A stretch of 64,000 nucleotides of DNA from Comamonas sp. lk (GTDB lineage: Bacteria > Pseudomonadota > Gammaproteobacteria > Burkholderiales > Burkholderiaceae_C). The stretch lies in NCBI RefSeq assembly GCF_900564145.1, contig NZ_UOOB01000001.1, forward strand, positions 967,732-1,031,731, in the 5' to 3' direction. Below the pieces are notes generated by a model. It had not been told where the DNA came from, made no database searches, and worked only from the letters and a program-made list of their open reading frames with translations. This document shows, piece by piece, positions 1-64,000 of this stretch; within the stretch, counting starts at the first letter, position 1; every line of letters starts with the position of its first letter. Made by a program: the position numbers and the translations under genes.

Positions 1-138
1 ACAGTTGTGCAATCCAACAACCGCTCATCAAGAGGGAGAGAAGCAAAACCTTATCCACATCTTGAGCCTACGGCTCAAGCCAAAGGGTGGGTCAGTTTGA
101 GATGGAAATAGCGGGTCAGTCTTGCGTGGAAATCAACA
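1..138 (+). mobile_element. Right end of an IS21-family-like insertion sequence (partial)
   Basis: Two 21-bp direct repeats with a 24-bp period lie at 89-109 and 113-133. Both read GGGTCAGT, six variable bases, then TGGAAAT. Multiple terminal repeats of about this size, and an end finishing in CA, are known features of IS21-family elements. The adhesin repeat unit resumes at about 139, so the element probably ends at 138. A hairpin (61-68 with 72-79) sits just inside, and one frame stops at 63-65, which may be the tail of the helper ATPase gene. The rest of the element is outside the window, so the family call is an inference from the terminal repeats. Confidence 0.55.
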
Positions 139-2710
139 GTACAAAGGCACGGTTGTGCTGGATGGCGACATGAAGTTTGCCGCGCAAGACGGCAACATTA
201 TGTTCAGCGACAAGGTGGTCAGCAGGCAGGGCCAAGGCCATGGACTGTCGCTCGCCAGCGGGGCGGGCAATGTCACTTTCTCGGACGCGGTTGGGGACGG
301 CACCGGCGGCCGCCTGGGCGAGATCTCCATCGCCAGCAACGGCGCCACCACGCTGGGCGGTGCGGTGTACGCCGCTTCGCTCTCCACCGATGCCGGCGGC
401 ACGCTGGCCCTCAATGGTGCTCTGGTCGACACAACGGGCACGCAGTCCTATGGCGAGCTGGCCGTACTGGGCGCCAACACCACATTGAAGGGCAGTACCG
501 TCAGCCTCTTGGGTGGCGGTGATGGCGCGCATGAGCTGAGCATCGATGGTGATGCCGTGCTGAAGGGAGTGTTTGGCGCGCAGGGTGCGCTGTCCAGCCT
601 GACGATCAAGGGCGCGTCCAGCCTGGATGGCCGCGTCACGACCACGGGCAACCAGTTGTACAAAGGCGCGGTCGTGCTGGATGGCGACGTGAAACTTGCC
701 GCGCAAGACGGCAACATTACGTTCAGCGACAAGGTCGCCAGCAGTCAGGGCGACGGGTATGGCCTGTCGCTCGCCTCTGGCGCGGGCAGTGTCACCTTTT
801 CGGACGCGGTTGGGGACGGCACCGGCGGCCGCCTGGGCGAGATCTCCATCGCCAGCAACGGCGCCACCACGCTGGGCGGTGCGGTGTACGCAGCTTCGCT
901 CACCACCGATGTCGGCGGCACGCTGGCCCTCAATGGCGCTCTGGTCGACACTACGGGCACGCAGTCCTATGGCGAGCTGGCCGTGCTGGGTGCTAACACC
1001 AACTTGAAGGGCAGCATCGTCAGCCTCTTGGGCGGCGGCGACGGCGCGCACGAGCTGAGCATCAATGGCGACGCCGTACTGAAGGGTGTGTTTGGCGGGC
1101 AAGACGCACTGGCCGGTCTGACGGTGAACGGCAAATCCACACTGGGCGAAGGCCGCATAGTCACCACGGGCGATCAGTCGTACAAGGATTCGATCTCACT
1201 GGGCGGCAGACTGACGGTGGTCAGCCAAGAGGGTGACATCCGCTTCAACAACTCGGTGGACGGCGCATATGGGCTGACAGTCGTTGCGAACCAGGGCGAA
1301 GTGACGTTTGCCGGTCCCGTCGGTCAGGGTTCGAGCCTGGGCGATCTGAAAATCGACGCCGCCCGAGACATCGTCCTGGACGCCCCGGTGCGTGCCGTAT
1401 CGGTGCAGACCGGCGGCAACGGTGATCTGCTGATCAACGGGGGGGCGATCCACACCACGGGTTTGCAACAGTATGGCCAGCATGTCATTCTGAGCGGTGT
1501 GGACACCACGCTGACTGGTACCAGCGTTCAGTTCAACGCTGGTATGGACGGCGCGGAACCGGGCAAGCAAGGCCTGGTCATTGCCGGCAATACCGATATC
1601 CAGGGTGACGTTGGCGCCTCCGCGTTGCTGCGCGGTCTGACCGTCACGGGCACCACAGCCATGGGCTCCGGCAAGGTCATCACCGCAGGCGATCAGGTCT
1701 ATACCGGTTCTGTGACCCTGCAGGGTGATCGCGAACTGAGCAGCAATACCGGCTCGGTTGTGCTGGGCAGCAAGTTGGATGGCGGCAATGGCAATAACCT
1801 TGTCGTCAACGCCAGCAAGAACATCCAGATCGCGGGCGACGCCTCCGGCCTGGGCGTGCTGACGCTGCACGCCGTCGACACCATCGTGCTCAACGGCGAT
1901 GTCAGCGCCTACCGCGTACAGCAGCTGGAGGCCAAGTCCGCTAGCTACAACGGTGCAGTTCGTGCTTCGGGGGCAGGTGGCATTGACATCTCCGGCGGCA
2001 GCGTGTCGTTTGGCCAGAACGTCACGGCCGACACCGGCGCGATACGCATTGCCAACACCGCGACGGCCGGTACGACATCCTTTGCTGCAGGCAGCACGGT
2101 CAAGGCTGCCACCGGCTTCACTCAGACAGGCGGCGCCGAGCTGACGCTGCCGGCGCAAATGCTGGTGACCCAGGGTCCCATCAAGCTGGGTGCACCGGCC
2201 AAGCTGCAGGGAGTGAACGCATTCATTCAGACCAATGGTGACATCACGGCCATCGGCCTGAGCGGGCCGCAGACTTCGCTGACTCTGGCCGCAGGTCCGA
2301 CGGGCGCGCTGAGCATTGGTCTAAACGATGGTAACCCAGTCAACAAGTTGGATGTGGCCAACCTTATTGTGCCGAGCGCCGGTTCGGCCAAGATGTGGGG
2401 TGCAATTGGCGGTAAAACTGGCGTGCTGCCGGCTGCCATGATTCATAGCCCGCTGGTAGCCTCGCCGTATTACCTGAACGAGACTCCGTGGGGACCGACA
2501 GAGATGGTCAGCCGCCTGACATCTGTTGTGGTGCCGCCCGCCGTAATCCCCACAACCCCGGCTGCCGACTCCCTGTTCCGTGGTACGGTTCGGCCAGAAG
2601 GCTTCGGTCCTGACGTACTTGGAACTTACGCCGCGCCGGAGGTGCTGAAAGTGGCCTCCAGTGGTTTGCTGTTAGGCCTGCCCGGTGATGAAAGCGTTAC
2701 GCAACCTTAA
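122..2710 (+). CDS. Filamentous-haemagglutinin-like adhesin, 5'-truncated by an insertion sequence
   Basis: The encoded 862 residues are the C-terminal part of a large secreted beta-helical adhesin rich in Gly, Ser, Thr and Asp. Three tandem repeats begin at about 128, 647 and 1169. The first two are nearly identical over 519 bp (173 residues); the third is diverged. Recurrent strings such as LGEISIASNGATTLGG, and the alternation of hydrophobic residues with turns, fit haemagglutination-activity repeats of the two-partner secretion family. The C-terminus has no autotransporter barrel, so export would need an outer-membrane TpsB partner that is not in the window. The TTG at 122 lies inside the apparent insertion-sequence end and is unlikely to be a native start. 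The native N-terminus with signal peptide and secretion domain is missing, so the copy is probably non-functional unless read from the insertion element. Confidence 0.6.
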   Translation: MRGNQQYKGTVVLDGDMKFAAQDGNIMFSDKVVSRQGQGHGLSLASGAGNVTFSDAVGDGTGGRLGEISIASNGATTLGGAVYAASLSTDAGGTLALNGALVDTTGTQSYGELAVLGANTTLKGSTVSLLGGGDGAHELSIDGDAVLKGVFGAQGALSSLTIKGASSLDGRVTTTGNQLYKGAVVLDGDVKLAAQDGNITFSDKVASSQGDGYGLSLASGAGSVTFSDAVGDGTGGRLGEISIASNGATTLGGAVYAASLTTDVGGTLALNGALVDTTGTQSYGELAVLGANTNLKGSIVSLLGGGDGAHELSINGDAVLKGVFGGQDALAGLTVNGKSTLGEGRIVTTGDQSYKDSISLGGRLTVVSQEGDIRFNNSVDGAYGLTVVANQGEVTFAGPVGQGSSLGDLKIDAARDIVLDAPVRAVSVQTGGNGDLLINGGAIHTTGLQQYGQHVILSGVDTTLTGTSVQFNAGMDGAEPGKQGLVIAGNTDIQGDVGASALLRGLTVTGTTAMGSGKVITAGDQVYTGSVTLQGDRELSSNTGSVVLGSKLDGGNGNNLVVNASKNIQIAGDASGLGVLTLHAVDTIVLNGDVSAYRVQQLEAKSASYNGAVRASGAGGIDISGGSVSFGQNVTADTGAIRIANTATAGTTSFAAGSTVKAATGFTQTGGAELTLPAQMLVTQGPIKLGAPAKLQGVNAFIQTNGDITAIGLSGPQTSLTLAAGPTGALSIGLNDGNPVNKLDVANLIVPSAGSAKMWGAIGGKTGVLPAAMIHSPLVASPYYLNETPWGPTEMVSRLTSVVVPPAVIPTTPAADSLFRGTVRPEGFGPDVLGTYAAPEVLKVASSGLLLGLPGDESVTQP
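128..1690 (+). repeat. Three tandem repeat units of about 519-522 bp inside the adhesin gene
   Basis: Unit 1 starts at 128 (GNQQYKG), unit 2 at 647 (GNQLYKG) and unit 3 at 1169 (GDQSYKD). Units 1 and 2 are nearly identical at the DNA level, including silent positions, for example the stretch around 290-380 against 809-899. Unit 3 shares the layout but is diverged and carries one extra codon. The near-identity of units 1 and 2 suggests recent duplication or gene conversion. The end of unit 3 is approximate. Confidence 0.75.
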
Positions 2711-2793
2711 CTTTCCACGATAGAAACATCCATTTTTCCAACGACCTGCCACTAGAGACAGATACCTCAACTCGCACACTCTGCTTCGATACC

Positions 2794-3555
2794 ATGACTT
2801 CACAGACCTTGTTTCCTTTGTTTTACGAGCAACCTCGCCCTCTGTCTTCTGGTGAGCACGCGAACCTGTCGTTCACCGGCAACACGGGCTATGCCTACGC
2901 TGCCAAGACCAATGCCGTGCCGCTGGTGGCAACCGAGCTGCCAACCGCATGCCGCCATTTCCCCATCGTCTTTTCAGGCGATCAGCCCGCACCGGTAGCA
3001 GTACTGGGCGTGCGTGGCGAGGAAAACCTGTTCGTCGATGCGGACGGCCAATGGCGTGCTGACACCTATGTGCCGGCCTATGTGCGCCGCTATCCCTTCA
3101 TCTTCATGGAGAATGAAGAGCGCAGCCAATTCACACTTTGTGTCGACGAGAAGGCTGCTTCGGTGGTCGATGGTCGTGACAATCCGCTCTTCGATGAAGC
3201 GGGCGAACCTACGGATCTGGCGCGCAGCGCGCTTGCGTTCTGCCGCGATTACCAAAATCAGCATTCCTACACGATGGAGTTTGCGCGTGCAGTGGTCGAG
3301 GCCGATCTGCTGGTAGAGAACCGTGCCGATATCACTTTGGCTGACGGCCAGCGCTTGGCGATGTCCGGCTTCAAGGTGATAGACGAAGCGCGCTTCAACA
3401 AGCTGCCGGACGCAGAATTTCTGCGCTGGCGCGCGAATGGCTGGCTGGCCTTGGTCTATTGCCACCTGTTGTCGATTAATACCTGGCCCAGCTTGGTCAA
3501 CCAAGTGCAATCGCCGGCTCCTGCTGAAGCCGAAACCGAAGCAGCCGAGGCCTAA
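2794..3555 (+). CDS. SapC family protein
   Basis: The 253-residue protein matches the SapC family: a short N-terminal strand, the block from FPIVF at about residue 55, the central YVRRYPF-IF segment (near 98-105), and a C-terminal FLRWRANGWLALVYCHLLS segment. The family is named after a Campylobacter surface-layer-linked gene and its biochemical function is not known. No signal peptide or membrane helix is apparent. It starts 83 bp after the adhesin stop on the same strand and could be cotranscribed with it. The Glu/Ala-rich tail after residue 238 is probably disordered. The family call is firm; the role is not. Confidence 0.8.
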   Translation: MTSQTLFPLFYEQPRPLSSGEHANLSFTGNTGYAYAAKTNAVPLVATELPTACRHFPIVFSGDQPAPVAVLGVRGEENLFVDADGQWRADTYVPAYVRRYPFIFMENEERSQFTLCVDEKAASVVDGRDNPLFDEAGEPTDLARSALAFCRDYQNQHSYTMEFARAVVEADLLVENRADITLADGQRLAMSGFKVIDEARFNKLPDAEFLRWRANGWLALVYCHLLSINTWPSLVNQVQSPAPAEAETEAAEA

Positions 3556-3608
3556 GCTCTTTCGCCGCAGCTGTTTGCAGTTGCGCTGTTGCGCATTGCC
3601 CTGAAGTT

Positions 3609-3644
3609 GTGGAGAAGTGAGGCGTTTCTGCTTTCCTTCTCCAC
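3609..3644. terminator. Inverted repeat between convergent SapC and parvulin genes
   Basis: Nine-base arms, GTGGAGAAG at 3609-3617 and CTTCTCCAC at 3636-3644, are separated by 18 bases between two convergent genes. There is no clear T-tract on either side, so a transcription-terminating role is only suggested by position. Confidence 0.3.
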
Positions 3645-3654
3645 CGCTGAGCTA

Positions 3655-4587
3655 TCAGTTGATTTTTTGCAGCGCGGCATCCAGGGCCGCGTTGTCGATT
3701 TTCACGTCGGAGGCCGGTGCAAGCTTGCCTAGATACTCATTGGCAAGCTCCCGCTGACGTTGCTCACGCAAAGCGGTTTGGAGCGTGGGCTTGACCTCTT
3801 CAAGCGTTGCCGGACGCGAGGCTTGACTGGCCAGAAGCTTGAGCACATGGAATCCAGAAGCGGACCGCACAGGCTCACTGACTTGGTTGAGCTGCATGCC
3901 TGCGACGACATCGCGGGTCTCTGGCAATAACTGCGCCAGAGGTAAATTTCCGACTTCTCCGCCTTTCGCTGCACTAAGAGTGTCTTGCGAGTGGGCTTTG
4001 GCCAGCGCTGCAAAGTCTCCTTCGCGTGCTTGCTTGGCCAACTCGGCGGCTTTTTTGCGTACGGCGGCAATGGTTGCGGCATCTGCATCGGGGGCAATAG
4101 GCAGGAAAATCTGCGCCACTCGATAGGTCGCCGCAATATTGAGCTGGGGCTTGGCTCGTTCGTAGGCAGTACTGATGTCAGCATCGTTTGGAAAGTCCGC
4201 AGGCAGGCGTGCAATCGACTCCAGATAGCTGTTGCTGACGATACGGGCCGTGACATCCTTGATGGCCGCGTCGATGCGAGTCTTGACCTCTGGGCGCTCT
4301 GCCCACTTTTTTTGCTGAGCTTCGCGCAGCAGAGCCTCGCTCGCCAAGCGTTGGCGCAGCCAGTTATCCAGACCTTCGCGGTTGCTCTTGACTTTGGCAC
4401 GCTCGCTCTCGGGCATGGCGCGCAATAGCTGCTGGACTTCTGCCGAGGAAATTTGAAGGGTACCCAGCTTGGCAACCGCAGTGTCTGATGTCTTTGTCGG
4501 GGTCTGCGCCATGGCGCTGTTGCTCATGAGCATGATCAGAGCCAAGCTCATTGCACTGGGTACGTTACGGCGGGACAGAAATTTCAT
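3655..4587 (-). CDS. Periplasmic parvulin-type peptidyl-prolyl isomerase
   Basis: The 310-residue protein has a Sec signal peptide (KFLSRR, a hydrophobic core, then AMAQ with likely cleavage after residue 27). A SurA/PpiD-like N-terminal helical region follows. The parvulin domain lies at about residues 155-258, recognisable by YRVAQIFLP, GGEVGNLPLAQLLPE and VSEPVRSASGFHVLKLL. It would catalyse prolyl isomerisation or act as a chaperone for secreted proteins in the periplasm. Its gene converges on the SapC-family gene and lies beside the adhesin. Periplasmic parvulins such as Bordetella Par27 are known to chaperone filamentous haemagglutinin, so an adhesin-related role is possible here but not shown. 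Confidence 0.88.
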   Translation of the reverse strand: MKFLSRRNVPSAMSLALIMLMSNSAMAQTPTKTSDTAVAKLGTLQISSAEVQQLLRAMPESERAKVKSNREGLDNWLRQRLASEALLREAQQKKWAERPEVKTRIDAAIKDVTARIVSNSYLESIARLPADFPNDADISTAYERAKPQLNIAATYRVAQIFLPIAPDADAATIAAVRKKAAELAKQAREGDFAALAKAHSQDTLSAAKGGEVGNLPLAQLLPETRDVVAGMQLNQVSEPVRSASGFHVLKLLASQASRPATLEEVKPTLQTALREQRQRELANEYLGKLAPASDVKIDNAALDAALQKIN

Positions 4588-4838
4588 TGATTATCACTTT
4601 CTTGTTGCGCGCTGAAGGCGCCGACGGAATCGACCAGCTTTTTCTCGCTGGCGGCAAGCCTCACGGAATGGAGCGTCTCAAACTCTAACGGAGCCAGGTC
4701 ATGCGCCGATGGATGTCTGCGAAAAACATCTGACCGTAGCGAAAGGCCGTGCTGGGGTGGTGGTGCAGCTCTGTTGGTGGATGCGCAGTGCAGTTGCTGA
4801 AAGTGGGCCTATGACTGAGTACGGATTTGTACCAGCTC
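4588..4838. other. Intergenic region between parvulin and groES
   Basis: No convincing gene is present. The segment would hold the promoter of the minus-strand parvulin and sequences upstream of the groES promoter. Short open frames here have no recognisable product or good ribosome-binding site. The groESL promoter and CIRCE element lie at 4839-4892, listed separately. Confidence 0.5.
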
Positions 4839-4866
4839 TTGAAACTCAGAAAAATTGCCTTATTAT
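4839..4866 (+). promoter_or_regulatory. Predicted sigma-70-type promoter of groESL
   Basis: TTGAAA (4839-4844) and TATTAT (4861-4866) are separated by 16 bp and lead directly into the CIRCE operator. The preceding C gives CTTGAAA, which also resembles a sigma-32 -35 box, but no good CCCCAT-type -10 is present. Confidence 0.6.
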
Positions 4867-4892
4867 TAGCACTCAATGGGGTCGAGTGCTAA
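4866..4892. promoter_or_regulatory. CIRCE operator (HrcA binding site)
   Basis: A perfect CIRCE element: TTAGCACTC (4866-4874), nine spacer bases, GAGTGCTAA (4884-4892). It begins at the last base of the predicted -10 box, so HrcA bound here would block transcription of groESL. This indicates HrcA-type heat-shock repression of the operon. Confidence 0.95.
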
Positions 4893-4980
4893 CAAGCTCT
4901 GGACCTCACACTTTTCCGAATGTTGGCAGCTGTTGCCAGCAAGTCTTGTTTCAACTTTGTTGATGTATTTACGAGTTGGT

Positions 4981-5271
4981 ATGAACCTGCGTCCCCTGCA
5001 CGATCGCGTGATCGTCAAGCGCCTCGAAAACGAAACCAAGACGGCTTCGGGCATCTTTATCCCCGACAACGCCGCTGAGAAGCCTGACCAAGGTGAAGTG
5101 CTGGCAGTGGGTCCCGGCAAGCGCAACGACAAGGGCGAACAAGTGGCCCTGAACGTCAAGGTCGGTGACCGCGTTCTGTTCGGCAAGTACTCGGGCCAGA
5201 CCGTGAAGGTCGACGGCGACGAGCTGCTGGTGATGAAGGAAGACGATCTGTTCGCAGTCGTCGAGAAGTAA
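4981..5271 (+). CDS. groES: Co-chaperonin GroES
   Basis: GroES (96 residues, the usual length) forms the heptameric lid that caps GroEL and encloses the folding substrate in the cytoplasm. The sequence starts [14 protein letters not shown] and has the mobile loop ([11 protein letters not shown], about residues 16-27) and the [12 protein letters not shown] core. The ATG at 4981 is chosen because family members start at this point; an open frame runs further upstream to 4876 through the leader but is not conserved. The gene lies 88 bp after a CIRCE operator and 94 bp before groEL. Confidence 0.97.
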
Positions 5272-5301
5272 GCTCTTCTCCAAGAAACTCATAAATTCAT
5301 A

Positions 5302-5334
5302 GCTGTTGGCGCTTCATTGATAAGCGTTAGCAGC
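5302..5334. repeat. Intergenic palindromic repeat, type A, copy 1
   Basis: Imperfect inverted repeat in the groES-groEL spacer: GCTGTTGGCGCTT (5302-5314), a seven-base loop, AAGCGTTAGCAGC (5322-5334). The arms pair with G-T allowances. The same layout occurs at 27294-27326 and 46626-46658, always outside genes. In RNA it would form a hairpin between the two chaperonin cistrons. Confidence 0.6.
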
Positions 5335-5356
5335 CAAATTGATCCAAATTTTGTAG

Positions 5357-7009
<1,653 letters not shown>

Positions 7010-7061
7010 TTGCCAAGCCGCTGACCGAATGGCCGCAAGGCCATTCAACCAGCCCCTAAAA

Positions 7062-7086
7062 GGCCGCATTCATTGCGGCCTTTTTT
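7062..7086 (+). terminator. Rho-independent terminator after groEL
   Basis: Perfect stem GGCCGCA (7062-7068) and TGCGGCC (7074-7080) with loop TTCAT, followed by six T (7081-7086). Confidence 0.92.
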
Positions 7087-7314
7087 ATTGCCCTTTAGGA
7101 ATCAAACAAGCATCTAGCTCTTTGCCTTGGTGCGCTAGCTGCTCATGTTTTTTGAGTTCATGATGAAGCGGCATTGCCCCGGCCTCTTGCAAGAGGCTTG
7201 TGCCTGGCTGCATTGCGGCTCCTGATTCTGTGGTGTGCCAGGCTGAAATCGGCTGCGCATCTGCCGGCATGTGCCCCCACCTAGATGAGCAATGTGAGTA
7301 ACGGCCGACCGCCA
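7087..7314. other. Intergenic region between groEL and the mrcA terminator
   Basis: I see no supported gene in this stretch. A 76-codon minus-strand frame crosses it but has no recognisable domain and starts right at the mrcA terminator. A 16-bp self-complementary sequence, GCCTCTTGCAAGAGGC, lies at 7182-7197. Confidence 0.4.
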
Positions 7315-7346
7315 TAAAAAACGCCCGGAGCTTGCGCGCCGGGCGT
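7315..7346 (-). terminator. Rho-independent terminator after mrcA
   Basis: Arms ACGCCCGG (7321-7328) and CCGGGCGT (7339-7346) form a GC-rich stem. The run of A at 7315-7320 is a T-tract when read on the minus strand, so it terminates the penicillin-binding protein transcript. Confidence 0.88.
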
Positions 7347-7409
7347 TTGGGTTGTGGCCTTGGCTTTCAGCGAATGAAGTTCATTCGCCGATGCTTGGCT
7401 TGATTCTGA

Positions 7410-9806
7410 TCAGTTGCGGAACAAGTCCAGAATGCGGCTGCGCTCTTCGGTTGCAGGCGCAGGCGTGGAGCCGCCAGCCGAGCCTGTGTTGGAGTCGCTG
7501 CCGTCCATGCCCAGGTTGCTCACGCCGCCGCCACGGACGTTTTCTTCGTAGTACCAGTCGCCACCCATGTTGACAACGCCTGGAGGTACGGGCATTTCGG
7601 CCACGGGCACACCCTTGAGCGCGTGCTGCATGAAGCTGATCCAGATGGGCAGGCTCAGACCGCCACCGGTTTCGCGCGAGCCCAGATTGCGGGGCGTGTC
7701 ATAGCCAATCCACGAGACCGCTGCCATGGTGGGCTGAAAGCCGGAGAACCAGGCGTCCACCGAGTCATTGGTGGTGCCGGTCTTGCCGTACAGGTCAGGG
7801 CGCTTGAGCGTGGCCTGGGCCCGGGCAGCCGTACCCACGCGGGCCACGTCGTTGAGCATGGTGCTCATCACAAAGGCGTTGCGGGCGGGAATGGCCTGGG
7901 GCAGATCCGTGACCGGGGGCGGCGTGAACTCGGACAGCACGCGGCCCTTGTGATCCGTCACCTTGGCAATCAGCCAGGGATTGGCGCGGTGGCCGCCGTT
8001 GGCAAAGACGGAATAGGCCGCAGCCATCTGCAAAGGCGTCACCGAGCCTGCGCCTAGAGCTAGCGTCAGATATGCGGGTTGTTTGGCGGCTTCGAAGCCA
8101 AAGCGGGTCGCCCATTCCTGGCCTTGCTTGGGGCCCACGGCCTGCAGCAGGCGGATGGAGATCATGTTCTTGGACTTGTTCAAGCCCGTGCGCATGGTCA
8201 TGGGTCCGTCATAGCGGCCGTCGTAGTTCTTGGGTTCCCAAGGCTGGCCGCCGGTGACGGAAGAGCCGAAGAAAATCGGCGCATCATTGATCATGGTGGC
8301 AGGCGAAAAGCCTTTTTCCAGCGCTGCCGAGTAGATCACCGGCTTGAAGCTGGAGCCGGGCTGGCGCCAGGCCTGTGTCACGTGGTTGAACTTATTCTTT
8401 TCGAAGTCAAAACCGCCGACCAGGGCGCGGATGGCACCGGTCTGGGGCACCACGGCAACAAAAGCGCCTTCCACCTCAGGCAACTGCGTCGCTTCCCAGC
8501 TGCCCTTGGGTGTCTTGACGGCACGAATCACGGCGCCGGGACGGATTTTGATATTGGGTGGCGCCTTGGGGCTCAATCCCGATTCCACAGGCTTCAAGCC
8601 GTCGCCGGTGATTTCGAAATGCTCGCCGTCTGCACGGGCCGCCACAATCTTGCGCGGGCCGGCTTCCAGCACCACGGCGGCAATCACGTCGCCGTTGTCG
8701 GGGTGGTTGGCCAGGGCATCGTCAATGGCATCTTCCAGCTCCTGGGCATTGCCTGGCATGGCGATGAATTTCTCCGGGCCGCGGTACTTCTGGCGGCGCT
8801 CGTAGTTCATGATGCCTTCACGCAGCGCCTTGTAAGCGGCTTCCTGCTCGCCGGCATTCAGCGTGGTGTAGACATTGAGGCCGCGGGTGTAGGCTTCGCT
8901 GCCGTACTGGGCAAAGATGAGCTGTCTGGCCATTTCCGCCACATATTCGGCATGAATACGGGTGGAGTTGCTGGCCGTGCGAATCTTGAGCTGCTCTTCG
9001 CGGGCCTCTTTGGCTTGGTCGGCAGTGATGAAGCCGTTTTCCTCCATGCGGTCAATGATGTACTGCTGGCGGATCTTGGCGCGCTTGGGGTTGCTGATGG
9101 GGTTGTAGGCCGAAGGCGCCTTGGGCAGGCCCGCCAGCATCGCAGCCTCTGCGACCGTGATGTCCTTGAGCGGCTTGCCGAAATAGGCCTCGCTGGCAGC
9201 TGCAAAGCCGTAAGCGCGGTTGCCCAGATAAATCTGGTTCATGTAGATCTCGAGGATCTGGTTCTTGGTCAGCAGATGCTCAAGCTTGAAGGTGAGCAGG
9301 ATTTCGTAGATCTTGCGGGTAAAGGTCTTCTCGGAAGAAAGATAGACATTGCGCGCCACCTGCATGGTGATGGTGGATGCGCCCTGGCTCTTGACCTTGC
9401 CCAGGTTGGCCAGCGCTGCGCGCAGCATGCCCTTGTAGTCCACGCCGCCATGCTCGAAGAAGCGGGTGTCTTCGATGGCCAGCACCGCATTGGTCATGAC
9501 CTTGGGAATTTCCTGGATGGGCGTCAGGGTGCGGCGTTCCTCGCCGAACTCGCCCAGCAAGGCGCCTTCGCTGGAATACACGCGCAGCGGCAGCTTGGGT
9601 CGGTAGTCCGCCAGTTCAGAGACGTCGGGCAGGTTAGGGTAGGCCATGGCCAAGGCGACGGCGACGGCCAGGGCCACGCCCAGCACGCCGGCCACCGCCA
9701 GGCCGAACAGCCAGAGGATGGAACGAGGGAGCCAGTGCATGCGGGGCTTGGGAGAGTTGGGTGCAGACCGGGGAGTCTGTGAAGCAGAGTTATCTGATGG
9801 CGGCAT
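7410..9806 (-). CDS. mrcA: Bifunctional penicillin-binding protein 1A
   Basis: This class A PBP (798 residues) polymerises lipid II and cross-links peptidoglycan at the outer face of the inner membrane. A single membrane anchor lies at about residues 29-54. The GT51 transglycosylase domain has EDTRFFEH with its catalytic Glu at 112, and QGASTITMQ near 141. The transpeptidase domain has the SSFK motif with Ser485 and KTG at 675-677. An OB-like insert between the domains is typical of PBP1A. It is divergent from pilMNOPQ, the common betaproteobacterial arrangement. The symbol mrcA is used in the sense of ponA/PBP1A. Confidence 0.95.
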   Translation of the reverse strand: MPPSDNSASQTPRSAPNSPKPRMHWLPRSILWLFGLAVAGVLGVALAVAVALAMAYPNLPDVSELADYRPKLPLRVYSSEGALLGEFGEERRTLTPIQEIPKVMTNAVLAIEDTRFFEHGGVDYKGMLRAALANLGKVKSQGASTITMQVARNVYLSSEKTFTRKIYEILLTFKLEHLLTKNQILEIYMNQIYLGNRAYGFAAASEAYFGKPLKDITVAEAAMLAGLPKAPSAYNPISNPKRAKIRQQYIIDRMEENGFITADQAKEAREEQLKIRTASNSTRIHAEYVAEMARQLIFAQYGSEAYTRGLNVYTTLNAGEQEAAYKALREGIMNYERRQKYRGPEKFIAMPGNAQELEDAIDDALANHPDNGDVIAAVVLEAGPRKIVAARADGEHFEITGDGLKPVESGLSPKAPPNIKIRPGAVIRAVKTPKGSWEATQLPEVEGAFVAVVPQTGAIRALVGGFDFEKNKFNHVTQAWRQPGSSFKPVIYSAALEKGFSPATMINDAPIFFGSSVTGGQPWEPKNYDGRYDGPMTMRTGLNKSKNMISIRLLQAVGPKQGQEWATRFGFEAAKQPAYLTLALGAGSVTPLQMAAAYSVFANGGHRANPWLIAKVTDHKGRVLSEFTPPPVTDLPQAIPARNAFVMSTMLNDVARVGTAARAQATLKRPDLYGKTGTTNDSVDAWFSGFQPTMAAVSWIGYDTPRNLGSRETGGGLSLPIWISFMQHALKGVPVAEMPVPPGVVNMGGDWYYEENVRGGGVSNLGMDGSDSNTGSAGGSTPAPATEERSRILDLFRN

Positions 9807-10100
9807 TTCGCTGTATGTCCAATGGATCGAGGCATTATAGAAATGCCCTCTGTCGGCTTGACGCTCTTGGGAATGCGAGGCGTTTGGCCGTCAGGCAAAC
9901 GAGCATCCTATGCCAGCTGCCTGAGCGTAGTGTTTGCGTGGAGATTGTGCTGTTGCATTTGATGGGGCACAAAAAATGTATTTTTTTGGCCACGATATAA
10001 GGGAGAACCTTGTATGACTAGCGCTTTCCGCTGCTTGCATGCTGATAGCATCCAGCATTAGTCTGGGCATTTGTTTCGGTTATTACATATTAAAGGGGAC
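9807..10100. other. Divergent promoter region between mrcA and pilM
   Basis: No gene is seen. The region must contain the opposing promoters of mrcA and the pil operon. It includes A/T-rich runs around 9970-10000, but I could not fix a convincing -35/-10 pair. Confidence 0.4.
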
Positions 10101-11183
10101 ATGTTGATTGCTCTGAGTTCCTTATTCAGTCGTCAGCCTGCACCTCTGCTTGGCATTGATATCAGCTCATCCAGTGTGAAGCTGGTGGAGCTGTCCCAAA
10201 GCAAGTCGGGTGAGTTGCAGCTGGAGCGCTGCGCCATCGAGCCGCTGGAAAAGGGCTGGATCACGGACGGCAACATCGAAAAATTCGAAGAAGTTGCAGA
10301 TGCCTTGCGTCGTCTGGTCAAAAAAAGCGGCACACGAACCAAAAACGTGGCCATGGCTTTGCCCGCCTCTGCCGTCATCACCAAGAAAATCACGCTTCCT
10401 GCGGGCATGAGCGAGCAGGAACTGGAGCTGCAAGTAGAGTCTGAAGCCAACCAGTACATCCCTTTTTCCCTGGATGAGGTGAGCCTGGACTTTTGTGTGA
10501 TGGGGCCGTCTGCCGTATCGCACGGTGATGTGGATGTGCTGATTGCCGCTTCGCGCAAGGAAAAAGTCCAGGATCGCCAAGGTCTGGCAGAAGCCGCAGG
10601 GCTCAAGCCCGTGATCATCGATATTGAATCGAACGCGGCTCGCATGGCAGCAGCACGCTTGATGTCCCTCTTGCCCAATGAAGGGGGCGGAGCGGTGGTC
10701 GCATTGTTTGAAGTGGGCGCCATGACGACCAGCATGCAGGTGCTGCGCGACGAGGACGTGCTGTATGAGCGCGATCAGGCGTTTGGCGGTGCCCAACTGA
10801 CCCAGCTGCTTGCGCGCCAGTATGGCTTTTCCCCCGAAGAAGCCGAAGCGAAAAAACGCAGCGGTGATCTGCCTGACGATTACAACACTGCAGTGCTCAA
10901 GCCTTTTGTGCAAAGCCTGACGCAAGAGGTGGCGCGTGCCTTGCAGTTCTTCTTTACCAGCACGCCTTACAACCGCGTGGATCACATCTTGTTGGCTGGC
11001 GGTTCAGCTTCGCTGCCAGGTCTTGCCGAGGCGGTAAGCCAGCAGACCGGCTTTGCCTGTGGTCTGGTCAATCCATTTGACGGCATGGAGATTGGCAGCG
11101 GTGTGCGTCTCAAGCGCATGGCCAGAGAGGCACCCTCGTATCTCACCTCCTGCGGTCTGGCCTTGCGGAGGTTTGTCGCGTGA
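10101..11183 (+). CDS. pilM: Type IV pilus assembly protein PilM
   Basis: PilM is a cytoplasmic actin/FtsA-like ATPase-fold protein. It binds the N-terminal tail of PilN and links the pilus alignment complex to the assembly motor. The start chosen is the ATG at 10101 after AAAGGGG, although the spacing is short and an in-frame TTG at 10104 is possible. The N-terminal LLGIDISSSSVKLVEL block and the C-terminal ILLAGGSASLPGL block are the nucleotide-fold signatures. It is the first gene of pilMNOPQ and overlaps pilN by 4 bp. Confidence 0.93.
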   Translation: MLIALSSLFSRQPAPLLGIDISSSSVKLVELSQSKSGELQLERCAIEPLEKGWITDGNIEKFEEVADALRRLVKKSGTRTKNVAMALPASAVITKKITLPAGMSEQELELQVESEANQYIPFSLDEVSLDFCVMGPSAVSHGDVDVLIAASRKEKVQDRQGLAEAAGLKPVIIDIESNAARMAAARLMSLLPNEGGGAVVALFEVGAMTTSMQVLRDEDVLYERDQAFGGAQLTQLLARQYGFSPEEAEAKKRSGDLPDDYNTAVLKPFVQSLTQEVARALQFFFTSTPYNRVDHILLAGGSASLPGLAEAVSQQTGFACGLVNPFDGMEIGSGVRLKRMAREAPSYLTSCGLALRRFVA

Positions 11184-11791
11184 TCTTGATCAATTTACTG
11201 CCGCATCGTGAGGCGGCCAAAAAGCGTCGCAAAGAAGCTTTTCAGGTCAATATGGTGCTGGCTGCACTGGCAGGCTTGCTGGTCGCAGGGCTTATTTACT
11301 GGACCTTCCAGGCGATGATAGAGAACCAGCAGAACAAGAACAATCTGCTGCGCTCGGAGATCACGACGCTTGAGGCGCAGATCAAGGAGATTGCCGGCCT
11401 GGAGGGTGAAATTACCGCTTTGCGTGCGCGCCAGAAGGCGGTGGAAGATCTGCAGTCGGACCGAAATCTTCCCGTGCACATGCTCAATGAACTGGTCAGG
11501 CAGCTGCCTGACGGTGTGTACATCACCAGCATCAAGCAAGAAGGGCTGATTGTCACCATGCAGGGGACGGCCCAGTCCAACGAGCGTATTTCGGAGATGC
11601 TGCGCAATTTGTCCGAGGGGACACCCTGGTTCTCCAAGCCTGAACTACAGGAAATCGTGGCCAAGACTGTGGATGTGACTCCCAAGGAGAAGCGCCGGGC
11701 CGCTGCATTCACTTTGCGCTTCAATCTGACGCGTGTGAGCGATGCAGAAAAAAGCATGGCGGCGGCCAATCAACCGGTGGGGGCAAAGTGA
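11180..11791 (+). CDS. pilN: Type IV pilus assembly protein PilN
   Basis: PilN is an inner-membrane bitopic protein that heterodimerises with PilO and holds PilM at the membrane. The N-terminal cytoplasmic INLLPHRE motif (residues 4-11) is the known PilM-docking sequence. One membrane segment lies at about residues 24-45, followed by a coiled coil and a small periplasmic alpha/beta domain. Translation starts at a GTG overlapping the pilM stop by 4 bp, which implies translational coupling. At 203 residues it is of usual length. Confidence 0.93.
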   Translation: MILINLLPHREAAKKRRKEAFQVNMVLAALAGLLVAGLIYWTFQAMIENQQNKNNLLRSEITTLEAQIKEIAGLEGEITALRARQKAVEDLQSDRNLPVHMLNELVRQLPDGVYITSIKQEGLIVTMQGTAQSNERISEMLRNLSEGTPWFSKPELQEIVAKTVDVTPKEKRRAAAFTLRFNLTRVSDAEKSMAAANQPVGAK

Positions 11792-12471
11792 TGGCCAAGA
11801 AGAAAAAATCGCTGGACATCGATTTTGCTGCGCTGCAGGAGAGGGTTCAGCGTCAGTTTCGCAATCTGGATCCCAACGATCCTTCGGTGTGGCCGGTATT
11901 GCCAAAAGCTCTGCTTTATGCGGCGGTTGCGGTCGCTGTCACCGCTTTGCTTTGGTTTGTGCTGCTCAAGGACTACGAGGCAGAACTGGAGCAGGAGCGC
12001 ACGACCGAGCAGACCTTGCGTCAGGATTATCAGAGCAAGCTCAGCAAGGCCGTGAGCCTGGATGCCTTGAAAAAGCAGCGCGAACAGGTGGAACAGTATG
12101 TGACGCAGCTGGAAAAGCAGTTGCCCAGCAAAGCCGAAATGGCGGCCTTGCTCTCGGATATCAATCAGGCCGGCCTGGGTCGAAGCCTGGAGTTTGAAAT
12201 GTTCAGACCCGGCGCGATGGTGACCAAGGAGTATTACGCAGAGCTGCCCATTAGCTTGAAGGTGGTGGGCCGTTACCATGACATAGGCTCTTTTGCTTCC
12301 GATATTGCATTTCTGTCCCGCATCGTGACCTTGAACAACCTGTCCATTGCGCCTGCGAGCCCGGATAAGGGCTCGGACATATTGGTCATGGATGCGACAG
12401 CCCGTACCTTCCGTTATCTCGATTCGGAAGAGGTCAAGGCTCAGCGCGATGCATCCAAGGGGAAGAAATGA
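11791..12471 (+). CDS. pilO: Type IV pilus assembly protein PilO
   Basis: PilO pairs with PilN in the inner-membrane alignment subcomplex and contacts PilP. It has a basic N-terminus (AKKKKS), one membrane helix at about residues 38-60, a coiled coil, then a periplasmic ferredoxin-like domain (SLKVVGRYHDIGSFASDIA). The ATG at 11791 overlaps the pilN stop by one base; a GTG at 11788 is an alternative. It overlaps pilP by 4 bp. Confidence 0.92.
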   Translation: MAKKKKSLDIDFAALQERVQRQFRNLDPNDPSVWPVLPKALLYAAVAVAVTALLWFVLLKDYEAELEQERTTEQTLRQDYQSKLSKAVSLDALKKQREQVEQYVTQLEKQLPSKAEMAALLSDINQAGLGRSLEFEMFRPGAMVTKEYYAELPISLKVVGRYHDIGSFASDIAFLSRIVTLNNLSIAPASPDKGSDILVMDATARTFRYLDSEEVKAQRDASKGKK

Positions 12472-13007
12472 ACAAGGCCTTAGCCGGCATATTTGTCTCG
12501 GCACTTGCACTTTCGGGCTGCATGTCCTCGGATGAAGACCAGTTGCGCGAGTGGATGACGCAGGAGAGGGCGAATGCCAAGCCCAGAATCACGCCACTGG
12601 AAGAACCCAAGCCGTTCAAACCCCAGGCCTATGACGCCGGGCAGGGCATGGAGCCATTCAATCCCATGAAGCTGATTCAGGTGCTGCGCCGGGAATCGGC
12701 TCAGTCCAATGCCAACGCCAGCCTGATTGCGCCAGAGCTCAATCGCCGCAAGGAACCGTTGGAGTCGGAGCCGCTGGACACCATGACCATGGTCGGCAGC
12801 CTGGACAAGAAAAACGTGCCTACGGCCTTGGTCAAGGTGGGCAGCCTGCTGTACCAGGTACGGGTCGGGAACTATCTGGGTCAGAACTACGGAAAAATTA
12901 CCCAAATAACGGAGAACTCCATTCAACTGCGTGAAATCGTCCAAGACGGTGGCGGGGACTGGATTGAGAAGACGAGTACTTTGGAGTTGCAGGAGGGGAG
13001 AAAATGA
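12468..13007 (+). CDS. pilP: Type IV pilus assembly lipoprotein PilP
   Basis: PilP is an inner-membrane lipoprotein that bridges PilNO to the N-domains of the secretin PilQ. The signal ends in the lipobox LSGC with Cys18 as the lipidation site. A disordered Pro-rich linker is followed by the C-terminal beta domain (LVKVGSLLYQVRVGNYLGQNYG). The length (179) is normal. The start overlaps pilO and the stop overlaps pilQ, in keeping with one tightly coupled operon. Confidence 0.93.
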   Translation: MNKALAGIFVSALALSGCMSSDEDQLREWMTQERANAKPRITPLEEPKPFKPQAYDAGQGMEPFNPMKLIQVLRRESAQSNANASLIAPELNRRKEPLESEPLDTMTMVGSLDKKNVPTALVKVGSLLYQVRVGNYLGQNYGKITQITENSIQLREIVQDGGGDWIEKTSTLELQEGRK

Positions 13008-15106
13008 TGGGCAAGCACCACAGCGTTTTGGCAAAAGCCCGTTGGGGATTGACTCTCGGCGGATTGCTGGTCAGCTCCTTGGCATGGGCACAGGCACGTA
13101 TTGAATCCGTCACAGGCGTAATACAGTCCGGCACGGAGGTGATTCGTGTGGAGATGTCCGAGCCTCTCGTGGCCGACCCCACAGGTTTTGTTATCCAGTC
13201 GCCCGCGCGCATTGCCCTGGACTTTCCCGGCGTGACCAACGCCACGGGCAAGTCTCTGGTGGATTTCAACCAAGGCAATTTGCGTTCGGCCAATATCGTG
13301 GAGGCTTCCGGGCGCTCTCGTCTGGTGCTGAATCTGAAGGCCGCAACCACCTATAAGCTGCAACGCCAGGGCAAGGCCTTGCTGATCGTGCTTGATCCTG
13401 CCAGCGCGGCCCAAGCCGCGGCGCCTGCCGTATCGCGTGTGTTCGAGAGCAAGACCGCCGTCAGCGATGTGCCCCCGATTCGCGATGTGGATTTCCGCCG
13501 TGGCGCCGATGGCTCCGGCCGCATTGTGGTGGGACTGGGCAGCAACCAAGTTGGGGTGGACTTGCGTCAGGAGGGCAAGGGCTTGGTCATTGACTTCCTG
13601 CGTACTTCCTTGCCAGAGAACTTGCGCCGCAAACTTGACGTGGGTGATTTTGGTACGCCGGTGCAAACCATTTCGACGGTGGCACAGGGCGATCGTGTGC
13701 GCATGCGTGTAGATGCCTTGGGCGAATGGGAACACAGCGCCTACCAAAGCGACAACCAGTTTGTGCTGGAGATTCGCCAAAAGAAGATCGATACCAGCAA
13801 GCTGACCCAGGGTCCGGGTTACAGCGGAGAAAAGCTGTCGCTGAATTTCCAGAATATCGAAGTGCGTTCGCTGCTGCAGGTGATCGCTGATTTCACCAAC
13901 TTTAATATCGTCACTTCGGACACGGTCACCGGTGCACTGACCTTGCGGCTCAAGGATGTTCCCTGGGATCAGGCTTTGCAGATCATCATGGATGCCAAGG
14001 GTCTTGGCATGCGCAAGTCCGGTTCGGTGCTGTGGATTGCGCCCAAAGATGAAATCGATGCCCGCACCAAGCGCGACTATGAAGCGGCGATGGAAATCCA
14101 GAAGCTAGAGCCGTTGCGCACGCAGGGCTTCCAGCTCAATTACGCCAAGGCTGCCGATATCTTGCAGCAGATCACCACCTCGACAGGGGGCGGTGGTGCT
14201 GGCGTGGGCCAAAGCACGCGCTTTTTGTCGACCCGGGGTTCGGCAATCTCTGAGCCTCGTACCAATCAGCTGTTTGTGACCGATACCCCTTCCAAGCTGG
14301 AAGAGTTCAAAACGCTTTTGGCCACCCTGGATGTGCCCGTGCGCCAGGTCATGATCGAAGCGCGCATCGTGGAGGCCCGTGATACCTTCGGGCGCTCTTT
14401 GGGGGTGAGGTTTGGTGGCGGAGCGGTGGGAAGCAATGCTTCCATGACGTCCTCCCAATTTCTGCCAAATACCTCTGGAGGAGCGGCAGCGACATTTCCC
14501 AGTGGGAATTTCGTGAATCTTCCCGCCAGTATTTCGGGCATCAACACCGTTGGGCAGATTGCATTTTCGGTGTTCAACAGCTCCATGTCGCGCTTTCTGT
14601 CGCTGGAATTGTCCGCGCTGGAGGCCGAGGGCGATGGCAAGATCATCTCCAACCCCCGATTGGTGACGGCCGATCAGAACAAGGCCTTGATCGAGCAAGG
14701 TACCGAGTACCCGTATTCGGTGACGGCTCCCAATGGCGCCACCACCATCTCGTTCAAGAAAGCGGTGCTGAAATTGGAGGTCACGCCCCAGATTACGCCG
14801 GAAGGTGACATCATCCTGGATCTGGACGTGAACAAGGACAGCCGTGGTGAGACCACGACCCAGGGCGTGGCCATTGATACCAAGCACATCAAGACGCAGG
14901 TGCTGGTGGAGAACGGCGGCACGGTGGTGATCGGTGGCATCTTCGAGATGGAAGAAACCAATCAGGTCACCAAAGTGCCTTTGCTGGGCGACATCCCGGG
15001 GCTTGGCAATCTGTTCAAGAGCAGAACCAAGGCTTCGACCAAGCGTGAAATGCTGGTCTTCATCACTCCCAAAATGCTCAGCCAGGTGCGTAACTCCAAC
15101 AAATAA
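13004..15106 (+). CDS. pilQ: Type IV pilus secretin PilQ
   Basis: PilQ forms the outer-membrane pore through which the pilus passes and is also used for DNA uptake. The 700-residue protein has a signal peptide ending near AWAQA, two AMIN-like peptidoglycan-binding regions (about 30-130 and 155-255), a secretin N0/N1 region from about 280, and the secretin domain with IEARIVEA, NPRLVTADQNKA and the terminal VPLLGDIPGLGNLFKSR signature. It is the last pil gene, followed by a terminator. The ATG at 13004 or 13007 is the start. Confidence 0.95.
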   Translation: MMGKHHSVLAKARWGLTLGGLLVSSLAWAQARIESVTGVIQSGTEVIRVEMSEPLVADPTGFVIQSPARIALDFPGVTNATGKSLVDFNQGNLRSANIVEASGRSRLVLNLKAATTYKLQRQGKALLIVLDPASAAQAAAPAVSRVFESKTAVSDVPPIRDVDFRRGADGSGRIVVGLGSNQVGVDLRQEGKGLVIDFLRTSLPENLRRKLDVGDFGTPVQTISTVAQGDRVRMRVDALGEWEHSAYQSDNQFVLEIRQKKIDTSKLTQGPGYSGEKLSLNFQNIEVRSLLQVIADFTNFNIVTSDTVTGALTLRLKDVPWDQALQIIMDAKGLGMRKSGSVLWIAPKDEIDARTKRDYEAAMEIQKLEPLRTQGFQLNYAKAADILQQITTSTGGGGAGVGQSTRFLSTRGSAISEPRTNQLFVTDTPSKLEEFKTLLATLDVPVRQVMIEARIVEARDTFGRSLGVRFGGGAVGSNASMTSSQFLPNTSGGAAATFPSGNFVNLPASISGINTVGQIAFSVFNSSMSRFLSLELSALEAEGDGKIISNPRLVTADQNKALIEQGTEYPYSVTAPNGATTISFKKAVLKLEVTPQITPEGDIILDLDVNKDSRGETTTQGVAIDTKHIKTQVLVENGGTVVIGGIFEMEETNQVTKVPLLGDIPGLGNLFKSRTKASTKREMLVFITPKMLSQVRNSNK

Positions 15107-15129
15107 CTGGCGGCGTTTCTTACTGTGCC

Positions 15130-15162
15130 AAGGCCTGCATCGCGAGACTGCAGGCCTTTTTT
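15130..15162 (+). terminator. Rho-independent terminator after pilQ
   Basis: Ten-base perfect arms AAGGCCTGCA (15130-15139) and TGCAGGCCTT (15149-15158), then a T run. It separates pilMNOPQ from aroK. Confidence 0.9.
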
Positions 15163-15230
15163 ATGGGCGAAAGCCTGGACGCTGCGACAATCGGACTCCT
15201 CTCAATTGCACGGACAGTCTGGCGGATTCA

Positions 15231-15767
15231 ATGAGTTTGTTGACAGCATCACATATTGCTTTGGTGGGTTTGCCCGGGAGTGGCAAATCCACTATTGGCC
15301 GTTATTTGTCCAAGCGCTGGTCCATGCCTTTTGTGGATGTGGACGTGGCAATCGAGGAGCAGATTCAATGCTCGATTCGCGACTTCTTTGCGAAAGAGGG
15401 AGAAGCCCGCTTTCGCGACGTGGAGCGCGATGTGCTGGCGCAGCTGCTGTCCCAATCCGCACCCATGGTGATCGCGACCGGTGGCGGCGCCGTGCTGAGG
15501 CCTGAAAATCGCATGCAGCTGAAAGCGCATTCCAAGGTGGTGTATCTGAGTGCCTCACCCCATGAGATCGCTCGCCGCTTGCAGCGCGATACCCAGCGCC
15601 CGCTGTTGCAGGTGGATAACCCGCTGCAGCGGCTGATGGACTTGCTGGCGGTGCGTGACCCTTTGTACAAGGAAGTGGCTGATTTCGTGGTGGCAGGCAG
15701 CGGCCTGTCGGCAACACAGGTGGCGCAACGCGTAGCCATGCAGGTCGAGTTGGGGACTGTGGGCTGA
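15231..15767 (+). CDS. aroK: Shikimate kinase
   Basis: Shikimate kinase phosphorylates shikimate to shikimate 3-phosphate with ATP, the fifth step of the shikimate pathway. The protein (178 residues) has Walker A GLPGSGKST at 13-21, the shikimate-binding VDVDVAIEE block, and GGGAVLRPENR. The ATG at 15231 gives the family length; the frame is open further upstream without a better start. It precedes aroB by 79 bp, and the pairing aroK-aroB downstream of pilQ is conserved in many proteobacteria. Confidence 0.95.
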   Translation: MSLLTASHIALVGLPGSGKSTIGRYLSKRWSMPFVDVDVAIEEQIQCSIRDFFAKEGEARFRDVERDVLAQLLSQSAPMVIATGGGAVLRPENRMQLKAHSKVVYLSASPHEIARRLQRDTQRPLLQVDNPLQRLMDLLAVRDPLYKEVADFVVAGSGLSATQVAQRVAMQVELGTVG

Positions 15768-15846
15768 ACGCTTTAGGCGCACTAGGCGCCGGCTTGAATA
15801 TTCGGAGGCACGCAGCCTCGGCAAGAAATGCAGATAGGAAATCGAA

Positions 15847-16938
15847 GTGGAAACCGTGCAGATTGATTTGGGCGAACGCAGCTACTCCATCGTGATTGAT
15901 CAGGGCGTGGTACCGCAAAGCGCCACCTGGCAAAAGCTGCCCAAGGCGGCTGCGGCCCTGATCGTGACCAATGAGGTGGTGGCCCCGCTGTATCTGGTAT
16001 CGCTCAAGGCGGCGCTGCAAACCCAGTACCCACAGGTGCACGAAGTCATACTGCCCGATGGCGAGGAGCATAAGGACTGGCAGACGCTGAACCTGATCTT
16101 TGATGGCCTGTTGTCGAACGGCTGCGATCGCAAGACCGTGCTGTTTGCCCTGGGTGGTGGCGTGGTTGGCGATATGACGGGTTTTGCTGCGGCCAGCTAT
16201 ATGCGAGGCGTGCCTTTTGTGCAGGTGCCGACCACGCTGCTGTCGCAAGTCGATTCTTCGGTAGGGGGCAAGACGGCCATCAACCACCCGCAGGGCAAGA
16301 ACATGATCGGTGCGTTCTACCAGCCGCAGCTGGTGGTTTGCGATCTGGCAACGCTGGCAACTTTGCCTGCGCGCGAGCTGAGTGCCGGACTGGCGGAAGT
16401 CATCAAGTACGGCCCGATTGCCGATATGGAATTTTTCAGCTGGCTGGAGGAGCATGTGGATGCTCTGCGTGCACAAGAGCCTGCGGCGCTGGTTCATGCC
16501 GTCAGGCGCAGCGTGGAGATCAAGGCCTGGGTGGTGGGGCAGGACGAGAAGGAGGCCGGTCTGCGCGCCATTCTCAATTTCGGTCATACCTTCGGCCATG
16601 CCATGGAAGCCGGCATGGGCTATGGCAACTGGCTGCATGGCGAGGGCGTGGCCGCAGGCATGGTGATGGCTGCCGAACTCTCCAGGCGACTGGGTCTGGT
16701 GGACGAGGCCTTTGTGCAGCGTCTGCGCAGCTTGATAGAGCGAGCTGGTTTGCCCGTGCGCGGCGCGGTGATCGATGCGCAAGACAATGCGTGCCGCTAT
16801 CTGGAGCTGATGCGTGTGGACAAGAAGTCCGAGGCGGGCGAGATCCGCTTTGTGCTGATTGATGGCCCGGGCAAGGCGGTGATGCGTTCGGCGCCAGATG
16901 CGCTGGTGCGCGAAGTCATTGATGCCTGCTGCGCCTGA
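15847..16938 (+). CDS. aroB: 3-dehydroquinate synthase
   Basis: AroB converts DAHP to 3-dehydroquinate, the second step of the shikimate pathway, with NAD and a divalent metal. The 363-residue protein has the NAD-binding [14 protein letters not shown] block and [16 protein letters not shown]. The metal ligands lie in the [11 protein letters not shown]lu and the HTFGHAMEA and NWLHGEGV His residues. The start is GTG at 15847 after AGGAAA. It lies between aroK and a dGTPase-like gene on the same strand. Confidence 0.96.
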
Positions 16939-17018
16939 TCGTGGGCGGGCTGCGGCCGGGTTTTGCTGAAGTTCAATTCAAGCTGCTAGAGTGACTCCAT
17001 CGGAAGATGGGGTGAACC

Positions 17019-18194
17019 ATGCAGACCTTGGCCGCTTATGCCTGCGACCCGGCGCAAAGCCGGGGCCGCCGCTTCACAGAACCTGCAGCGCCTACGCGCA
17101 GCGAATTTCAGCGTGATCGCGATCGCATCGTCCATTCTTCGGCTTTCAGGCGCCTGGTCTACAAGACCCAGGTGTTTGTGAATCACGAGGGCGATCTGTT
17201 TCGCACGCGGCTCACCCATTCGCTGGAGGTGGCGCAGCTGGGGCGCTCGATTGCCCGCTCCCTGGGGCTGGATGAAGACCTGGTGGAGGCCATCTGCCTG
17301 GCTCACGACCTGGGACACACTCCGTTCGGCCATGCCGGGCAGGATGCGCTCAACGAATGCATGCGCACGCATGGCGGCTTTGAACACAATCTGCAAAGCC
17401 TGCGCGTGGTGGACCGTCTGGAAGAGCGTTACCCGCAGTTCGATGGCCTGAATCTGAGCTTCGAGACGCGCGAAGGCATTTTGAAGCACTGCTCGCGCAG
17501 CAACGCCGAGCTGATCGAAGCGCGCGAGCCCGGCGGTGTGGCACAGCGTTTTCTGGCGGGAACCCAGCCTTCGCTGGAAGCCCAGCTATGCAATCTGGCC
17601 GATGCGATTGCCTACAACGCCCATGATGTGGATGACGGCGTGCGCTCCGGTCTGATCACCATGAGCCAGCTATGCGATGCCGTGCCTTTGTTTGCGCGCT
17701 ACCACGAGGCGACACTGGCTCAGCATCCCGAGCTGGGCCTGCCCCTGGCGGATAGGCGTCTGCTTTACGAGAGCATTCGGCGCATGCTCAGTGATCAGGT
17801 GTATGACGTCATCGATACCTCACGCCTGTGCCTGGCGCAGTCTGGCGTGCAATCGGTGCAGGAGGTGAGGGCTGCAGGCCGCTTGCTGATCAGCTTCAGC
17901 GATGCCATGAAGGCCGAGTCTCAGCAGCTCAAGCAGTTCTTGCTGCGCCAGCTATACCGTCACCCCCAGGTCATGCAGACCATGGACAGTGCCCAGCAAG
18001 TGGTGCGCGATCTGTTCGCCGCCTATATGGTGGAGCCTGAGCGCATGAAGCCGCGCTTTGTGCAGCGTTCGCTGGGGGAGGATTCGCTGGGCGGTCGCGC
18101 CCGTGTGGTATCTGACTTCATCGCCGGCATGACGGACCGCTATGCGGCGCGCGAACATGAACGCATTACCGGACTCAAACTGCTGGGAGCGTAG
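17019..18194 (+). CDS. dgt: Deoxyguanosinetriphosphate triphosphohydrolase-like HD protein
   Basis: HD-domain nucleotidase of the Dgt-like family (391 residues), predicted to hydrolyse deoxynucleoside triphosphates to the nucleoside and tripolyphosphate. The metal site is visible as His67 (RLTHSLEVAQ), His96-Asp97 (HDLGHTPFGH) and a later Asp in NAHDVDDGV. The C-terminal RARVVSDFIAGMTDRYA motif is typical of the bacterial short class (Dgt type 2). The gene order aroB-dgt is common in Burkholderiales. The exact substrate is not proven by sequence. Confidence 0.9.
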   Translation: MQTLAAYACDPAQSRGRRFTEPAAPTRSEFQRDRDRIVHSSAFRRLVYKTQVFVNHEGDLFRTRLTHSLEVAQLGRSIARSLGLDEDLVEAICLAHDLGHTPFGHAGQDALNECMRTHGGFEHNLQSLRVVDRLEERYPQFDGLNLSFETREGILKHCSRSNAELIEAREPGGVAQRFLAGTQPSLEAQLCNLADAIAYNAHDVDDGVRSGLITMSQLCDAVPLFARYHEATLAQHPELGLPLADRRLLYESIRRMLSDQVYDVIDTSRLCLAQSGVQSVQEVRAAGRLLISFSDAMKAESQQLKQFLLRQLYRHPQVMQTMDSAQQVVRDLFAAYMVEPERMKPRFVQRSLGEDSLGGRARVVSDFIAGMTDRYAAREHERITGLKLLGA

Positions 18195-18306
18195 CTGGCG
18201 GCCTTCGGGGTTTAGCCTAGCGGCGCAAGCAGTGCGGCTGCCGGATCGCTAAAATATGTGCCCTGTGTGCCAGAGCCGGAATATCTCCCGCCCAGTGCGC
18301 TGTCTC

Positions 18307-18323
18307 TGGGGGCTGAGCCCCCA
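18307..18323 (+). terminator. Hairpin upstream of the DUF1415 gene
   Basis: TGGGGGC (18307-18313) and GCCCCCA (18317-18323) form a perfect stem with a 3-base loop, followed by TTTGCATTTT. It may terminate the dgt transcript or sit in the leader of the next gene. Confidence 0.5.
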
Positions 18324-18346
18324 TTTGCATTTTGGAGGGCCTTGCC

Positions 18347-18967
18347 ATGACTGAACCCGTGATGACTGCTGCTGACCAGGGCTTTCCGCCCGATGTCGTG
18401 ATCGAGGACACGGTGCGCTGGCTGGAGAAAGCCGTCATCGGCCTGAACCTCTGCCCGTTTGCCAAGGGGGTGCATGTCAAGGGACAGATTCACTATGTGG
18501 TCAGCAATGCCACCGATGCAGAAGGCGTTGCCGGGGATCTGTATCTGGAGCTGGAGGCGCTGGCCGAGGCCAATGCCGAAAAGCGCGACACCACGCTGCT
18601 GATCCTGCCGCTGGCGCTGCAGGATTTTCTGGACTTCAACGATTTCCTCGAAGTGGCCGACTCCATGGTCGACGAGCTGGATCTGGGCGGCATTTTGCAG
18701 GTGGCTTCCTTCCACCCCCAATTCCAGTTCGAAGGCACGGAAGTGGATGACGTGACCAACTGCACCAACCGCGCGCCCTATCCCATCCTGCATCTGCTGC
18801 GCGAAGACAGCATAGACAAGGCCGTGGAAGTCTTTCCCGAGGCCGAGTCGATTTACGAACGCAATATGGAAACGCTGGAGAAAATCGGCCTTGAAGGCTG
18901 GCTGGACATGGGCGTGGGCGCACGTTGCCCCGTCACCGGTCATGGCGCAGCGAAGGCAGACGAATAA
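18347..18967 (+). CDS. DUF1415 family protein
   Basis: A 206-residue member of the uncharacterised DUF1415 family, recognised from VRWLEKAVIGLNLCPFAKGV near residues 26-45 and the ASFHPQFQFEG and NRAPYPILHLLRE blocks. The conserved Cys in NLCPFA and the His in SFHPQF could be a catalytic or metal site, but no activity is known. The ATG at 18347 follows GGAGG with 8-bp spacing. Its stop overlaps the start of the next methyltransferase gene by one base, so the two are probably translationally coupled. Confidence 0.85.
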   Translation: MTEPVMTAADQGFPPDVVIEDTVRWLEKAVIGLNLCPFAKGVHVKGQIHYVVSNATDAEGVAGDLYLELEALAEANAEKRDTTLLILPLALQDFLDFNDFLEVADSMVDELDLGGILQVASFHPQFQFEGTEVDDVTNCTNRAPYPILHLLREDSIDKAVEVFPEAESIYERNMETLEKIGLEGWLDMGVGARCPVTGHGAAKADE

Positions 18968-19914
18968 TGGCCAAGATGGATAAAAAGCCCCAGGAAGGCA
19001 AGCCAGCGAACAAAAAGCCTGCGGCGCAGGACGTGGCGGCGCAGCTGGAACTCAAGCCCGGTCAGAGCATTGAGCTGCTCAAGGCGCTGCACATACTCAC
19101 GCGCGAAGGCAAGCTCAACCAGGACTCGCGCCGCAAGCTCAAGCAGGTCTATCACCTTTATCAGTTCATAGAGCCGCTGCTGGGCGAGCTGTCCAAGAAC
19201 GAGCAGGCCGTCACGCTGGCCGATCACGGCGCGGGCAAGTCCTATCTGGGCTTCATCCTCTACGATCTGTATTTCAAGGTCCTGGGTCGCGGCAAGATCT
19301 ACGGTATCGAAACGCGTGCGCCCCTGGTCGAGACTTCGCAGAAGCTGGCTGCCGAGCTCAACTTCGATCGCATGGAGTTTCTCAACATGTCGGTGGCCGA
19401 GTCCACCCGTGCCGACTTCATGCCCGAGCGCTTCGATGTGGTCACGGCCTTGCATGCCTGCGACACGGCAACCGATGACGCGATTGCCTTCGGTATTGAA
19501 AAGAAGGCCAAGGCCATGGTGCTGGTGCCCTGCTGCCAGGCCGAAGTGGCCGCCTGTCTGCGCCAGACCAAGGCCTTGTCGCTGACGCGCACACCTCTGG
19601 CCGAGCTGTGGCGCCACCCCATTCATACCCGCGAGATGGGCAGCCAGATCACCAATGTGCTGCGCTGCCTGTATCTGGAAGCCTGCGGCTATCAGGTCAC
19701 GGTGACGGAGCTGGTGGGCTGGGAGCACAGCATGAAGAACGAGCTGATCGTGGCCCGTTATACCGGTCACAAAAAACGTGCCTCGGCAGAGCGTCTGCAC
19801 CAATTGCTGGCGGAATTTGGTCTCTCGGGTCTGGCCGCCTTGCGTTATCCACATCTGCCTGCTGAAACGCAGCCCACCGAGCAAGGCGCTGAAGCCGCCG
19901 TACTGGGAGCCTGA
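18967..19914 (+). CDS. SAM-dependent methyltransferase-like protein
   Basis: The 315-residue protein has a Lys/Ala-rich, probably disordered N-terminus (to about 35), a helical region, then a Rossmann methyltransferase fold. Motif I appears as TLADHGAGKSYLGF, the acidic end of strand 2 as IYGIETRAPLV, and motif IV as FDVVTALHACDTATDD. LVPCCQAEVA follows. The AL-HACD-T-D motif resembles a family of class I methyltransferases related to the C-terminal domain of GSTCD; the substrate is unknown. The ATG overlaps the upstream stop (TAATG). It ends before a bidirectional terminator. Confidence 0.8.
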   Translation: MAKMDKKPQEGKPANKKPAAQDVAAQLELKPGQSIELLKALHILTREGKLNQDSRRKLKQVYHLYQFIEPLLGELSKNEQAVTLADHGAGKSYLGFILYDLYFKVLGRGKIYGIETRAPLVETSQKLAAELNFDRMEFLNMSVAESTRADFMPERFDVVTALHACDTATDDAIAFGIEKKAKAMVLVPCCQAEVAACLRQTKALSLTRTPLAELWRHPIHTREMGSQITNVLRCLYLEACGYQVTVTELVGWEHSMKNELIVARYTGHKKRASAERLHQLLAEFGLSGLAALRYPHLPAETQPTEQGAEAAVLGA

Positions 19915-19962
19915 GGTAAAAACGGCGCGCTCTGAAAGGCCGGGCGCAGCGGGTTGATATGA

Positions 19963-19996
19963 AAAAAGGAGCTGCCAGCGCTGGCAGCTCCTTTTT
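19963..19996. terminator. Bidirectional terminator, 34-bp perfect palindrome
   Basis: The sequence is perfectly self-complementary about 19979/19980: five A, GGAGCTGCCAGC, then GCTGGCAGCTCC, five T. Arms with terminal A and T runs serve both the methyltransferase (+) and the Bug receptor gene (-), which converge here. Confidence 0.88.
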
Positions 19997-20059
19997 CTTT
20001 GGCATTAAACCAATTGAAGTTGTTTAATAGTCAGCGCTGAATGCTATCAAAAAAAGTGT

Positions 20060-21064
20060 TTACACCTGGGCGCCGGAGTCCTTGACCACCTTGCCCCACT
20101 TGGCCGATTCGGCCTTGATGTAGGCGGCAAATTCGGCTGGCGTATCGATCATGATGTCGCCGCCCTGGTCATTGATCTTCTTGATCACGGCCGGGTCCTT
20201 GAGCACTTTGGCAATCGCGGCATGCAGGCGCTGCTGCACGGCCGCTGGAGTTTTGGCTTGCGTCCACAGACCGAACCACGACGTGGCTTCGTAGCCGGGT
20301 ACGCCGGCTTCGGCGACGGTGGGCACGTCAGGCAGTTCGGGCGAGCGCTTGGCCGTGGTCACGGCAATCGGGCGCAGCTTGCCGGAGCGCACATGCTGGA
20401 TGGCCGAAGGCATGTTGTCGAACATCACGGCGATCTGGTTGCCCAGCAAGTCGGTGATGGCCGGGGCGCTGCCCTTGTAAGGCACATGCACCATATCCAG
20501 GCCTGTCATAGAGCGAAACAGCTCGCCCGACAGGTGAATCGAGCTGCCGCTGCCCGAGGAACCGTAGTTGAGCTTGCCGGGGTTGGCCTTGGCGTAGGCG
20601 ATCATTTCCTTGACTGTCTTGAAGGGCTGCTTGGGGTTGGCAACCAGCAGATTGGGCACGGTGGCCACGCGCGTCAGCGGCGCAAAGTCCTTGATGGGAT
20701 CGAAACCGGGTTTTTGGTAGAGCGAGGCATTGATGGCATGCGTTCCCACCGTTCCCATGAACAGCGTGTACCCGTCGGCCGCAGCACGTGCTGCCGCTGC
20801 GGCACCGATGTTGCCGCCCGCGCCGGGCTTGTTGTCAACGATCACGGTCTGGCCCAGCTCCTGCTGCAGCGCCTGGCTGACGATGCGGGCCAGGATGTCG
20901 GTAGTTCCACCGGCGGCAAAGGGCACGACGATGGTTAGAGGCTTGCTGGGGAATACATCCTGAGCTGCCGCGGGGGCCATACCGACGGCGCCCAGCAAAG
21001 CGGCAGCGGCCAGGGACTTCAGGCCGGCACGGCGGGAAATGATTGGGGAAGGCTTGAACATCAA
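20060..21064 (-). CDS. Bug/TctC-family periplasmic solute-binding protein
   Basis: A 334-residue Bug receptor, the large Burkholderiales family of periplasmic binding proteins for carboxylates and related solutes. The N-terminus has a twin-arginine-like motif SRRAGLK followed by an Ala-rich core and AAAQ cleavage site. PLTIVVPFAAGGTTDILAR and GKLNYGSSGSGSSIHL are family signatures. It is the last gene of the minus-strand catabolic cluster. No TctA/TctB membrane genes accompany it, so it may be an orphan receptor working with a distant transporter or as a sensor. The ligand is unknown; an aromatic-derived acid would fit the context. Confidence 0.9.
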   Translation of the reverse strand: MMFKPSPIISRRAGLKSLAAAALLGAVGMAPAAAQDVFPSKPLTIVVPFAAGGTTDILARIVSQALQQELGQTVIVDNKPGAGGNIGAAAAARAAADGYTLFMGTVGTHAINASLYQKPGFDPIKDFAPLTRVATVPNLLVANPKQPFKTVKEMIAYAKANPGKLNYGSSGSGSSIHLSGELFRSMTGLDMVHVPYKGSAPAITDLLGNQIAVMFDNMPSAIQHVRSGKLRPIAVTTAKRSPELPDVPTVAEAGVPGYEATSWFGLWTQAKTPAAVQQRLHAAIAKVLKDPAVIKKINDQGGDIMIDTPAEFAAYIKAESAKWGKVVKDSGAQV

Positions 21065-21225
21065 TGTCTCCTGAATAATAAGTTGCGCGAAAGGGGCAAG
21101 GCTTGCGGCTGTGAGCCCCGGGTCTTGGGTGAGCAGGCATACATGGCTTGCTCATCCACAAGGCGTACAGGTCCATCCGGGATCTGTCTGCCGGCAATCA
21201 GTGACTGCCGGCAGACAGGAACCGC

Positions 21226-21510
21226 TTATTCCTGAACGATGGAAGAAGGGTGATTGGCCAGCGGCGTGACCTTGATCTGCATATAGGGGAACAGAGGCAG
21301 GCCGCTGAGCAGGGTGTGCAGCTCGTCGTTGCTGGCGGCGTCGAAAATGCTGACGTTGGCGTACTCGCCGACCACGCGCCACAGGTGGCGCCATTGGCCT
21401 TGGCGCTGCAGCTTTTGCGAATACTCTTTTTCTTCCAGCTTGATTTTTGCTGCCAGTTCGGGGTCCAGCGACTGGGGAATCTGGACAATCATTTCAACCA
21501 TGTACAACAT
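21226..21510 (-). CDS. catC: Muconolactone isomerase-like protein
   Basis: At 94 residues this matches the size and fold class of muconolactone delta-isomerase (MIase), which converts muconolactone to 3-oxoadipate enol-lactone as a ring of ferredoxin-like subunits. Recognisable segments are VEMIVQIP, LQRQGQWRHLWRVVGEYANVSIFD and LPLFPYMQIKVTPL. The RxxxxHLWR-VGxxAN-SIFD pattern is typical of CatC. It sits with genes for the enol-lactone hydrolase, CoA-transferase and thiolase. MIase relatives such as methylmuconolactone isomerases act on substituted lactones, so the true substrate may differ. Confidence 0.8.
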   Translation of the reverse strand: MLYMVEMIVQIPQSLDPELAAKIKLEEKEYSQKLQRQGQWRHLWRVVGEYANVSIFDAASNDELHTLLSGLPLFPYMQIKVTPLANHPSSIVQE

Positions 21511-21557
21511 GTTTTGTTACTCCTGTAGGGACAGAATGGGGCAGGGAAAGCCGGGCT

Positions 21558-22898
21558 TCAAAGATGGGGCCAGATGAGCATGGTGCTGGCGTAGATGGCG
21601 CCGACCAGCAGCATGGAGACCACGGTGTAGCCCATGATGTCTTTGAGCTTGAGCTTGGACAGCGCCAGGGCAGGCAGGATCCAGAAGGGTTGCACCAGGT
21701 CATTCCAGCCGTTGCCCAACATGACGGACATGGCGGTTTGTGCCTGCGATGCGCCCAGCTTGACGGCCGCGTCGATCATGAACGGGCCTTGCAGCACCCA
21801 GTGGCCGCCACCGGACGGGGCAAAGAAGTTGATGACGAAGGAGCTGACCAGACCCCACAGCGGCAAGGTGTCTGCGCTGGAGATGTTGACGAAGACATGG
21901 GCGATGGACTCCACCAGACCGGAGCCATGCATGATGGCCATGATGCCTGCGTAGAACGGGAACTGCAAAATGATGCCGCCTATGGTCTTGACGCCTTCAT
22001 TGACCTTTTCCACGTACTGCAGAGGGGTCTTGAGCAACAGCACACCCAGGAACAGGATGAAGAAGTTGATCATGTTCAGATCCAGGTTGCCGCCCTTGTA
22101 AAAGTGCAGACCCACATAGCCCATGCCGCACAGGCCGATCAACAGGCTGAGCACGCGGCTGTTGTTCAGGCGCGAGGCCAGGGTTTTTTCGTCACCCAGC
22201 AGCTCACCGGCACCTGCCGCAGGCTTGCTGTCTTGCGCCGCCACCACGGGGTCCAGTTCCACCACTTTTTCACCTTGCTTGGGGTGCATGGCCGCATTGA
22301 GCAAAGGCAGGGCAATCAACACCACCAGGCTGGTGATCAGGATGGGGGCCGAGAAGATGGTTTGCGTCAGGGGAATCAGCCCCATGCTGCTCTCGAAGGC
22401 ATGGCCCTTGGTGGAAATCAACACCGGGATGGTGGCCGAGAAACCCAGGCTGTACATTGTGAAGCCGGTATAGGCCGAGGCGATGATCAAGGGGTAGTGC
22501 ACGCCCTTGACCTTCAGCGCCAGCTTGCGGGCCATGATGCCGCCGATCACCAGACCAAAGCCCCAGTTCAGATAGCTGCCCACGCAGCCCACGATGGTGG
22601 CCACGATGATGGCTTGCCTTGGGGTGTGCACATGGTTGGCAATCTTGTTCAGAAAGCGGTTGACCACGGGGGCCGCAGCCAGCACATAGCCCATGACCAG
22701 AATCACGGCCATCTGGGTGGTAAAGCCCAGCAAGCTCCAGAAGCCTTTGCCCCAGTCCTCGACCACCAGGTTCACGGGGCGGCTTTCCACGGCAAAGGCC
22801 AGCACCATGGTCAGCAGGGTGAGCATGATGGCGAAGACGAACGGGTCGGGCAGATACTTGCGCATCAGCTCCGTGAAGAACGCGGTGATTTTTGACAT
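21558..22898 (-). CDS. AtoE-type short-chain fatty acid transporter
   Basis: A polytopic inner-membrane protein (446 residues from the ATG at 22898) of the AtoE/short-chain fatty acid uptake family. It begins MSKITAFFTELMRKYLPDPFVFA and has about 12 hydrophobic segments. Typical blocks are NWGFGLVIGG, FAPSGGGHWVLQGPF and GNGWNDLVQPFWILPAL. It would import a small carboxylate or ketoacid across the inner membrane. In this cluster the cargo could be a dicarboxylate or lactone intermediate of aromatic breakdown; that is an inference. An upstream in-frame ATG at 22946 lacks family similarity. Confidence 0.88.
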   Translation of the reverse strand: MSKITAFFTELMRKYLPDPFVFAIMLTLLTMVLAFAVESRPVNLVVEDWGKGFWSLLGFTTQMAVILVMGYVLAAAPVVNRFLNKIANHVHTPRQAIIVATIVGCVGSYLNWGFGLVIGGIMARKLALKVKGVHYPLIIASAYTGFTMYSLGFSATIPVLISTKGHAFESSMGLIPLTQTIFSAPILITSLVVLIALPLLNAAMHPKQGEKVVELDPVVAAQDSKPAAGAGELLGDEKTLASRLNNSRVLSLLIGLCGMGYVGLHFYKGGNLDLNMINFFILFLGVLLLKTPLQYVEKVNEGVKTIGGIILQFPFYAGIMAIMHGSGLVESIAHVFVNISSADTLPLWGLVSSFVINFFAPSGGGHWVLQGPFMIDAAVKLGASQAQTAMSVMLGNGWNDLVQPFWILPALALSKLKLKDIMGYTVVSMLLVGAIYASTMLIWPHL

Positions 22899-22984
22899 GG
22901 CGTTTGGCCTTGTTGTATGAGGTGTTTGGCGAGAAAGGGCTGGCATCGACCCACGGAAGTGGGGCTGCGCAGGCCGTGAAAGAT

Positions 22985-23728
22985 TTAGATGCTGGCGACG
23001 CCGACCGTCATGCCGCCGCAGACGTAAAGCACCTGTCCGGTGACGAAGCCGCTGCGGTCATCGAGCATGTAAGACACGGCATGGGCCACGTCTTCTGGCG
23101 TGCCCACGCGTTTGACGGGCACCGACTGAATGATTTTTTGCGTGCGCGGCGCATCGGGCGGATTGGCCTTGTCGAACAAGGCGGTACGTATGGGCCCTGG
23201 GCCGATGGCATTGGCCGTGATGCCGTACTGCCCCAGTTCCAGCGCCCAGACCCGGGTCATGCCGATCAGGCCGGCCTTGCTGGCGGCATAGGCCGTGCGC
23301 AAGTCCTTGCCCAGGGCGGCACGCGAGGACATGTTCACGATGCGGCCAAAGCCTGCGGCCTGCATGCCGGGCAGCAGGGCCTGCATGCATTGAAAGGCGC
23401 AGCGCAGATTCAGGGACATGGCCAGATCGAATTCGGCCAGGGTTTGCGAAGCCGCATCGTTGGGCACCACCACGCCCACGTTGTTGATCAGGCGGGTGAT
23501 GGGCCCGTCCTTCAAGGCCTCGTTCAGCGCACGGGCCGTGTCTTGCGGATCGCTCAAATCGGCCTGAATGGCACCGGGGATGTGGTCCACCATGCGGTCG
23601 ATGATGACGGGTTCATAGCCGTCCTCGCGGCAACGCTGTGCCGCAGCGGCACCGATGCCGGCACCGCCGCCGGTGATCAAAACGCGGGGGCGTGGGGTGG
23701 TGGAAGCGGAGGTGTGCGTAGAAGTCAT
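22985..23728 (-). CDS. Short-chain dehydrogenase/reductase
   Basis: A classical SDR oxidoreductase (247 residues) with the cofactor motif TGGGAGIGAAAA near the N-terminus, NNVG, catalytic Ser in VNMSSRAALG, YAASK with the catalytic Tyr and Lys, and the PGPIRT region. It would oxidise or reduce a hydroxyl/keto group with NAD(P)(H). The C-terminus ends GQVLYVCGGMTVGVASI. It lies inside the pca-type cluster and may act on a ring or lactone intermediate. The ATG at 23728 removes a non-conserved N-terminal extension. Confidence 0.9.
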   Translation of the reverse strand: MTSTHTSASTTPRPRVLITGGGAGIGAAAAQRCREDGYEPVIIDRMVDHIPGAIQADLSDPQDTARALNEALKDGPITRLINNVGVVVPNDAASQTLAEFDLAMSLNLRCAFQCMQALLPGMQAAGFGRIVNMSSRAALGKDLRTAYAASKAGLIGMTRVWALELGQYGITANAIGPGPIRTALFDKANPPDAPRTQKIIQSVPVKRVGTPEDVAHAVSYMLDDRSGFVTGQVLYVCGGMTVGVASI

Positions 23729-23750
23729 GGTGCGGGCTTGAATAAAATGT

Positions 23751-24047
23751 TTAGAGGCAGCATTCACCGGCCAGATAGGCCTTGCGCCAGCGGGTGATGC
23801 AGACGTTGGCAAACAGCCCTGCCTGGAAGAAAGGGTCGGCCTCGATGAAGTCCTGTGCGGCTTGTCGGGTGTCGAGGTCCACGACATACAGGCCGCCGCC
23901 CAGATCCTTGCCCTCGTCGTCCAGCTTGGCGCCGCAGGCCAGCAGCAGGTGCTGGTGGGCGCTTAAAAAGTCCAGATGTGCCGGGCGATGGGCCTGGCGC
24001 ACGGCCTGGTGGTCGGGCTTGTCAAAGGTTTCGATGATGTAAGGCAT
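23751..24047 (-). CDS. YciI-like domain protein
   Basis: A 98-residue protein with the YciI-like fold (dimeric alpha/beta-barrel, related to muconolactone isomerase and EthD). It starts MPYIIETFDKPD, followed by HLDFLSAH, GGGLYVVDLDTRQAAQDFIEADPFFQAGLF and a C-terminal WRKAY. The conserved His in RPAHLDFL and the Asp in EADPF are the family's putative active-site residues. Relatives catalyse dehalogenation or isomerisation, or have no known activity. It is placed between the cyclase-like hydrolase and the SDR in the cluster. Confidence 0.85.
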   Translation of the reverse strand: MPYIIETFDKPDHQAVRQAHRPAHLDFLSAHQHLLLACGAKLDDEGKDLGGGLYVVDLDTRQAAQDFIEADPFFQAGLFANVCITRWRKAYLAGECCL

Positions 24048-24085
24048 GGTGGCGGCTGTGAAAGTGACGGCGGGCGCGGTGTGGC

Positions 24086-25147
24086 TTACACCGTGGCGAT
24101 GGGCGTGACCGGAGAGGCCACGGCGCCAGGCAGGTGCAGCGGAGGAGCCGTCAGCAAAAAATGGTGGCGCTGGTGGGCACGCAGCCATTGCGCCAGCGGT
24201 GTCAGATGCCACAGCTCGCCGAGGTGCACGCCCAGCTTGAACAAGCAGTGCTCGTGCAAAGGCAGGGCCGAGCAGCAGGCGGCGCCGGGTTGGGCTGGGT
24301 GGGCCTCTACGGCATAGTTGTCGGCAGCAATCGCGGCAATCTGGCTGTCGGTGATCCACTGCAGCAGCTTGTCGTCACGCCCGTTCAGGACGGCGCAGCT
24401 GTGGTTGAGTACGTCGGGGTCGGGTTGTTTGTGCATCTCCAGCACGCGCTGGGCGAAACCGGTGTGCAGGCACAGCATGTCGCCGGGCTCGATCTCGACG
24501 CGGTCGGCATCGATCACGCGCTGCAACTCGTCATAGCCGATCAGCGTGCGGGCATCGCCGTAGTGGGCACGCAGGTCCAGCATCACGCCGCGGCCTTGTA
24601 CGCCGTTGCGGGCCATGCCTTCAATGCCCAAGGCCTTGGCGCAGCTGGTGCTGGCGGCTTCGTCTAGGCGCTCGGGGATGCCGGTGCCGCTCACATCGGC
24701 GGGGCCGACGATGTCTATGCCAGCCGCAAAGCCGTTGTAGTACAGCGCTTCGGGCAGGCCGTCGCCATTGGCGTCAAACAGCGCACCCACATGGGCCAGT
24801 CCGTCCCATTGCGTGGAGTACTGCAGCGACAGAATGGCCATATCGTCCGAGAGCACGTCGGTGCGGCCGGGCTCCAGGGTCTGCAGCAGGCAGTTGAAAT
24901 TGACCAGGCCTTTGCGCTGCAAGGGACGCAGCACCGGGGGCTTGCGGTTGGGGTTGAGCGCACTGCCGCCGGGGTAGTCCAGCGGCAGGCTCAGGGAAAA
25001 GCGCAGGCCTTCACGCACCTGGGCCACGCCCTGGCGCACTTTTTCAGGGGTGAGCAGGTTCAGACGGCCCAGTTGGTCGTGGTCGCCAAAGTCTCCCCAG
25101 GTGGAGCCTTCGGGGCGCTGTCGCCAGCGTGGATTGGATGCAATCAT
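24086..25147 (-). CDS. Cyclase-family (kynurenine-formamidase-like) metal-dependent hydrolase
   Basis: A 353-residue protein of the cyclase family (PF04199), which includes bacterial kynurenine formamidase and other amide or lactone hydrolases. Seen are WGDFGDHDQLGRLNLLTPE at the N-terminus, QYSTQWDGLAHVGALFD where the metal-binding HGTHxD block lies in kynurenine formamidase, and PGDMLCLHTGFAQ and AADNYAVEA later. The QWDGLAH variant is typical of a longer subfamily with different specificity. Position between the pcaD-like and YciI-like genes suggests it opens a cyclic intermediate. The substrate is unknown. Confidence 0.85.
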   Translation of the reverse strand: MIASNPRWRQRPEGSTWGDFGDHDQLGRLNLLTPEKVRQGVAQVREGLRFSLSLPLDYPGGSALNPNRKPPVLRPLQRKGLVNFNCLLQTLEPGRTDVLSDDMAILSLQYSTQWDGLAHVGALFDANGDGLPEALYYNGFAAGIDIVGPADVSGTGIPERLDEAASTSCAKALGIEGMARNGVQGRGVMLDLRAHYGDARTLIGYDELQRVIDADRVEIEPGDMLCLHTGFAQRVLEMHKQPDPDVLNHSCAVLNGRDDKLLQWITDSQIAAIAADNYAVEAHPAQPGAACCSALPLHEHCLFKLGVHLGELWHLTPLAQWLRAHQRHHFLLTAPPLHLPGAVASPVTPIATV

Positions 25148-25222
25148 GCTTGTCTCCCATACCGCGGTCTGCTCTTTGGCCTGTGGCCTGAGTCTTGTTC
25201 TGGACCGGTGTGTGCAAAAAGT

Positions 25223-26020
25223 TCAGTGCTGCTTCAAAAAGTCAGCCAGTGCCTGCTCGAAGGCCGCAGCAGCCTCCAGGTTGGACAGGTGCGAGGCGGG
25301 CACCGTAGCCAGTACCGACCCCGCAATTACGGCGTGCATGGCTTGCGCATCGGCGACCGTGGTCACGGGGTCGTGCTCACCAGCGATCAGCAGGGTGGGC
25401 ACGCGGATGCCAGAGATGGCGCTCCGCAGGTCTTCTTTGGCCAGGGCTTCGCAGCAGCTGGCATAGCCTTCGGGGCTGATGCCGGCAATCCAGTCTTGGG
25501 CGGTTTGCACCACCTCAGGCTGTACAGCGGCAAAGCTTTCCGTGAACCAGCGGCTGGGCGAAGATGCGGCCAGCGCCTGCATGGCAGCCGTACCTTGGGC
25601 GCGCACCAGGGCCGCGCGCTCCAGCCAGGCAGATTCCACGCCGATCTTGGCCGCGCTATTGGCCACCGTGATGCTGCGCAGGCGTGCAGAAGCATTCACT
25701 CCCAACCACAGCCCGGTCAGCCCACCCATGGAGATGCCGCAAAAATGGGCCTGCACTATATGCAGTGCATCCAGAATGGCCAGCACGTCCTGGCCCAACT
25801 GCGCAAAGCTGTAAGGGCCAGGGTTGCACACGCTGGCGCCGTGGCCGCGGGTGTCGTAACGCAGCACGCGCCAATCGGCAGACAGGGTGGCGGCCTGCGC
25901 GTCCCACATCTCCAGGGTGGTGCCCAGGGAGTTGGACAGCAGCAGAACCGGCGCATCGGCCGGGCCTTGCAGGGCGATACGGAAGGTGCCGGTGGCGGTA
26001 GGCAGGGAGGTGGTGCTCAT
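25223..26020 (-). CDS. pcaD: 3-oxoadipate enol-lactonase (alpha/beta hydrolase)
   Basis: PcaD hydrolyses 3-oxoadipate enol-lactone to 3-oxoadipate. The 265-residue alpha/beta hydrolase has the nucleophile elbow GISMGG with Ser97, an oxyanion/HG-like region LLSNSLGTTLEMWD near 30, LLIAGEHDPVT with the acid residue, and the final VPASHLSNLEA His. These match enol-lactonases of the pca/cat pathways. The ATG at 26020 fits the family. It lies directly downstream of the thiolase gene with a 20-bp gap. Confidence 0.88.
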   Translation of the reverse strand: MSTTSLPTATGTFRIALQGPADAPVLLLSNSLGTTLEMWDAQAATLSADWRVLRYDTRGHGASVCNPGPYSFAQLGQDVLAILDALHIVQAHFCGISMGGLTGLWLGVNASARLRSITVANSAAKIGVESAWLERAALVRAQGTAAMQALAASSPSRWFTESFAAVQPEVVQTAQDWIAGISPEGYASCCEALAKEDLRSAISGIRVPTLLIAGEHDPVTTVADAQAMHAVIAGSVLATVPASHLSNLEAAAAFEQALADFLKQH

Positions 26021-26040
26021 GTCAAACGCTCGCGGCCGTC

Positions 26041-27252
26041 TTAAACTTTTTCCAGAATCACGGCTATGCCCTGACCCACGCCTATGCACATGGTGCACAA
26101 GGCATAGCGACCACCCAGCGTGTGCAGCTGGTTGACGGCCGTGGTGGCCAGACGGGCGCCCGATGCACCCAGCGGGTGGCCCAGTGCAATCGCGCCGCCC
26201 CATTGGTTGACGCGGGCGTCGTCGTCGGCAATGCCCAGATCGCGCAGCACGGCCAGACCCTGGGCGGCGAAGGCTTCGTTGAGCTCAATCACATCCATCT
26301 GGTCAAGAGTCAAACCGGTCTGGGCGAGGACCTTGCGCACGGCAGGCGCGGGGCCAAAACCCATGATGCGGGGCGCAACGCCGGCCGTAGCCATGCCGAC
26401 CACGCGGGCGCGGGGCACCAAGTTGTATTGCTGGGCGGCTTCCTCATTGGCCAGCAGCAGGGCGCAGGCGCCGTCGTTCACGCCCGAGGCATTGCCTGCG
26501 GTCACCGTGCCGTCAGGGCGGACCACGCCTTTGAGCTTGGCCAGCGCTTCCAGTGTGGTGGCGCGGGGATGTTCGTCCTGGCTGACGATGATGGCATCGC
26601 CCTTCTTCTGGGCGATGGAGACGTTGACGATTTCCTTGGCCAGGTAACCTGCCGCAATGGCAGCTGCCGCCTTTTGCTGCGAAGCCAGGGCCATGCGGTC
26701 CTGGGCTTCGCGTTCAATCTTGAAGTCGTCGGCCACGTTCTCTGCGGTTTCCGGCATGGAGTCCACGCCGTACTGGGCCTTCATCAGCTTGTTCACAAAG
26801 CGCCAGCCTATGGTGGTGTCGTACACGGCGTTGTTGCGGCTGAAGGCCGATTCGGCCTTGGGCATGACGAAGGGCGCGCGGCTCATGGATTCCACACCGC
26901 CGGCAATCATCAGGCGGGCTTCACCCGATTTGATGGCGCGCGCCGCTGTACCCACGGCATCCAGACCCGAGCCGCACAGGCGGTTGATGGTGGCGCCGGG
27001 CACATCAATCGGCAGGCCGGCCAGCAGACTGGACATGCGGGCCACGTTGCGGTTGTCTTCACCGGCCTGGTTGGCACAGCCATACAGCACATCGGCCACG
27101 GCCGTCCAGTCCACGCCGGGGTTGCGCTCCATCAGAGCCTTGATGGGCACGGCGCCCAGATCGTCGGTGCGCACGCTGGAGAGCGCGCCGCCGTAACGGC
27201 CAAAGGGGGTGCGGATCGCGTCGCAGATGAAGGCTTGGGATGCAGTGCTCAT
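26041..27252 (-). CDS. pcaF: 3-oxoadipyl-CoA thiolase
   Basis: PcaF cleaves 3-oxoadipyl-CoA with CoA into succinyl-CoA and acetyl-CoA, the last step of the beta-ketoadipate pathway. The 403-residue thiolase has nucleophile Cys93 (NRLCGSGLDAVGTAARAI), the GNASGVNDGA block, GHPLGASGAR, and the C-terminal CIGVGQGIAVILE. The N-terminus AFICDAIRTPFGRYGGALS matches the PcaF subgroup. It is flanked by the CoA-transferase and enol-lactonase genes. The upstream spacer holds a type A palindromic repeat. Confidence 0.93.
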   Translation of the reverse strand: MSTASQAFICDAIRTPFGRYGGALSSVRTDDLGAVPIKALMERNPGVDWTAVADVLYGCANQAGEDNRNVARMSSLLAGLPIDVPGATINRLCGSGLDAVGTAARAIKSGEARLMIAGGVESMSRAPFVMPKAESAFSRNNAVYDTTIGWRFVNKLMKAQYGVDSMPETAENVADDFKIEREAQDRMALASQQKAAAAIAAGYLAKEIVNVSIAQKKGDAIIVSQDEHPRATTLEALAKLKGVVRPDGTVTAGNASGVNDGACALLLANEEAAQQYNLVPRARVVGMATAGVAPRIMGFGPAPAVRKVLAQTGLTLDQMDVIELNEAFAAQGLAVLRDLGIADDDARVNQWGGAIALGHPLGASGARLATTAVNQLHTLGGRYALCTMCIGVGQGIAVILEKV

Positions 27253-27293
27253 GGTGTTGTCTCCGGGCGTGGCCCATGGTTTTAAAAATGAGA

Positions 27294-27326
27294 GCTGCCA
27301 GCGCTTGATACATAAGCGCTAGCGGT
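27294..27326. repeat. Intergenic palindromic repeat, type A, copy 2
   Basis: GCTGCCAGCGCTT (27294-27306), seven-base loop, AAGCGCTAGCGG (27314-27325) between pcaJ and pcaF. Arms, loop length and sequence match the copies at 5302 and 46626. Confidence 0.6.
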
Positions 27327-27348
27327 CGTTTTTGCTTGTAAAAAGCCT

Positions 27349-28032
27349 TTAGGCGCTGGCGGCAGCGATGGGCAGGCCGACAATGCGCTCCAGTGCTTCG
27401 TGCGTCAGACCCTCGACGGTATCGATCAGACGCAGGCCCTGGGGCGTGCATTCCAGCGTGCACAGATCGGTGTAGATGCGTTTGACGCAGGCCAGGCCGG
27501 TGAGGGGGTAGGTACAGGCCGAGACGACCTTGCATTCGCCCGTCTTGCTGAGCAGATCCATCATCACCCAGGTGGATTTGGCGCCCACGGCCAGATCCAT
27601 GGCGCCGCCCACGGCGGGAATGGCACCGGGCTCGCCGGTGCTCCAGTTGGCCAGGTCGCCGGTGGCCGAGACCTGGAAGGCGCCCAGCACGCAGATATCC
27701 AGATGGCCGCCGCGCATCATGGCAAAGCTGTCGGCATGGTGGAAATAGCAGCCGCCAGGCAGCAGCGTCACGGGCTGCTTGCCGGCATTGGTCAGGTCAT
27801 AGTCTTCCTGGCCTTCGGCCGGTGCCGGGCCCATGCCCAGAATGCCGTTTTCGCTTTGCAAAATGACTTCGCGGCCGGCTGGGATGTGGTTGGCCACCTG
27901 GGTCGGCATGCCAATGCCCAGGTTGACGTAGGCCCCGTCGAAAATATCTTCGGCCACGCGCTGGGCCAGCTCTTGCTTGCTGCGTTTTTGGTAGCTGCTC
28001 ATGGTGCTTCTTTCGGCAGTTGCGGCGCTCAT
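27349..28032 (-). CDS. pcaJ: 3-oxoadipate CoA-transferase subunit B
   Basis: PcaJ with PcaI transfers CoA from succinyl-CoA to 3-oxoadipate. The 227-residue protein has GAYVNLGIGMPTQVANHIP and SENGILGMGP, where the Glu is the residue that forms the covalent CoA-thioester intermediate in the family. GGAMDLAVGAK and YPLTGLACVKRIYTD follow. The start at 28032 overlaps the pcaI stop by 4 bp (ATGA), typical of coupled transferase subunits; an internal ATG ten codons later is an alternative. Confidence 0.93.
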   Translation of the reverse strand: MSAATAERSTMSSYQKRSKQELAQRVAEDIFDGAYVNLGIGMPTQVANHIPAGREVILQSENGILGMGPAPAEGQEDYDLTNAGKQPVTLLPGGCYFHHADSFAMMRGGHLDICVLGAFQVSATGDLANWSTGEPGAIPAVGGAMDLAVGAKSTWVMMDLLSKTGECKVVSACTYPLTGLACVKRIYTDLCTLECTPQGLRLIDTVEGLTHEALERIVGLPIAAASA

Positions 28033-28745
28033 GCCGATTTCTTGAAACCACCGGCCAGGGTGGCCACGCGGTCGATCTTGACGATCTGGCTGACATAGAT
28101 GCCGGGAGTGACCACGGCTTCGGGGTCCAGCGCGCCCAGCTCCACCAGTTCGTGCACCGTGGCAATCGTGTGCTTGGCAGCTGATGCCATCACCGGTCCG
28201 AAGTTGCGGGCCGACATGCGGTAGGTGAGGTTGCCCCAGCGGTCGCCTTTTTCGGCCTTGATCAAGGCCAGATCGCCGTGGATGGGGTACTCCAGCACAT
28301 AGTGCTTGCCGTTGATCTCGCGGGTTTCTTTGCCGGCTGCCAGTTCTGTGCCGTAGGCCGTGGGGCAGAAGAAGGCGCCTACACCTGCACTGGCCGCACG
28401 CAGGCGTTCGGCCAGATTGCCCTGAGGGACCAGTTCCAGTTCGATCTTGCCGCTGCGGTAGAGATCATCAAAGACCCAGCTATCCACCTGGCGGGGAAAG
28501 CTGCAAATGATCTTGCGTACCTGGCCGCTTTTGAGCAGCGCCGCCAGGCCTTGATCGCCGTTGCCGGCATTGTTGTTGACCACGGTCAGGTCGCGTGCGC
28601 CCTGTGCAATCAGTCCGTCTATGAGCTCGTTGGGATTGCCCGAGGTGCCAAAGCCCCCGATCAGTACCGTGGCTCCGTCCTGTACGCTAGCCAGCGCCTG
28701 GGCGATGGTGTCGGTGATTTTGTTGATCACTTTGATAGTCTCCAT
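28029..28745 (-). CDS. pcaI: 3-oxoadipate CoA-transferase subunit A
   Basis: The A subunit of 3-oxoadipate:succinyl-CoA transferase (238 residues). Family blocks are TVLIGGFGTSGNPNELID near the N-terminus, VVNNNAGNGDQGLAALL, ICSFPRQVDSWVF, and AFFCPTAYGTELAAGKE. It is the first gene of the minus-strand cluster. The ATG at 28745 lies close to the two operator-like repeats that separate it from the divergent IclR regulator. This strongly suggests the operon is controlled by that regulator. Confidence 0.93.
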   Translation of the reverse strand: METIKVINKITDTIAQALASVQDGATVLIGGFGTSGNPNELIDGLIAQGARDLTVVNNNAGNGDQGLAALLKSGQVRKIICSFPRQVDSWVFDDLYRSGKIELELVPQGNLAERLRAASAGVGAFFCPTAYGTELAAGKETREINGKHYVLEYPIHGDLALIKAEKGDRWGNLTYRMSARNFGPVMASAAKHTIATVHELVELGALDPEAVVTPGIYVSQIVKIDRVATLAGGFKKSA

Positions 28746-28777
28746 GCATGCGCAGGCCTTTGGCACTGCGTTAAAAT

Positions 28778-28811
28778 GTTCGTATAAAGAACAAAAGTTC
28801 GCATAAAGAAT
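28778..28811. promoter_or_regulatory. Two direct operator-like repeats between pcaI and the IclR regulator
   Basis: GTTCGTATAAAGAAC (28778-28792) and GTTCGCATAAAGAAT (28797-28811) repeat with a 19-bp period, about two helical turns. The first is also an inverted repeat (GTTC...GAAC). They occupy the short gap between divergent genes. PcaR/PcaU/PobR-type IclR regulators are known to bind GTTCG-containing repeats, so these are the likely sites for the divergent regulator. Confidence 0.75.
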
Positions 28812-28820
28812 TATAGAGCT

Positions 28821-29717
28821 ATGGAAAAACTTCCCGCTTCCGTATTACCCACAGGTGCAGCTTCTGGAACAGGTGCTAAAGAGGGCCTCCCCACGCTGGC
28901 TGCATCGGATGCAGATTCCAACGCCGTCGCCGATGTGCCGCGCCCAGGCGATAGCTATGTGCAGTCATTTGCACGGGGTCTGGCGGTGATTCGCTCCTTT
29001 AGCGCCGATGCCCCGGCACAGACGCTCAGCGAAGTGGCGGCAAAAGCAGGTTTGACGCGCGCCGGCGCCCGAAGAATTTTGCTGACGCTGCAGACGCTTG
29101 GCTATGTGAAAAGCGATGGCAAGCTGTTTCAGCTGACGCCGCGCATCATGGAGCTGGGCTTTGCCTATCTGAGTTCGACCCCGGTATGGAATCTGGCCGA
29201 GCCCGTGATGGAGCGGCTGGTGGATGAAACCAAGGAGTCCTGCTCGGCAGCCGTGCTCGATGGCAGCGACATCGTCTATGTGCTGCGCGTGCATACCCAC
29301 AAGATCATGAGCACCAACCTGGGAGTGGGCTCGCGCCTGCCGGCTTTCTGGACGTCGATGGGGCGCGTGCTGCTGGCGGGTGAAAGCGATGCATCGCTGC
29401 AGGTTTTGCTGGCCGGCAGAGAGCGGCAGCGATTCACCGCCTTGACCGAGCAGGATGACGAGCAATTGCTGCAGCGCATCCTGCAGGTGCGTGAACAAGG
29501 TTGGGCTTTGGTGGATCAGGAGCTGGAGGAAGGGCTGATCTCGATTGCGGCGCCCATCAAGAATGCTGCCGGGCGCACCGTGGCAGCGCTCAACATCAGC
29601 GGGCAGGCCAACCGCAACAGCGCCCAGATGATGCGCGAGCAGCTGCTTCCTCGCCTGCTGGCATCCACACAGCTCATCAGCCAACTGCTGCGGGCATCGT
29701 CGCGCCTGAATCTTTGA
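28821..29717 (+). CDS. pcaR: IclR-family regulator, PcaR/PobR-like
   Basis: A 298-residue IclR-family transcription factor. The N-terminal 45 residues are low-complexity. The winged helix-turn-helix lies at about 50-115, with LSEVAAKAGLTRAGARRILLTL at 69-90. The effector domain follows, with WNLAEPVMERLVDETKESCSAAVLDG. The SYVQSFARGLAVIRSF start resembles PcaR, PcaU and PobR, which respond to 3-oxoadipate or protocatechuate-type ligands. It is divergent from pcaI across the operator repeats, so it most likely activates or represses the cluster. The gene symbol is by similarity and context. Confidence 0.85.
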   Translation: MEKLPASVLPTGAASGTGAKEGLPTLAASDADSNAVADVPRPGDSYVQSFARGLAVIRSFSADAPAQTLSEVAAKAGLTRAGARRILLTLQTLGYVKSDGKLFQLTPRIMELGFAYLSSTPVWNLAEPVMERLVDETKESCSAAVLDGSDIVYVLRVHTHKIMSTNLGVGSRLPAFWTSMGRVLLAGESDASLQVLLAGRERQRFTALTEQDDEQLLQRILQVREQGWALVDQELEEGLISIAAPIKNAAGRTVAALNISGQANRNSAQMMREQLLPRLLASTQLISQLLRASSRLNL

Positions 29718-29727
29718 TGCTTTGAAC

Positions 29728-29744
29728 CCTATGGGCTCCATAGG
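29728..29744 (+). terminator. Hairpin after the IclR gene
   Basis: CCTATGG (29728-29734), loop GCT, CCATAGG (29738-29744) starts 10 bp after the stop codon. No T-tract follows, so it is a weak terminator candidate. Confidence 0.4.
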
Positions 29745-29837
29745 AAAGTGTGATTAGTCCCCTGAGTTCGGCCCGGGGTTTCATAATCCACAGCTCCTCC
29801 ACCTTGCTTGCCTTGCGTGCAACGCCAGCTTCGCTCC

Positions 29838-30539
29838 ATGGCCCGCCTGCCACGACTCACTCTTGCGGATTTGCCGCACCACATCATTCAACGCGGCAAC
29901 AACGGGGCCGAGATCTTTGTGGATGCCCAGGATCGCCAGACCATGCTGGATTTGCTGCGCGAGATGGCTCGGCGCTTTGATGTGGATGTGCATGCCTATG
30001 TGCTCATGCCCAACCACTTTCATTTGCTGCTCACGCCCAGAACAGAGCTGGGCCTGCCCCAGTTCATGCAGGCTGTGGGGCGCAGCTATGTGCGCTATTT
30101 CAATAATCGCCATGGCCGCAGCGGCACGCTGTGGGAAGGGCGCTACCGCTGCACGGTGCTGCAGGCCAGGGACTGGCTGATCCCGACCATGGTTTCCATG
30201 GATCTGAATCCCGTCCGTGCGGGCTTGGTGCCTAAAGCCGGAGACTGGCCCTGGTCCAGCTATGGCGCCAGCGCGGGCCTGCGCAACGACGCGCTGGTCA
30301 GCCCGCATGCCATGTTCTGGACGCTGGGCAATACGCCGTTTGCGCGCGATGCAGCCTATGTTTCTGCGGTTGATACAGGCCTGAGCAGCGATGCGCAAGA
30401 GCAGATCAGCCACGCCGCCATGCGCGGTTGGGCGCTGGGCGACAGCGATTTCATTGAAAAATTGCAACAAAAAACCGAGCGCCGGATAAGCCGCCAACGC
30501 GCAGGACGCCCGCCAAAAGCCCCCAAGACGCTGTCATAG
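29838..30539 (+). CDS. REP-associated tyrosine transposase (RAYT, Y1-transposase family)
   Basis: A 233-residue HUH single-strand transposase of the IS200-related TnpA-REP family. The N-terminus MARLPRLTLADLPHHIIQRGNN is typical of RAYTs. The metal-binding HUH motif is in PNHFHLLL, and the catalytic Tyr is in the SYVRYFNNRH region. The GTLWEGRYRCT and NPVRAGLV blocks follow. RAYTs are usually domesticated and process small palindromic repeats elsewhere in the genome. It stands alone between the IclR gene and gltB. An AT-rich inverted repeat downstream at 30605-30643 is a candidate substrate. Confidence 0.88.
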   Translation: MARLPRLTLADLPHHIIQRGNNGAEIFVDAQDRQTMLDLLREMARRFDVDVHAYVLMPNHFHLLLTPRTELGLPQFMQAVGRSYVRYFNNRHGRSGTLWEGRYRCTVLQARDWLIPTMVSMDLNPVRAGLVPKAGDWPWSSYGASAGLRNDALVSPHAMFWTLGNTPFARDAAYVSAVDTGLSSDAQEQISHAAMRGWALGDSDFIEKLQQKTERRISRQRAGRPPKAPKTLS

Positions 30540-30604
30540 CGCTTTCATTATTTTGATCAAGTATTTGATTTAATTGAAATTTTTCTCTCTAGTTAAATAT
30601 GTCC

Positions 30605-30643
30605 CTAATTAAATTCCAATGATTTATGTCGGAATTTAATTAG
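30605..30643. repeat. AT-rich inverted repeat next to the RAYT gene
   Basis: Perfect 13-bp arms, CTAATTAAATTCC (30605-30617) and GGAATTTAATTAG (30631-30643), flank a 13-base loop. On the minus strand two related strings, AATTAGGGTCAGATT and AATTAGGGACATATT, lie at the two sides of the structure. Composition is far more AT-rich than the surroundings. It may be the recognition structure of the adjacent transposase, or part of the gltB leader. Confidence 0.6.
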
Positions 30644-30729
30644 AATCTGACCCTAATTAAAATTGTTTGCATAAGGTTATGTGCTGTCGTACGCTTGCGT
30701 TCCCTGCGAAATAAATTAGAGGATTCCCC

Positions 30730-33700
30730 ATGACGACGGCTGCAGAGATCAAGCATCTCCAAGACCACGGTCTGTACTCCAAGAGCAACGAACACGACGC
30801 CTGTGGTCTGGGCTTTGTGGCTCATATCAAGGGCGAGAAGCGCCATGACATCGTTCTGGGTGCGCTGAAGATTCTGGAGAATATCGACCACCGCGGCGCC
30901 GTGGGAGCCGATCCTCTGATGGGCGACGGCGCAGGCATCCTGATTCAGATTCCGGACCAGCTCTACCGTGAAGAAATGGTCAAGCAGGGCGTGACGCTGC
31001 CTCCCGCCGGTGAGTATGGCGTGGGCATGATCTTCCTGCCCAAGGAGCACGCATCCCGCCTCGCATGCCAGCAGGAGATGGAACGCGCCATCAAGGCCGA
31101 AGGCCAGGTGCTGCTGGGCTGGCGCGATGTGCCGGTCAACCGCGACATGCCCATGTCGCCCACCGTGCAGGAAAAGGAACCCATCCTGCGCCAGGTTTTC
31201 ATCGGCCGCGGCACGGACGTAATCGTGCAGGACGCACTGGAGCGCAAGCTGTATGTGATCCGCAAGACGGCCAGTGCCGCCATCCAGAACCTGGGCCTCA
31301 AGCACAGCAAGGAATACTACGTTCCCAGCATGAGCAGCCGTACCGTGGTGTACAAGGGCCTGCTGCTGGCCGATCAGGTCGGCGTGTACTACAAGGACTT
31401 GTCCGATGAGCGTTGCATCTCCGCCATCGGTCTGGTGCACCAGCGTTTCTCCACCAACACTTTCCCCGAGTGGCCTCTGGCTCACCCCTATCGCTATGTG
31501 GCCCACAACGGTGAAATCAACACCGTGCGCGGCAACTACAACTGGATGCTGGCTCGCGAAGGCGTGATGGCCTCGCCCGTGCTGGGCGACGACCTGCAAA
31601 AGCTCTATCCCATCAGCTTTGCCGGCCAGTCCGATACCGCCACCTTCGACAACTGCCTGGAACTGCTGACCATGGCTGGCTATCCCATCAGCCAGGCCGT
31701 GATGATGATGATTCCCGAGCCCTGGGAACAGCACGAGGCCATGGACGAGCGCCGCCGCGCCTTCTATGAATACCACGCCGCCATGATCGAACCCTGGGAC
31801 GGCCCAGCTTCCATCGTGTTCACCGATGGCCGCCAGATCGGCGCCACGCTGGATCGCAACGGCCTGCGTCCTTCGCGCTACTGCATCACCGATGACGATC
31901 TGGTCATCCTGGCTTCCGAAGCCGGCGTGCTGCCCGTGCCCGACAGCAAGATCGTGCGCAAATGGCGTCTGCAGCCCGGAAAGATGCTGCTGATCGACCT
32001 GGAACAAGGTCGCATGATCGAAGACGAAGAGCTCAAGGCCAACGTCGTCAACACCAAGCCCTACAAGCAGTGGATCGAGAACCTGCGCATCAAGCTCGAC
32101 CAGGTGCAAGTGCCCGCCGACTTTGTGGCCCCCGTCAAGGCCGCGGATCTGCCGCTGCTGGACCGCCAGCAAGCCTTTGGCTTCACCCAGGAAGACATCA
32201 AGTTCCTGCTGACGCCCATGGCCGAGAAGGGCGAAGAGGGCATTGGCTCCATGGGTAATGACAGCCCGCTGGCCGTTCTGTCCGATAAGAACAAGCCGCT
32301 GTACAACTACTTCCGTCAGATGTTCGCCCAGGTGACGAACCCGCCGATCGACCCGATCCGCGAGGCCATCGTCATGTCCCTGGTGTCCTTTGTGGGCCCC
32401 AAGCCCAACCTGCTGGACATCAACCAGGTCAACCCGCCCATGCGCCTGGAGCTGCAGCAGCCCGTGCTCGACGTGGAGGGCATGACCAAGCTGCGCGAAA
32501 TCGAAAAGCACACCAACGGCAAGTTCAAGAGCTCCACGATCGACATCACCTATCCGCTGTCCTGGGGCAAGCAAGGTGTGGAGGCCAAGCTGGCTTCGCT
32601 GTGTGCCCATGCCGTGGACGAGATCAAGGGCGGCGCCAACATCCTGATCATCAGCGACCGCAACCTGAGCGCCACACAGGTGGCTATCCCTGCGCTGCTG
32701 GCGCTGTCGGCAATCCACCAGCATCTGGTGCGTGAAGGCCTGCGCACTACCGCTGGTCTGGTGGTGGAAACCGGTACCGCCCGCGAAGTGCACCACTTTG
32801 CCGTGCTGGCTGGTTACGGCGCGGAAGCGGTTCACCCCTATCTGGCGATCGAGACGCTGCAAGATATCTTCAGCCGCCAGGATGCCCCCATCACTGCCGA
32901 CAAGGCCATCTATCACTATGTGAAGGCCATCGGCAAGGGGCTGTCCAAGATCATGTCCAAGATGGGCGTGTCCACCTATATGTCGTACTGCGGTGCCCAG
33001 CTGTTCGAAGCCGTGGGTCTGAACAGCGAAACCGTGGACAAGTACTTCACCGGCACGGCCAGCCGCGTGGAAGGCATAGGCGTGTTCGAGATCGCCGAAG
33101 AAACCATTCGCAACCACAACGCGGCTTTCAGCGACGACCCGGTGCTGGAAACCATGCTGGATGCCGGCGGCGAGTACGCCTGGCGTGCCCGTGGCGAGGA
33201 GCATATGTGGACGCCGGAAGTGATTGCCAAGCTGCAGCACTCCACCCGCGCCAACAACTTCGGCACCTACAAGGAATTCGCCCAGCTGATCAACGACCAG
33301 AGCAAGCGCCACATGACGCTGCGCGGCCTGTTTGAGTTCAAGTTCGATCCCGCCAAGGCCATTCCTGTGGACCAGGTCGAATCGGCCAAGGAAATCGTCA
33401 AGCGCTTTGCCACGGGTGCCATGTCGCTGGGCTCCATCTCCACCGAAGCCCACGCTACCCTGGCCGTGGCCATGAACCGCATCGGCGGCAAGAGCAACAC
33501 CGGCGAAGGTGGCGAGGATCCCAAGCGCTATCGCAATGAGCTCAAGGGCATCCCCATCACCAAGGGCGAGACCCTGGCTTCCATCATCGGCGGCGACAAG
33601 GTCGAGTCCGATATCGAGCTGCTCGATGGCGACTCGCTGCGTTCACGCATCAAGCAGGTGGCTTCCGGCCGTTTTGGCGTGACGGCCGAGTACCTGGCTT

Positions 33701-35466
33701 CTGCCGATCAGATCCAGATCAAGATGGCTCAGGGCGCCAAGCCCGGTGAAGGCGGTCAGCTGCCTGGCGGCAAGGTGAGCGAGTACATCGGTGCGCTGCG
33801 TCACTCCGTGCCGGGTGTGGGTCTGATTTCGCCTCCTCCTCACCACGACATCTACTCGATCGAAGATCTGGCTCAGCTGATTCACGATCTGAAGAACGTG
33901 GCGCCTCACGCCAGCATCAGCACCAAGCTGGTGTCTGAAGTCGGTGTGGGCACGATTGCTGCAGGCGTGACCAAGTGCAAGAGCGATCACCTGGTGATCG
34001 CCGGCCATGACGGTGGTACCGGCGCTTCGCCCTGGTCTTCCATTAAGCATGCGGGCGGTCCCTGGGAAATCGGCCTGGCCGAGACCCAGCAAACCCTGGT
34101 GCTGAACCGTCTGCGCGGCCGTGTGCGCGTGCAGGCCGACGGCCAGATGAAGACCGGCCGTGACGTGATCATCGGCGCTCTGCTGGGTGCCGACGAATTC
34201 GGCTTTGCCACGGCTCCTCTGGTGGTTGAAGGCTGCATCATGATGCGCAAATGCCATCTGAACACCTGCCCCGTGGGCGTGGCCACGCAAGACCCGGTGC
34301 TGCGCGCCAAGTTCAGCGGCAAGCCCGAGCATGTGGTGAACTACTTCTTCTTCATCGCTGAAGAAGTGCGCCAGATCATGGCTCAGCTGGGTATTGCCAA
34401 GTTCGACGACCTGATCGGCCGTTCCGACCTGCTCGATACCCGCAAGGGCATCGCCCACTGGAAGGCACAGGGCCTGGACTTCAGCCGCCTGTTTGCCCTG
34501 CCCGAAGTGCCTGCCGATGTGGCCCGTTTCCACGTCGACACGCAAGACCACTTGCTGGACAAGGCGCTGGACGTCAAGCTCATCGAGCGCTGCAAGCCCG
34601 CTATCGAGAACGGCGAAAAAGTGCGCATCATGGAAGTGGCGCGCAACGTGAACCGTTCCGTCGGTGCCATGCTCTCCGGCGCCGTGACCAAGGCTCACCC
34701 CGAAGGTCTGCCCAACGACACCATCCGTATCCACTTTGAAGGTACGGGCGGCCAGTCCTTCGGTGCCTTCCTGTGCAACGGCATCACGCTGAACCTGACC
34801 GGCGAAGCCAATGACTACACGGGCAAGGGCTTGTCCGGCGGCCGTGTGGTGGTACACCCCAGCCATGAATTCCGTGGCAACAGCGTGAACAACACCATCG
34901 TGGGCAATACCGTGATGTTTGGTGCCACCAGCGGCGAGGCCTTCTTCTCCGGTGTGGCCGGTGAGCGCTTTGCCGTGCGCCTGTCCGGCGCCACGGCGGT
35001 GGTCGAAGGCGTGGGCGACCATGGCTGCGAATACATGACCGGCGGTACGGCCGTGGTGCTGGGCAAGACCGGCCGCAACTTTGCCGCCGGCATGAGCGGC
35101 GGTGTGGCCTATGTGTACGACGAAGACGGCAAGTTTGCCGAGCGTTGCAACACGGCCTCGGTCAAGCTGGAAAAAGTGCTGCCGCATGACGAGTTTGTCT
35201 CGCGTGTCGATCCCGGTATCTGGCATCGTGGCCAGAGCGACGACCAGCAACTGCGCGCCCTGATTGAAGCGCACAGCCGCTGGACGGGCTCCACCCGTGC
35301 CCGTGATCTGCTGGACAACTGGGCCGCTGCGCGTGCTAAGTTCGTCAAGGTGTTCCCGACCGAGTACCAGCGTGCGCTCGGCGAGATCTATGAACGCAAA
35401 CAAAAGGAAAAGCAAGCTGCGCAAGCGCAAGCCACTCCCAAAAAAGAAGCAGCCCTGGCCAAGTAA
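30730..35466 (+). CDS. gltB: Glutamate synthase large subunit
   Basis: The NADPH-dependent glutamate synthase alpha subunit makes glutamate from 2-oxoglutarate and glutamine. The 1578-residue protein has an N-terminal glutamine amidotransferase with nucleophile Cys25 (ACGLGF); residues 1-24 would be removed as a propeptide. The central domain and the FMN-binding synthase domain follow, and the 3Fe-4S ligands are Cys1169, Cys1175 and Cys1180 ([12 protein letters not shown]). The C-terminal Gly-rich GXGXG beta-helix lies near 1340-1480. It forms an operon with gltD 73 bp downstream. Confidence 0.97.
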
Positions 35467-35539
35467 GACGGCCTGAGAGAGGTGGTGCTGTATGCGCCAC
35501 CTCACTGCGAGCGAACACAGATTTCAAGGAATAGACATC

Positions 35540-37015
35540 ATGGGAAAGACCACCGGATTTTTGGAGTACGAACGCATCGAAGAGGGCTATGCCCCGGTTG
35601 CGGAACGTCTGAAGAACTACAAGGAATTCGTCATCGGTTTGACGACCGACCAGGCCAAGGTGCAGGCTGCACGCTGCATGGATTGCGGCACGCCTTTCTG
35701 CAACAACGGCTGCCCGGTCAATAACATCATTCCGGACTTCAACGACTTGGTGTACCAGGGCGACTGGAAGAACGCCATCGCCACGCTGCACAGCACCAAC
35801 AACTTCCCCGAGTTCACGGGCCGCATCTGCCCCGCGCCTTGCGAAGCCGCCTGCGTGGCCAACATCAACGGCGATGCCATCGGCATCAAGTCCATCGAGC
35901 ACTCCATCATCGACCGTGCCTGGGCCGAAGGCTGGGTCAAGCCCCTGCCTGCCAAATACCAGACTGGCAAAAAAGTGGCCGTGGTCGGCGCCGGCCCGGC
36001 CGGCATGGCCGCCGCTCAGCAACTGGTGCGCGCCGGTCACGACGTGACCTTGTTTGAAAAGAACGACCGCGTGGGTGGCCTGCTGCGTTACGGCATCCCC
36101 GACTTCAAGCTGGACAAGAGCCTGATCGACCGCCGCATGGAGCAACTGGTGGCCGAGGGCCTGAAGGTGCGCACCGGCGTGCTGATTGCCGGCAAGGATG
36201 GTCTGGGCAAGGATTCCAAGGTCACCAACTGGGCCAAGGAAACCATCAGCCCCGAACAGTTGCAGGCCGAATTCGACGCCGTGCTGCTGACCGGCGGATC
36301 CGAGCAGTCGCGTGATCTGCCCGTGCCCGGCCGCGAGCTGGATGGCGTGCACTACGCCATGGAGTTTCTGCCCCAGCAAAACAAGGTCAATGCCGGCGAC
36401 AAGCTCAAGAACCAACTGCGCGCCGATGGCAAGCATGTCATCGTGATCGGTGGCGGCGATACCGGCTCCGACTGCGTGGGCACCTCCAACCGCCATGGCG
36501 CCAAGAGCGTGACCCAGTTTGAAGTCATGCCCATGCCGCCCGAAGAGGAGAACAAGCCCCTGGTCTGGCCTTACTGGCCGATCAAGCTGCGTACCTCGTC
36601 CAGCCATGACGAAGGTTGCGTGCGCGAGTTCGCCATCTCGACCAAGAGCTTCAACGGCGAAAAAGGCAAGGTCAAGAGCCTGACCACGGTGCAAGTCGAG
36701 TTCAAGAACGGCAAGCTGACCGAAGTGCCCGGTACCGAAAAGACCTGGGAAGCCGATATGGTGCTGCTGGCCATGGGCTTTGTGCATCCCGTGGCTACCG
36801 TGCTCGACGCTTTTGGCGTGGACAAGGACGCTCGCGGCAATGCCAAGGCCGGCACCGAATTCATTGGCGGCTATGCCACCAATGTGAGCAAGGTGTTTGC
36901 CGCCGGCGACATTCGCCGTGGCCAGTCCCTGGTGGTCTGGGCAATCCGCGAAGGTCGTCAAGCTGCTCGCGCAGTGGATGAGTTCCTGATGGGCGCTTCC
37001 GAGCTGCCACGCTGA
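35540..37015 (+). CDS. gltD: Glutamate synthase small subunit
   Basis: The beta subunit (491 residues) passes electrons from NADPH through FAD to two iron-sulphur clusters and on to GltB. The N-terminal Cys motifs [14 protein letters not shown] and [10 protein letters not shown] hold the 4Fe-4S clusters. [16 protein letters not shown] is the FAD-binding Rossmann motif and [15 protein letters not shown] the NADPH-binding one. The ATG at 35540 after AAGGAA gives [12 protein letters not shown], the usual family start. A terminator follows. Confidence 0.97.
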
Positions 37016-37043
37016 TTCTCAAAAGCTCCGGGCTTTCGGCCTC

Positions 37044-37077
37044 AAAAGCACCCGCATGGCCGGGTGCTTTTGTTTTT
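37044..37077. terminator. Terminator after gltD
   Basis: AAAAGCACCCG (37044-37054), loop CATGGC, CGGGTGCTTTT (37061-37071), then GTTTTT. The flanking A and T runs make it usable from both strands, for gltD and for the opposing DUF3293 gene. Confidence 0.9.
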
Positions 37078-37116
37078 ATAGCTCTATGTGCTTATAAATA
37101 ATGGGCTTGAAGGCTT
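37078..37116. repeat. Intergenic repeat, type B, copy 1
   Basis: Begins ATAGC, then GCTTAT, and ends TGGGCTTGAAGGCT. The reverse complement of 53693-53730 has the same layout, with TGGACTTGAAGGCT identical in 13 of 14 positions. Both copies are intergenic. Confidence 0.45.
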
Positions 37117-37128
37117 TTCCATCTGTTT

Positions 37129-37569
37129 TTAACGCAACCACAGCAGCCTTGGCACCACATCGGCACCGCAAAACAGCAGAGCGTTCTGCTGCCACTGCCG
37201 GCCCCAGGCCATGGCCGTGGCCTGGTCCATGTCCCAGATCAGCAGGCTGTCCTCGCCCGGCCACAGGGCTGCGGGGTCTTGCCCCTGGCCCGATTCAAAC
37301 CGCCAGCCTTGCCGCTGTAGCGCGGTACGCAGTTGCTGCATGCGCTGTGTGTTCTCCGCATCGCTCAGGCGCTGACCCAGCGGATTGCAGGCCGTGAGGT
37401 AGCAGGCGCTGGTGCTTTGATGTGCCAGATAGGCCTGCTGCAGCCATGCATCGCGCTGGCCCACGCGCAAGGTGTGGACGAGGGCTCCTGCGGGATCAAA
37501 CACCCGATAAAGCGCATTTTCATAGGCTTGCTGAAGTTCGGCAGGTAGCGATGTTGGGGTGAGCGGCAT
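37129..37569 (-). CDS. DUF3293 family protein
   Basis: A 146-residue protein with the features of the DUF3293 family: an N-terminal YENALYRV block, YLTACNPLGQRLSDAENTQRMQQL, a Gly/Trp-containing RRQGWRF-type strand, a central WPGEDSLL, and a C-terminal WGRQWQQNALLFCGADVVPRLLWLR (here QNAL replaces the more usual QNAI). The function of the family is unknown; no signal peptide or membrane segment is visible. It converges with gltD and is divergent from the amino-acid transporter genes. Confidence 0.75.
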   Translation of the reverse strand: MPLTPTSLPAELQQAYENALYRVFDPAGALVHTLRVGQRDAWLQQAYLAHQSTSACYLTACNPLGQRLSDAENTQRMQQLRTALQRQGWRFESGQGQDPAALWPGEDSLLIWDMDQATAMAWGRQWQQNALLFCGADVVPRLLWLR

Positions 37570-37755
37570 GGCGGTGCATGGGGTGAGCTATCTGCCATGC
37601 TCTAAACGGGTGCATGGTTTTGCAGCGGGGCGGGTGACGATGGCCTCTGTCTGCGCGACAATAGCGGATTCGGCGCCAGCGGCGTTCGGTCTTTTGCGGC
37701 CGGGCAGTTCCCACTGGCTGACCTTTCGCTTTTTTCCACTTCAAGCTTTGACGCC

Positions 37756-38562
37756 ATGAAAAAACGTACCCTGTTGGCCACGGTGGCCCTGACTGCAATC
37801 CTGGCAGCCTGCGGCAAGAACGAGCCTGCATCCAATACTGCTGCAGCGCCTGCACCCGCAGCGGTTGCAGCCACCAAGCTGGTGGTGGGTCTGGACGACA
37901 ACTTCCCGCCCATGGGTTTCCGTGACGACAAGAACGAGTTGGTGGGTTTTGACATCGACATGGCCAAGGAAGTGTCCAAGCGCTCGGGCATCGAAGTGGA
38001 ATTCAAGCCAATCGACTGGAATGCCAAGGAAGCCGAGTTGCTGGGCAAGCGCGTGGATGCGCTGTGGAATGGCCTGACCATCCTCGAAGCCCGCAAGGAA
38101 AAGATTCTGTTCTCCGATCCCTACATGGTGAACAAGCAGATCATCATCGTGAAGGCCGGTTCGGACATCAAGTCCAAGGCTGACATGGCCGGCAAGACCG
38201 TGGGTGCCCAGGAAGGCTCCAGCGCCGTGACGGCCATGGAAAAGGATGCCGAGCTGCACGCCAAGTTCAAGGCCACCAAGCTCTATGGTGACAACATCGC
38301 CGCGCTGATGGATCTGGAAGCCGGCCGTCTGGACACCGTGGTGGTCGACGAAGTGGTGGGCCGTTACTACGTGAACAAGAAGCCCGAGAACTACACCGTG
38401 CTGGCGGACGACTTCGGCACCGAAGACTATGGCGTGGGCTTCCGCAAGGATGACGAAGCCACCCGCAACAAGGTCAACGACGTGCTGGCCGAAATGAAGA
38501 AGGACGGCAAGGCTGCTGAAATCGCCAACAAGTGGTTTGGCGCCGACGTCATCAAGCACTGA
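37756..38562 (+). CDS. Polar amino-acid ABC transporter, substrate-binding lipoprotein
   Basis: A family-3 periplasmic solute-binding protein (268 residues) anchored as a lipoprotein: the signal ends in LAAC with Cys19. After an Ala/Pro linker, the domain starts VVGLDDNFPPMGFRDDKNELVGFDIDMAKEV, typical of polar amino-acid receptors. LDTVVVDEVVGRYY and DYGVGFRKDD belong to the second lobe. It starts a three-gene ABC set with a permease and ATPase downstream. A strong terminator after it (38581-38612) probably makes the receptor more abundant than the membrane parts. The exact amino acid is not deducible. Confidence 0.92.
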   Translation: MKKRTLLATVALTAILAACGKNEPASNTAAAPAPAAVAATKLVVGLDDNFPPMGFRDDKNELVGFDIDMAKEVSKRSGIEVEFKPIDWNAKEAELLGKRVDALWNGLTILEARKEKILFSDPYMVNKQIIIVKAGSDIKSKADMAGKTVGAQEGSSAVTAMEKDAELHAKFKATKLYGDNIAALMDLEAGRLDTVVVDEVVGRYYVNKKPENYTVLADDFGTEDYGVGFRKDDEATRNKVNDVLAEMKKDGKAAEIANKWFGADVIKH

Positions 38563-38580
38563 TCTTCTGGATGAGTGCTG

Positions 38581-38612
38581 ACCGGCAATGCCTGGCATTG
38601 CCGGTTTTTTTT
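38581..38612 (+). terminator. Strong terminator inside the amino-acid ABC operon
   Basis: Twelve-base perfect arms ACCGGCAATGCC (38581-38592) and GGCATTGCCGGT (38594-38605) flank a single T, and eight T run to 38612. It lies between the receptor and permease genes, so partial termination would set differential expression. Confidence 0.9.
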
Positions 38613-38724
38613 GCTTTGCAACGACAATGCGTGCTGGTGGAAGCTGGCAAACACTTCCCACTTTTGCGCGCCCGAGCCTGTGGCGGGCTTTTGAAAGCCG
38701 TGGTGCCACACTGAAGGCCATTCG

Positions 38725-39378
38725 ATGGAATATGTAATCTCGCTCTTGGGGCCCATGTCAGCTGGGGCTCTTGTAACTCTCAAGCTGTTTTTCATCACCC
38801 TGGCGCTGTCCATCCCCATGGGGCTAGCGCTGGCGCTGATGCGCATCTCCCGCATCAAGGCGCTGAGCTCGGCGGTAGGCGCCTATATCTGGCTGATGCG
38901 CGGCACGCCGCTGATGCTGCAGCTGCTGTTCGTGTATTTCGCCTTGCCGTTTGTGCCGGTGATCGGCGTGCGTCTGCCGGACTTTCCGGCAGCCGTGGTG
39001 GCTTTTGCGCTCAATTACGCGGCCTATTTTGCGGAAATCTTCCGTGCCGGCATCAAGTCCATAGACCGCGGCCAGTATGAAGGCGCCAAGGTGCTGGGCA
39101 TGAGCTACGGCCAGACCATGCGCCGCATCGTGCTGCCCCAGATGTGGGCACGCATCTTGCCGCCTGTCAGCAATGAGACCATCACCCTGGTCAAGGACAC
39201 CTCCCTGATCTATGTGCTGGCCTTGAATGATTTGCTGCGCGTGGCGCGTGGCGTGGTGCAGCGTGATTTCACCTTCACCCCGTTCATCGTGGCCGGCTGC
39301 TTCTATCTGGTGATGACGTTGGTGCTGACCTGGATCTTCCAATACCTTGAAAACCGCCATGCGAAGTATGACGCGTGA
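38725..39378 (+). CDS. Polar amino-acid ABC transporter permease
   Basis: An inner-membrane permease of the HisM/GlnP type (217 residues, about five helices). MRGTPLMLQLLFVYFALPF and the cytoplasmic EAA loop (YEGAKVLGMSYGQTMRRIVLPQMWARILPP) are diagnostic; the EAA loop docks the ATPase. It begins MEYVISLLGPMSAGALVTLKLF. It is preceded by a terminator after the receptor gene and followed by a family-type repeat and the ATPase gene. Confidence 0.93.
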   Translation: MEYVISLLGPMSAGALVTLKLFFITLALSIPMGLALALMRISRIKALSSAVGAYIWLMRGTPLMLQLLFVYFALPFVPVIGVRLPDFPAAVVAFALNYAAYFAEIFRAGIKSIDRGQYEGAKVLGMSYGQTMRRIVLPQMWARILPPVSNETITLVKDTSLIYVLALNDLLRVARGVVQRDFTFTPFIVAGCFYLVMTLVLTWIFQYLENRHAKYDA

Positions 39379-39475
39379 CCCCCTGAGCGGCTTTGCCGCT
39401 TCCCCCAAGGGGGACGACAGCCTTTGCGTCGGGGCGGCCCTCGCTGGCCGTCTCTGTCTTGGTGCGTGCCAGTTT
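39379..39475. repeat. GC-rich intergenic repeat of Comamonadaceae type
   Basis: Starts at the permease stop: CCCCTGAGCGGC, then AGCGGC-TTT-GCCGCT (39386-39400), then CCCCCAAGGGGG (39402-39413), GACGAC, and a GGGGCGGCCC...GGCCGTCTCT segment. From general knowledge, closely similar strings recur after genes in Acidovorax, Delftia and Comamonas genomes. The 3' boundary is approximate. Confidence 0.6.
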
Positions 39476-39504
39476 TCAGCGCTGAGCGCGATGGAGAGTT
39501 TGTA

Positions 39505-40278
39505 ATGACGTCTGCATCTGACGTAATGATTTCGGCCCAAAGCATCCACAAGAGCTTTGGCAGCGTGTCCGTGTTGCGTGGCGTGTCGCTGGAGCTGGCG
39601 CGCGGCGAGGTGGTGGCCATCATCGGCCCCTCGGGCTCGGGCAAGAGCACGTTCTTGCGCTGTCTCAATCACCTGGAGACCATTGACCGGGGCACCATCG
39701 TCATCGAAGGCGAGGTGCTGGCGCGCTCCGAAGGCGAGGCCAAGGCCCAGTACGTGGGCGATGCCGAAATCCGCAAGATCGGTCGCAAGATGGGCATGGT
39801 GTTCCAGTCCTTCAATCTGTTTCCCCACCTCACGGTGCTGGAGAACATCATTGAGGCGCCCATGATCGTCAAGGGCTTGAAGCGCTCGGATATCGTCCCA
39901 AAGGCCGAGGTGCTGCTGGCCAAGGTCGGCCTGTCTGCCAAGCGCGATGCCTATCCCAACCATCTTTCGGGCGGGCAAAAGCAGCGCGTGGCCATTGCCC
40001 GTGCTCTGGCCATGGAGCCGGACATCCTGTTGTTTGACGAGCCGACTTCGGCGCTGGACCCCGAGTTGACCGGCGAAGTGCTGCGCACCATGCGCGAGCT
40101 GGCCGAAGAGCATATGACCATGCTGGTGGTGACCCATGAGATGGGCTTTGCGCGCGAAGTTGCCAGCCGTGTGATCTTCATGGATGGCGGCCATGTGGTG
40201 GAGCAGGGCCCGTCCGAAGTGTTTTTTGCCGCACCCCGGCACGAGCGCACCAAGGCGTTCTTGCACAATATGTTGTAA
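39505..40278 (+). CDS. Polar amino-acid ABC transporter ATP-binding protein
   Basis: The ATPase of the amino-acid importer (257 residues), GlnQ/HisP-like. Walker A is GPSGSGKST, the Q-loop is [17 protein letters not shown], the signature [15 protein letters not shown], Walker [13 protein letters not shown], and the switch His is in VVTHEMGFA. The ATG at 39505 is chosen because the upstream open frame runs through a repeat element. It energises the permease encoded at 38725 and completes the three-gene transporter. Confidence 0.94.
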
Positions 40279-40501
40279 AAAAGCAGGTACTGCAGATTTG
40301 CTTGCTTTGAAGTAAATCTGCAGAATCTTCAGGCAAGGTATAAATTTTAAGCTCCTGAAACAGGAGTTCTGCCTTTGCTTGCAATAGGAAAAGCTATAGA
40401 AACATACATTCGCGTATGTATATCTAGGGTGAACCCGAGCTTTGCGGTCATCTTCTCGGCACAATACGCCTTCGGCCTGTTTTTCGTACCGCTTTCAACG
40501 C
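40279..40501. other. Intergenic region upstream of mlaF with inverted repeats
   Basis: No gene is apparent. It holds a 10-bp inverted repeat CTGCAGATTT/AAATCTGCAG (40290-40299 and 40314-40323), a small hairpin CTCCTG-AAA-CAGGAG (40352-40366) and a TetR-type operator-like palindrome at 40402-40421. The mla operon promoter must be here. Confidence 0.5.
40402..40421. promoter_or_regulatory. TetR/AcrR-type operator-like palindrome
   Basis: ACATACATTCGCGTATGTAT closely resembles the known AcrR-type operator pattern (ACATACATT ... AATGTATGT). Its core TACATTCG-CGTATGTA is palindromic with one mismatch. It lies 80 bp upstream of the mlaF start. No TetR-family gene is in the neighbourhood, so the cognate regulator is unknown. 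Confidence 0.4.
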
Positions 40502-41326
40502 ATGTCATCCAACGCCTCTTTTGTGGAATTGCGCAACGTCACCTTTGCCTATGGTGAACGCATCATCCTGCGCGACCTGTCTTTGCAGGTGCCGCGTGGC
40601 AAAGTCACGGCCCTGATGGGCGCTTCGGGCGGCGGCAAGACCACGGTGCTGCGCCTGATCGGCGGGCAAAACCATGCGCAAACCGGCCAGGTGCTATTTG
40701 ACGGGCGGGACGTGACTCAGATGGGCGCCGCCGATCTGTATGCTGCGCGTCGCCGCATGGGCATGCTGTTCCAGTTCGGTGCCTTGTTCACCGACATGAA
40801 CGTGTTCGACAACGTGGCTTTCCCCTTGCGCGAGCACACCGATCTGCCCGAAGAGCTGATTCGCGACATCGTGCTCATGAAACTGCATGCGGTGGGCCTG
40901 CGCGGTGCGCGCAAGCTCATGCCCAGCGAGATTTCCGGCGGCATGGCCCGGCGCGTGGCACTGGCGCGGGCCATTGTGCTGGACCCCGAACTCATCATGT
41001 ATGACGAACCTTTCGCCGGGCTGGACCCGATTTCCCTGGGCACCTCGGCCCAGCTGATTCGCCAGCTCAATGACGCCATGGGGCTGACATCGATTTTGGT
41101 TTCCCACGATCTGGAGGAAACCTTTCGCGTTGCCGATCATGTGGTGATTCTGGGCAGTGGCGGTGTGGCCGCCCAGGGTACGCCCGAAGAGGTGCGTGCC
41201 AGCAGCGATCCGCTGGTGCAGCAGTTCATCAATGCCCGACCTACAGGCCCCGTGCCGTTTCACTATCCCGGTGTCAGCGCCCAAGAAGATTTTGGCGCTG
41301 CATCAGAAAGCCGCCGCCGCGCATGA
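40502..41326 (+). CDS. mlaF: Mla phospholipid transport ATP-binding protein MlaF
   Basis: MlaF is the ATPase of the MlaFEDB inner-membrane complex, which moves phospholipids between outer and inner membranes and maintains outer-membrane lipid asymmetry. The 274-residue protein has Walker [10 protein letters not shown] at 40-48, signature [14 protein letters not shown], and Walker [36 protein letters not shown] is typical of MlaF rather than of other ATPases. The ATG at 40502 gives the family N-terminus. Its stop overlaps the mlaE start by 4 bp. Confidence 0.93.
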
Positions 41327-42105
41327 ATCCCCTGCATCCCGCGTGCATAGGCGCGGCCTTGCGCAAGCAGTTGAGCAATATCGGCATGGGCGTGCGGCTG
41401 TTCTTGCGCCTGCTGGCCCTGATGGGGCCGGCGCTCAAACGCCCGCGGCTGATTGGCGACCAGATTCACTTTCTGGGTAATTACTCGCTGGCCATCATTG
41501 GCGTCTCCGGGCTTTTCGTGGGCTTTGTGCTGGGCCTGCAGGGCTATTACATCTTGCAGCGCTATGGCTCGGCCGAGGCCGTGGGCCTGATGGTGGCCCT
41601 GAGCCTGTTGCGCGAACTCGGTCCCGTGGTCACGGCTTTGCTGTTTGCCGGCCGTGCCGGTACGGCTTTGACGGCAGAAATCGGGCTGATGAAGGCCGGT
41701 GAACAGCTGTCGGCCATGGAAATGATGGCGGTTGACCCCGTCAAACGCATTCTGGTGCCGCGTTTCTGGGCCGGTCTGATCACGTTGCCGCTGCTGACCG
41801 CCGTGTTCAGCGCCGTGGGCGTGATGGGCGGCTGGCTGGTGGGTGTGGTGATGATCGGGGTGGATGGCGGTGCCTTCTGGGGCCAGATGCAGCAAGGCGT
41901 GGACTGGCTCAACGACCTGGGCAATGGCGTGCTCAAGAGCATGGTGTTCGGCATTGCCGTCACCTTCATTGCCCTGCTGGAAGGCTATACGGCCAAACCC
42001 ACGCCCGAAGGGGTTTCGCGTGCCACGACACGTACCGTGGTGGTGGCTTCGCTCACCGTGCTGGGGCTGGATTTCCTGCTGACGGCAACCATGTTCAGCA
42101 TCTGA
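41323..42105 (+). CDS. mlaE: Mla phospholipid transport permease MlaE
   Basis: MlaE (260 residues) is the polytopic permease of the Mla complex, with about five to six helices. Family signatures are [58 protein letters not shown] and [22 protein letters not shown]. It overlaps mlaF by 4 bp (ATGA), implying coupled translation, and lies 28 bp before mlaD. Confidence 0.94.
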
Positions 42106-42133
42106 GCCCAGAGAAGTACAAGAGGAAAAAATC

Positions 42134-42646
42134 ATGCAGCAAAACAAAAGTGATGTCTGGGTAGGTCTGTTTGTGCTGATCGGCGCGCTGGCTCTGGTGT
42201 TCCTGGCCTTGCAGTCCGCCAATCTGCTGAGTCTCAATTTCAACAAGACTTATGCCGTGACGGCCCGGTTTGACAATATTGGCGGACTCAAGCCCAAGGC
42301 GGCCGTCAAGAGCGCCGGTGTGGTGGTGGGGCGTGTGGAGTCCATTGGCTTCAACGACCAGACCTTCCAGGCCGATGTGGCCATGAGCATGGATACCCGC
42401 TATGCCTTTCCCAAGGACAGTTCGCTCAAAATTCTGACAAGCGGCCTGCTGGGCGACCAGTACATTGGAATTGAAGCGGGCGCCAGCGAGGACAACCTCA
42501 AGGCCGGTGATCGCGTGACGGCCACCCAGTCTGCCGTGGTGCTGGAGAACCTGATTGGTCAGTTCCTCTACAGCAAGGCAGAGCAGGGCGGCAGCAGCGA
42601 TGCGGGCGCAGGCAATGGCGCGGCAAATGCCGGAGGCAAGCAATGA
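42134..42646 (+). CDS. mlaD: MCE-domain phospholipid-binding protein MlaD
   Basis: MlaD (170 residues) is anchored by one N-terminal helix (about residues 9-28) and forms a hexameric periplasmic MCE ring with a hydrophobic pore for lipids. The MCE domain begins YAVTARFDNIGGLKPKAAVKSAGVVVGRVESIGF. SSLKILTSGLLGDQYIGIEAG is the usual continuation. The Gly/Ala/Asn-rich tail is short. The stop overlaps the mlaA start by 4 bp. Confidence 0.94.
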   Translation: MQQNKSDVWVGLFVLIGALALVFLALQSANLLSLNFNKTYAVTARFDNIGGLKPKAAVKSAGVVVGRVESIGFNDQTFQADVAMSMDTRYAFPKDSSLKILTSGLLGDQYIGIEAGASEDNLKAGDRVTATQSAVVLENLIGQFLYSKAEQGGSSDAGAGNGAANAGGKQ

Positions 42647-43452
42647 TGACGACACGCCCACAGACTGTAGCAATGCAAGAATTCAAGCAAAACAAAGCCC
42701 AAGCCATTCAACGTGTTGCGCTGGTAGCTAGCATTTCGGTAGCGGCCTTGCTCACGGGCTGCGCAACCACGACAGGTGCGGCCAATCCGGCCGATCCGCT
42801 GGAGTCTCTGAACCGCAGCATCTACTCTTTCAACGAAAGCGTGGACGACGCCGTCTTCAAGCCCGTGGCCACGGCCTACCAGAACGTGACTCCGCGTGTG
42901 GCGCGCCAGGGTGTGACCAATGTCTTCGACAACCTGGGCGACGTCTGGTCATTTGTGAACAATGTGCTGCAAGGTCAGGGCCAGGGGGCTTACAACTCCA
43001 TGGTGCGCTTTACCGTCAACAGCGTGTTTGGCATTGGCGGCCTGTTCGACGTGGCCAGCGAAGCCGGCATCGAGCGCTACAAGCAGGATTTCGGCCAGAC
43101 CCTGGGGCGCTGGGGCGTGCCCACCGGCCCTTACGTGATGATCCCTTTGTGGGGGCCTTCCACGGTGCGTGATGCGGCAGGCCTGGTGGTGGATGCCTAT
43201 GGTTATCCGCCCAACACGATTGACGACGTGCGCCTGCGCAACAGCCTGTTCGGGCTGCGCATGGTCAACACCCGTGCCAACTATCTGCAGGCCGGCGAGC
43301 TGCTCGATTCCGTGGCCCTGGACAAATACAGCCTGACGCGCGATGTGTATCTGCGCTCACGCATCGGTGGCGCGGTGTCCGGCGGGGATGGCAAGCTGGA
43401 AAACTATGATGACGACGACGCTGGTAAGCTGCCCCCCGATGGCGGCAAGTAA
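42643..43452 (+). CDS. mlaA: Outer-membrane lipoprotein MlaA (VacJ)
   Basis: MlaA sits in the outer membrane and removes mislocalised phospholipids from the outer leaflet, handing them to MlaC. The lipobox LLTGC gives Cys40 when counted from the ATG at 42643. That start has a good GGAGG site and overlaps mlaD, but an ATG at 42673 would give a more usual signal length. DPLESLNRSIYSFNE, VTNVFDNLGDVWSFVNN and GPYVMIPLWGPSTVRDAAG are VacJ signatures. The Asp-rich tail is unusual but low-complexity. In E. coli mlaA is unlinked; here it is inside the operon. Confidence 0.93.
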   Translation: MMTTRPQTVAMQEFKQNKAQAIQRVALVASISVAALLTGCATTTGAANPADPLESLNRSIYSFNESVDDAVFKPVATAYQNVTPRVARQGVTNVFDNLGDVWSFVNNVLQGQGQGAYNSMVRFTVNSVFGIGGLFDVASEAGIERYKQDFGQTLGRWGVPTGPYVMIPLWGPSTVRDAAGLVVDAYGYPPNTIDDVRLRNSLFGLRMVNTRANYLQAGELLDSVALDKYSLTRDVYLRSRIGGAVSGGDGKLENYDDDDAGKLPPDGGK

Positions 43453-43518
43453 GCCGCAACCGCCAACAGTCAATCAGCAAGGTCGGGACCTGATACCGGC
43501 CGGTGAATGGAGAAATTT

Positions 43519-44148
43519 ATGATGAATCGTAGGATGTGGAGCATGGCAGCTGGCGCCTTGCTGGCTTTGAATCTGGGCCTGCCCGCCGCCGTACATGCCG
43601 CTGACGAGGGCCCGGATGTCCTGGTCAAGCGCGTATCCACGGACGTGCTGGAAACCATCAAGAAAGACGCCACGCTGCGCACAGGCGACACTACCAGGCT
43701 CAATGCGCTGGTCAACGACAAGGTCATGCCTTATGTGGACTTTCGCCGCATGACCTCGGCCGCCGTCGGCCCGGCCTGGCGCAAGGCCACGCCCGACCAG
43801 CGTCAGCGTCTGCAAGACGAGTTCAAGTCCTTGTTGATCCGCACCTATGCGGGCGCTCTGTCGCAAGTGGGCGATCAGACCATTTCCGTCAAGCCCTTGC
43901 GCATGGCGGCGGGCGATACCGATGTGCTGGTGCGCACCCAGGTCAACGGCCGTGGCGAGCCCGTGCAGCTGGATTTCCGTCTGGAAAAGCAGGCCGATGG
44001 CTGGAAGCTCTACAACTTCAACGTGCTGGGCGTGTGGCTGGTGGAAACCTACCGCAACCAGTTTGCACAGGAAATCAATGCCAACGGCATTGACGGTCTG
44101 ATCAAGACCCTGGCTTCGCGCAGCTCCATGCCTGCCAAGGCGCAGTAA
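43519..44148 (+). CDS. mlaC: Periplasmic phospholipid shuttle MlaC
   Basis: MlaC (209 residues) ferries phospholipid across the periplasm between MlaA and MlaD. A Sec signal ends near AVHAADE. The domain shows VLETIKKDATLRTG, MPYVDFRRMTSAAVGPAWRKATPDQRQRLQDEFKSLLIRTYAGAL in segments, and a C-terminal WKLYNFNVLGVWLVETYRNQF. These are hallmark MlaC blocks. The ATG at 43519 follows GGAG by 6 bp; an ATG at 43507 is possible. Next is mlaB, 17 bp away. Confidence 0.93.
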   Translation: MMNRRMWSMAAGALLALNLGLPAAVHAADEGPDVLVKRVSTDVLETIKKDATLRTGDTTRLNALVNDKVMPYVDFRRMTSAAVGPAWRKATPDQRQRLQDEFKSLLIRTYAGALSQVGDQTISVKPLRMAAGDTDVLVRTQVNGRGEPVQLDFRLEKQADGWKLYNFNVLGVWLVETYRNQFAQEINANGIDGLIKTLASRSSMPAKAQ

Positions 44149-44165
44149 ACCCCGTCGCGCCTGTC

Positions 44166-44495
44166 ATGCCAAAAGCCAAGTCATCCACACTGCAGCTGCC
44201 TCGGGAGCTTACCTACCGCCAGGCGCGTGAGTGCCTGCTGAGCCTGCGCCCGCTGGTGGTCGAGTACGCCGGCCAGCAGGTGCCTGTGGATGCCAGCGCG
44301 GTCAAGGTGTTCGATTCTTCGGCGCTGGCCGTGCTGCTGGCCTGCCGCCGCGCCGCACTGGCGGCGGGCAAGCAGCTGCAAATCACAGGTCTGCCCAAGG
44401 GATTGCGCTCCATGGCCGCGCTCTATGGTGTGCAGGAACTGCTGCTGCCGGTAGAGGACGACAGCGACCTCAAGCGCAGCAGCAATGCGGACTAA
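44166..44495 (+). CDS. mlaB: STAS-domain protein MlaB
   Basis: A 109-residue STAS-domain protein, the small cytoplasmic subunit that stabilises and regulates MlaF. The VDASAVKVFDSSALAVLLACRRAA segment is the STAS helix-loop with the conserved Asp and Ser residues. LPKGLRSMAALYGVQELLLPV forms the last helix and strand. It is the final mla gene, 110 bp before the next ABC exporter gene. Confidence 0.88.
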   Translation: MPKAKSSTLQLPRELTYRQARECLLSLRPLVVEYAGQQVPVDASAVKVFDSSALAVLLACRRAALAAGKQLQITGLPKGLRSMAALYGVQELLLPVEDDSDLKRSSNAD

Positions 44496-44605
44496 GACCG
44501 CTTAAGTCCGGGCACGGGGGCTTTTGGCCCTGTCTGGGCGGCTGCGGTCGTGCAGTTCCCGGGTCGACAGCAAGTTTGGCGCCGTGGGCCTAGAATCTGC
44601 CTCGC

Positions 44606-45529
44606 ATGTCAGCAGTCTCATTCCAATCCGTCTCCAAGACCTACCGCACCCCCAAGGGGGAGTTTCAGGCCCTTCAATCGGTCAGCCTGGATATTGAGGA
44701 AGGCGAATTCTTTGGTTTGCTCGGCCCCAATGGCGCAGGCAAGACCACGCTCATCAGCATTCTGGCCGGCCTGTCCAGGGCGAGCAGCGGCCGCGTGCTG
44801 GTTCAGGGCAGCGATGTGCAGGCCAACTATGCCGACGCACGCCGCAAGCTGGGTATCGTGCCCCAGGAGCTGGTGTTCGACCCCTTCTTCAATGTGCGCG
44901 AAGCGCTGCGCTTTCAATCGGGCTATTTCGGCGTCAAGAACAACGACGACTGGATCGACGAGCTGCTGGAGAGCCTGGGCCTGAGCGACAAGGCCCACCA
45001 CAATATGCGCCAGCTCTCGGGCGGCATGAAGCGCCGCGTGCTGGTGGCTCAGGCCCTGGTGCACAAACCACCCATCATCGTGCTCGACGAACCCACCGCC
45101 GGTGTGGATGTGGAGCTGCGCCAGACGCTGTGGCATTTCATCGCCAAGCTCAACAAGCAAGGCCATACCGTCTTGCTGACCACCCACTACCTGGAAGAGG
45201 CCGAGGCTTTGTGCAGCCGCGTAGCCATGCTCAAGCACGGCGAGATCATCAAGCTCTCGTCCATGAGCGAGCTGCTCAAATCCGCTTCCAGCAATGTGCT
45301 GCAATTCAAAACAGATAGCGCCTTGCCCTTGTCTGTGGCCGAACGTGCCCGTATTACCGGCCGCATCGTGCAGATTCCCGCCCAGAACGCCACCGATGTG
45401 GAACAACTGCTGGCCACGCTGCGCGAAGCCGGCGTGACGCCCGAAGACGTGGAGATCCGCCGTGCCGATCTGGAAGATGTGTTCATCAGCGTCATGAATC
45501 AAGCCCAAGGCGCAGGAGGTGCGGCATGA
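44606..45529 (+). CDS. ABC-2-type exporter ATP-binding protein (YadG-like)
   Basis: A DRA-type ABC ATPase (307 residues) with Walker A GPNGAGKTT, signature LSGGMKRRVLVAQAL, Walker B IIVLDEPTAGVD and the switch His in LLTTHYLEEAE. The C-terminal extension (after about 220) resembles that of YadG and related ATPases. Its stop overlaps the permease start by 4 bp. The pair directly follows the mla genes in Burkholderiales and may be linked to envelope biogenesis; the cargo is unknown. Confidence 0.88.
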   Translation: MSAVSFQSVSKTYRTPKGEFQALQSVSLDIEEGEFFGLLGPNGAGKTTLISILAGLSRASSGRVLVQGSDVQANYADARRKLGIVPQELVFDPFFNVREALRFQSGYFGVKNNDDWIDELLESLGLSDKAHHNMRQLSGGMKRRVLVAQALVHKPPIIVLDEPTAGVDVELRQTLWHFIAKLNKQGHTVLLTTHYLEEAEALCSRVAMLKHGEIIKLSSMSELLKSASSNVLQFKTDSALPLSVAERARITGRIVQIPAQNATDVEQLLATLREAGVTPEDVEIRRADLEDVFISVMNQAQGAGGAA

Positions 45530-46281
45530 ACGGCTGGCAAACCCTGCTCAAGAAGGAAGTTCTGCGCTTCTGGAAGGTGAGCTTTCAGACCATTGCCGCA
45601 CCCGTGCTTACGGCCGTGCTCTATCTGCTGGTTTTCGGCCATGTGCTCGAAGGCCGGGTCAAGGTCTACGACAGCATTCCCTATACCGCGTTTCTGATTC
45701 CCGGTCTGGTGATGATGAGCATGTTGCAGAACGCCTTTGCCAACAGCTCCTCCAGCCTGGTGCAGAGCAAGATCATGGGCAATATGATTTTTGTGCTGCT
45801 GACACCGCTGTCGCACTGGGCTTGGTTCACGGCCTATGTCGGAGCCTCGGTGCTGCGCGGCCTGCTGGTGGGCGCGGGGGTGTTCATCGTTACCCTGTTC
45901 TTTGCCGTGCCCGATTTCTCCGCGCCGCTGTGGATTGTGGTGTTTGCCTTCCTGGGCTGTGCCTTGATGGGCACGCTGGGCGTGATTGCCGGGCTGTGGG
46001 CCGAAAAGTTCGACCAGATGGCCGCATTTCAGAACTTTTTGATCATGCCGCTGACCTTTCTGTCCGGCGTGTTCTATTCCGTGAACTCCTTGCCCTCTTT
46101 TTGGCAGGCTGTCAGCCATATCAACCCGTTTTTCTACATGATTGACGGTTTTCGCTACGGATTCTTCGGCCAAAGCGATGTGTCCCCCTGGGTAAGCTTG
46201 GGCATCGTGGGCCTGGCGTGGTTGCTGGTCAGTGCGCTGGCCGTGCACCTGCTGCGCACCGGCTACAAGATCCGTAACTGA
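45526..46281 (+). CDS. ABC-2-type exporter permease (YadH-like)
   Basis: A 251-residue ABC-2 permease with six predicted helices, partner of the preceding ATPase. MNGWQTLLKKEVLRFWKV is the usual amphipathic start. IPGLVMMSMLQNAFANSSSSLVQSK, MPLTFLSGVFYSVNSLP and FFYMIDGFRYGFFG are YadH/NodJ-like blocks. Start coupled to the ATPase gene by ATGA overlap. Substrate unknown. Confidence 0.9.
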   Translation: MNGWQTLLKKEVLRFWKVSFQTIAAPVLTAVLYLLVFGHVLEGRVKVYDSIPYTAFLIPGLVMMSMLQNAFANSSSSLVQSKIMGNMIFVLLTPLSHWAWFTAYVGASVLRGLLVGAGVFIVTLFFAVPDFSAPLWIVVFAFLGCALMGTLGVIAGLWAEKFDQMAAFQNFLIMPLTFLSGVFYSVNSLPSFWQAVSHINPFFYMIDGFRYGFFGQSDVSPWVSLGIVGLAWLLVSALAVHLLRTGYKIRN

Positions 46282-46357
46282 TTTCAATACTCATACACCA
46301 CGGCTTGCGAGACAATGGACGGTTTCGCAAGCTTTTGCGTTTTAGGCATTTTGACCC

Positions 46358-46600
46358 ATGACTGCAGACCAACTCAAAGACCTGATCACCGCCGGCCTGC
46401 CGTGCGAGCACATTGCGCTGGAAGGCGATGGCCGGCATTGGTATGCCACCATTGTGTCGGCCCAGTTCGACGGCCAGCGCCTGCTGGGTCGCCAGCGTCT
46501 GGTGTATGCCACGCTGGGCAACCGCATGGCCACCGATGAAGTCCATGCGCTGTCCATGAAAACCTATACGCCAGCAGAATGGGCAGCCGCGCAGGCCTGA
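46358..46600 (+). CDS. ibaG: BolA-family protein IbaG-like
   Basis: An 80-residue class II BolA protein (YrbA/IbaG type). The fold is seen in LITAGLPCEHIALEGDGRHWYATIVSAQFDG and the conserved C-terminal VHALSMKTYTP with the His used to ligate a shared Fe-S cluster with a monothiol glutaredoxin. The Cys in GLPCEH is typical of this subgroup. Placement between mla and murA is conserved in many proteobacteria, as in E. coli mlaB-ibaG-murA. Confidence 0.93.
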   Translation: MTADQLKDLITAGLPCEHIALEGDGRHWYATIVSAQFDGQRLLGRQRLVYATLGNRMATDEVHALSMKTYTPAEWAAAQA

Positions 46601-46625
46601 GGGCCTGCTCGCAGCAAATTTCATA

Positions 46626-46658
46626 GCTGCCAGCGCTTTATGTAAAAGGGCTGGCGGC
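46626..46658. repeat. Intergenic palindromic repeat, type A, copy 3
   Basis: GCTGCCAGCGCTT (46626-46638), seven-base loop, AAGGGCTGGCGGC (46646-46658), between the bolA-like gene and murA. The left arm is identical to that of the 27294 copy, and the right arm is slightly diverged. Confidence 0.6.
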
Positions 46659-46695
46659 CAGTTTTATCTATATAACGGATTCAAGGCTTGATGCC

Positions 46696-47967
46696 ATGGA
46701 CAAACTCCTGATTCGCGGTGGACGCAGCCTGCATGGCGAAGTGATCATCTCTGGCGCCAAAAATGCCGCTTTGCCCGAGATGTGCGCCGCCCTGCTCACC
46801 AATGAGCCCGTGCATCTGCACAACATGCCCCGTCTGCACGACGTGGCCACCATGCGCCGCCTGCTGGACAACATGGGTGTTGTCACCGAAAGCCATGGCG
46901 AGCGTGGCGGCATCAGCTTTGTCGCTCCCGACAGTCTGACGCCCGAAGCGCCTTACGAGCTGGTCAAGACCATGCGCGCCTCGGTGCTGGCCCTGGGCCC
47001 GCTGCTGGCCCGCTTCGGCCGCGCCAAGGTCTCTCTGCCCGGCGGCTGCGCGATTGGCTCGCGCCCGGTGGATCAGCACATCAAGGGCCTGCAGGCCATG
47101 GGTGCCATCATCACCGTGGCAAACGGTTATATGCATGCCAGCCTGCCCGAAGGCTGGACGCGCCTGAAGGGCGCCCGCATCACCACCGACATGGTGACGG
47201 TGACCGGCACGGAGAACTTCCTCATGGCTGCGGCTCTGGCGGATGGCGAGACCGTGCTGGAAAACGCCGCCATGGAGCCCGAGATTCCCGATCTGGCCGA
47301 AATGCTGATCAAGATGGGCGCCAAGATTAGCGGTCACGGCACCAGCCGCATCGTGATCCAGGGTGTGGACAAGCTGCACGGCTGTGAACACCAGGTGGTG
47401 GCCGATCGTATCGAAGCCGGCACCTTTTTGTGCGCCGTGGCAGCCACCGGCGGCGAGGCCATGCTGCACCATGCACGTGCCGAGCATCTGGGCGCCGTGC
47501 TGGACAAGCTCAAGGACGCAGGTGTGGTGTGCGAAAGCTCGGCCGGTGGCATCCGCGTGCGCTCGGCTGGCAAGCTCAAGGCCCAAAGCTTCAGAACCAC
47601 CGAGTACCCCGGCTTCCCCACCGATATGCAGGCCCAGTTCATGGCGCTGAATCTGGTGGCCGAAGGCACCAGCGTGGTGACCGAGACGATTTTTGAAAAC
47701 CGCTTCATGCACGTCAACGAGATGCTGCGTCTGGGCGCGGCCATCACCACCGACGGCCGCGTGGCCAGCATCGAGGGCGGCAAGCGTCTGACGGGCGCTA
47801 CCGTGATGGCCACCGATCTGCGCGCTTCGGCCAGTCTGGTCATCGCCGGTCTGGTGGCCGAAGGCGAAACCCTGGTGGATCGCATTTATCACCTGGACCG
47901 TGGCTACGATCGCATGGAAGAAAAGCTGCGCACCCTGGGTGCAGATATCGAGAGAGTTTCGGCATGA
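46696..47967 (+). CDS. murA: UDP-N-acetylglucosamine 1-carboxyvinyltransferase
   Basis: MurA transfers enolpyruvate from PEP to UDP-GlcNAc, the first committed step of peptidoglycan synthesis, in the cytoplasm. The 423-residue protein has [18 protein letters not shown], the flexible loop with catalytic Cys118 ([14 protein letters not shown]), and [13 protein letters not shown] plus [20 protein letters not shown]. The Cys (not Asp) predicts sensitivity to fosfomycin-type chemistry at the active site. Its stop overlaps the hisG start. Confidence 0.97.
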
Positions 47968-48617
47968 GCATCACTATCGCCCTCTCCAAGGGCCGCATCT
48001 ACGAAGAAACCGTGCCCCTGCTGGCCGCTGCCGGCATCGAGGTGACGGAAGACATAGAAAAATCGCGCAAGCTGATTTTCGAAACCACCCAAAGCCATGT
48101 GCGCGTGGTGCTGGTGCGCGCCTCCGATGTGCCGGTGTACGTGCAGTACGGCGGCGCCGATCTGGGCGTATCCGGCCTGGATTCGTTGATCGAGCATGGC
48201 GGCCAGGGCCTGTACCAGCCGCTGGATCTGCAGATCGCCAAGTGCCGCGTCAGCGTGGCGGTGCGCAACGGCTTCGACTATGCACATGCGGTCAAGCAGG
48301 GCGCGCGTCTGCGCATTGCCACCAAGTACCCTGAAATTGCCCGCGATTTCTTCGCGCGCAAGGGCGTGCACGTGGACATGGTCAAGCTTTACGGCTCCAT
48401 GGAGCTGGCGCCGCTGACCGGCATGGCCGACGCCATCGTCGATCTGGTCTCCACGGGCAACACGCTCAAGGCCAATGATCTGGTCGAGGTCGAGCCCATC
48501 ATGGACATCAGCTCGCGCCTGGTCGTCAACCAGGCTTCGCTCAAGCTCAAGCAAGAGCCGCTGCGCCACATCATTGACTCGTTTGCGGCGGCTGTTGCTG
48601 CCAAGAATCAAAGTTAA
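47964..48617 (+). CDS. hisG: ATP phosphoribosyltransferase, short form
   Basis: HisG couples ATP and PRPP in the first step of histidine synthesis. At 217 residues it is the short form, which lacks the C-terminal regulatory domain and needs HisZ as a partner. No hisZ is in the window. [40 protein letters not shown] and [21 protein letters not shown] are family blocks. The ATG overlaps the murA stop by 4 bp, the usual betaproteobacterial arrangement. Confidence 0.96.
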
Positions 48618-48646
48618 ACCCTCTGATCTCTCTGCCGGTAATTACT

Positions 48647-49963
48647 ATGGAATTCGTAGCTGCTCCCGCCCGTCTGTCAACCGCTGATGCTACATTCGAG
48701 CATGATTTTGCGCAGCGTCTGCATTGGTCGGCCGACACGGACGCCGCCATCGAGCAGCGCGTGGCCGACATCCTGGCCGACGTACAGGCGCGTGGCGATG
48801 CGGCAGTGCTCGAATACACGGCCCGCTTTGACGGCTTGAGCGCCGAGAGCATGGCGGCGCTGGAACTGACCCAGGCCGAACTCAAAGCCGCTTTCGACAG
48901 CCTGCCCGACGAACAGCGCCAGGCGCTGGAATCGGCGGCCCGCCGCGTCAAGAGCTACCACGAAGCCCAGAAGAAGGCCAATGGCGAAAGCTGGAGCTAC
49001 CGTGACGAAGACGGCAGCTTGCTGGGCCAGAAGGTCACGCCGCTGGACCGCGTGGGCATTTACGTGCCCGGCGGCAAGGCCGCCTATCCCAGTAGCGTGC
49101 TGATGAACGCCATTCCCGCCCATGTGGCCGGCGTGCCCGAGATCATCATGGTCGTGCCCACGCCCAAGGGCGAGAAGAACGCGCTGGTGCTGGCTGCGGC
49201 CTATGTGGCCGGCGTGACACGTGCTTTCACCATTGGCGGCGCCCAGGCCGTGGCGGCTCTGGCCTACGGCACGGCCACCGTGCCCAAAGTGGACAAGATC
49301 ACCGGCCCCGGCAATGCCTATGTGGCCAGCGCCAAAAAGCGCGTGTTTGGTCTCGTGGGCATCGACATGATTGCCGGCCCCAGCGAAATTCTGGTGCTGG
49401 CCGACGGTACGACGCCGCCCGACTGGGTGGCCATGGACCTGTTCAGCCAGGCCGAGCACGACGAGCTGGCCCAGTCCATCTTGTTGTGCCCCGATGCCGA
49501 CTACATCGCTGCCGTGCAGCGCGAAATCGACCGTCTGCTGCCCGAGATGCCGCGCAAGGCCATCATCGCCAAAAGCCTGTCCGACCGCGGTGCGCTGATT
49601 CTGACGCGCGATATGGAAGAAGCCTGTGCCATCAGCAACCGCATTGCGCCCGAGCACCTGGAAGTCTCAAGCCGCGACCCGCACCGCTGGGAGCCGCTGC
49701 TCAAGCACGCTGGCGCCATCTTCCTGGGTGCGTACACATCGGAAAGCCTGGGCGACTACTGCGCCGGCCCCAACCACGTGCTGCCCACCAGCGGCACGGC
49801 GCGCTTTTCCTCGCCGCTGGGTGTCTATGACTTCCAGAAGCGCTCCAGCCTGATCGAAGTCAGCGAAGCCGGTGCCCAGACACTGGGGCAGATCGCTTCG
49901 GTGCTGGCCCATGGCGAAGGTTTGCAGGGCCACGCCCGTGCAGCAGAGATGCGTTTGAAGTAA
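48647..49963 (+). CDS. hisD: Histidinol dehydrogenase
   Basis: HisD oxidises L-histidinol to histidine in two NAD-dependent steps with zinc. The 438-residue protein shows [44 protein letters not shown] and the zinc-binding SQAEHDE motif, and APEHLEV with catalytic residues. [18 protein letters not shown] follows. It is 29 bp after hisG and is followed by a terminator, so hisGD form a unit with murA while hisCBHA start again downstream. Confidence 0.96.
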
Positions 49964-50000
49964 AGCTGCAAAAGCACTTTGCTCACCCCGCCCCTCAAAA

Positions 50001-50030
50001 AAAGCCGCGCCATTCAAGCGCGGCTTTTTT
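50001..50030 (+). terminator. Rho-independent terminator after hisD
   Basis: AAAGCCGCGC (50001-50010), loop CATTCAA, GCGCGGCTTT (50018-50027) with further T to 50030. Confidence 0.92.
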
Positions 50031-50142
50031 CTTGTCTTGCCGGGCGTGACTGCAAAGAATGCTTTCAAGATGTTTTTGTGCTCGTGTGTCCGCATGTTTT
50101 TCGACACACTGGCAGCCATCCCCTGTTTTGAGGAGTCAATCC

Positions 50143-51018
50143 ATGAATTTTGCGGCTGCATACTGGCGCACGCGTTACGGGTCTTTTTTGCTGGGCTTGC
50201 TGGTGGCGGCCGGCCTGGCCGCCTGTACCACGCAGCCGCCCATGGCAGCTTCGCCGGCGGCGGCAGTCATGGATGCGGCTCCGGCTCCACCCGTGGCGGC
50301 GGGCATGGTCGTTCCACCGGCTGCCAAAGCGCAATCCACGCTGGGTACGCAATGGGGCGAGGGGCGCGAATCCGCCACCAAGGTTGTGCAGGCATCGCGG
50401 CTCACACCCGACCATGCGCGGGCCGTGGCCCAGATGCGCTACAGCGATGAAGACAGCATCCGCCGGGCGCTGGGGCGTACAGCCGATCGCCAGACCAATG
50501 TGCTGCTGGCCGATGGCGATGTGGAGTGGATGGTCTCCAGCGGCAGCGGTCCGGCCCTGCCGATTTTCAGCACACGTGGCGGCAGCAATTACCAGGTGGC
50601 CGGGCGCAGCGGCGAGCGCTATGAGCTGGTCTATCACAACCGCAGCACGCGCTATTACGAGGTGGTGGCCACGGTTGATGGCCTGGACGTGCTCTCCGGC
50701 AAGCCGGGTAGCGTGAAAAATGACGGCTATCTGCTGCGCCCCGGCGAGAGGCTGGTGATCGACGGTTTTCGCAAGAACGACAGGGAAGTGGCGGCCTTTC
50801 GCTTCTCGGCCAAGGGCCGGGCCTATGCCAACAACACGCCGGCTGGCGATGCCCGCAATGTGGGGGTGATCGGCACGGCACTGTTCGAGGTACGCCTGGA
50901 TGAACGCGACCCCGATCTGCCGCCGCGCCGCCGTGCGCCCGAGGTGGAGTCGCGTGACCCGCGGGCTTTCCCGGCCGATTCCGGCTCTTTTGCCCCTGCG
51001 CCGCAATACCGTCGCTAA
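50143..51018 (+). CDS. Putative lipoprotein of unknown function
   Basis: A 291-residue protein with a lipoprotein signal ending LAAC (Cys28), an Ala/Pro-rich linker to about 70, then a conserved-looking domain. ASRLTPDHARAVAQMRYSDED and ADGDVEWMVS are seen, then a beta-rich part with YELVYHNRSTRYYEVVATVDGLDVLSG and GYLLRPGERLVIDGFRK. The last 30 residues are Arg/Pro-rich and probably disordered. I do not recognise a named family. The NRSTRYYEVVATVDG-DVLSGKPG string resembles domains in proteins tied to surface or kinase-like lipoproteins, but that is weak. It lies between hisD and a toxin-antitoxin pair. ATG after AGGAG. Confidence 0.75.
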   Translation: MNFAAAYWRTRYGSFLLGLLVAAGLAACTTQPPMAASPAAAVMDAAPAPPVAAGMVVPPAAKAQSTLGTQWGEGRESATKVVQASRLTPDHARAVAQMRYSDEDSIRRALGRTADRQTNVLLADGDVEWMVSSGSGPALPIFSTRGGSNYQVAGRSGERYELVYHNRSTRYYEVVATVDGLDVLSGKPGSVKNDGYLLRPGERLVIDGFRKNDREVAAFRFSAKGRAYANNTPAGDARNVGVIGTALFEVRLDERDPDLPPRRRAPEVESRDPRAFPADSGSFAPAPQYRR

Positions 51019-51034
51019 ACCGTCAAGACGACCC

Positions 51035-51060
51035 AAGGCCCGGAACATCCGGGCCTTTTT
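51035..51060 (+). terminator. Rho-independent terminator after the lipoprotein gene
   Basis: AAGGCCCGGA (51035-51044), loop ACA, TCCGGGCCTT (51048-51057) followed by T to 51060. Confidence 0.9.
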
Positions 51061-51121
51061 GCATGGGTTTGTTGGCGGCAAAGTCCGGAATCTGACGCAG
51101 ATTTTGGTGATTTATCAAGCG

Positions 51122-51152
51122 ACACGAATTTCGTGTTACACGAATTTCGTGT
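51122..51152. promoter_or_regulatory. Two tandem perfect palindromes, likely VapB operator
   Basis: ACACGAATTTCGTGT occurs at 51122-51136 and again at 51138-51152, spaced by one base. Each is a perfect palindrome around a central T. They lie just before the antitoxin start at 51156. Tandem palindromes at this position are typical autoregulatory operators of toxin-antitoxin modules with ribbon-helix-helix antitoxins. Confidence 0.8.
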
Positions 51153-51155
51153 ACC

Positions 51156-51446
51156 ATGCAAGACATGAAAAACGTCACCATCACTGTGGAAGACAGCGTG
51201 CTCGAATGGGCACGGGTCGAAGCGGCGCGGCGCGGCACCAGTGTTTCGCGCATGCTGGGTGACTTCATGGCCGAGATGCAGCGCCGCGAGGATTCCTACG
51301 AGCGCGCCTATCTGGCCTGGCGCACGGATGAGCGCAGCTGGAAGGCGTCGGCAGCACCAGCTGCTGCTCCCAGTTCCGTAGCGCGTAGCGCAAGTGTTCA
51401 AAGGGCTGCAGACCCGAAGCAGCCAAAGTCTGGAGTGTTGGCATGA
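51156..51446 (+). CDS. VapB-like ribbon-helix-helix antitoxin
   Basis: A 96-residue small protein. The N-terminal strand KNVTITVEDSVLEWARVEAARRGTSVSRMLGDFMAEM has the strand-helix-helix pattern of RHH DNA-binding antitoxins. The rest (from about 45) is an Ala/Ser-rich toxin-binding tail. It overlaps the PIN-domain gene by 4 bp and is preceded by two palindromic operators. The start may be ATG 51156 or 51165. It would neutralise the toxin and repress the pair. Confidence 0.82.
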   Translation: MQDMKNVTITVEDSVLEWARVEAARRGTSVSRMLGDFMAEMQRREDSYERAYLAWRTDERSWKASAAPAAAPSSVARSASVQRAADPKQPKSGVLA

Positions 51447-51892
51447 CGGCCATGAGCATGGTGTTTGTCGATACCTCGGTGCTGATCGCCGCCGAGGACG
51501 TGGCTGCAGGTGCGCTGTATGAGGCCAGCCTGGGCTGGCTGGATGCGCTGTGGCGCACGCGCAGCGGCCGCACCGGCAACCAGGCGTTGGTGGAGTTCTA
51601 CGACCAGGTGACTACCGCCACTGCCCCCATGCCTCAGGGCGATGCGCGCGCCGCCATCCGCCGCTACCAGACCTGGACGCCGTGGAAGACCGATGCCGCC
51701 ACGCTGGAGACCGCCTGGGCCGTGCAGGCCCGCCACCAGCTGGCTTTTGGCGATTGCCTGGCCGTGGCCTGTGCCCAGCACAGCGGCTGCAGCCATATGC
51801 TGAGTCTGCATCTGCCCCATGGGGCCGAGTTTGGCGGCGTGACGATGGTGCATCCGCTGCAGCAGGCAGCTTCCGCAGACAATGAGACCTGA
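51443..51892 (+). CDS. PIN-domain toxin, VapC-like, with an altered last acidic motif
   Basis: A 149-residue PIN-domain protein, predicted to be a metal-dependent ribonuclease toxin. Three acidic positions are visible: Asp10 (VFVDTSVL), Glu51 (LVEFYDQVT) and Asp104 (FGDCLAVACA). In relatives the next strand usually reads L-SEDL with the fourth acidic residue; here it reads MLSLHLPHG, with Leu and His instead (near 119-126). The toxin may therefore be weak or inactive. The following GGVTMVHPL strand is retained. It is coupled to the antitoxin gene by ATGA overlap and lies 48 bp before hisC. Confidence 0.82.
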   Translation: MTAMSMVFVDTSVLIAAEDVAAGALYEASLGWLDALWRTRSGRTGNQALVEFYDQVTTATAPMPQGDARAAIRRYQTWTPWKTDAATLETAWAVQARHQLAFGDCLAVACAQHSGCSHMLSLHLPHGAEFGGVTMVHPLQQAASADNET

Positions 51893-51939
51893 GTGACCGA
51901 CAAAGGCCGACTCCCGCCCCGCGTGAAAGAGTGAAATCC

Positions 51940-53058
51940 ATGACTTCTCAAGACCCCCAATCCAAGGCTCTGCAACGCATTCGCGCCGATGTGCGCGCCA
52001 TGCAGGCCTACCATGTGCAGGCTTCTCAAGGCCTGCTCAAGATGGACACCATGGAGAACCCCTACCGTCTGCCCGTGGCGCTGCAGCAAAAGCTGGGTGC
52101 GCATCTGGGCGGTCTGGAGATCAACCGCTACCCCGGCGAACGCCTGGAAGTGCTCAAGCAGATGCTGGCCAACTATGCCGGCGCACCGGCGGGCACGGCC
52201 GTGCTGCTGGGCAATGGCTCGGACGAAATCATCACCTTGCTGGCGCTGGCCACGGCCCAGCCCACGGAAGGTGGCCGCGCCAAGATGCTGGCGCCCATGC
52301 CGGGCTTTGTGATGTATCCCTTGAGCGCCAAGCTACAGGGGCTGGACTTTGTGGGCGTCAATCTGACGGCCGACTTCGACCTCGACGTGCCGGCCATGAA
52401 GGCCGCCATCGCCGCGCAAAAGCCGGCCATCACCTATATCGCCTATCCCAACAATCCGACGGCTACGCTGTGGGCCGAGGACAAGGTGCAGGCCATCATT
52501 GACGCCGTGGCCGATGTGGGCGGTCTGGTGGTGATGGATGAGGCCTACCAGCCTTTTGCCAGCCGCAGCTGGATCACCCGCATGCAGGCCGAGCCGGCGC
52601 GCAATGCCCATGTGCTGCTGATGCGCACCCTGAGTAAGTTCGGTCTGGCCGGTGCACGCCTGGGCTATCTGATCGGCCCGGCCGCCATCGTCAACGAAAT
52701 CGACAAGGTGCGCCCGCCTTACAACATCAGCGTGCTCAACTGCGAGACTGCGATTTTTGCGCTCGAGCATGAGTCGCTTTATGCCGAGCAGGCAGCTGCC
52801 ATCCGTGCCGAGCGTCAGCCTCTGGTGGATGCCTTGAAGGCCATTAATGGTGTGGAAAAAGTCTGGCCCTCCGAAGCCAATATGGTGTTGCTGCGCGTCA
52901 AAGATGCAGGCCAGGCCCAGGTCGCCATGAAGGCGCGCGGCGTGCTGGTGAAGAATGTCTCGGCCATGCATCCGCTGCTGGTCAACTGCCTGCGCCTGAC
53001 CGTGGGCACTCGCGAAGAAAACGCCCAGATGCTGGCGGCGTTGAAGGAATCCCTATGA
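51940..53058 (+). CDS. hisC: Histidinol-phosphate aminotransferase
   Basis: HisC is the PLP enzyme that transaminates imidazole acetol phosphate to histidinol phosphate. The 372-residue protein shows [58 protein letters not shown] and the PLP lysine, Lys233, in [15 protein letters not shown]. The ATG at 51940 gives the family start. It overlaps hisB by 4 bp. A toxin-antitoxin module immediately upstream probably reads into it. Confidence 0.95.
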
Positions 53059-53678
53059 ATAACATCGTCCCCTCGATCCCGCATGACTTGCCGCGCACCG
53101 CAGAAGTGACGCGCAACACGGCCGAAACCCGCGTGGCCGTGCGCATCAACCTTGACGGCAGCGGCAAGGCACAGCTGAACTCGGGCATTGGCTTTCTGGA
53201 TCACATGCTCGATCAGATTGCCCGGCACGGCCTGATCGACATGGACATCGAATGTGCGGGCGATCTGCACATCGACGGCCACCACACGGTGGAAGACATC
53301 GGTATCACACTGGGCCAGGCCTTTGCCAAGGCCGTGGGCGATAAAAAAGGCATTCGCCGCTACGGCCACGCCTATGTGCCGCTGGACGAAGCCTTGAGCC
53401 GGGTGGTGATTGATTTTTCGGGTCGCCCCGGCCTGCATATGGATGTGAAGTTCACCTCGGGCCGCTTGGGTCAGCTCGATACGCAGCTGGTGTACGAGTT
53501 CTTCCAGGGCTTTTCGAACCATGCGGGTGTCACGCTGCATATCGATAATCTCAAAGGCTTCAACGCCCACCACCAGTGCGAGACCATCTTCAAGGCTTTT
53601 GCCCGTGCTCTGCGCTTTGCGCTGGAGCGTGACGAGCGCATGGCCGGCGTGATTCCCTCCACCAAGGGTGCGCTTTGA
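53055..53678 (+). CDS. hisB: Imidazoleglycerol-phosphate dehydratase
   Basis: A monofunctional HisB dehydratase (207 residues) that makes imidazole acetol phosphate with manganese. The metal-binding motifs are [35 protein letters not shown] and [19 protein letters not shown]. It lacks the phosphatase domain of the enterobacterial bifunctional protein. A 50-bp gap before hisH holds a type B repeat overlapping the hisH start. Confidence 0.96.
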
Positions 53679-53692
53679 TTTTTGAGTGTTTT

Positions 53693-53730
53693 AGCCTTCA
53701 AGTCCAACATCCATAAGCGGTAGCTGCTAT
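53693..53730. repeat. Intergenic repeat, type B, copy 2
   Basis: Read on the minus strand it runs from ATAGC through GCTTAT to TGGACTTGAAGGCT, the same layout as 37078-37116. It ends on the first bases of the hisH start codon (53729). Confidence 0.45.
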
Positions 53731-54397
53731 GAGTTTGAAGAACAACACCGTGGCCGTGGTCGATTACGGCATGGGCAATCTGCGTTCCGTCTCCCAGGCC
53801 GTGCGCACGGCCGCTGCCGCGTCGGGCTGGGAGGTGGTGGTCACCGCCGATCCCGAAGTCGTGTTTGCCGCCAATCGCGTGGTGCTGCCGGGACAGGGCG
53901 CGATGCCCGATTGCATGCGCGAGCTGCGCGAATCCGGGCTGCAGGAAGCGGTGCTGGATGCGGCGGCCAACAAGCCGCTGTTCGGTGTCTGCGTGGGCAT
54001 GCAGATGCTGCTCGATCACAGCGACGAAGGCGATGTACCGGGCCTGGGCCTGATCCCCGGCCGGGTGCGCAAATTCGATCTGCAAGGCCGCATCCAGGCC
54101 GACGGCAGCCGCTTCAAAGTACCGCAAATGGGCTGGAATCAGGTACTGCAGACGCCCCAGGGCGGCAAGCCCCATGCGTTGTGGAGCGGGATTCCCGACA
54201 ACAGCTTCTACTATTTCGTGCACAGCTTTTATGCGCAGGTGCAACAGCCACAGCATTGCGCGGCGCAGACTGACTACGGCGGCCTGTTTGCATGTGCCGT
54301 CGCACGCGATAATATTTTCGCAACCCAGTTCCACCCCGAGAAAAGCTCGGACCAGGGACTGGCGTTGTTCCGCAACTTCCTGGGCTGGAAGCCCTGA
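53729..54397 (+). CDS. hisH: Imidazole glycerol phosphate synthase glutaminase subunit
   Basis: HisH (222 residues) is the glutamine amidotransferase that feeds ammonia to HisF. The catalytic triad is Cys88 ([11 protein letters not shown]) with His and Glu in [20 protein letters not shown] is the N-terminal signature and [10 protein letters not shown] is also conserved. Its partner HisF is not encoded downstream in this window. hisA follows by 59 bp. Confidence 0.95.
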
Positions 54398-54456
54398 AGT
54401 TTTTTCTCAGTGCACGGGCCGTTTATCCAGGCCTTTTTTGCTAGCCCATCACCATC

Positions 54457-55200
54457 ATGTTGCTTATTCCCGCCATCGACCTCAAGGACGGCCACTGCGT
54501 ACGCCTCATCCAGGGTGATATGGATCAGTCCACCACTTTCGGGGAAGACCCCGCAGCCATGGCCACCAAGTGGCTGGATGCTGGTGCACGCCGATTGCAC
54601 CTGGTGGATCTCAACGGCGCTTTTGCGGGCCAGCCCAAGAATCTGGGCGCCATCAAGAGCATCCTCAAGGCAGTGAACGGCGAAATCCCCGTGCAACTGG
54701 GCGGAGGCATCCGTGATCTGGACACCATTGAGCGCTACATCGATCTGGGTATCGAATACCTGATCATCGGCACGGCGGCGGTGAAGAACCCCGGCTTTCT
54801 GCAGGACGCCTGCAGCGCCTTTCCCGGCCACATCATCGTGGGCCTGGATGCCAAGGACGGCAAGGTCGCCATCGACGGCTGGAGCAAGCTCACCGGCCAG
54901 GACGTGATCGAGACCGCCAAGCGCTTTGAAGGCTGGGGCGTGGAATCCATCATCTACACCGACATCGGCCGTGATGGCATGCTGACCGGCATCAATGTGG
55001 ATGCCACCGTCAAGCTGGCCCAGGCGCTGAAGATTCCCGTCATCGCCTCCGGTGGTCTGGCCGGCATCGCCGACATCGAAGCGCTGTGCAAGGTGGAAGA
55101 CGAAGGCGTTGAAGGCGTGATCTGCGGTCGTGCCATCTATACCGGCGATCTGGACTTTGCGACAGGCCAGGAGCGCGCGGACGAGCTCTCCGGTGTCTGA
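54457..55200 (+). CDS. hisA: Phosphoribosylformimino-5-aminoimidazole carboxamide ribotide isomerase
   Basis: HisA is a TIM-barrel isomerase (247 residues) that opens ProFAR to [25 protein letters not shown] holds the first catalytic Asp, [21 protein letters not shown] and [19 protein letters not shown] the later phosphate-binding and catalytic positions. [13 protein letters not shown] closes the barrel. It is the last his gene of the cluster; the next frame encodes an epimerase-like protein. Confidence 0.96.
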
Positions 55201-56086
55201 TTCGGCTGTTCAGGCGGTGGCAATGGCTGCCGCCACTGCGACTGCAACCACCTGGCAGGGGCTGCCCGCGATTGCGCTGCAATTGCCGGGTGGCGACAGC
55301 GCATTGATTGCGCTGCAGGGCGCGCAAGTGCTGTCCTGGGTCGCCTCTGGCCAGCAGCGCCTGTTTTTGAGCCCCCTGGCCGCGCACGATGGGCACACGC
55401 CTATTCGCGGCGGCATTCCGGTCTGCTTTCCCCAGTTCAACCAGCGCGGCCCGCTGGTCAAGCATGGCTTTGCGCGCAGCATGGCCTGGAGCGCGGATGC
55501 ACAGAACGCCAAGGTGCTGGCCGATGGCGCAATGGAGCTGGTGCTGACGCTGCAGGACAGCGAAGCCACCCGCGCCGTCTGGCCCCATGCGTTTGAAGCG
55601 CAGCTGTGCGTGCAACTGCGTCCCGCTGCGTTGACGGTGCAGCTGAAGGTGCACAACCTGGGCCGGCAGGAGTTGCCGTTCACGGCCGCCTTGCACAGCT
55701 ATCTGCAAATGCCTTTGCCGGTGGAGCAGATGCAGCTGAAAGGGCTGGACGGACTGAAATTCTGGGATGCGGTGGCAGACACCCATCCTGTGCAGCAAGG
55801 CCCACTGGGCTTTGGCGTGGAAACCGACCGAGTCTACTCACGCCCGGCACAGACTCTGCAATTGCAGAGCACGGCGGGGGCGCCCTGGCTGGAGATAGGT
55901 CAGGAGGCCGACTGGAGCGAAACCGTGGTTTGGAACCCAGGCCCCGACTTGTGTGCCCAGCTGGCCGATATGGAGCCCGAGGGCTACCGGCAGATGTTGT
56001 GCGTAGAGGCTGCGGCCATTGATGCGCCCGTGGTGCTGGCACCGGGCCAGCGCTGGCAGGCTGCGCAGAGACTCAGTTGCCTTTGA
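55193..56086 (+). CDS. D-hexose-6-phosphate mutarotase-like aldose epimerase
   Basis: A 297-residue galactose-mutarotase-fold protein of the YeaD/hexose-6-phosphate epimerase family. [60 protein letters not shown] and [27 protein letters not shown] are family blocks; the last contains the catalytic Glu, and the His lies in KHGFAR or ALHSY. The GTG at 55193, overlapping hisA, is assumed; an ATG at 55223 is possible. It is cotranscribed after hisA and converges with pelG. Confidence 0.87.
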
Positions 56087-56099
56087 CACTACTATCCAT

Positions 56100-56133
56100 A
56101 ACAACAAAGCACCATCTCTGGTGCTTTGTTGTT
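56100..56133. terminator. Bidirectional terminator between epimerase gene and pelG
   Basis: Fifteen-base perfect arms AACAACAAAGCACCA (56100-56114) and TGGTGCTTTGTTGTT (56119-56133), loop TCTC, lie between two convergent genes. It closes the his transcript and the pel transcript. Confidence 0.88.
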
Positions 56134-56161
56134 TGTGCCAGTCGACATGAGCCGGCTGGGA

Positions 56162-57535
56162 TTACTGCAGCATGAAGGTCTTGTATTCCAGCCGGTCCAT
56201 GGAGCGTGTCAGGCACACCAGACCTACGCAGAGGGTGACCAGCATGGCGATACAGAAACCGTAGCCATAGAAGGCAGCGCCCAGTGCCAGAGATAGGGCG
56301 GTAAAGGTGATGTTGAGCACCAGCATCAGGGTGCACAGCATGAGCACGATGCGGCGCTCATTGAGGTAGAAAAAGATGTTGAGTACTGCCATCACTGCCA
56401 CTTGCAGACCTGCTCCAACCACTTGCACATGCAGCAGCGGCAGATAGAGCTGAGAAATACCCAGCAGTTGCAGCACCAAAGGTCCGGCCACAAAGGTGAT
56501 CAGGATGGCAATGGTCTGCACCTTGGCAATTTCGCCCAGGCCTGCTTGGATGGCGTAGACCATTTCGTCGCGCATGGATTCTATGTATTCCAGGGAGCCG
56601 CCTCCGCGTACGGCATTGAAGAACTTATCGTAGTACTCGACAAAGTCGGTTTCGATACGCACCAGAAATACGGCCATTCCCGGAATGATCGACAGGTAGG
56701 AAAGGAACACAGGGATGTCGTAAATCAGCGAGGCACGCAAGCCGCCAATGATTTGCTGGGAGGTGGGTATGAAGTACCAGAACATGATCTTGTCGGCCCA
56801 GATTGCCATGTTGTAGAACAAGCCTACGGCAATCAGTGAAGAGAAAATCATGGAGCGTTTGGTGAAGTCAAAAGCGATCCAGCGTTCACCCAGAGGAAAG
56901 CTGTTCAGTACCAGCGACCACATGCCCGCGACCAGCAGGATGTGTCCGGTCACAAAGCTGGCGAGCAAACCTTCCAGACCCCAGTGGCGTAGGGGCAGGG
57001 CCAGAACCACGATCAAGGCATAGCTGATACCAAACAGCGCGGTGATGGCGCGGTACTGCTTGAGGCCGGACAGCAGCACGGCCATGATCCAAACAATACA
57101 CATGAGTACAAAACCTGCCAGCATCAGGATGCGGTAGATCAGGCTTTGACCGGGCAGCATGGCGAACAAAGTGATGCACCCGAGTACGGATGCCAAAGCC
57201 ACCATGATCAGTAGCAAGCCGTGGAGGTTGGGTAGTACGACGTCGTGCTGTTTGAGAAAGATACGGTCCGAGACAAAGCGTGTGAAGGCCAACTGGGCGG
57301 TACCCGTCAAAATCAGGCTGAAGGCAACCAGATAGGTGACCGATGTCTGGAATTGCGTGATCAGCAACGGTGGATTTACCACGCCTATGCTGAAAACACC
57401 GACCAGCAAGATGCCGATGATGGAGAAAACCCAGGGACCAGAGCCAATGACGCCAGCATAAGCGTATGCCTGAAAAACGCTGGTCAGCGTGTTTTTCCGC
57501 AGCATGTGCCGCAGCTCAAATCCAATGCCTGCCAT
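56162..57535 (-). CDS. pelG: Pel polysaccharide inner-membrane protein PelG
   Basis: PelG is a 12-helix Wzx-like inner-membrane transporter (457 residues) that works with PelD, PelE and PelF in Pel polymer synthesis and export. MAGIGFELRHMLRKNTLTSVFQAY is the hallmark N-terminus. FTRFVSDRIFLKQ, YDIPVFLSYLSIIPGMAVFLVRIETDFVEYYDKFF and GAAFYGYGFCIA follow. It is the last gene of the operon, overlapping the pelF stop by one base. Confidence 0.95.
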   Translation of the reverse strand: MAGIGFELRHMLRKNTLTSVFQAYAYAGVIGSGPWVFSIIGILLVGVFSIGVVNPPLLITQFQTSVTYLVAFSLILTGTAQLAFTRFVSDRIFLKQHDVVLPNLHGLLLIMVALASVLGCITLFAMLPGQSLIYRILMLAGFVLMCIVWIMAVLLSGLKQYRAITALFGISYALIVVLALPLRHWGLEGLLASFVTGHILLVAGMWSLVLNSFPLGERWIAFDFTKRSMIFSSLIAVGLFYNMAIWADKIMFWYFIPTSQQIIGGLRASLIYDIPVFLSYLSIIPGMAVFLVRIETDFVEYYDKFFNAVRGGGSLEYIESMRDEMVYAIQAGLGEIAKVQTIAILITFVAGPLVLQLLGISQLYLPLLHVQVVGAGLQVAVMAVLNIFFYLNERRIVLMLCTLMLVLNITFTALSLALGAAFYGYGFCIAMLVTLCVGLVCLTRSMDRLEYKTFMLQ

Positions 57536-59085
57536 TAGTGTGGCTCCTTGGAGTGCTCAAGAGCGTTATCGTAAATTTGACGATAACGCTCAAACAGCAA
57601 GGTATCGGTGTAATAACGCTCCACACGGGCAATACCGGCAGCACTGGCCTGCTGCCATTGATGTGGATTGCTGAGTAGCTCCAGTGATGCATCGGCCAGG
57701 GCTTCGGGATTGGCAATACCTACAATTCGGCCGCAACTGCCAAGAGCCTGGTCTGCAAGGTCGAGGCCGTTGATCAATTGACGACAAGATCCCACGTCGG
57801 TGCTGACGATGGGAACACCCGCAGCCTGGGCTTCCAGAATGACCAGGGGCAGGGCCTCGCTTACCGAGGACAGAACCACCAAACCAATTTGCGGCATGAG
57901 ATCTTCGATACGCTGCATGCCTAGAAATTTGACCTGCTCCTGCAAATCCAGGCTCGATATCAGGTTGCGGCACTCCTGCACATAGGCCGGATCTTCTTCC
58001 ATGGGGCCGGCAATCCATGCCTGAGCCTGAGGCAATTTGTTCACCACGCGACGCATGGAGCGGATAAAGGTCTTGATGTCCTTGATGGGCACGACACGAC
58101 CGATCAAGCACAACACGGGCGGAATGTTCGGCGGGCGCATGCTGCGCAGCGGGGCAAAGCGCTCAATGTGTATGCCGTTGGGTATGTTGCGCGTGCGTTC
58201 GGGGTCTGCACCATCGCTGACCTGTCGCAGGCGGTTGGTTTCGTACAGCGCAATGATGGGGTTGGCGGAGTCGTAGCAAAACCGACCCATCCATTCAAAA
58301 AATTGAATCCACATCCGCCTGAAGAACGAGACCTCCATGGGATCGCGCTGAAAGAGATTGCGGTTGTCCCGAATCCATGGGCTTTTGAGCAGGTCGATCT
58401 GGCGCTCTTTGGTATAGATACCATGCTCGGAAAGAATCAGCGGCAACTGGCGTTGGTGGTGCAACAAGCCACCCAGAAAGCCTGCGTAACCGGTGGAGAC
58501 GGTGTGCAGCACGCGCACGGGGATCAGGTTTTCTGCGATCTCCGAGAGCAGCCACAGGGGCTTGAACATGATGCGAACCGTCCAGAAGAAGTCAACGAAG
58601 GATGGGTCCGTGCAGTAGCGACGATAGCTGTCGCGGATCAGATTCCATGCTTGCTCGCTGTGCATGAAGTCATTCAGGGGCAGGCCACCTTGGGGGCGGA
58701 TTTCCTGTGTGATCGCTCGGATCTCTGCCAAAATTTTCTGACTCGCTTCCTTGCTACCGTTAAAGGTTTCAAAGGACTGCAGAAGTTTTTTGACTTTCAG
58801 AAAGTCCTTTGCACTGCCTTTGGTGGGTTCAGGCTGCCGCTTGCTATTGAGGCTGTCGTAGAGGTAGTGCTCTTCGAAATGCACCACGTTATCAGGCAAG
58901 GTGTAGCGAAAATTGCCGTAGTCTTCGCGGCGGCTGCCCAGGAACACAATGGAGAATGTGTGCTGCGGGTAGGCCGTCAGGATTTGATGCACCCAGCTGG
59001 AGACGCCTCCGTTGATATACGGGTATGTGCCTTCCAGCAGCAGCCCGATATCGGCCCGTTTGGCTTTGGGGTGGGTATCGCTCAT
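57535..59085 (-). CDS. pelF: Pel polysaccharide glycosyltransferase PelF
   Basis: PelF is the cytosolic GT4-type glycosyltransferase that polymerises the Pel chain, using UDP-sugar donors. The 516-residue protein shows ADIGLLLEGTYPYINGGVSSWVHQ, the donor-site LIGRVVPIKDIKTF, and the E-x7-E motif EALPLVILE at about 409-417. The GxxxGVPIVSTDVGSCRQL extension is typical. It overlaps pelE by 4 bp and pelG by one. Confidence 0.95.
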   Translation of the reverse strand: MSDTHPKAKRADIGLLLEGTYPYINGGVSSWVHQILTAYPQHTFSIVFLGSRREDYGNFRYTLPDNVVHFEEHYLYDSLNSKRQPEPTKGSAKDFLKVKKLLQSFETFNGSKEASQKILAEIRAITQEIRPQGGLPLNDFMHSEQAWNLIRDSYRRYCTDPSFVDFFWTVRIMFKPLWLLSEIAENLIPVRVLHTVSTGYAGFLGGLLHHQRQLPLILSEHGIYTKERQIDLLKSPWIRDNRNLFQRDPMEVSFFRRMWIQFFEWMGRFCYDSANPIIALYETNRLRQVSDGADPERTRNIPNGIHIERFAPLRSMRPPNIPPVLCLIGRVVPIKDIKTFIRSMRRVVNKLPQAQAWIAGPMEEDPAYVQECRNLISSLDLQEQVKFLGMQRIEDLMPQIGLVVLSSVSEALPLVILEAQAAGVPIVSTDVGSCRQLINGLDLADQALGSCGRIVGIANPEALADASLELLSNPHQWQQASAAGIARVERYYTDTLLFERYRQIYDNALEHSKEPH

Positions 59086-60104
59086 GCTGCGCTCCAGTAC
59101 TGAATACTAGGCCTCAGTCGTGGCAGTGCTTGCGTGGCGTCAAGCGTGTACATGAGTTTTTGGGCTTGCGAATAGTTGTGCTGCAGGAAATGGATTTCGG
59201 CTTGATAGGGGATCACGCGGGTGGGGGCTAGACCCAGTGCCAAGGCCATTTCGTAAGCGTTCTGGGCTTGCGTATAGTTTTGCGTCAGCTGCATCAGGCG
59301 ATCTTTGCGCAAATGAAGCAAGGCGTTTTTGGGGCGCTGTTCCAAAGCCATGAGGCAGTAATGCAGCGATTGGGATATGGCGTGTTCCCGCACGTCGCTT
59401 TGTGCTATGCCTTGGTAGATCATTTCCCAGTAAAGATCCGATAATGCCCAAGCAGCCTGTATGCCGCGAGGGCCCAGTGGCGACGGGCCTTCAGTTTCGA
59501 CAGCTTGCTGGAGCGCTTGCTGTTCGCTGTGAATGATCTGACTGATCTGCTGCTCTTTGCTGTCAAGCATGCTATAGGCAAGCAGGCGCAGGTCATCGCT
59601 GGAATCGGTGAGTGCAGTGCGCAGCATGGGCGAAGCAATCCGTCCTGATACCGTGCTCAAGGCCACCATGGCTCGCATGCGTGATGCCACTGGCGCTCCA
59701 GGGTTGGATAAAAAGGTTTTCAGGCCGGTTTGCCTGCGGCTGTTGCCGCTAAGTTGGTGCTGGTCAAATTCCGGAAGCTGCATGGACGGAAACTTGCGGC
59801 CCATGTCCCTGCCGCGATAGCGGCGCAGGGCCACGAGGGCTGCAACGCAGCCAAGCATTCCGACGATAGGAATCGTGAACGAGACCAAGGCGATGAGGGC
59901 TGCCAAAGCCAGCCGCTGTTGAGATGCAACGCGAGATACGGAGGCCCAAGGCATCAGGCAAAAGGCAAACAGGACGCTGGCTAGAGCATGCGCCACGAGA
60001 TAGGCCAGCAACGCGCCGTCTGAATGCTCGTGAAGCATTCGCAAGCTGCTCCACGCGGCAATTTCAGTCAGCAGCGCTGAAATGGCGAGTTTGATATCAG
60101 CCAT
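59082..60104 (-). CDS. pelE: Pel polysaccharide protein PelE
   Basis: PelE (340 residues from the ATG at 60104) is an inner-membrane protein with two or three N-terminal helices, then a TPR-like helical domain that links PelD to PelF/PelG. LLTEIAAWSSLRMLHE, the central RYRGRDMGRKFPSMQLPEF and the C-terminal NYTQAQNAYEMALALGLAPTRVIPYQAEIHFLQHNYSQAQ-type repeats support this. An upstream ATG at 60128 would overlap pelD further. The sequence is poorly conserved across species, so identification relies partly on the operon order. Confidence 0.88.
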   Translation of the reverse strand: MADIKLAISALLTEIAAWSSLRMLHEHSDGALLAYLVAHALASVLFAFCLMPWASVSRVASQQRLALAALIALVSFTIPIVGMLGCVAALVALRRYRGRDMGRKFPSMQLPEFDQHQLSGNSRRQTGLKTFLSNPGAPVASRMRAMVALSTVSGRIASPMLRTALTDSSDDLRLLAYSMLDSKEQQISQIIHSEQQALQQAVETEGPSPLGPRGIQAAWALSDLYWEMIYQGIAQSDVREHAISQSLHYCLMALEQRPKNALLHLRKDRLMQLTQNYTQAQNAYEMALALGLAPTRVIPYQAEIHFLQHNYSQAQKLMYTLDATQALPRLRPSIQYWSAA

Positions 60105-61467
60105 GGGCGATATGGGCAAGCTGGTCAAGGATGCTCATGGACGAGCGCCCCTGGATGGCGAGGGTGTGAGGGAAAATGCCTGCGTCGTCAAGCGATTTGA
60201 TATCGCGCTGCTGCAAGCTCGCCTCGATTCGATGCAGAAAGCCTTCGCTGGTCGCTTGTGTTCCCAGTGGCATCAAAATGGCTAATACCTGCTTTTTCTT
60301 GCCTTCAATCAGCCACGATTGGTCCAGCATGCGCTCCAGGCGCATGAGGAACTGCGGCATTTGCGATGAGATGGCGCCGGGCGTGAATTCCAGTGCCATG
60401 ACGATGCTCGATAGTTGGCTGGACTGATACATATGTCCCATGCGTTGCAGCTCAAATGCAAACGCCGGCGGGCATTGCGGATGCGCTTGGATCAATGGTT
60501 GGGCTAGATCGTTGGCTGCGATGCTGTCGGTGTAGTAACCAAGCAGGAGGTTGATGATTTGCAACGTCTCCTCTTGCAGGGCAAAGAACGGCATTTCTTC
60601 TACGATCAACATGCCGTACATCTCGCCTGCTAGATCCAGCAGGGGCGCCACGACCACATAACGAGTGTTTTGGGCTTCTTTCAGGCTCTGTGATATGTGG
60701 CACAGCGCATGGGTAGACAGTGCTTGCTGCACCAGCGCATCACCGAGGGTCAATTCACTGGCGCCGCCAATTTGTGCCACCGCTTTATTTTCAAGGTGGA
60801 GGTTCTTGACGGGGACAATGCTGGCAACACTGATCTGGCAAAACTGGGAGAGCAGGTTCAACAGGATTTGCGCGTCTCCGGTTGCTCCTTTCAGGTCACG
60901 CAATTGGTGTAGCGCATCGCGCATGGAGACTGGCTGGCCTATCAGCTGCTGCTCTAGCTGTTCATGGGACAGACGCAGCAAATAGTGCTGACGAACAAGC
61001 TGCTCCATGCGTTGGTCGTGGTAGTACTGCGTGGTTTTTTCTCTGCGCAACTGGGCGCGCCAGATGCTGGAGACTTCACCGACGGTCATGACCATGATCA
61101 GGCCGCCGAGAAAGTACTGCTGAGGAAAGCGGTCGAGGTCTTGTTGGTTGAACCCGGCCCAGCCGGCAAGTAAAACTCCTGCAGCACAAACGCCGGCGAT
61201 AGGGCCATAGCGCAACGCGATCACCATGGGGGCAAGCCAGGCCCAGGGGAACTCGGCAAGCACCCACAGAGGATCTGCGCGATTGCTAAAGTAACCAATC
61301 AGTATGGCAACGGCGGGAATCAGGACAGTTTCTGCAGCAATGATCCAAGGCCGTTCGCTAGTCACCGTGAGTTTGCCAAGCGGAGAGCTTTTGAGCTCTC
61401 CGGAGACGCCGTCGTGTTGCACCGGGTTCTGTGCGTAAGAGAGCATGGGCAGTTCTTGGGAAGGCAT
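60097..61467 (-). CDS. pelD: Cyclic-di-GMP-binding Pel regulator PelD
   Basis: PelD (456 residues) is the inner-membrane receptor that activates Pel synthesis when it binds c-di-GMP. Four hydrophobic segments lie between about 40 and 140. A GAF domain follows (about 200-310), then a degenerate GGDEF domain. The RMLD sequence at 379-382 fits the RxxD I-site motif seen in Pseudomonas PelD at a similar position. A second Arg needed for ligand contact could not be assigned with confidence. The gene overlaps pelE. Confidence 0.93.
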   Translation of the reverse strand: MPSQELPMLSYAQNPVQHDGVSGELKSSPLGKLTVTSERPWIIAAETVLIPAVAILIGYFSNRADPLWVLAEFPWAWLAPMVIALRYGPIAGVCAAGVLLAGWAGFNQQDLDRFPQQYFLGGLIMVMTVGEVSSIWRAQLRREKTTQYYHDQRMEQLVRQHYLLRLSHEQLEQQLIGQPVSMRDALHQLRDLKGATGDAQILLNLLSQFCQISVASIVPVKNLHLENKAVAQIGGASELTLGDALVQQALSTHALCHISQSLKEAQNTRYVVVAPLLDLAGEMYGMLIVEEMPFFALQEETLQIINLLLGYYTDSIAANDLAQPLIQAHPQCPPAFAFELQRMGHMYQSSQLSSIVMALEFTPGAISSQMPQFLMRLERMLDQSWLIEGKKKQVLAILMPLGTQATSEGFLHRIEASLQQRDIKSLDDAGIFPHTLAIQGRSSMSILDQLAHIAHG

Positions 61468-61495
61468 AGCTTGCTGTCCTGATGGAGTCTGTGGC

Positions 61496-62047
61496 TTAAC
61501 GTGCGTTGGCGATACCGGTGCCTAGCAGGTCGCGGATCAATTTTTGGCCGACTGCTGCCAAAGCTTCGCGGCTCCAGCCGCTCTTGCCGCCCGTCCCGCT
61601 CCAGATGGTTTTGCCTTCGTTGATATCCACAATTTCCAAAGCCACGCCAACGGCTGGTTCACCATCAACGCCTACCTTGTAGCGCCACTCATCCACGGCG
61701 CCTAGCAGCGCATAGCGAACGCCTTCGCTGCGGGCCCAGGCCAGCGCATCTTCGCGACGCTTGATGTTCTGACCGTCAAAAAGCGTTTCCTGCTGGGCAT
61801 TGCCCGTGTAGCGTTTGACAGAGTTGACGCCACGCGCTTGCAGCAAGGCCGTTGCAATGCTTTCTGCACGGTTGCCTGCCATCGGTGTTTCAGTGTGGTT
61901 CTCGAAGGGCAGAACCGCCCAGGAAGCATCCTTGACCAGATTGGGAGAATTGCCGCGGTCAATAGTGGAGCAGGCCGCGAGTAGGCCCAGGAGACTGATG
62001 CCAGCGAGCATGCGAATACGAGATGCGAGGGCAGGGGTGAAGTTCAT
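61496..62047 (-). CDS. pelC: Pel outer-membrane lipoprotein PelC
   Basis: PelC (183 residues) is an outer-membrane lipoprotein that forms a periplasmic ring below the PelB pore. The lipobox LLAAC gives Cys26. WAVLPFENHTETPMAGNRAESIATALL and WARSEGVRYALLGAVDEWRYKVG match PelC. VALEIVDINEGKTIWSGTGGKSGWS completes the domain. It lies 18 bp after the pelB stop. Confidence 0.94.
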   Translation of the reverse strand: MNFTPALASRIRMLAGISLLGLLAACSTIDRGNSPNLVKDASWAVLPFENHTETPMAGNRAESIATALLQARGVNSVKRYTGNAQQETLFDGQNIKRREDALAWARSEGVRYALLGAVDEWRYKVGVDGEPAVGVALEIVDINEGKTIWSGTGGKSGWSREALAAVGQKLIRDLLGTGIANAR

Positions 62048-62065
62048 GATTGGCTCCTTGAAATC

Positions 62066-64000
62066 TCAATAGTGAAGTCGGTAGATGAGCTGCAGTTCAC
62101 GGGTGGTGCCGGTATTGTTGAGGCCGGATTTTGAAAGGTTGAGGCCGACCATGAGGTGATCCGAACCCAGGACGCTGCCTGCAAAGCCCAGGCGCACTTC
62201 ATAGCCGGAGCCGCTGACGCTGTGATTCGTCAAAGCCAGGCTGGCAAAAGGACGTAACGCACGTGTGTACTCCTGTGAGTAACGCATGTTGGTGGAGACT
62301 TGAATGCCCGAAAAGCGGAAGTTGTTGGGCAGCAAGTAATCCATGCCTGCTGTGCTTCCATTCGGCAGGTAACGAAGAATATTGGCGTCACGACCAGTGA
62401 GTGTGGCGGGGTCTGTGCGGCTGTAGTTGTGCCATGAGGTGAAGGCACCGAACTCAATGGTCGGGGCTTCGCTGCGATAGGTATGGGTGTATTGCAGCGT
62501 GGTGTGCTGGCCAGAGCCAACACGCGCACCGGTTTGAACGGAGTAGCGCTCACTGGCAAACTCCAGGCCCACGCGATCCTGACGCGAGAATTGATATGTT
62601 GCGCCTGCAGAAACCCTGTCCTTCATGCCTCCCATGCGCATGGCCAGCGTGTCTTGCATGGACAGATTCTTGCCAAGTGACCCCTGAATCGTCCAGCGAT
62701 TGCCAAAGGACTGGCTATGTGTGGCTTGCAGAGGGTGGTAGGTAGCTAGACTGCGGCGCTCGCCCAGCAGAAAATCGGTGCTGGCAAACTGTGTGATACG
62801 GCGCAATTGCAGGCCGACCCCTCGCTCAGAGGAGGGCTTTTGCACGAAGTCGCTGTTGTTGACGGAACGCCGGATATGATCGCCTTCCACTTCTAGTGCC
62901 CAGCGTGAGTTGATGGGCTGATGCCAGCGCAATGACTGTGCTGTCTCATTGATGCCATTCAGGTGGCGCTGGGTGATGCCATATTCGGCAAAGTGGCTGA
63001 CCGCCAGCAACTGCTCGGTCAGGCTGGTATGTGCTTCATCCGAGTTGGGCTGATCTACCAGGGCTTCAAAGCCTGCAGTTTGGGCCAAACGCAAGTCTCC
63101 CACCATCACGGCGGCATTCACGTATTCATTACGAGGCAGGTTTTCGCCATGGCGTTCCAGCAGCGCGCCTACTTCAACCGTGTCTTTTTCCGCCAGAGCC
63201 GTTGTGAGCTGGGCCCACAGTGGCGCGTTGGCTTGTTTGCTGCGGCTACGTGCATATTGTTGCCAGAGGTAGCCTCGCTCTGCGGCGTATTCGCCCTTGT
63301 CTTGTAACCAGGCGATGGCCAATTCAGTGGCTGCAGCCGAGTATTGCTTACGCTCTGAAGACGCCAGGTCCTGACGCAGAAGCTCCCGCATGAGGGTCAA
63401 TTCGTCATCGCCGTGTGACTGGTTCAGCAGCAGGCGGTTGCGGGCTTGCTGCTGTACTTTGCTGAGGCCTTCAGGTGTTAGCCACTCGCGCGTTGGATTT
63501 TTGCCCTTGGCAGCAGGTGTTTGCTGCAGCTGCTGAAGCCAGAGCTCGCGGCGCAGTCGCCAGGCCAGATCGGCTTGCTGGTCCTGTTCCAGTGCGTCTG
63601 CGTAACTCATCATCCACAGGAAATCGTCGCTATTGTCAGCACGATGTGGTTGCAGATAACGTTGCAATGCCACAGTGGGTCTGGACAGGCTTTGATTGGC
63701 CGCCGCCAGTGCGTTGTGCATGCTGGAGTCTTGAGCCCAAGATGACTCGACACGTGCCAACAATGATTTCAGCGAGGTTGCGTCTTGGGTATCAATGAGC
63801 AGCCACAGCAGTGCTTGTCGCAACGGCACAGAGTCTGGCGTCAGGGCCAAGCCGCTTAAGAAAGCATCACGAGCTTGAATCGGACGTTTGGTTCGTTCGT
63901 AGTACATACCCAGCACATGGAAGAACGCAGCTTGCTTTTGCAGGCGCTCGGCAATTTCAGGAGTGGCAAGGGCCTGTTCCAATTGCTTGCCAACCTGGGA
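62066..64000 (-). CDS. pelB: Pel outer-membrane secretin PelB, C-terminal part
   Basis: The C-terminal 645 codons of PelB, which runs off the window end. The N-terminal part shown is helical TPR scaffold (LGMYYERTKRPIQARDAFLSGLAL), which binds PelA. The last about 300 residues form the outer-membrane beta-barrel that exports Pel, with alternating strands and a terminal aromatic (LIYRLHY). pelA should lie upstream of 64000. The reading frame is open to the edge, with no start here. Confidence 0.92.
   Translation of the reverse strand, partial: SQVGKQLEQALATPEIAERLQKQAAFFHVLGMYYERTKRPIQARDAFLSGLALTPDSVPLRQALLWLLIDTQDATSLKSLLARVESSWAQDSSMHNALAAANQSLSRPTVALQRYLQPHRADNSDDFLWMMSYADALEQDQQADLAWRLRRELWLQQLQQTPAAKGKNPTREWLTPEGLSKVQQQARNRLLLNQSHGDDELTLMRELLRQDLASSERKQYSAAATELAIAWLQDKGEYAAERGYLWQQYARSRSKQANAPLWAQLTTALAEKDTVEVGALLERHGENLPRNEYVNAAVMVGDLRLAQTAGFEALVDQPNSDEAHTSLTEQLLAVSHFAEYGITQRHLNGINETAQSLRWHQPINSRWALEVEGDHIRRSVNNSDFVQKPSSERGVGLQLRRITQFASTDFLLGERRSLATYHPLQATHSQSFGNRWTIQGSLGKNLSMQDTLAMRMGGMKDRVSAGATYQFSRQDRVGLEFASERYSVQTGARVGSGQHTTLQYTHTYRSEAPTIEFGAFTSWHNYSRTDPATLTGRDANILRYLPNGSTAGMDYLLPNNFRFSGIQVSTNMRYSQEYTRALRPFASLALTNHSVSGSGYEVRLGFAGSVLGSDHLMVGLNLSKSGLNNTGTTRELQLIYRLHY

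What the first reader, a model, noticed from the sequence alone, without database searches (positions are those of the whole stretch)
20060..28745. Hybrid beta-ketoadipate cluster that may be a new lactone or aromatic-acid utilisation island
MIase-like, enol-lactonase, CoA-transferase and thiolase genes form a complete path from muconolactone to succinyl-CoA and acetyl-CoA. There is no catA, catB, pcaGH or pcaB in the cluster. Instead it holds a cyclase-family hydrolase with a changed metal-binding region, a YciI-like protein, an SDR, an AtoE transporter and a Bug receptor. This suggests uptake of an external acid and its conversion by hydrolase, SDR and YciI-like steps into muconolactone or 3-oxoadipate. 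I know of no described pathway with this exact set.
Basis: inference. Interest (0 to 1): 0.7.

Follow-up and report, generated by a model that had tools for sequence, protein, structure and literature searches.

The report
Lactone-salvage branch of the beta-ketoadipate pathway
This bacterial gene cluster carries the last steps of a well-known pathway for breaking down aromatic compounds but seems to start elsewhere: it probably takes up small six-carbon lactone acids from outside, opens and oxidises them, and burns them for energy, which could explain the natural job of an enzyme type known mainly from pollutant degraders.

Summary
The Comamonas-type genome shows no CatA, PcaGH or over-cut-off CatB, so the lower pathway lacks its usual feed. 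The 'changed' cyclase motif is QxxxQxDxxxH, the recognised trans-dienelactone-hydrolase/MGS0169 subtype. The set recurs across many genera, though it is rare in its class. Some relatives add a free-3-hydroxyacid-type dehydrogenase (HCDH) after the SDR; in three genomes where the SDR sits apart from Cyc it lies beside PcaIJ or a beta-keto-acid cleavage gene. Bartonella apis keeps PcaR-PcaIJF-Cyc-SDR-AtoE and has no MIase match. Best reading: Cyc opens 3-hydroxyadipate lactone, SDR (plus HCDH in relatives) oxidises 3-hydroxyadipate to 3-oxoadipate, PcaIJ/PcaF finish; MIase and PcaD feed external muconolactone into the same intermediate. A dienelactone/maleylacetate rival is weakened: no close maleylacetate reductase was found. 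Substrates are inferred, not shown; YciI is unexplained. New variant of a known kind.

The parts
28029..28745 (-). PcaI, 3-oxoacid CoA-transferase subunit A (start taken at the internal Met; the ORF extends to 28766)
   Evidence: TIGR02429 368.8 vs 128.5 bits
27349..28032 (-). PcaJ, 3-oxoacid CoA-transferase subunit B
   Evidence: TIGR02428 276.7 vs 243.55 bits
26041..27252 (-). PcaF, 3-oxoadipyl-CoA thiolase
   Evidence: TIGR02430 708 vs 597 bits
25223..26020 (-). PcaD, 3-oxoadipate enol-lactonase (start taken at an internal Met)
   Evidence: TIGR02427 271.4 vs 255.85 bits
24086..25147 (-). Cyc, PF04199 cyclase-family, presumably metal-dependent hydrolase of the trans-dienelactone hydrolase/MGS0169 subtype; proposed 3-hydroxyadipate-lactone hydrolase
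   Evidence: PF04199 43.8 bits; QxxxQxDxxxH at residues 109-119; match to 5IBZ/MGS0169 E=1.6e-36 with R68, Q109, Q113, D115, H119, H298, E311 at the places of its active-site residues
23751..24047 (-). YciI-like protein, 98 aa, role unknown
   Evidence: NF009503 170 vs 145 bits
22985..23728 (-). SDR (start taken at an internal Met); proposed 3-hydroxyadipate dehydrogenase giving 3-oxoadipate
   Evidence: PF13561/PF00106; N107, S134, Y147, K151 near-invariant in 41 distinct rows
21558..22898 (-). AtoE-family short-chain fatty acid transporter (start taken at the internal Met)
   Evidence: PF02667 436.2 bits
21226..21510 (-). Muconolactone delta-isomerase (MIase)
   Evidence: TIGR03221 150.8 vs 130.6 bits; the only PF02426 match in this genome
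20060..21064 (-). Bug/TctC solute-binding receptor
   Evidence: PF03401 265.5 bits
28821..29717 (+). PcaR/PcaU/PobR-family IclR-type regulator, divergent from pcaI
   Evidence: TIGR02431 326.2 vs 284.75 bits
28778..28792 (.). Operator-like palindrome GTTCGTATAAAGAAC
   Evidence: sites of this type beside the regulator in 27 of 29 distinct regions; background 0.049 per 460 bp
28797..28811 (.). Second operator-like site GTTCGCATAAAGAAT, 19 bp start to start from the first

Best explanation
A PcaR-controlled salvage operon for external C6 lactone acids that ends in the lower beta-ketoadipate pathway. AtoE and/or the Bug receptor bring in the acids. Arm 1: Cyc, a lactonase of the trans-dienelactone-hydrolase subtype, opens the saturated lactone of 3-hydroxyadipate (4-carboxymethyl-gamma-butyrolactone); the SDR oxidises the free 3-hydroxyadipate to 3-oxoadipate (in some relatives a second, lambda-crystallin-type dehydrogenase sits beside it, plausibly for the other enantiomer). 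Arm 2: MIase and PcaD convert imported muconolactone through the enol-lactone to 3-oxoadipate. PcaIJ and PcaF turn 3-oxoadipate into succinyl-CoA and acetyl-CoA. Shown here: gene content, conservation, co-occurrence, no detected upstream ring-cleavage enzymes. From established family knowledge (recalled): the reactions of MIase, PcaD, PcaIJ and PcaF, and that PcaR-type regulators answer to pathway intermediates such as 3-oxoadipate. Inferred: substrates of Cyc and SDR, transport roles, enantiomer split. YciI has no assigned step; it may be a second isomerase or eliminase on the muconolactone arm.
For: Cyc has the QxxxQxDxxxH motif that PMC5341072 ascribes to trans-dienelactone hydrolase and the esterase MGS0169 (passages), plus counterparts of MGS0169's active-site residues; a 61% relative sits in a cluster annotated dioxygenase-Cyc-enolase family-maleylacetate reductase. 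Of 100 distinct Cyc genes compared, 35 have the SDR (>=60% identity) next to them; of those 35, AtoE is nearby in 31, YciI in 30, PcaD in 29, PcaI, PcaJ and PcaF in 28 each, MIase in 22, HCDH in 9. HCDH proteins pass NF004783 (L073, L084; L066, L072; L149) and the nearest solved relatives of the L084 protein are lambda-crystallins. Of four genomes whose Cyc has no complete SDR beside it (L065, L066, L068, L069), three have the SDR elsewhere at 72-76% and the fourth has an SDR fragment and HCDH beside Cyc. In the two Pseudomonas that other locus holds HCDH, SDR, PcaI and PcaJ in a row, with an MFS transporter between in the one that was scanned (L149); in Pollutimonas, with no MIase and no PF00775 match, it is a PcaR-type regulator beside BKACE-Bug-SDR. 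In Agrobacterium pTiCFBP4996 a 64% SDR lies with CoA-transferase A/B, GntP permease and a thioesterase. Control: in 22 chosen genomes with Cyc outside the module clade no SDR match (E<=1e-50) exceeds 54%. Bartonella apis keeps PcaR-PcaIJF-Cyc-SDR-AtoE and has no MIase match in its genome. Own genome: no CatA/PcaGH, no CatB over cut-off. A published pathway uses the same logic for deoxyribonate: lactonase, SDR on a free 3-hydroxyacid, beta-keto-acid cleavage (PMC6365646, passages).
Against: No biochemical or growth data; no listed paper reports bacterial use of 3-hydroxyadipate lactone. The Cyc subfamily also occurs in a chlorocatechol-like cluster, so its ancestral substrate may be a dienelactone. 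In C. metallidurans (L004) and Pseudomonas (L068, L069) Cyc lies with AtoE, MIase and YciI without SDR or PcaIJF beside it, which the two-arm reading does not explain neatly; on the C. metallidurans megaplasmid the best SDR match is 50%. Most MIase-free loci belong to genomes with MIase elsewhere. Clade-marking residues N67, V82, C86, G94 are absent from three module Cyc (L004, L005, L079_1). 14 of 20 non-Comamonas records searched have strong PF00775 matches, and two Comamonas carriers (G009, G010) have CatB, so the module is not tied to absence of the upper pathway. The operator-like site was not found in Bartonella apis and Pollutimonas. The Pollutimonas BKACE is below every specific cut-off shown, including 3-oxoadipate:acetyl-CoA acetyltransferase (190.3 vs 350), and PcaI/PcaJ models are subfamily-level, so 3-oxoadipate is not proven there. 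SDR relatives also sit in other settings, such as beta-oxidation-like operons and beside citryl-CoA lyase. Among the 25 models shown of 217, the SDR passes no cut-off. YciI has no role in this reading.
Confidence: 0.48

Rival explanations
1. Cyc is a genuine trans-dienelactone hydrolase: external dienelactone (or a substituted muconolactone) is hydrolysed to maleylacetate, which is reduced to 3-oxoadipate by the SDR or by an enzyme elsewhere.
For: Subfamily motif of the P. reinekei trans-dienelactone hydrolase; chlorocatechol-like cluster in Caballeronia L003; Cyc plus SDR would also suffice to reach 3-oxoadipate if the SDR reduced maleylacetate.
Against: With one maleylacetate reductase as query, the window's genome gives only distant matches (best 31%, 62.5 bits), and 1 of 15 searched genomes has a close one (G411, 56%); a divergent reductase could be missed. 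The SDR has a classical YxxxK site, while known maleylacetate reductases are Fe-ADH proteins (recalled). Relatives add a 3-hydroxyacid-type dehydrogenase instead.
Confidence: 0.2
2. One reading: Cyc, SDR and YciI together convert one unknown acid into muconolactone, which MIase, PcaD, PcaIJ and PcaF finish.
For: All genes are co-located; YciI, MIase and Cyc stay together even in C. metallidurans and Pseudomonas loci without the SDR; most genomes with MIase-free loci have MIase elsewhere.
Against: 13 of 35 SDR-linked Cyc loci have no MIase detected nearby (one, L060, on a short contig), and Bartonella apis has no MIase match in its genome; in two Pseudomonas the SDR and HCDH form a separate locus with PcaIJ.
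Confidence: 0.13
3. Remnant catechol branch: a catechol ortho-pathway operon that lost catA and catB, with Cyc, SDR and YciI as unrelated passengers.
For: MIase and PcaD pass equivalog cut-offs; CatB without any PF00775 match occurs in carriers G009 and G010.
Against: The genes recur in similar order across several families and into Actinomycetota (L093); Cyc-SDR is kept in loci where MIase is lost; regulator and operator-like sites recur.
Confidence: 0.08

Closest known systems
Beta-ketoadipate pathway, catechol branch (cat/pca genes)
   Same: MIase, PcaD, PcaF over equivalog cut-offs, PcaI, PcaJ and the PcaR-type regulator over subfamily cut-offs.
   Different: No CatA, PcaGH or over-cut-off CatB in cluster or genome; adds Cyc, SDR, YciI, AtoE and Bug, and apparently an MIase-independent entry to 3-oxoadipate.
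trans-Dienelactone hydrolase of Pseudomonas reinekei MT1 and cca-type 4-chlorocatechol clusters (the cca cluster is recalled; L003 resembles it)
   Same: PF04199 with the QxxxQxDxxxH motif; likely metal-dependent hydrolysis of a C6 lactone acid.
   Different: No dioxygenase, cycloisomerase or maleylacetate reductase in the module; linked instead to hydroxyacid-type dehydrogenases. The MT1 protein itself was not compared; its sequence was not at hand.
MGS0169 metal-dependent esterase (5IBZ, PMC5341072)
   Same: Only solved relative found by sequence; its active-site residues have counterparts.
   Different: Metagenomic esterase without a known pathway; similarity modest (129.5 bits).
Oxidative deoxyribonate pathway (PMC6365646)
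   Same: Same logic: lactonase, SDR on a free 3-hydroxyacid, then CoA-dependent cleavage of the beta-keto acid.
   Different: Different substrate; beta-keto-acid cleavage enzyme instead of PcaIJ/PcaF; the lactonase is not of this family as far as I recall.

Membership tests
Beta-ketoadipate pathway, catechol branch | MIase, PcaD, PcaIJ, PcaF present | tested here: met
   NCBIfam cut-offs passed
Beta-ketoadipate pathway, catechol branch | Catechol 1,2-dioxygenase (CatA) in the genome | tested here: not met
   Only a 39.7-bit PF00775 match, in an ORF that reads like a secreted protein
Beta-ketoadipate pathway, catechol branch | Muconate cycloisomerase (CatB) | tested here: not met
   Best 90.6 bits vs cut-off 334.95
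Beta-ketoadipate pathway, protocatechuate branch | Protocatechuate 3,4-dioxygenase (PcaGH) | tested here: not met
   PF00775
Beta-ketoadipate pathway, protocatechuate branch | PcaB and PcaC | not tested
trans-Dienelactone hydrolase subtype of PF04199 | QxxxQxDxxxH in place of HxGTHxDxPxH | tested here: met
   Residues 109-119; the four positions are identical in all 97 Cyc aligned (two long outliers, L043 and L044, left out); motif described in PMC5341072
trans-Dienelactone hydrolase subtype of PF04199 | Hydrolysis of trans-dienelactone | not testable with these tools
   Needs an enzyme assay
cca-type dienelactone pathway | Maleylacetate reductase present | tested here: not met
   One query protein; best match 31%, 62.5 bits in the own genome
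PcaR/PcaU/PobR regulators | Model TIGR02431 over cut-off | tested here: met
   326.2 vs 284.75 bits
3-hydroxyadipate (lactone) catabolism | Cyc and SDR activity on 3-hydroxyadipate lactone / 3-hydroxyadipate | not testable with these tools
   Only genomic association

The most novel reading that the evidence does not exclude
A further entry into the beta-ketoadipate pathway that needs no aromatic ring cleavage: uptake of 3-hydroxyadipate lactone, opening by a trans-dienelactone-hydrolase-type lactonase, and oxidation by free-3-hydroxyacid dehydrogenases (SDR alone here; SDR plus a lambda-crystallin-type enzyme in some relatives, one per enantiomer) to 3-oxoadipate. This would be the natural function of at least one clade of these hydrolases, and the same operon would also scavenge muconolactone leaked by neighbouring aromatic degraders.
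Probability: 0.45. Interest if true: 0.7.

Novelty: new variant of a known kind. Interest (0 to 1): 0.57.

Why it matters
It would add a non-aromatic feed to a textbook pathway, give a physiological role to a clade of trans-dienelactone-hydrolase-type enzymes that I recall mainly from pollutant degradation, and supply enzymes for 3-hydroxyadipate and its lactone, which are of interest in adipate-type chemical production (recalled). It also suggests that C6 lactone acids such as muconolactone are exchanged nutrients in microbial communities. Two simple enzyme assays would settle the main claim.

Tried and rejected
Disfavoured: dienelactone to maleylacetate as the main path in this organism (no close maleylacetate reductase found); a supply of muconolactone by catA/catB elsewhere in the genome; chance assembly; a new metal motif. 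Led nowhere: an even sample of 370 genomes of the class held no Cyc at E<=1e-80 except the window's own, so it gave no context data; it also shows that this Cyc is rare in the class. Paper searches for 3-hydroxyadipate with lactone or 3-oxoadipate and related terms showed no such pathway in their listings (of those papers none was opened). A comparison of residues gave N67, V82, C86 and G94 as marks of the 38-row clade, but three module Cyc outside it lack them, so they mark descent rather than context. In the tree L079_0 was labelled SDR-linked although the SDR belongs to the neighbouring L079_1; L044 and L043 were long outliers, left out of the residue comparison. Not run: structure prediction and fold search.
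Full report
The observation. The window lies in a 4.9-Mb genome. Its nearest named relatives for this locus are Comamonas species (Comamonas avium, 94% for Cyc). On the minus strand from 28745 to 20060 the order is pcaI, pcaJ, pcaF, pcaD, cyc (PF04199), yciI, SDR, atoE, MIase and Bug. MIase, PcaD and PcaF pass equivalog cut-offs and PcaI and PcaJ pass subfamily cut-offs. A divergent regulator at 28821-29717 passes the PcaR/PcaU/PobR model. Between the two sits a tandem pair GTTCGTATAAAGAAC / GTTCGCATAAAGAAT. Sites of this type occur beside the regulator in 27 of 29 distinct regions, against a background of 0.049 per 460 bp; many regions are close kin, the pattern was taken from the window itself, and the two misses are Bartonella apis (L071) and Pollutimonas (L148).

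No ring-cleavage feed. The own genome has one MIase, the one in this cluster. Its single PF00775 match scores 39.7 bits and falls in an ORF that by eye reads like a Tat-exported intradiol-like protein. The best CatB-model match is 90.6 bits against a cut-off of 334.95. Ten of 24 same-genus relatives carry the Cyc at 84-94% identity. Counting the window's genome, 8 of 11 carriers have no PF00775 match above 40 bits; the other three are G007, G018 and G020. Four carriers (G007, G014, G018, G020) lack MIase inside the cluster and have MIase elsewhere. Of the six carriers covered by the CatB search, G000, G013 and G014 have no match over cut-off, while G007, G009 and G010 do. Outside Comamonas absence of ring cleavage is not general. 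One search covered 22 records: two Comamonas genomes (L046, L048, the latter with the same match places as G013) and 20 others, of which 14 have strong PF00775 matches, 3 only weak ones and 3 none.

What Cyc is. Its motif QYSTQWDGLAH (residues 109-119) is the QxxxQxDxxxH form that PMC5341072 (passages read) reports for the metal-stimulated esterase MGS0169 and for trans-dienelactone hydrolase of Pseudomonas reinekei MT1. The four positions are identical in all 97 aligned Cyc. The only PDB match is 5IBZ, which the paper gives as MGS0169. The residues tested or implicated there (Arg87, Gln127, Gln131, Asp133, His137, His286, Glu299) align with R68, Q109, Q113, D115, H119, H298 and E311; I worked out the numbering offset of 18 by hand from the alignment. 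A 61% relative lies in a Caballeronia plasmid cluster annotated dioxygenase, cyclase, enolase-family protein and maleylacetate reductase; the enolase-family protein scores 332.6 against the 334.95 cut-off of the muconate cycloisomerase model. That is the arrangement I recall for 4-chlorocatechol (cca) clusters. Cyc is therefore most likely a metal-dependent hydrolase for C6 lactone acids.

The module. Across 100 distinct Cyc genes in the fetched loci (the window not counted; L044 and the short duplicate loci L142-L147, L151 and L152 left out), 35 have the SDR at >=60% identity within 1.5 kb downstream on the same strand. Among those 35, within 7 kb: AtoE 31, YciI 30, PcaD 29, PcaI 28, PcaJ 28, PcaF 28, regulator 27, MIase 22, HCDH 9. 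Carriers include Comamonas, Corticibacter, Lampropedia, Paracidovorax, Pseudorhodoferax, Paucimonas, Chitinasiproducens, Rhodovulum, Bartonella apis, Pluralibacter and the actinobacterium Kocuria. The set is nevertheless rare: in an even sample of 370 genomes of the class only the window's own has a Cyc at E<=1e-80. In a 99-row tree the module Cyc form a 38-row group with support 100/97 that also holds L065 and L066; L004, L005 and L079_1 fall outside it, and the Caballeronia L003 protein is not resolved.

The missing partner. In Caballeronia L005, Paucimonas L067, Chitinasiproducens L070, Rhodovulum L072, Pluralibacter L073, Paraburkholderia L079, Oxalobacteraceae L084, Kocuria L093 and Burkholderia stagnalis L139 a gene of the 3-hydroxyacyl-CoA dehydrogenase fold follows the SDR. 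The proteins of L073 and L084, L072 and the SDR-poor L066 pass NF004783; the nearest solved relatives of the L084 protein are lambda-crystallins (195.2 and 176.7 bits). As I recall, lambda-crystallin is L-gulonate 3-dehydrogenase, an enzyme that oxidises the 3-hydroxyl of a free C6 acid. In L084 the transporter after PcaD passes NF007710/PRK10406 (720.3 vs 550 bits), which I recall as the alpha-ketoglutarate permease group; that fits a dicarboxylate-like substrate.

The SDR probably makes a 3-oxo acid. Among four genomes whose Cyc has no complete SDR beside it (L065, L066, L068, L069), three hold the SDR elsewhere at 72-76%; the fourth has an SDR fragment and HCDH next to Cyc. In Pseudomonas nabeulensis and P. 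kairouanensis that other locus holds HCDH (51%), SDR, PcaI and PcaJ on one strand; in the one scanned (L149) an MFS transporter lies between HCDH and SDR, and PcaI/PcaJ pass their subfamily models. In Pollutimonas harenae, which has no MIase and no PF00775 match, the SDR follows a BKACE gene and a Bug gene beside a PcaR-type regulator; BKACE enzymes cleave beta-keto acids, but this one passes no specific NCBIfam cut-off. In Agrobacterium leguminum pTiCFBP4996 a 64% SDR lies with CoA-transferase A/B, a GntP permease and a thioesterase; in two actinobacterial plasmids a 71% SDR ends a beta-oxidation-like operon; in Ponticoccus a 55% SDR lies beside an AMP-binding protein and citryl-CoA lyase. 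As a control, in 22 genomes chosen from those whose Cyc lies outside the module clade no SDR match at E<=1e-50 exceeds 54% identity. A published pathway, deoxyribonate catabolism (PMC6365646, passages read), has the same logic with a purified SDR shown to act on a free 3-hydroxyacid.

Mechanism. PcaIJ, PcaF and the PcaR-type regulator point to 3-oxoadipate as the convergence point. The alcohol that an SDR would oxidise to 3-oxoadipate is 3-hydroxyadipate, and the lactone that a trans-dienelactone-hydrolase-type enzyme would open to give it is 4-carboxymethyl-gamma-butyrolactone. Bartonella apis, with a PcaR-type regulator, PcaI, PcaJ, PcaF, Cyc, SDR and AtoE and no MIase match in its genome, is the minimal form; it does have two adjacent PF00775 matches, probably PcaGH, so its PcaIJF also serve another route. 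MIase and PcaD form a second arm for muconolactone. YciI follows that second arm rather than Cyc-SDR: it is missing where both MIase and PcaD are missing (L071, L073, L079, L139), except in Kocuria L093, and it stays with MIase where the SDR is gone (L004, L068, L069).

Rivals. Dienelactone to maleylacetate needs a maleylacetate reductase; with one query protein the own genome gives only distant Fe-ADH-like matches (best 62.5 bits), while the same search finds one at 56% in G411. A C=C-reducing role of the SDR is unlikely from its classical YxxxK site but not excluded. Unexplained: C. metallidurans L004 and Pseudomonas L068/L069 keep Cyc with AtoE, MIase and YciI but without SDR in place; only the megaplasmid of C. 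metallidurans was searched for the SDR (50% at best).

Novelty. Each enzyme family is known; the combination as a lactone-salvage entry did not show in the paper searches made (listings only, open-licence papers only). I rate it a new variant of a known kind.

Noticed in passing
window 29808-30539 (+): ORF that by eye reads like a REP-associated (Transposase_17-type) transposase directly downstream of the PcaR-type regulator; no NCBIfam hit at 1e-30.
   Followed up: no
L006 1045-2166 (G000:C1 around 208362): Intradiol-dioxygenase-like ORF with an apparent Tat signal, the genome's only PF00775 match; weak matches of similar score recur in several Comamonas.
   Followed up: partly
G010:C11:473237-474705 (L125) and G009:C17:4732-5835: Comamonas relatives with a CatB over cut-off (434 and 440 bits) but no PF00775 match; in G010 it sits beside a second MIase and a Bug gene, suggesting uptake of external muconate.
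   Followed up: partly
L003 8121-12285: Caballeronia sp. SBC2 plasmid: dioxygenase, Cyc, enolase-family protein and maleylacetate reductase in a row, resembling a chlorocatechol (cca) cluster.
   Followed up: partly
L138 7207-10852: Rhizobium ruizarguesonis plasmid: SDR, HCDH, beta-keto-acid cleavage-type gene and SMP-30 lactonase beside a sugar ABC transporter, a parallel lactonase/3-hydroxyacid dehydrogenase operon.
   Followed up: no
L134 3580-10142 and L135 3580-10151: Citricoccus and Brevibacterium plasmids carry nearly the same operon (CoA transferase, acyl-CoA dehydrogenase, enoyl-CoA hydratase, thioesterase, SDR at 71%, short HCDH-like gene), in Brevibacterium between two IS3 transposase genes.
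   Followed up: no
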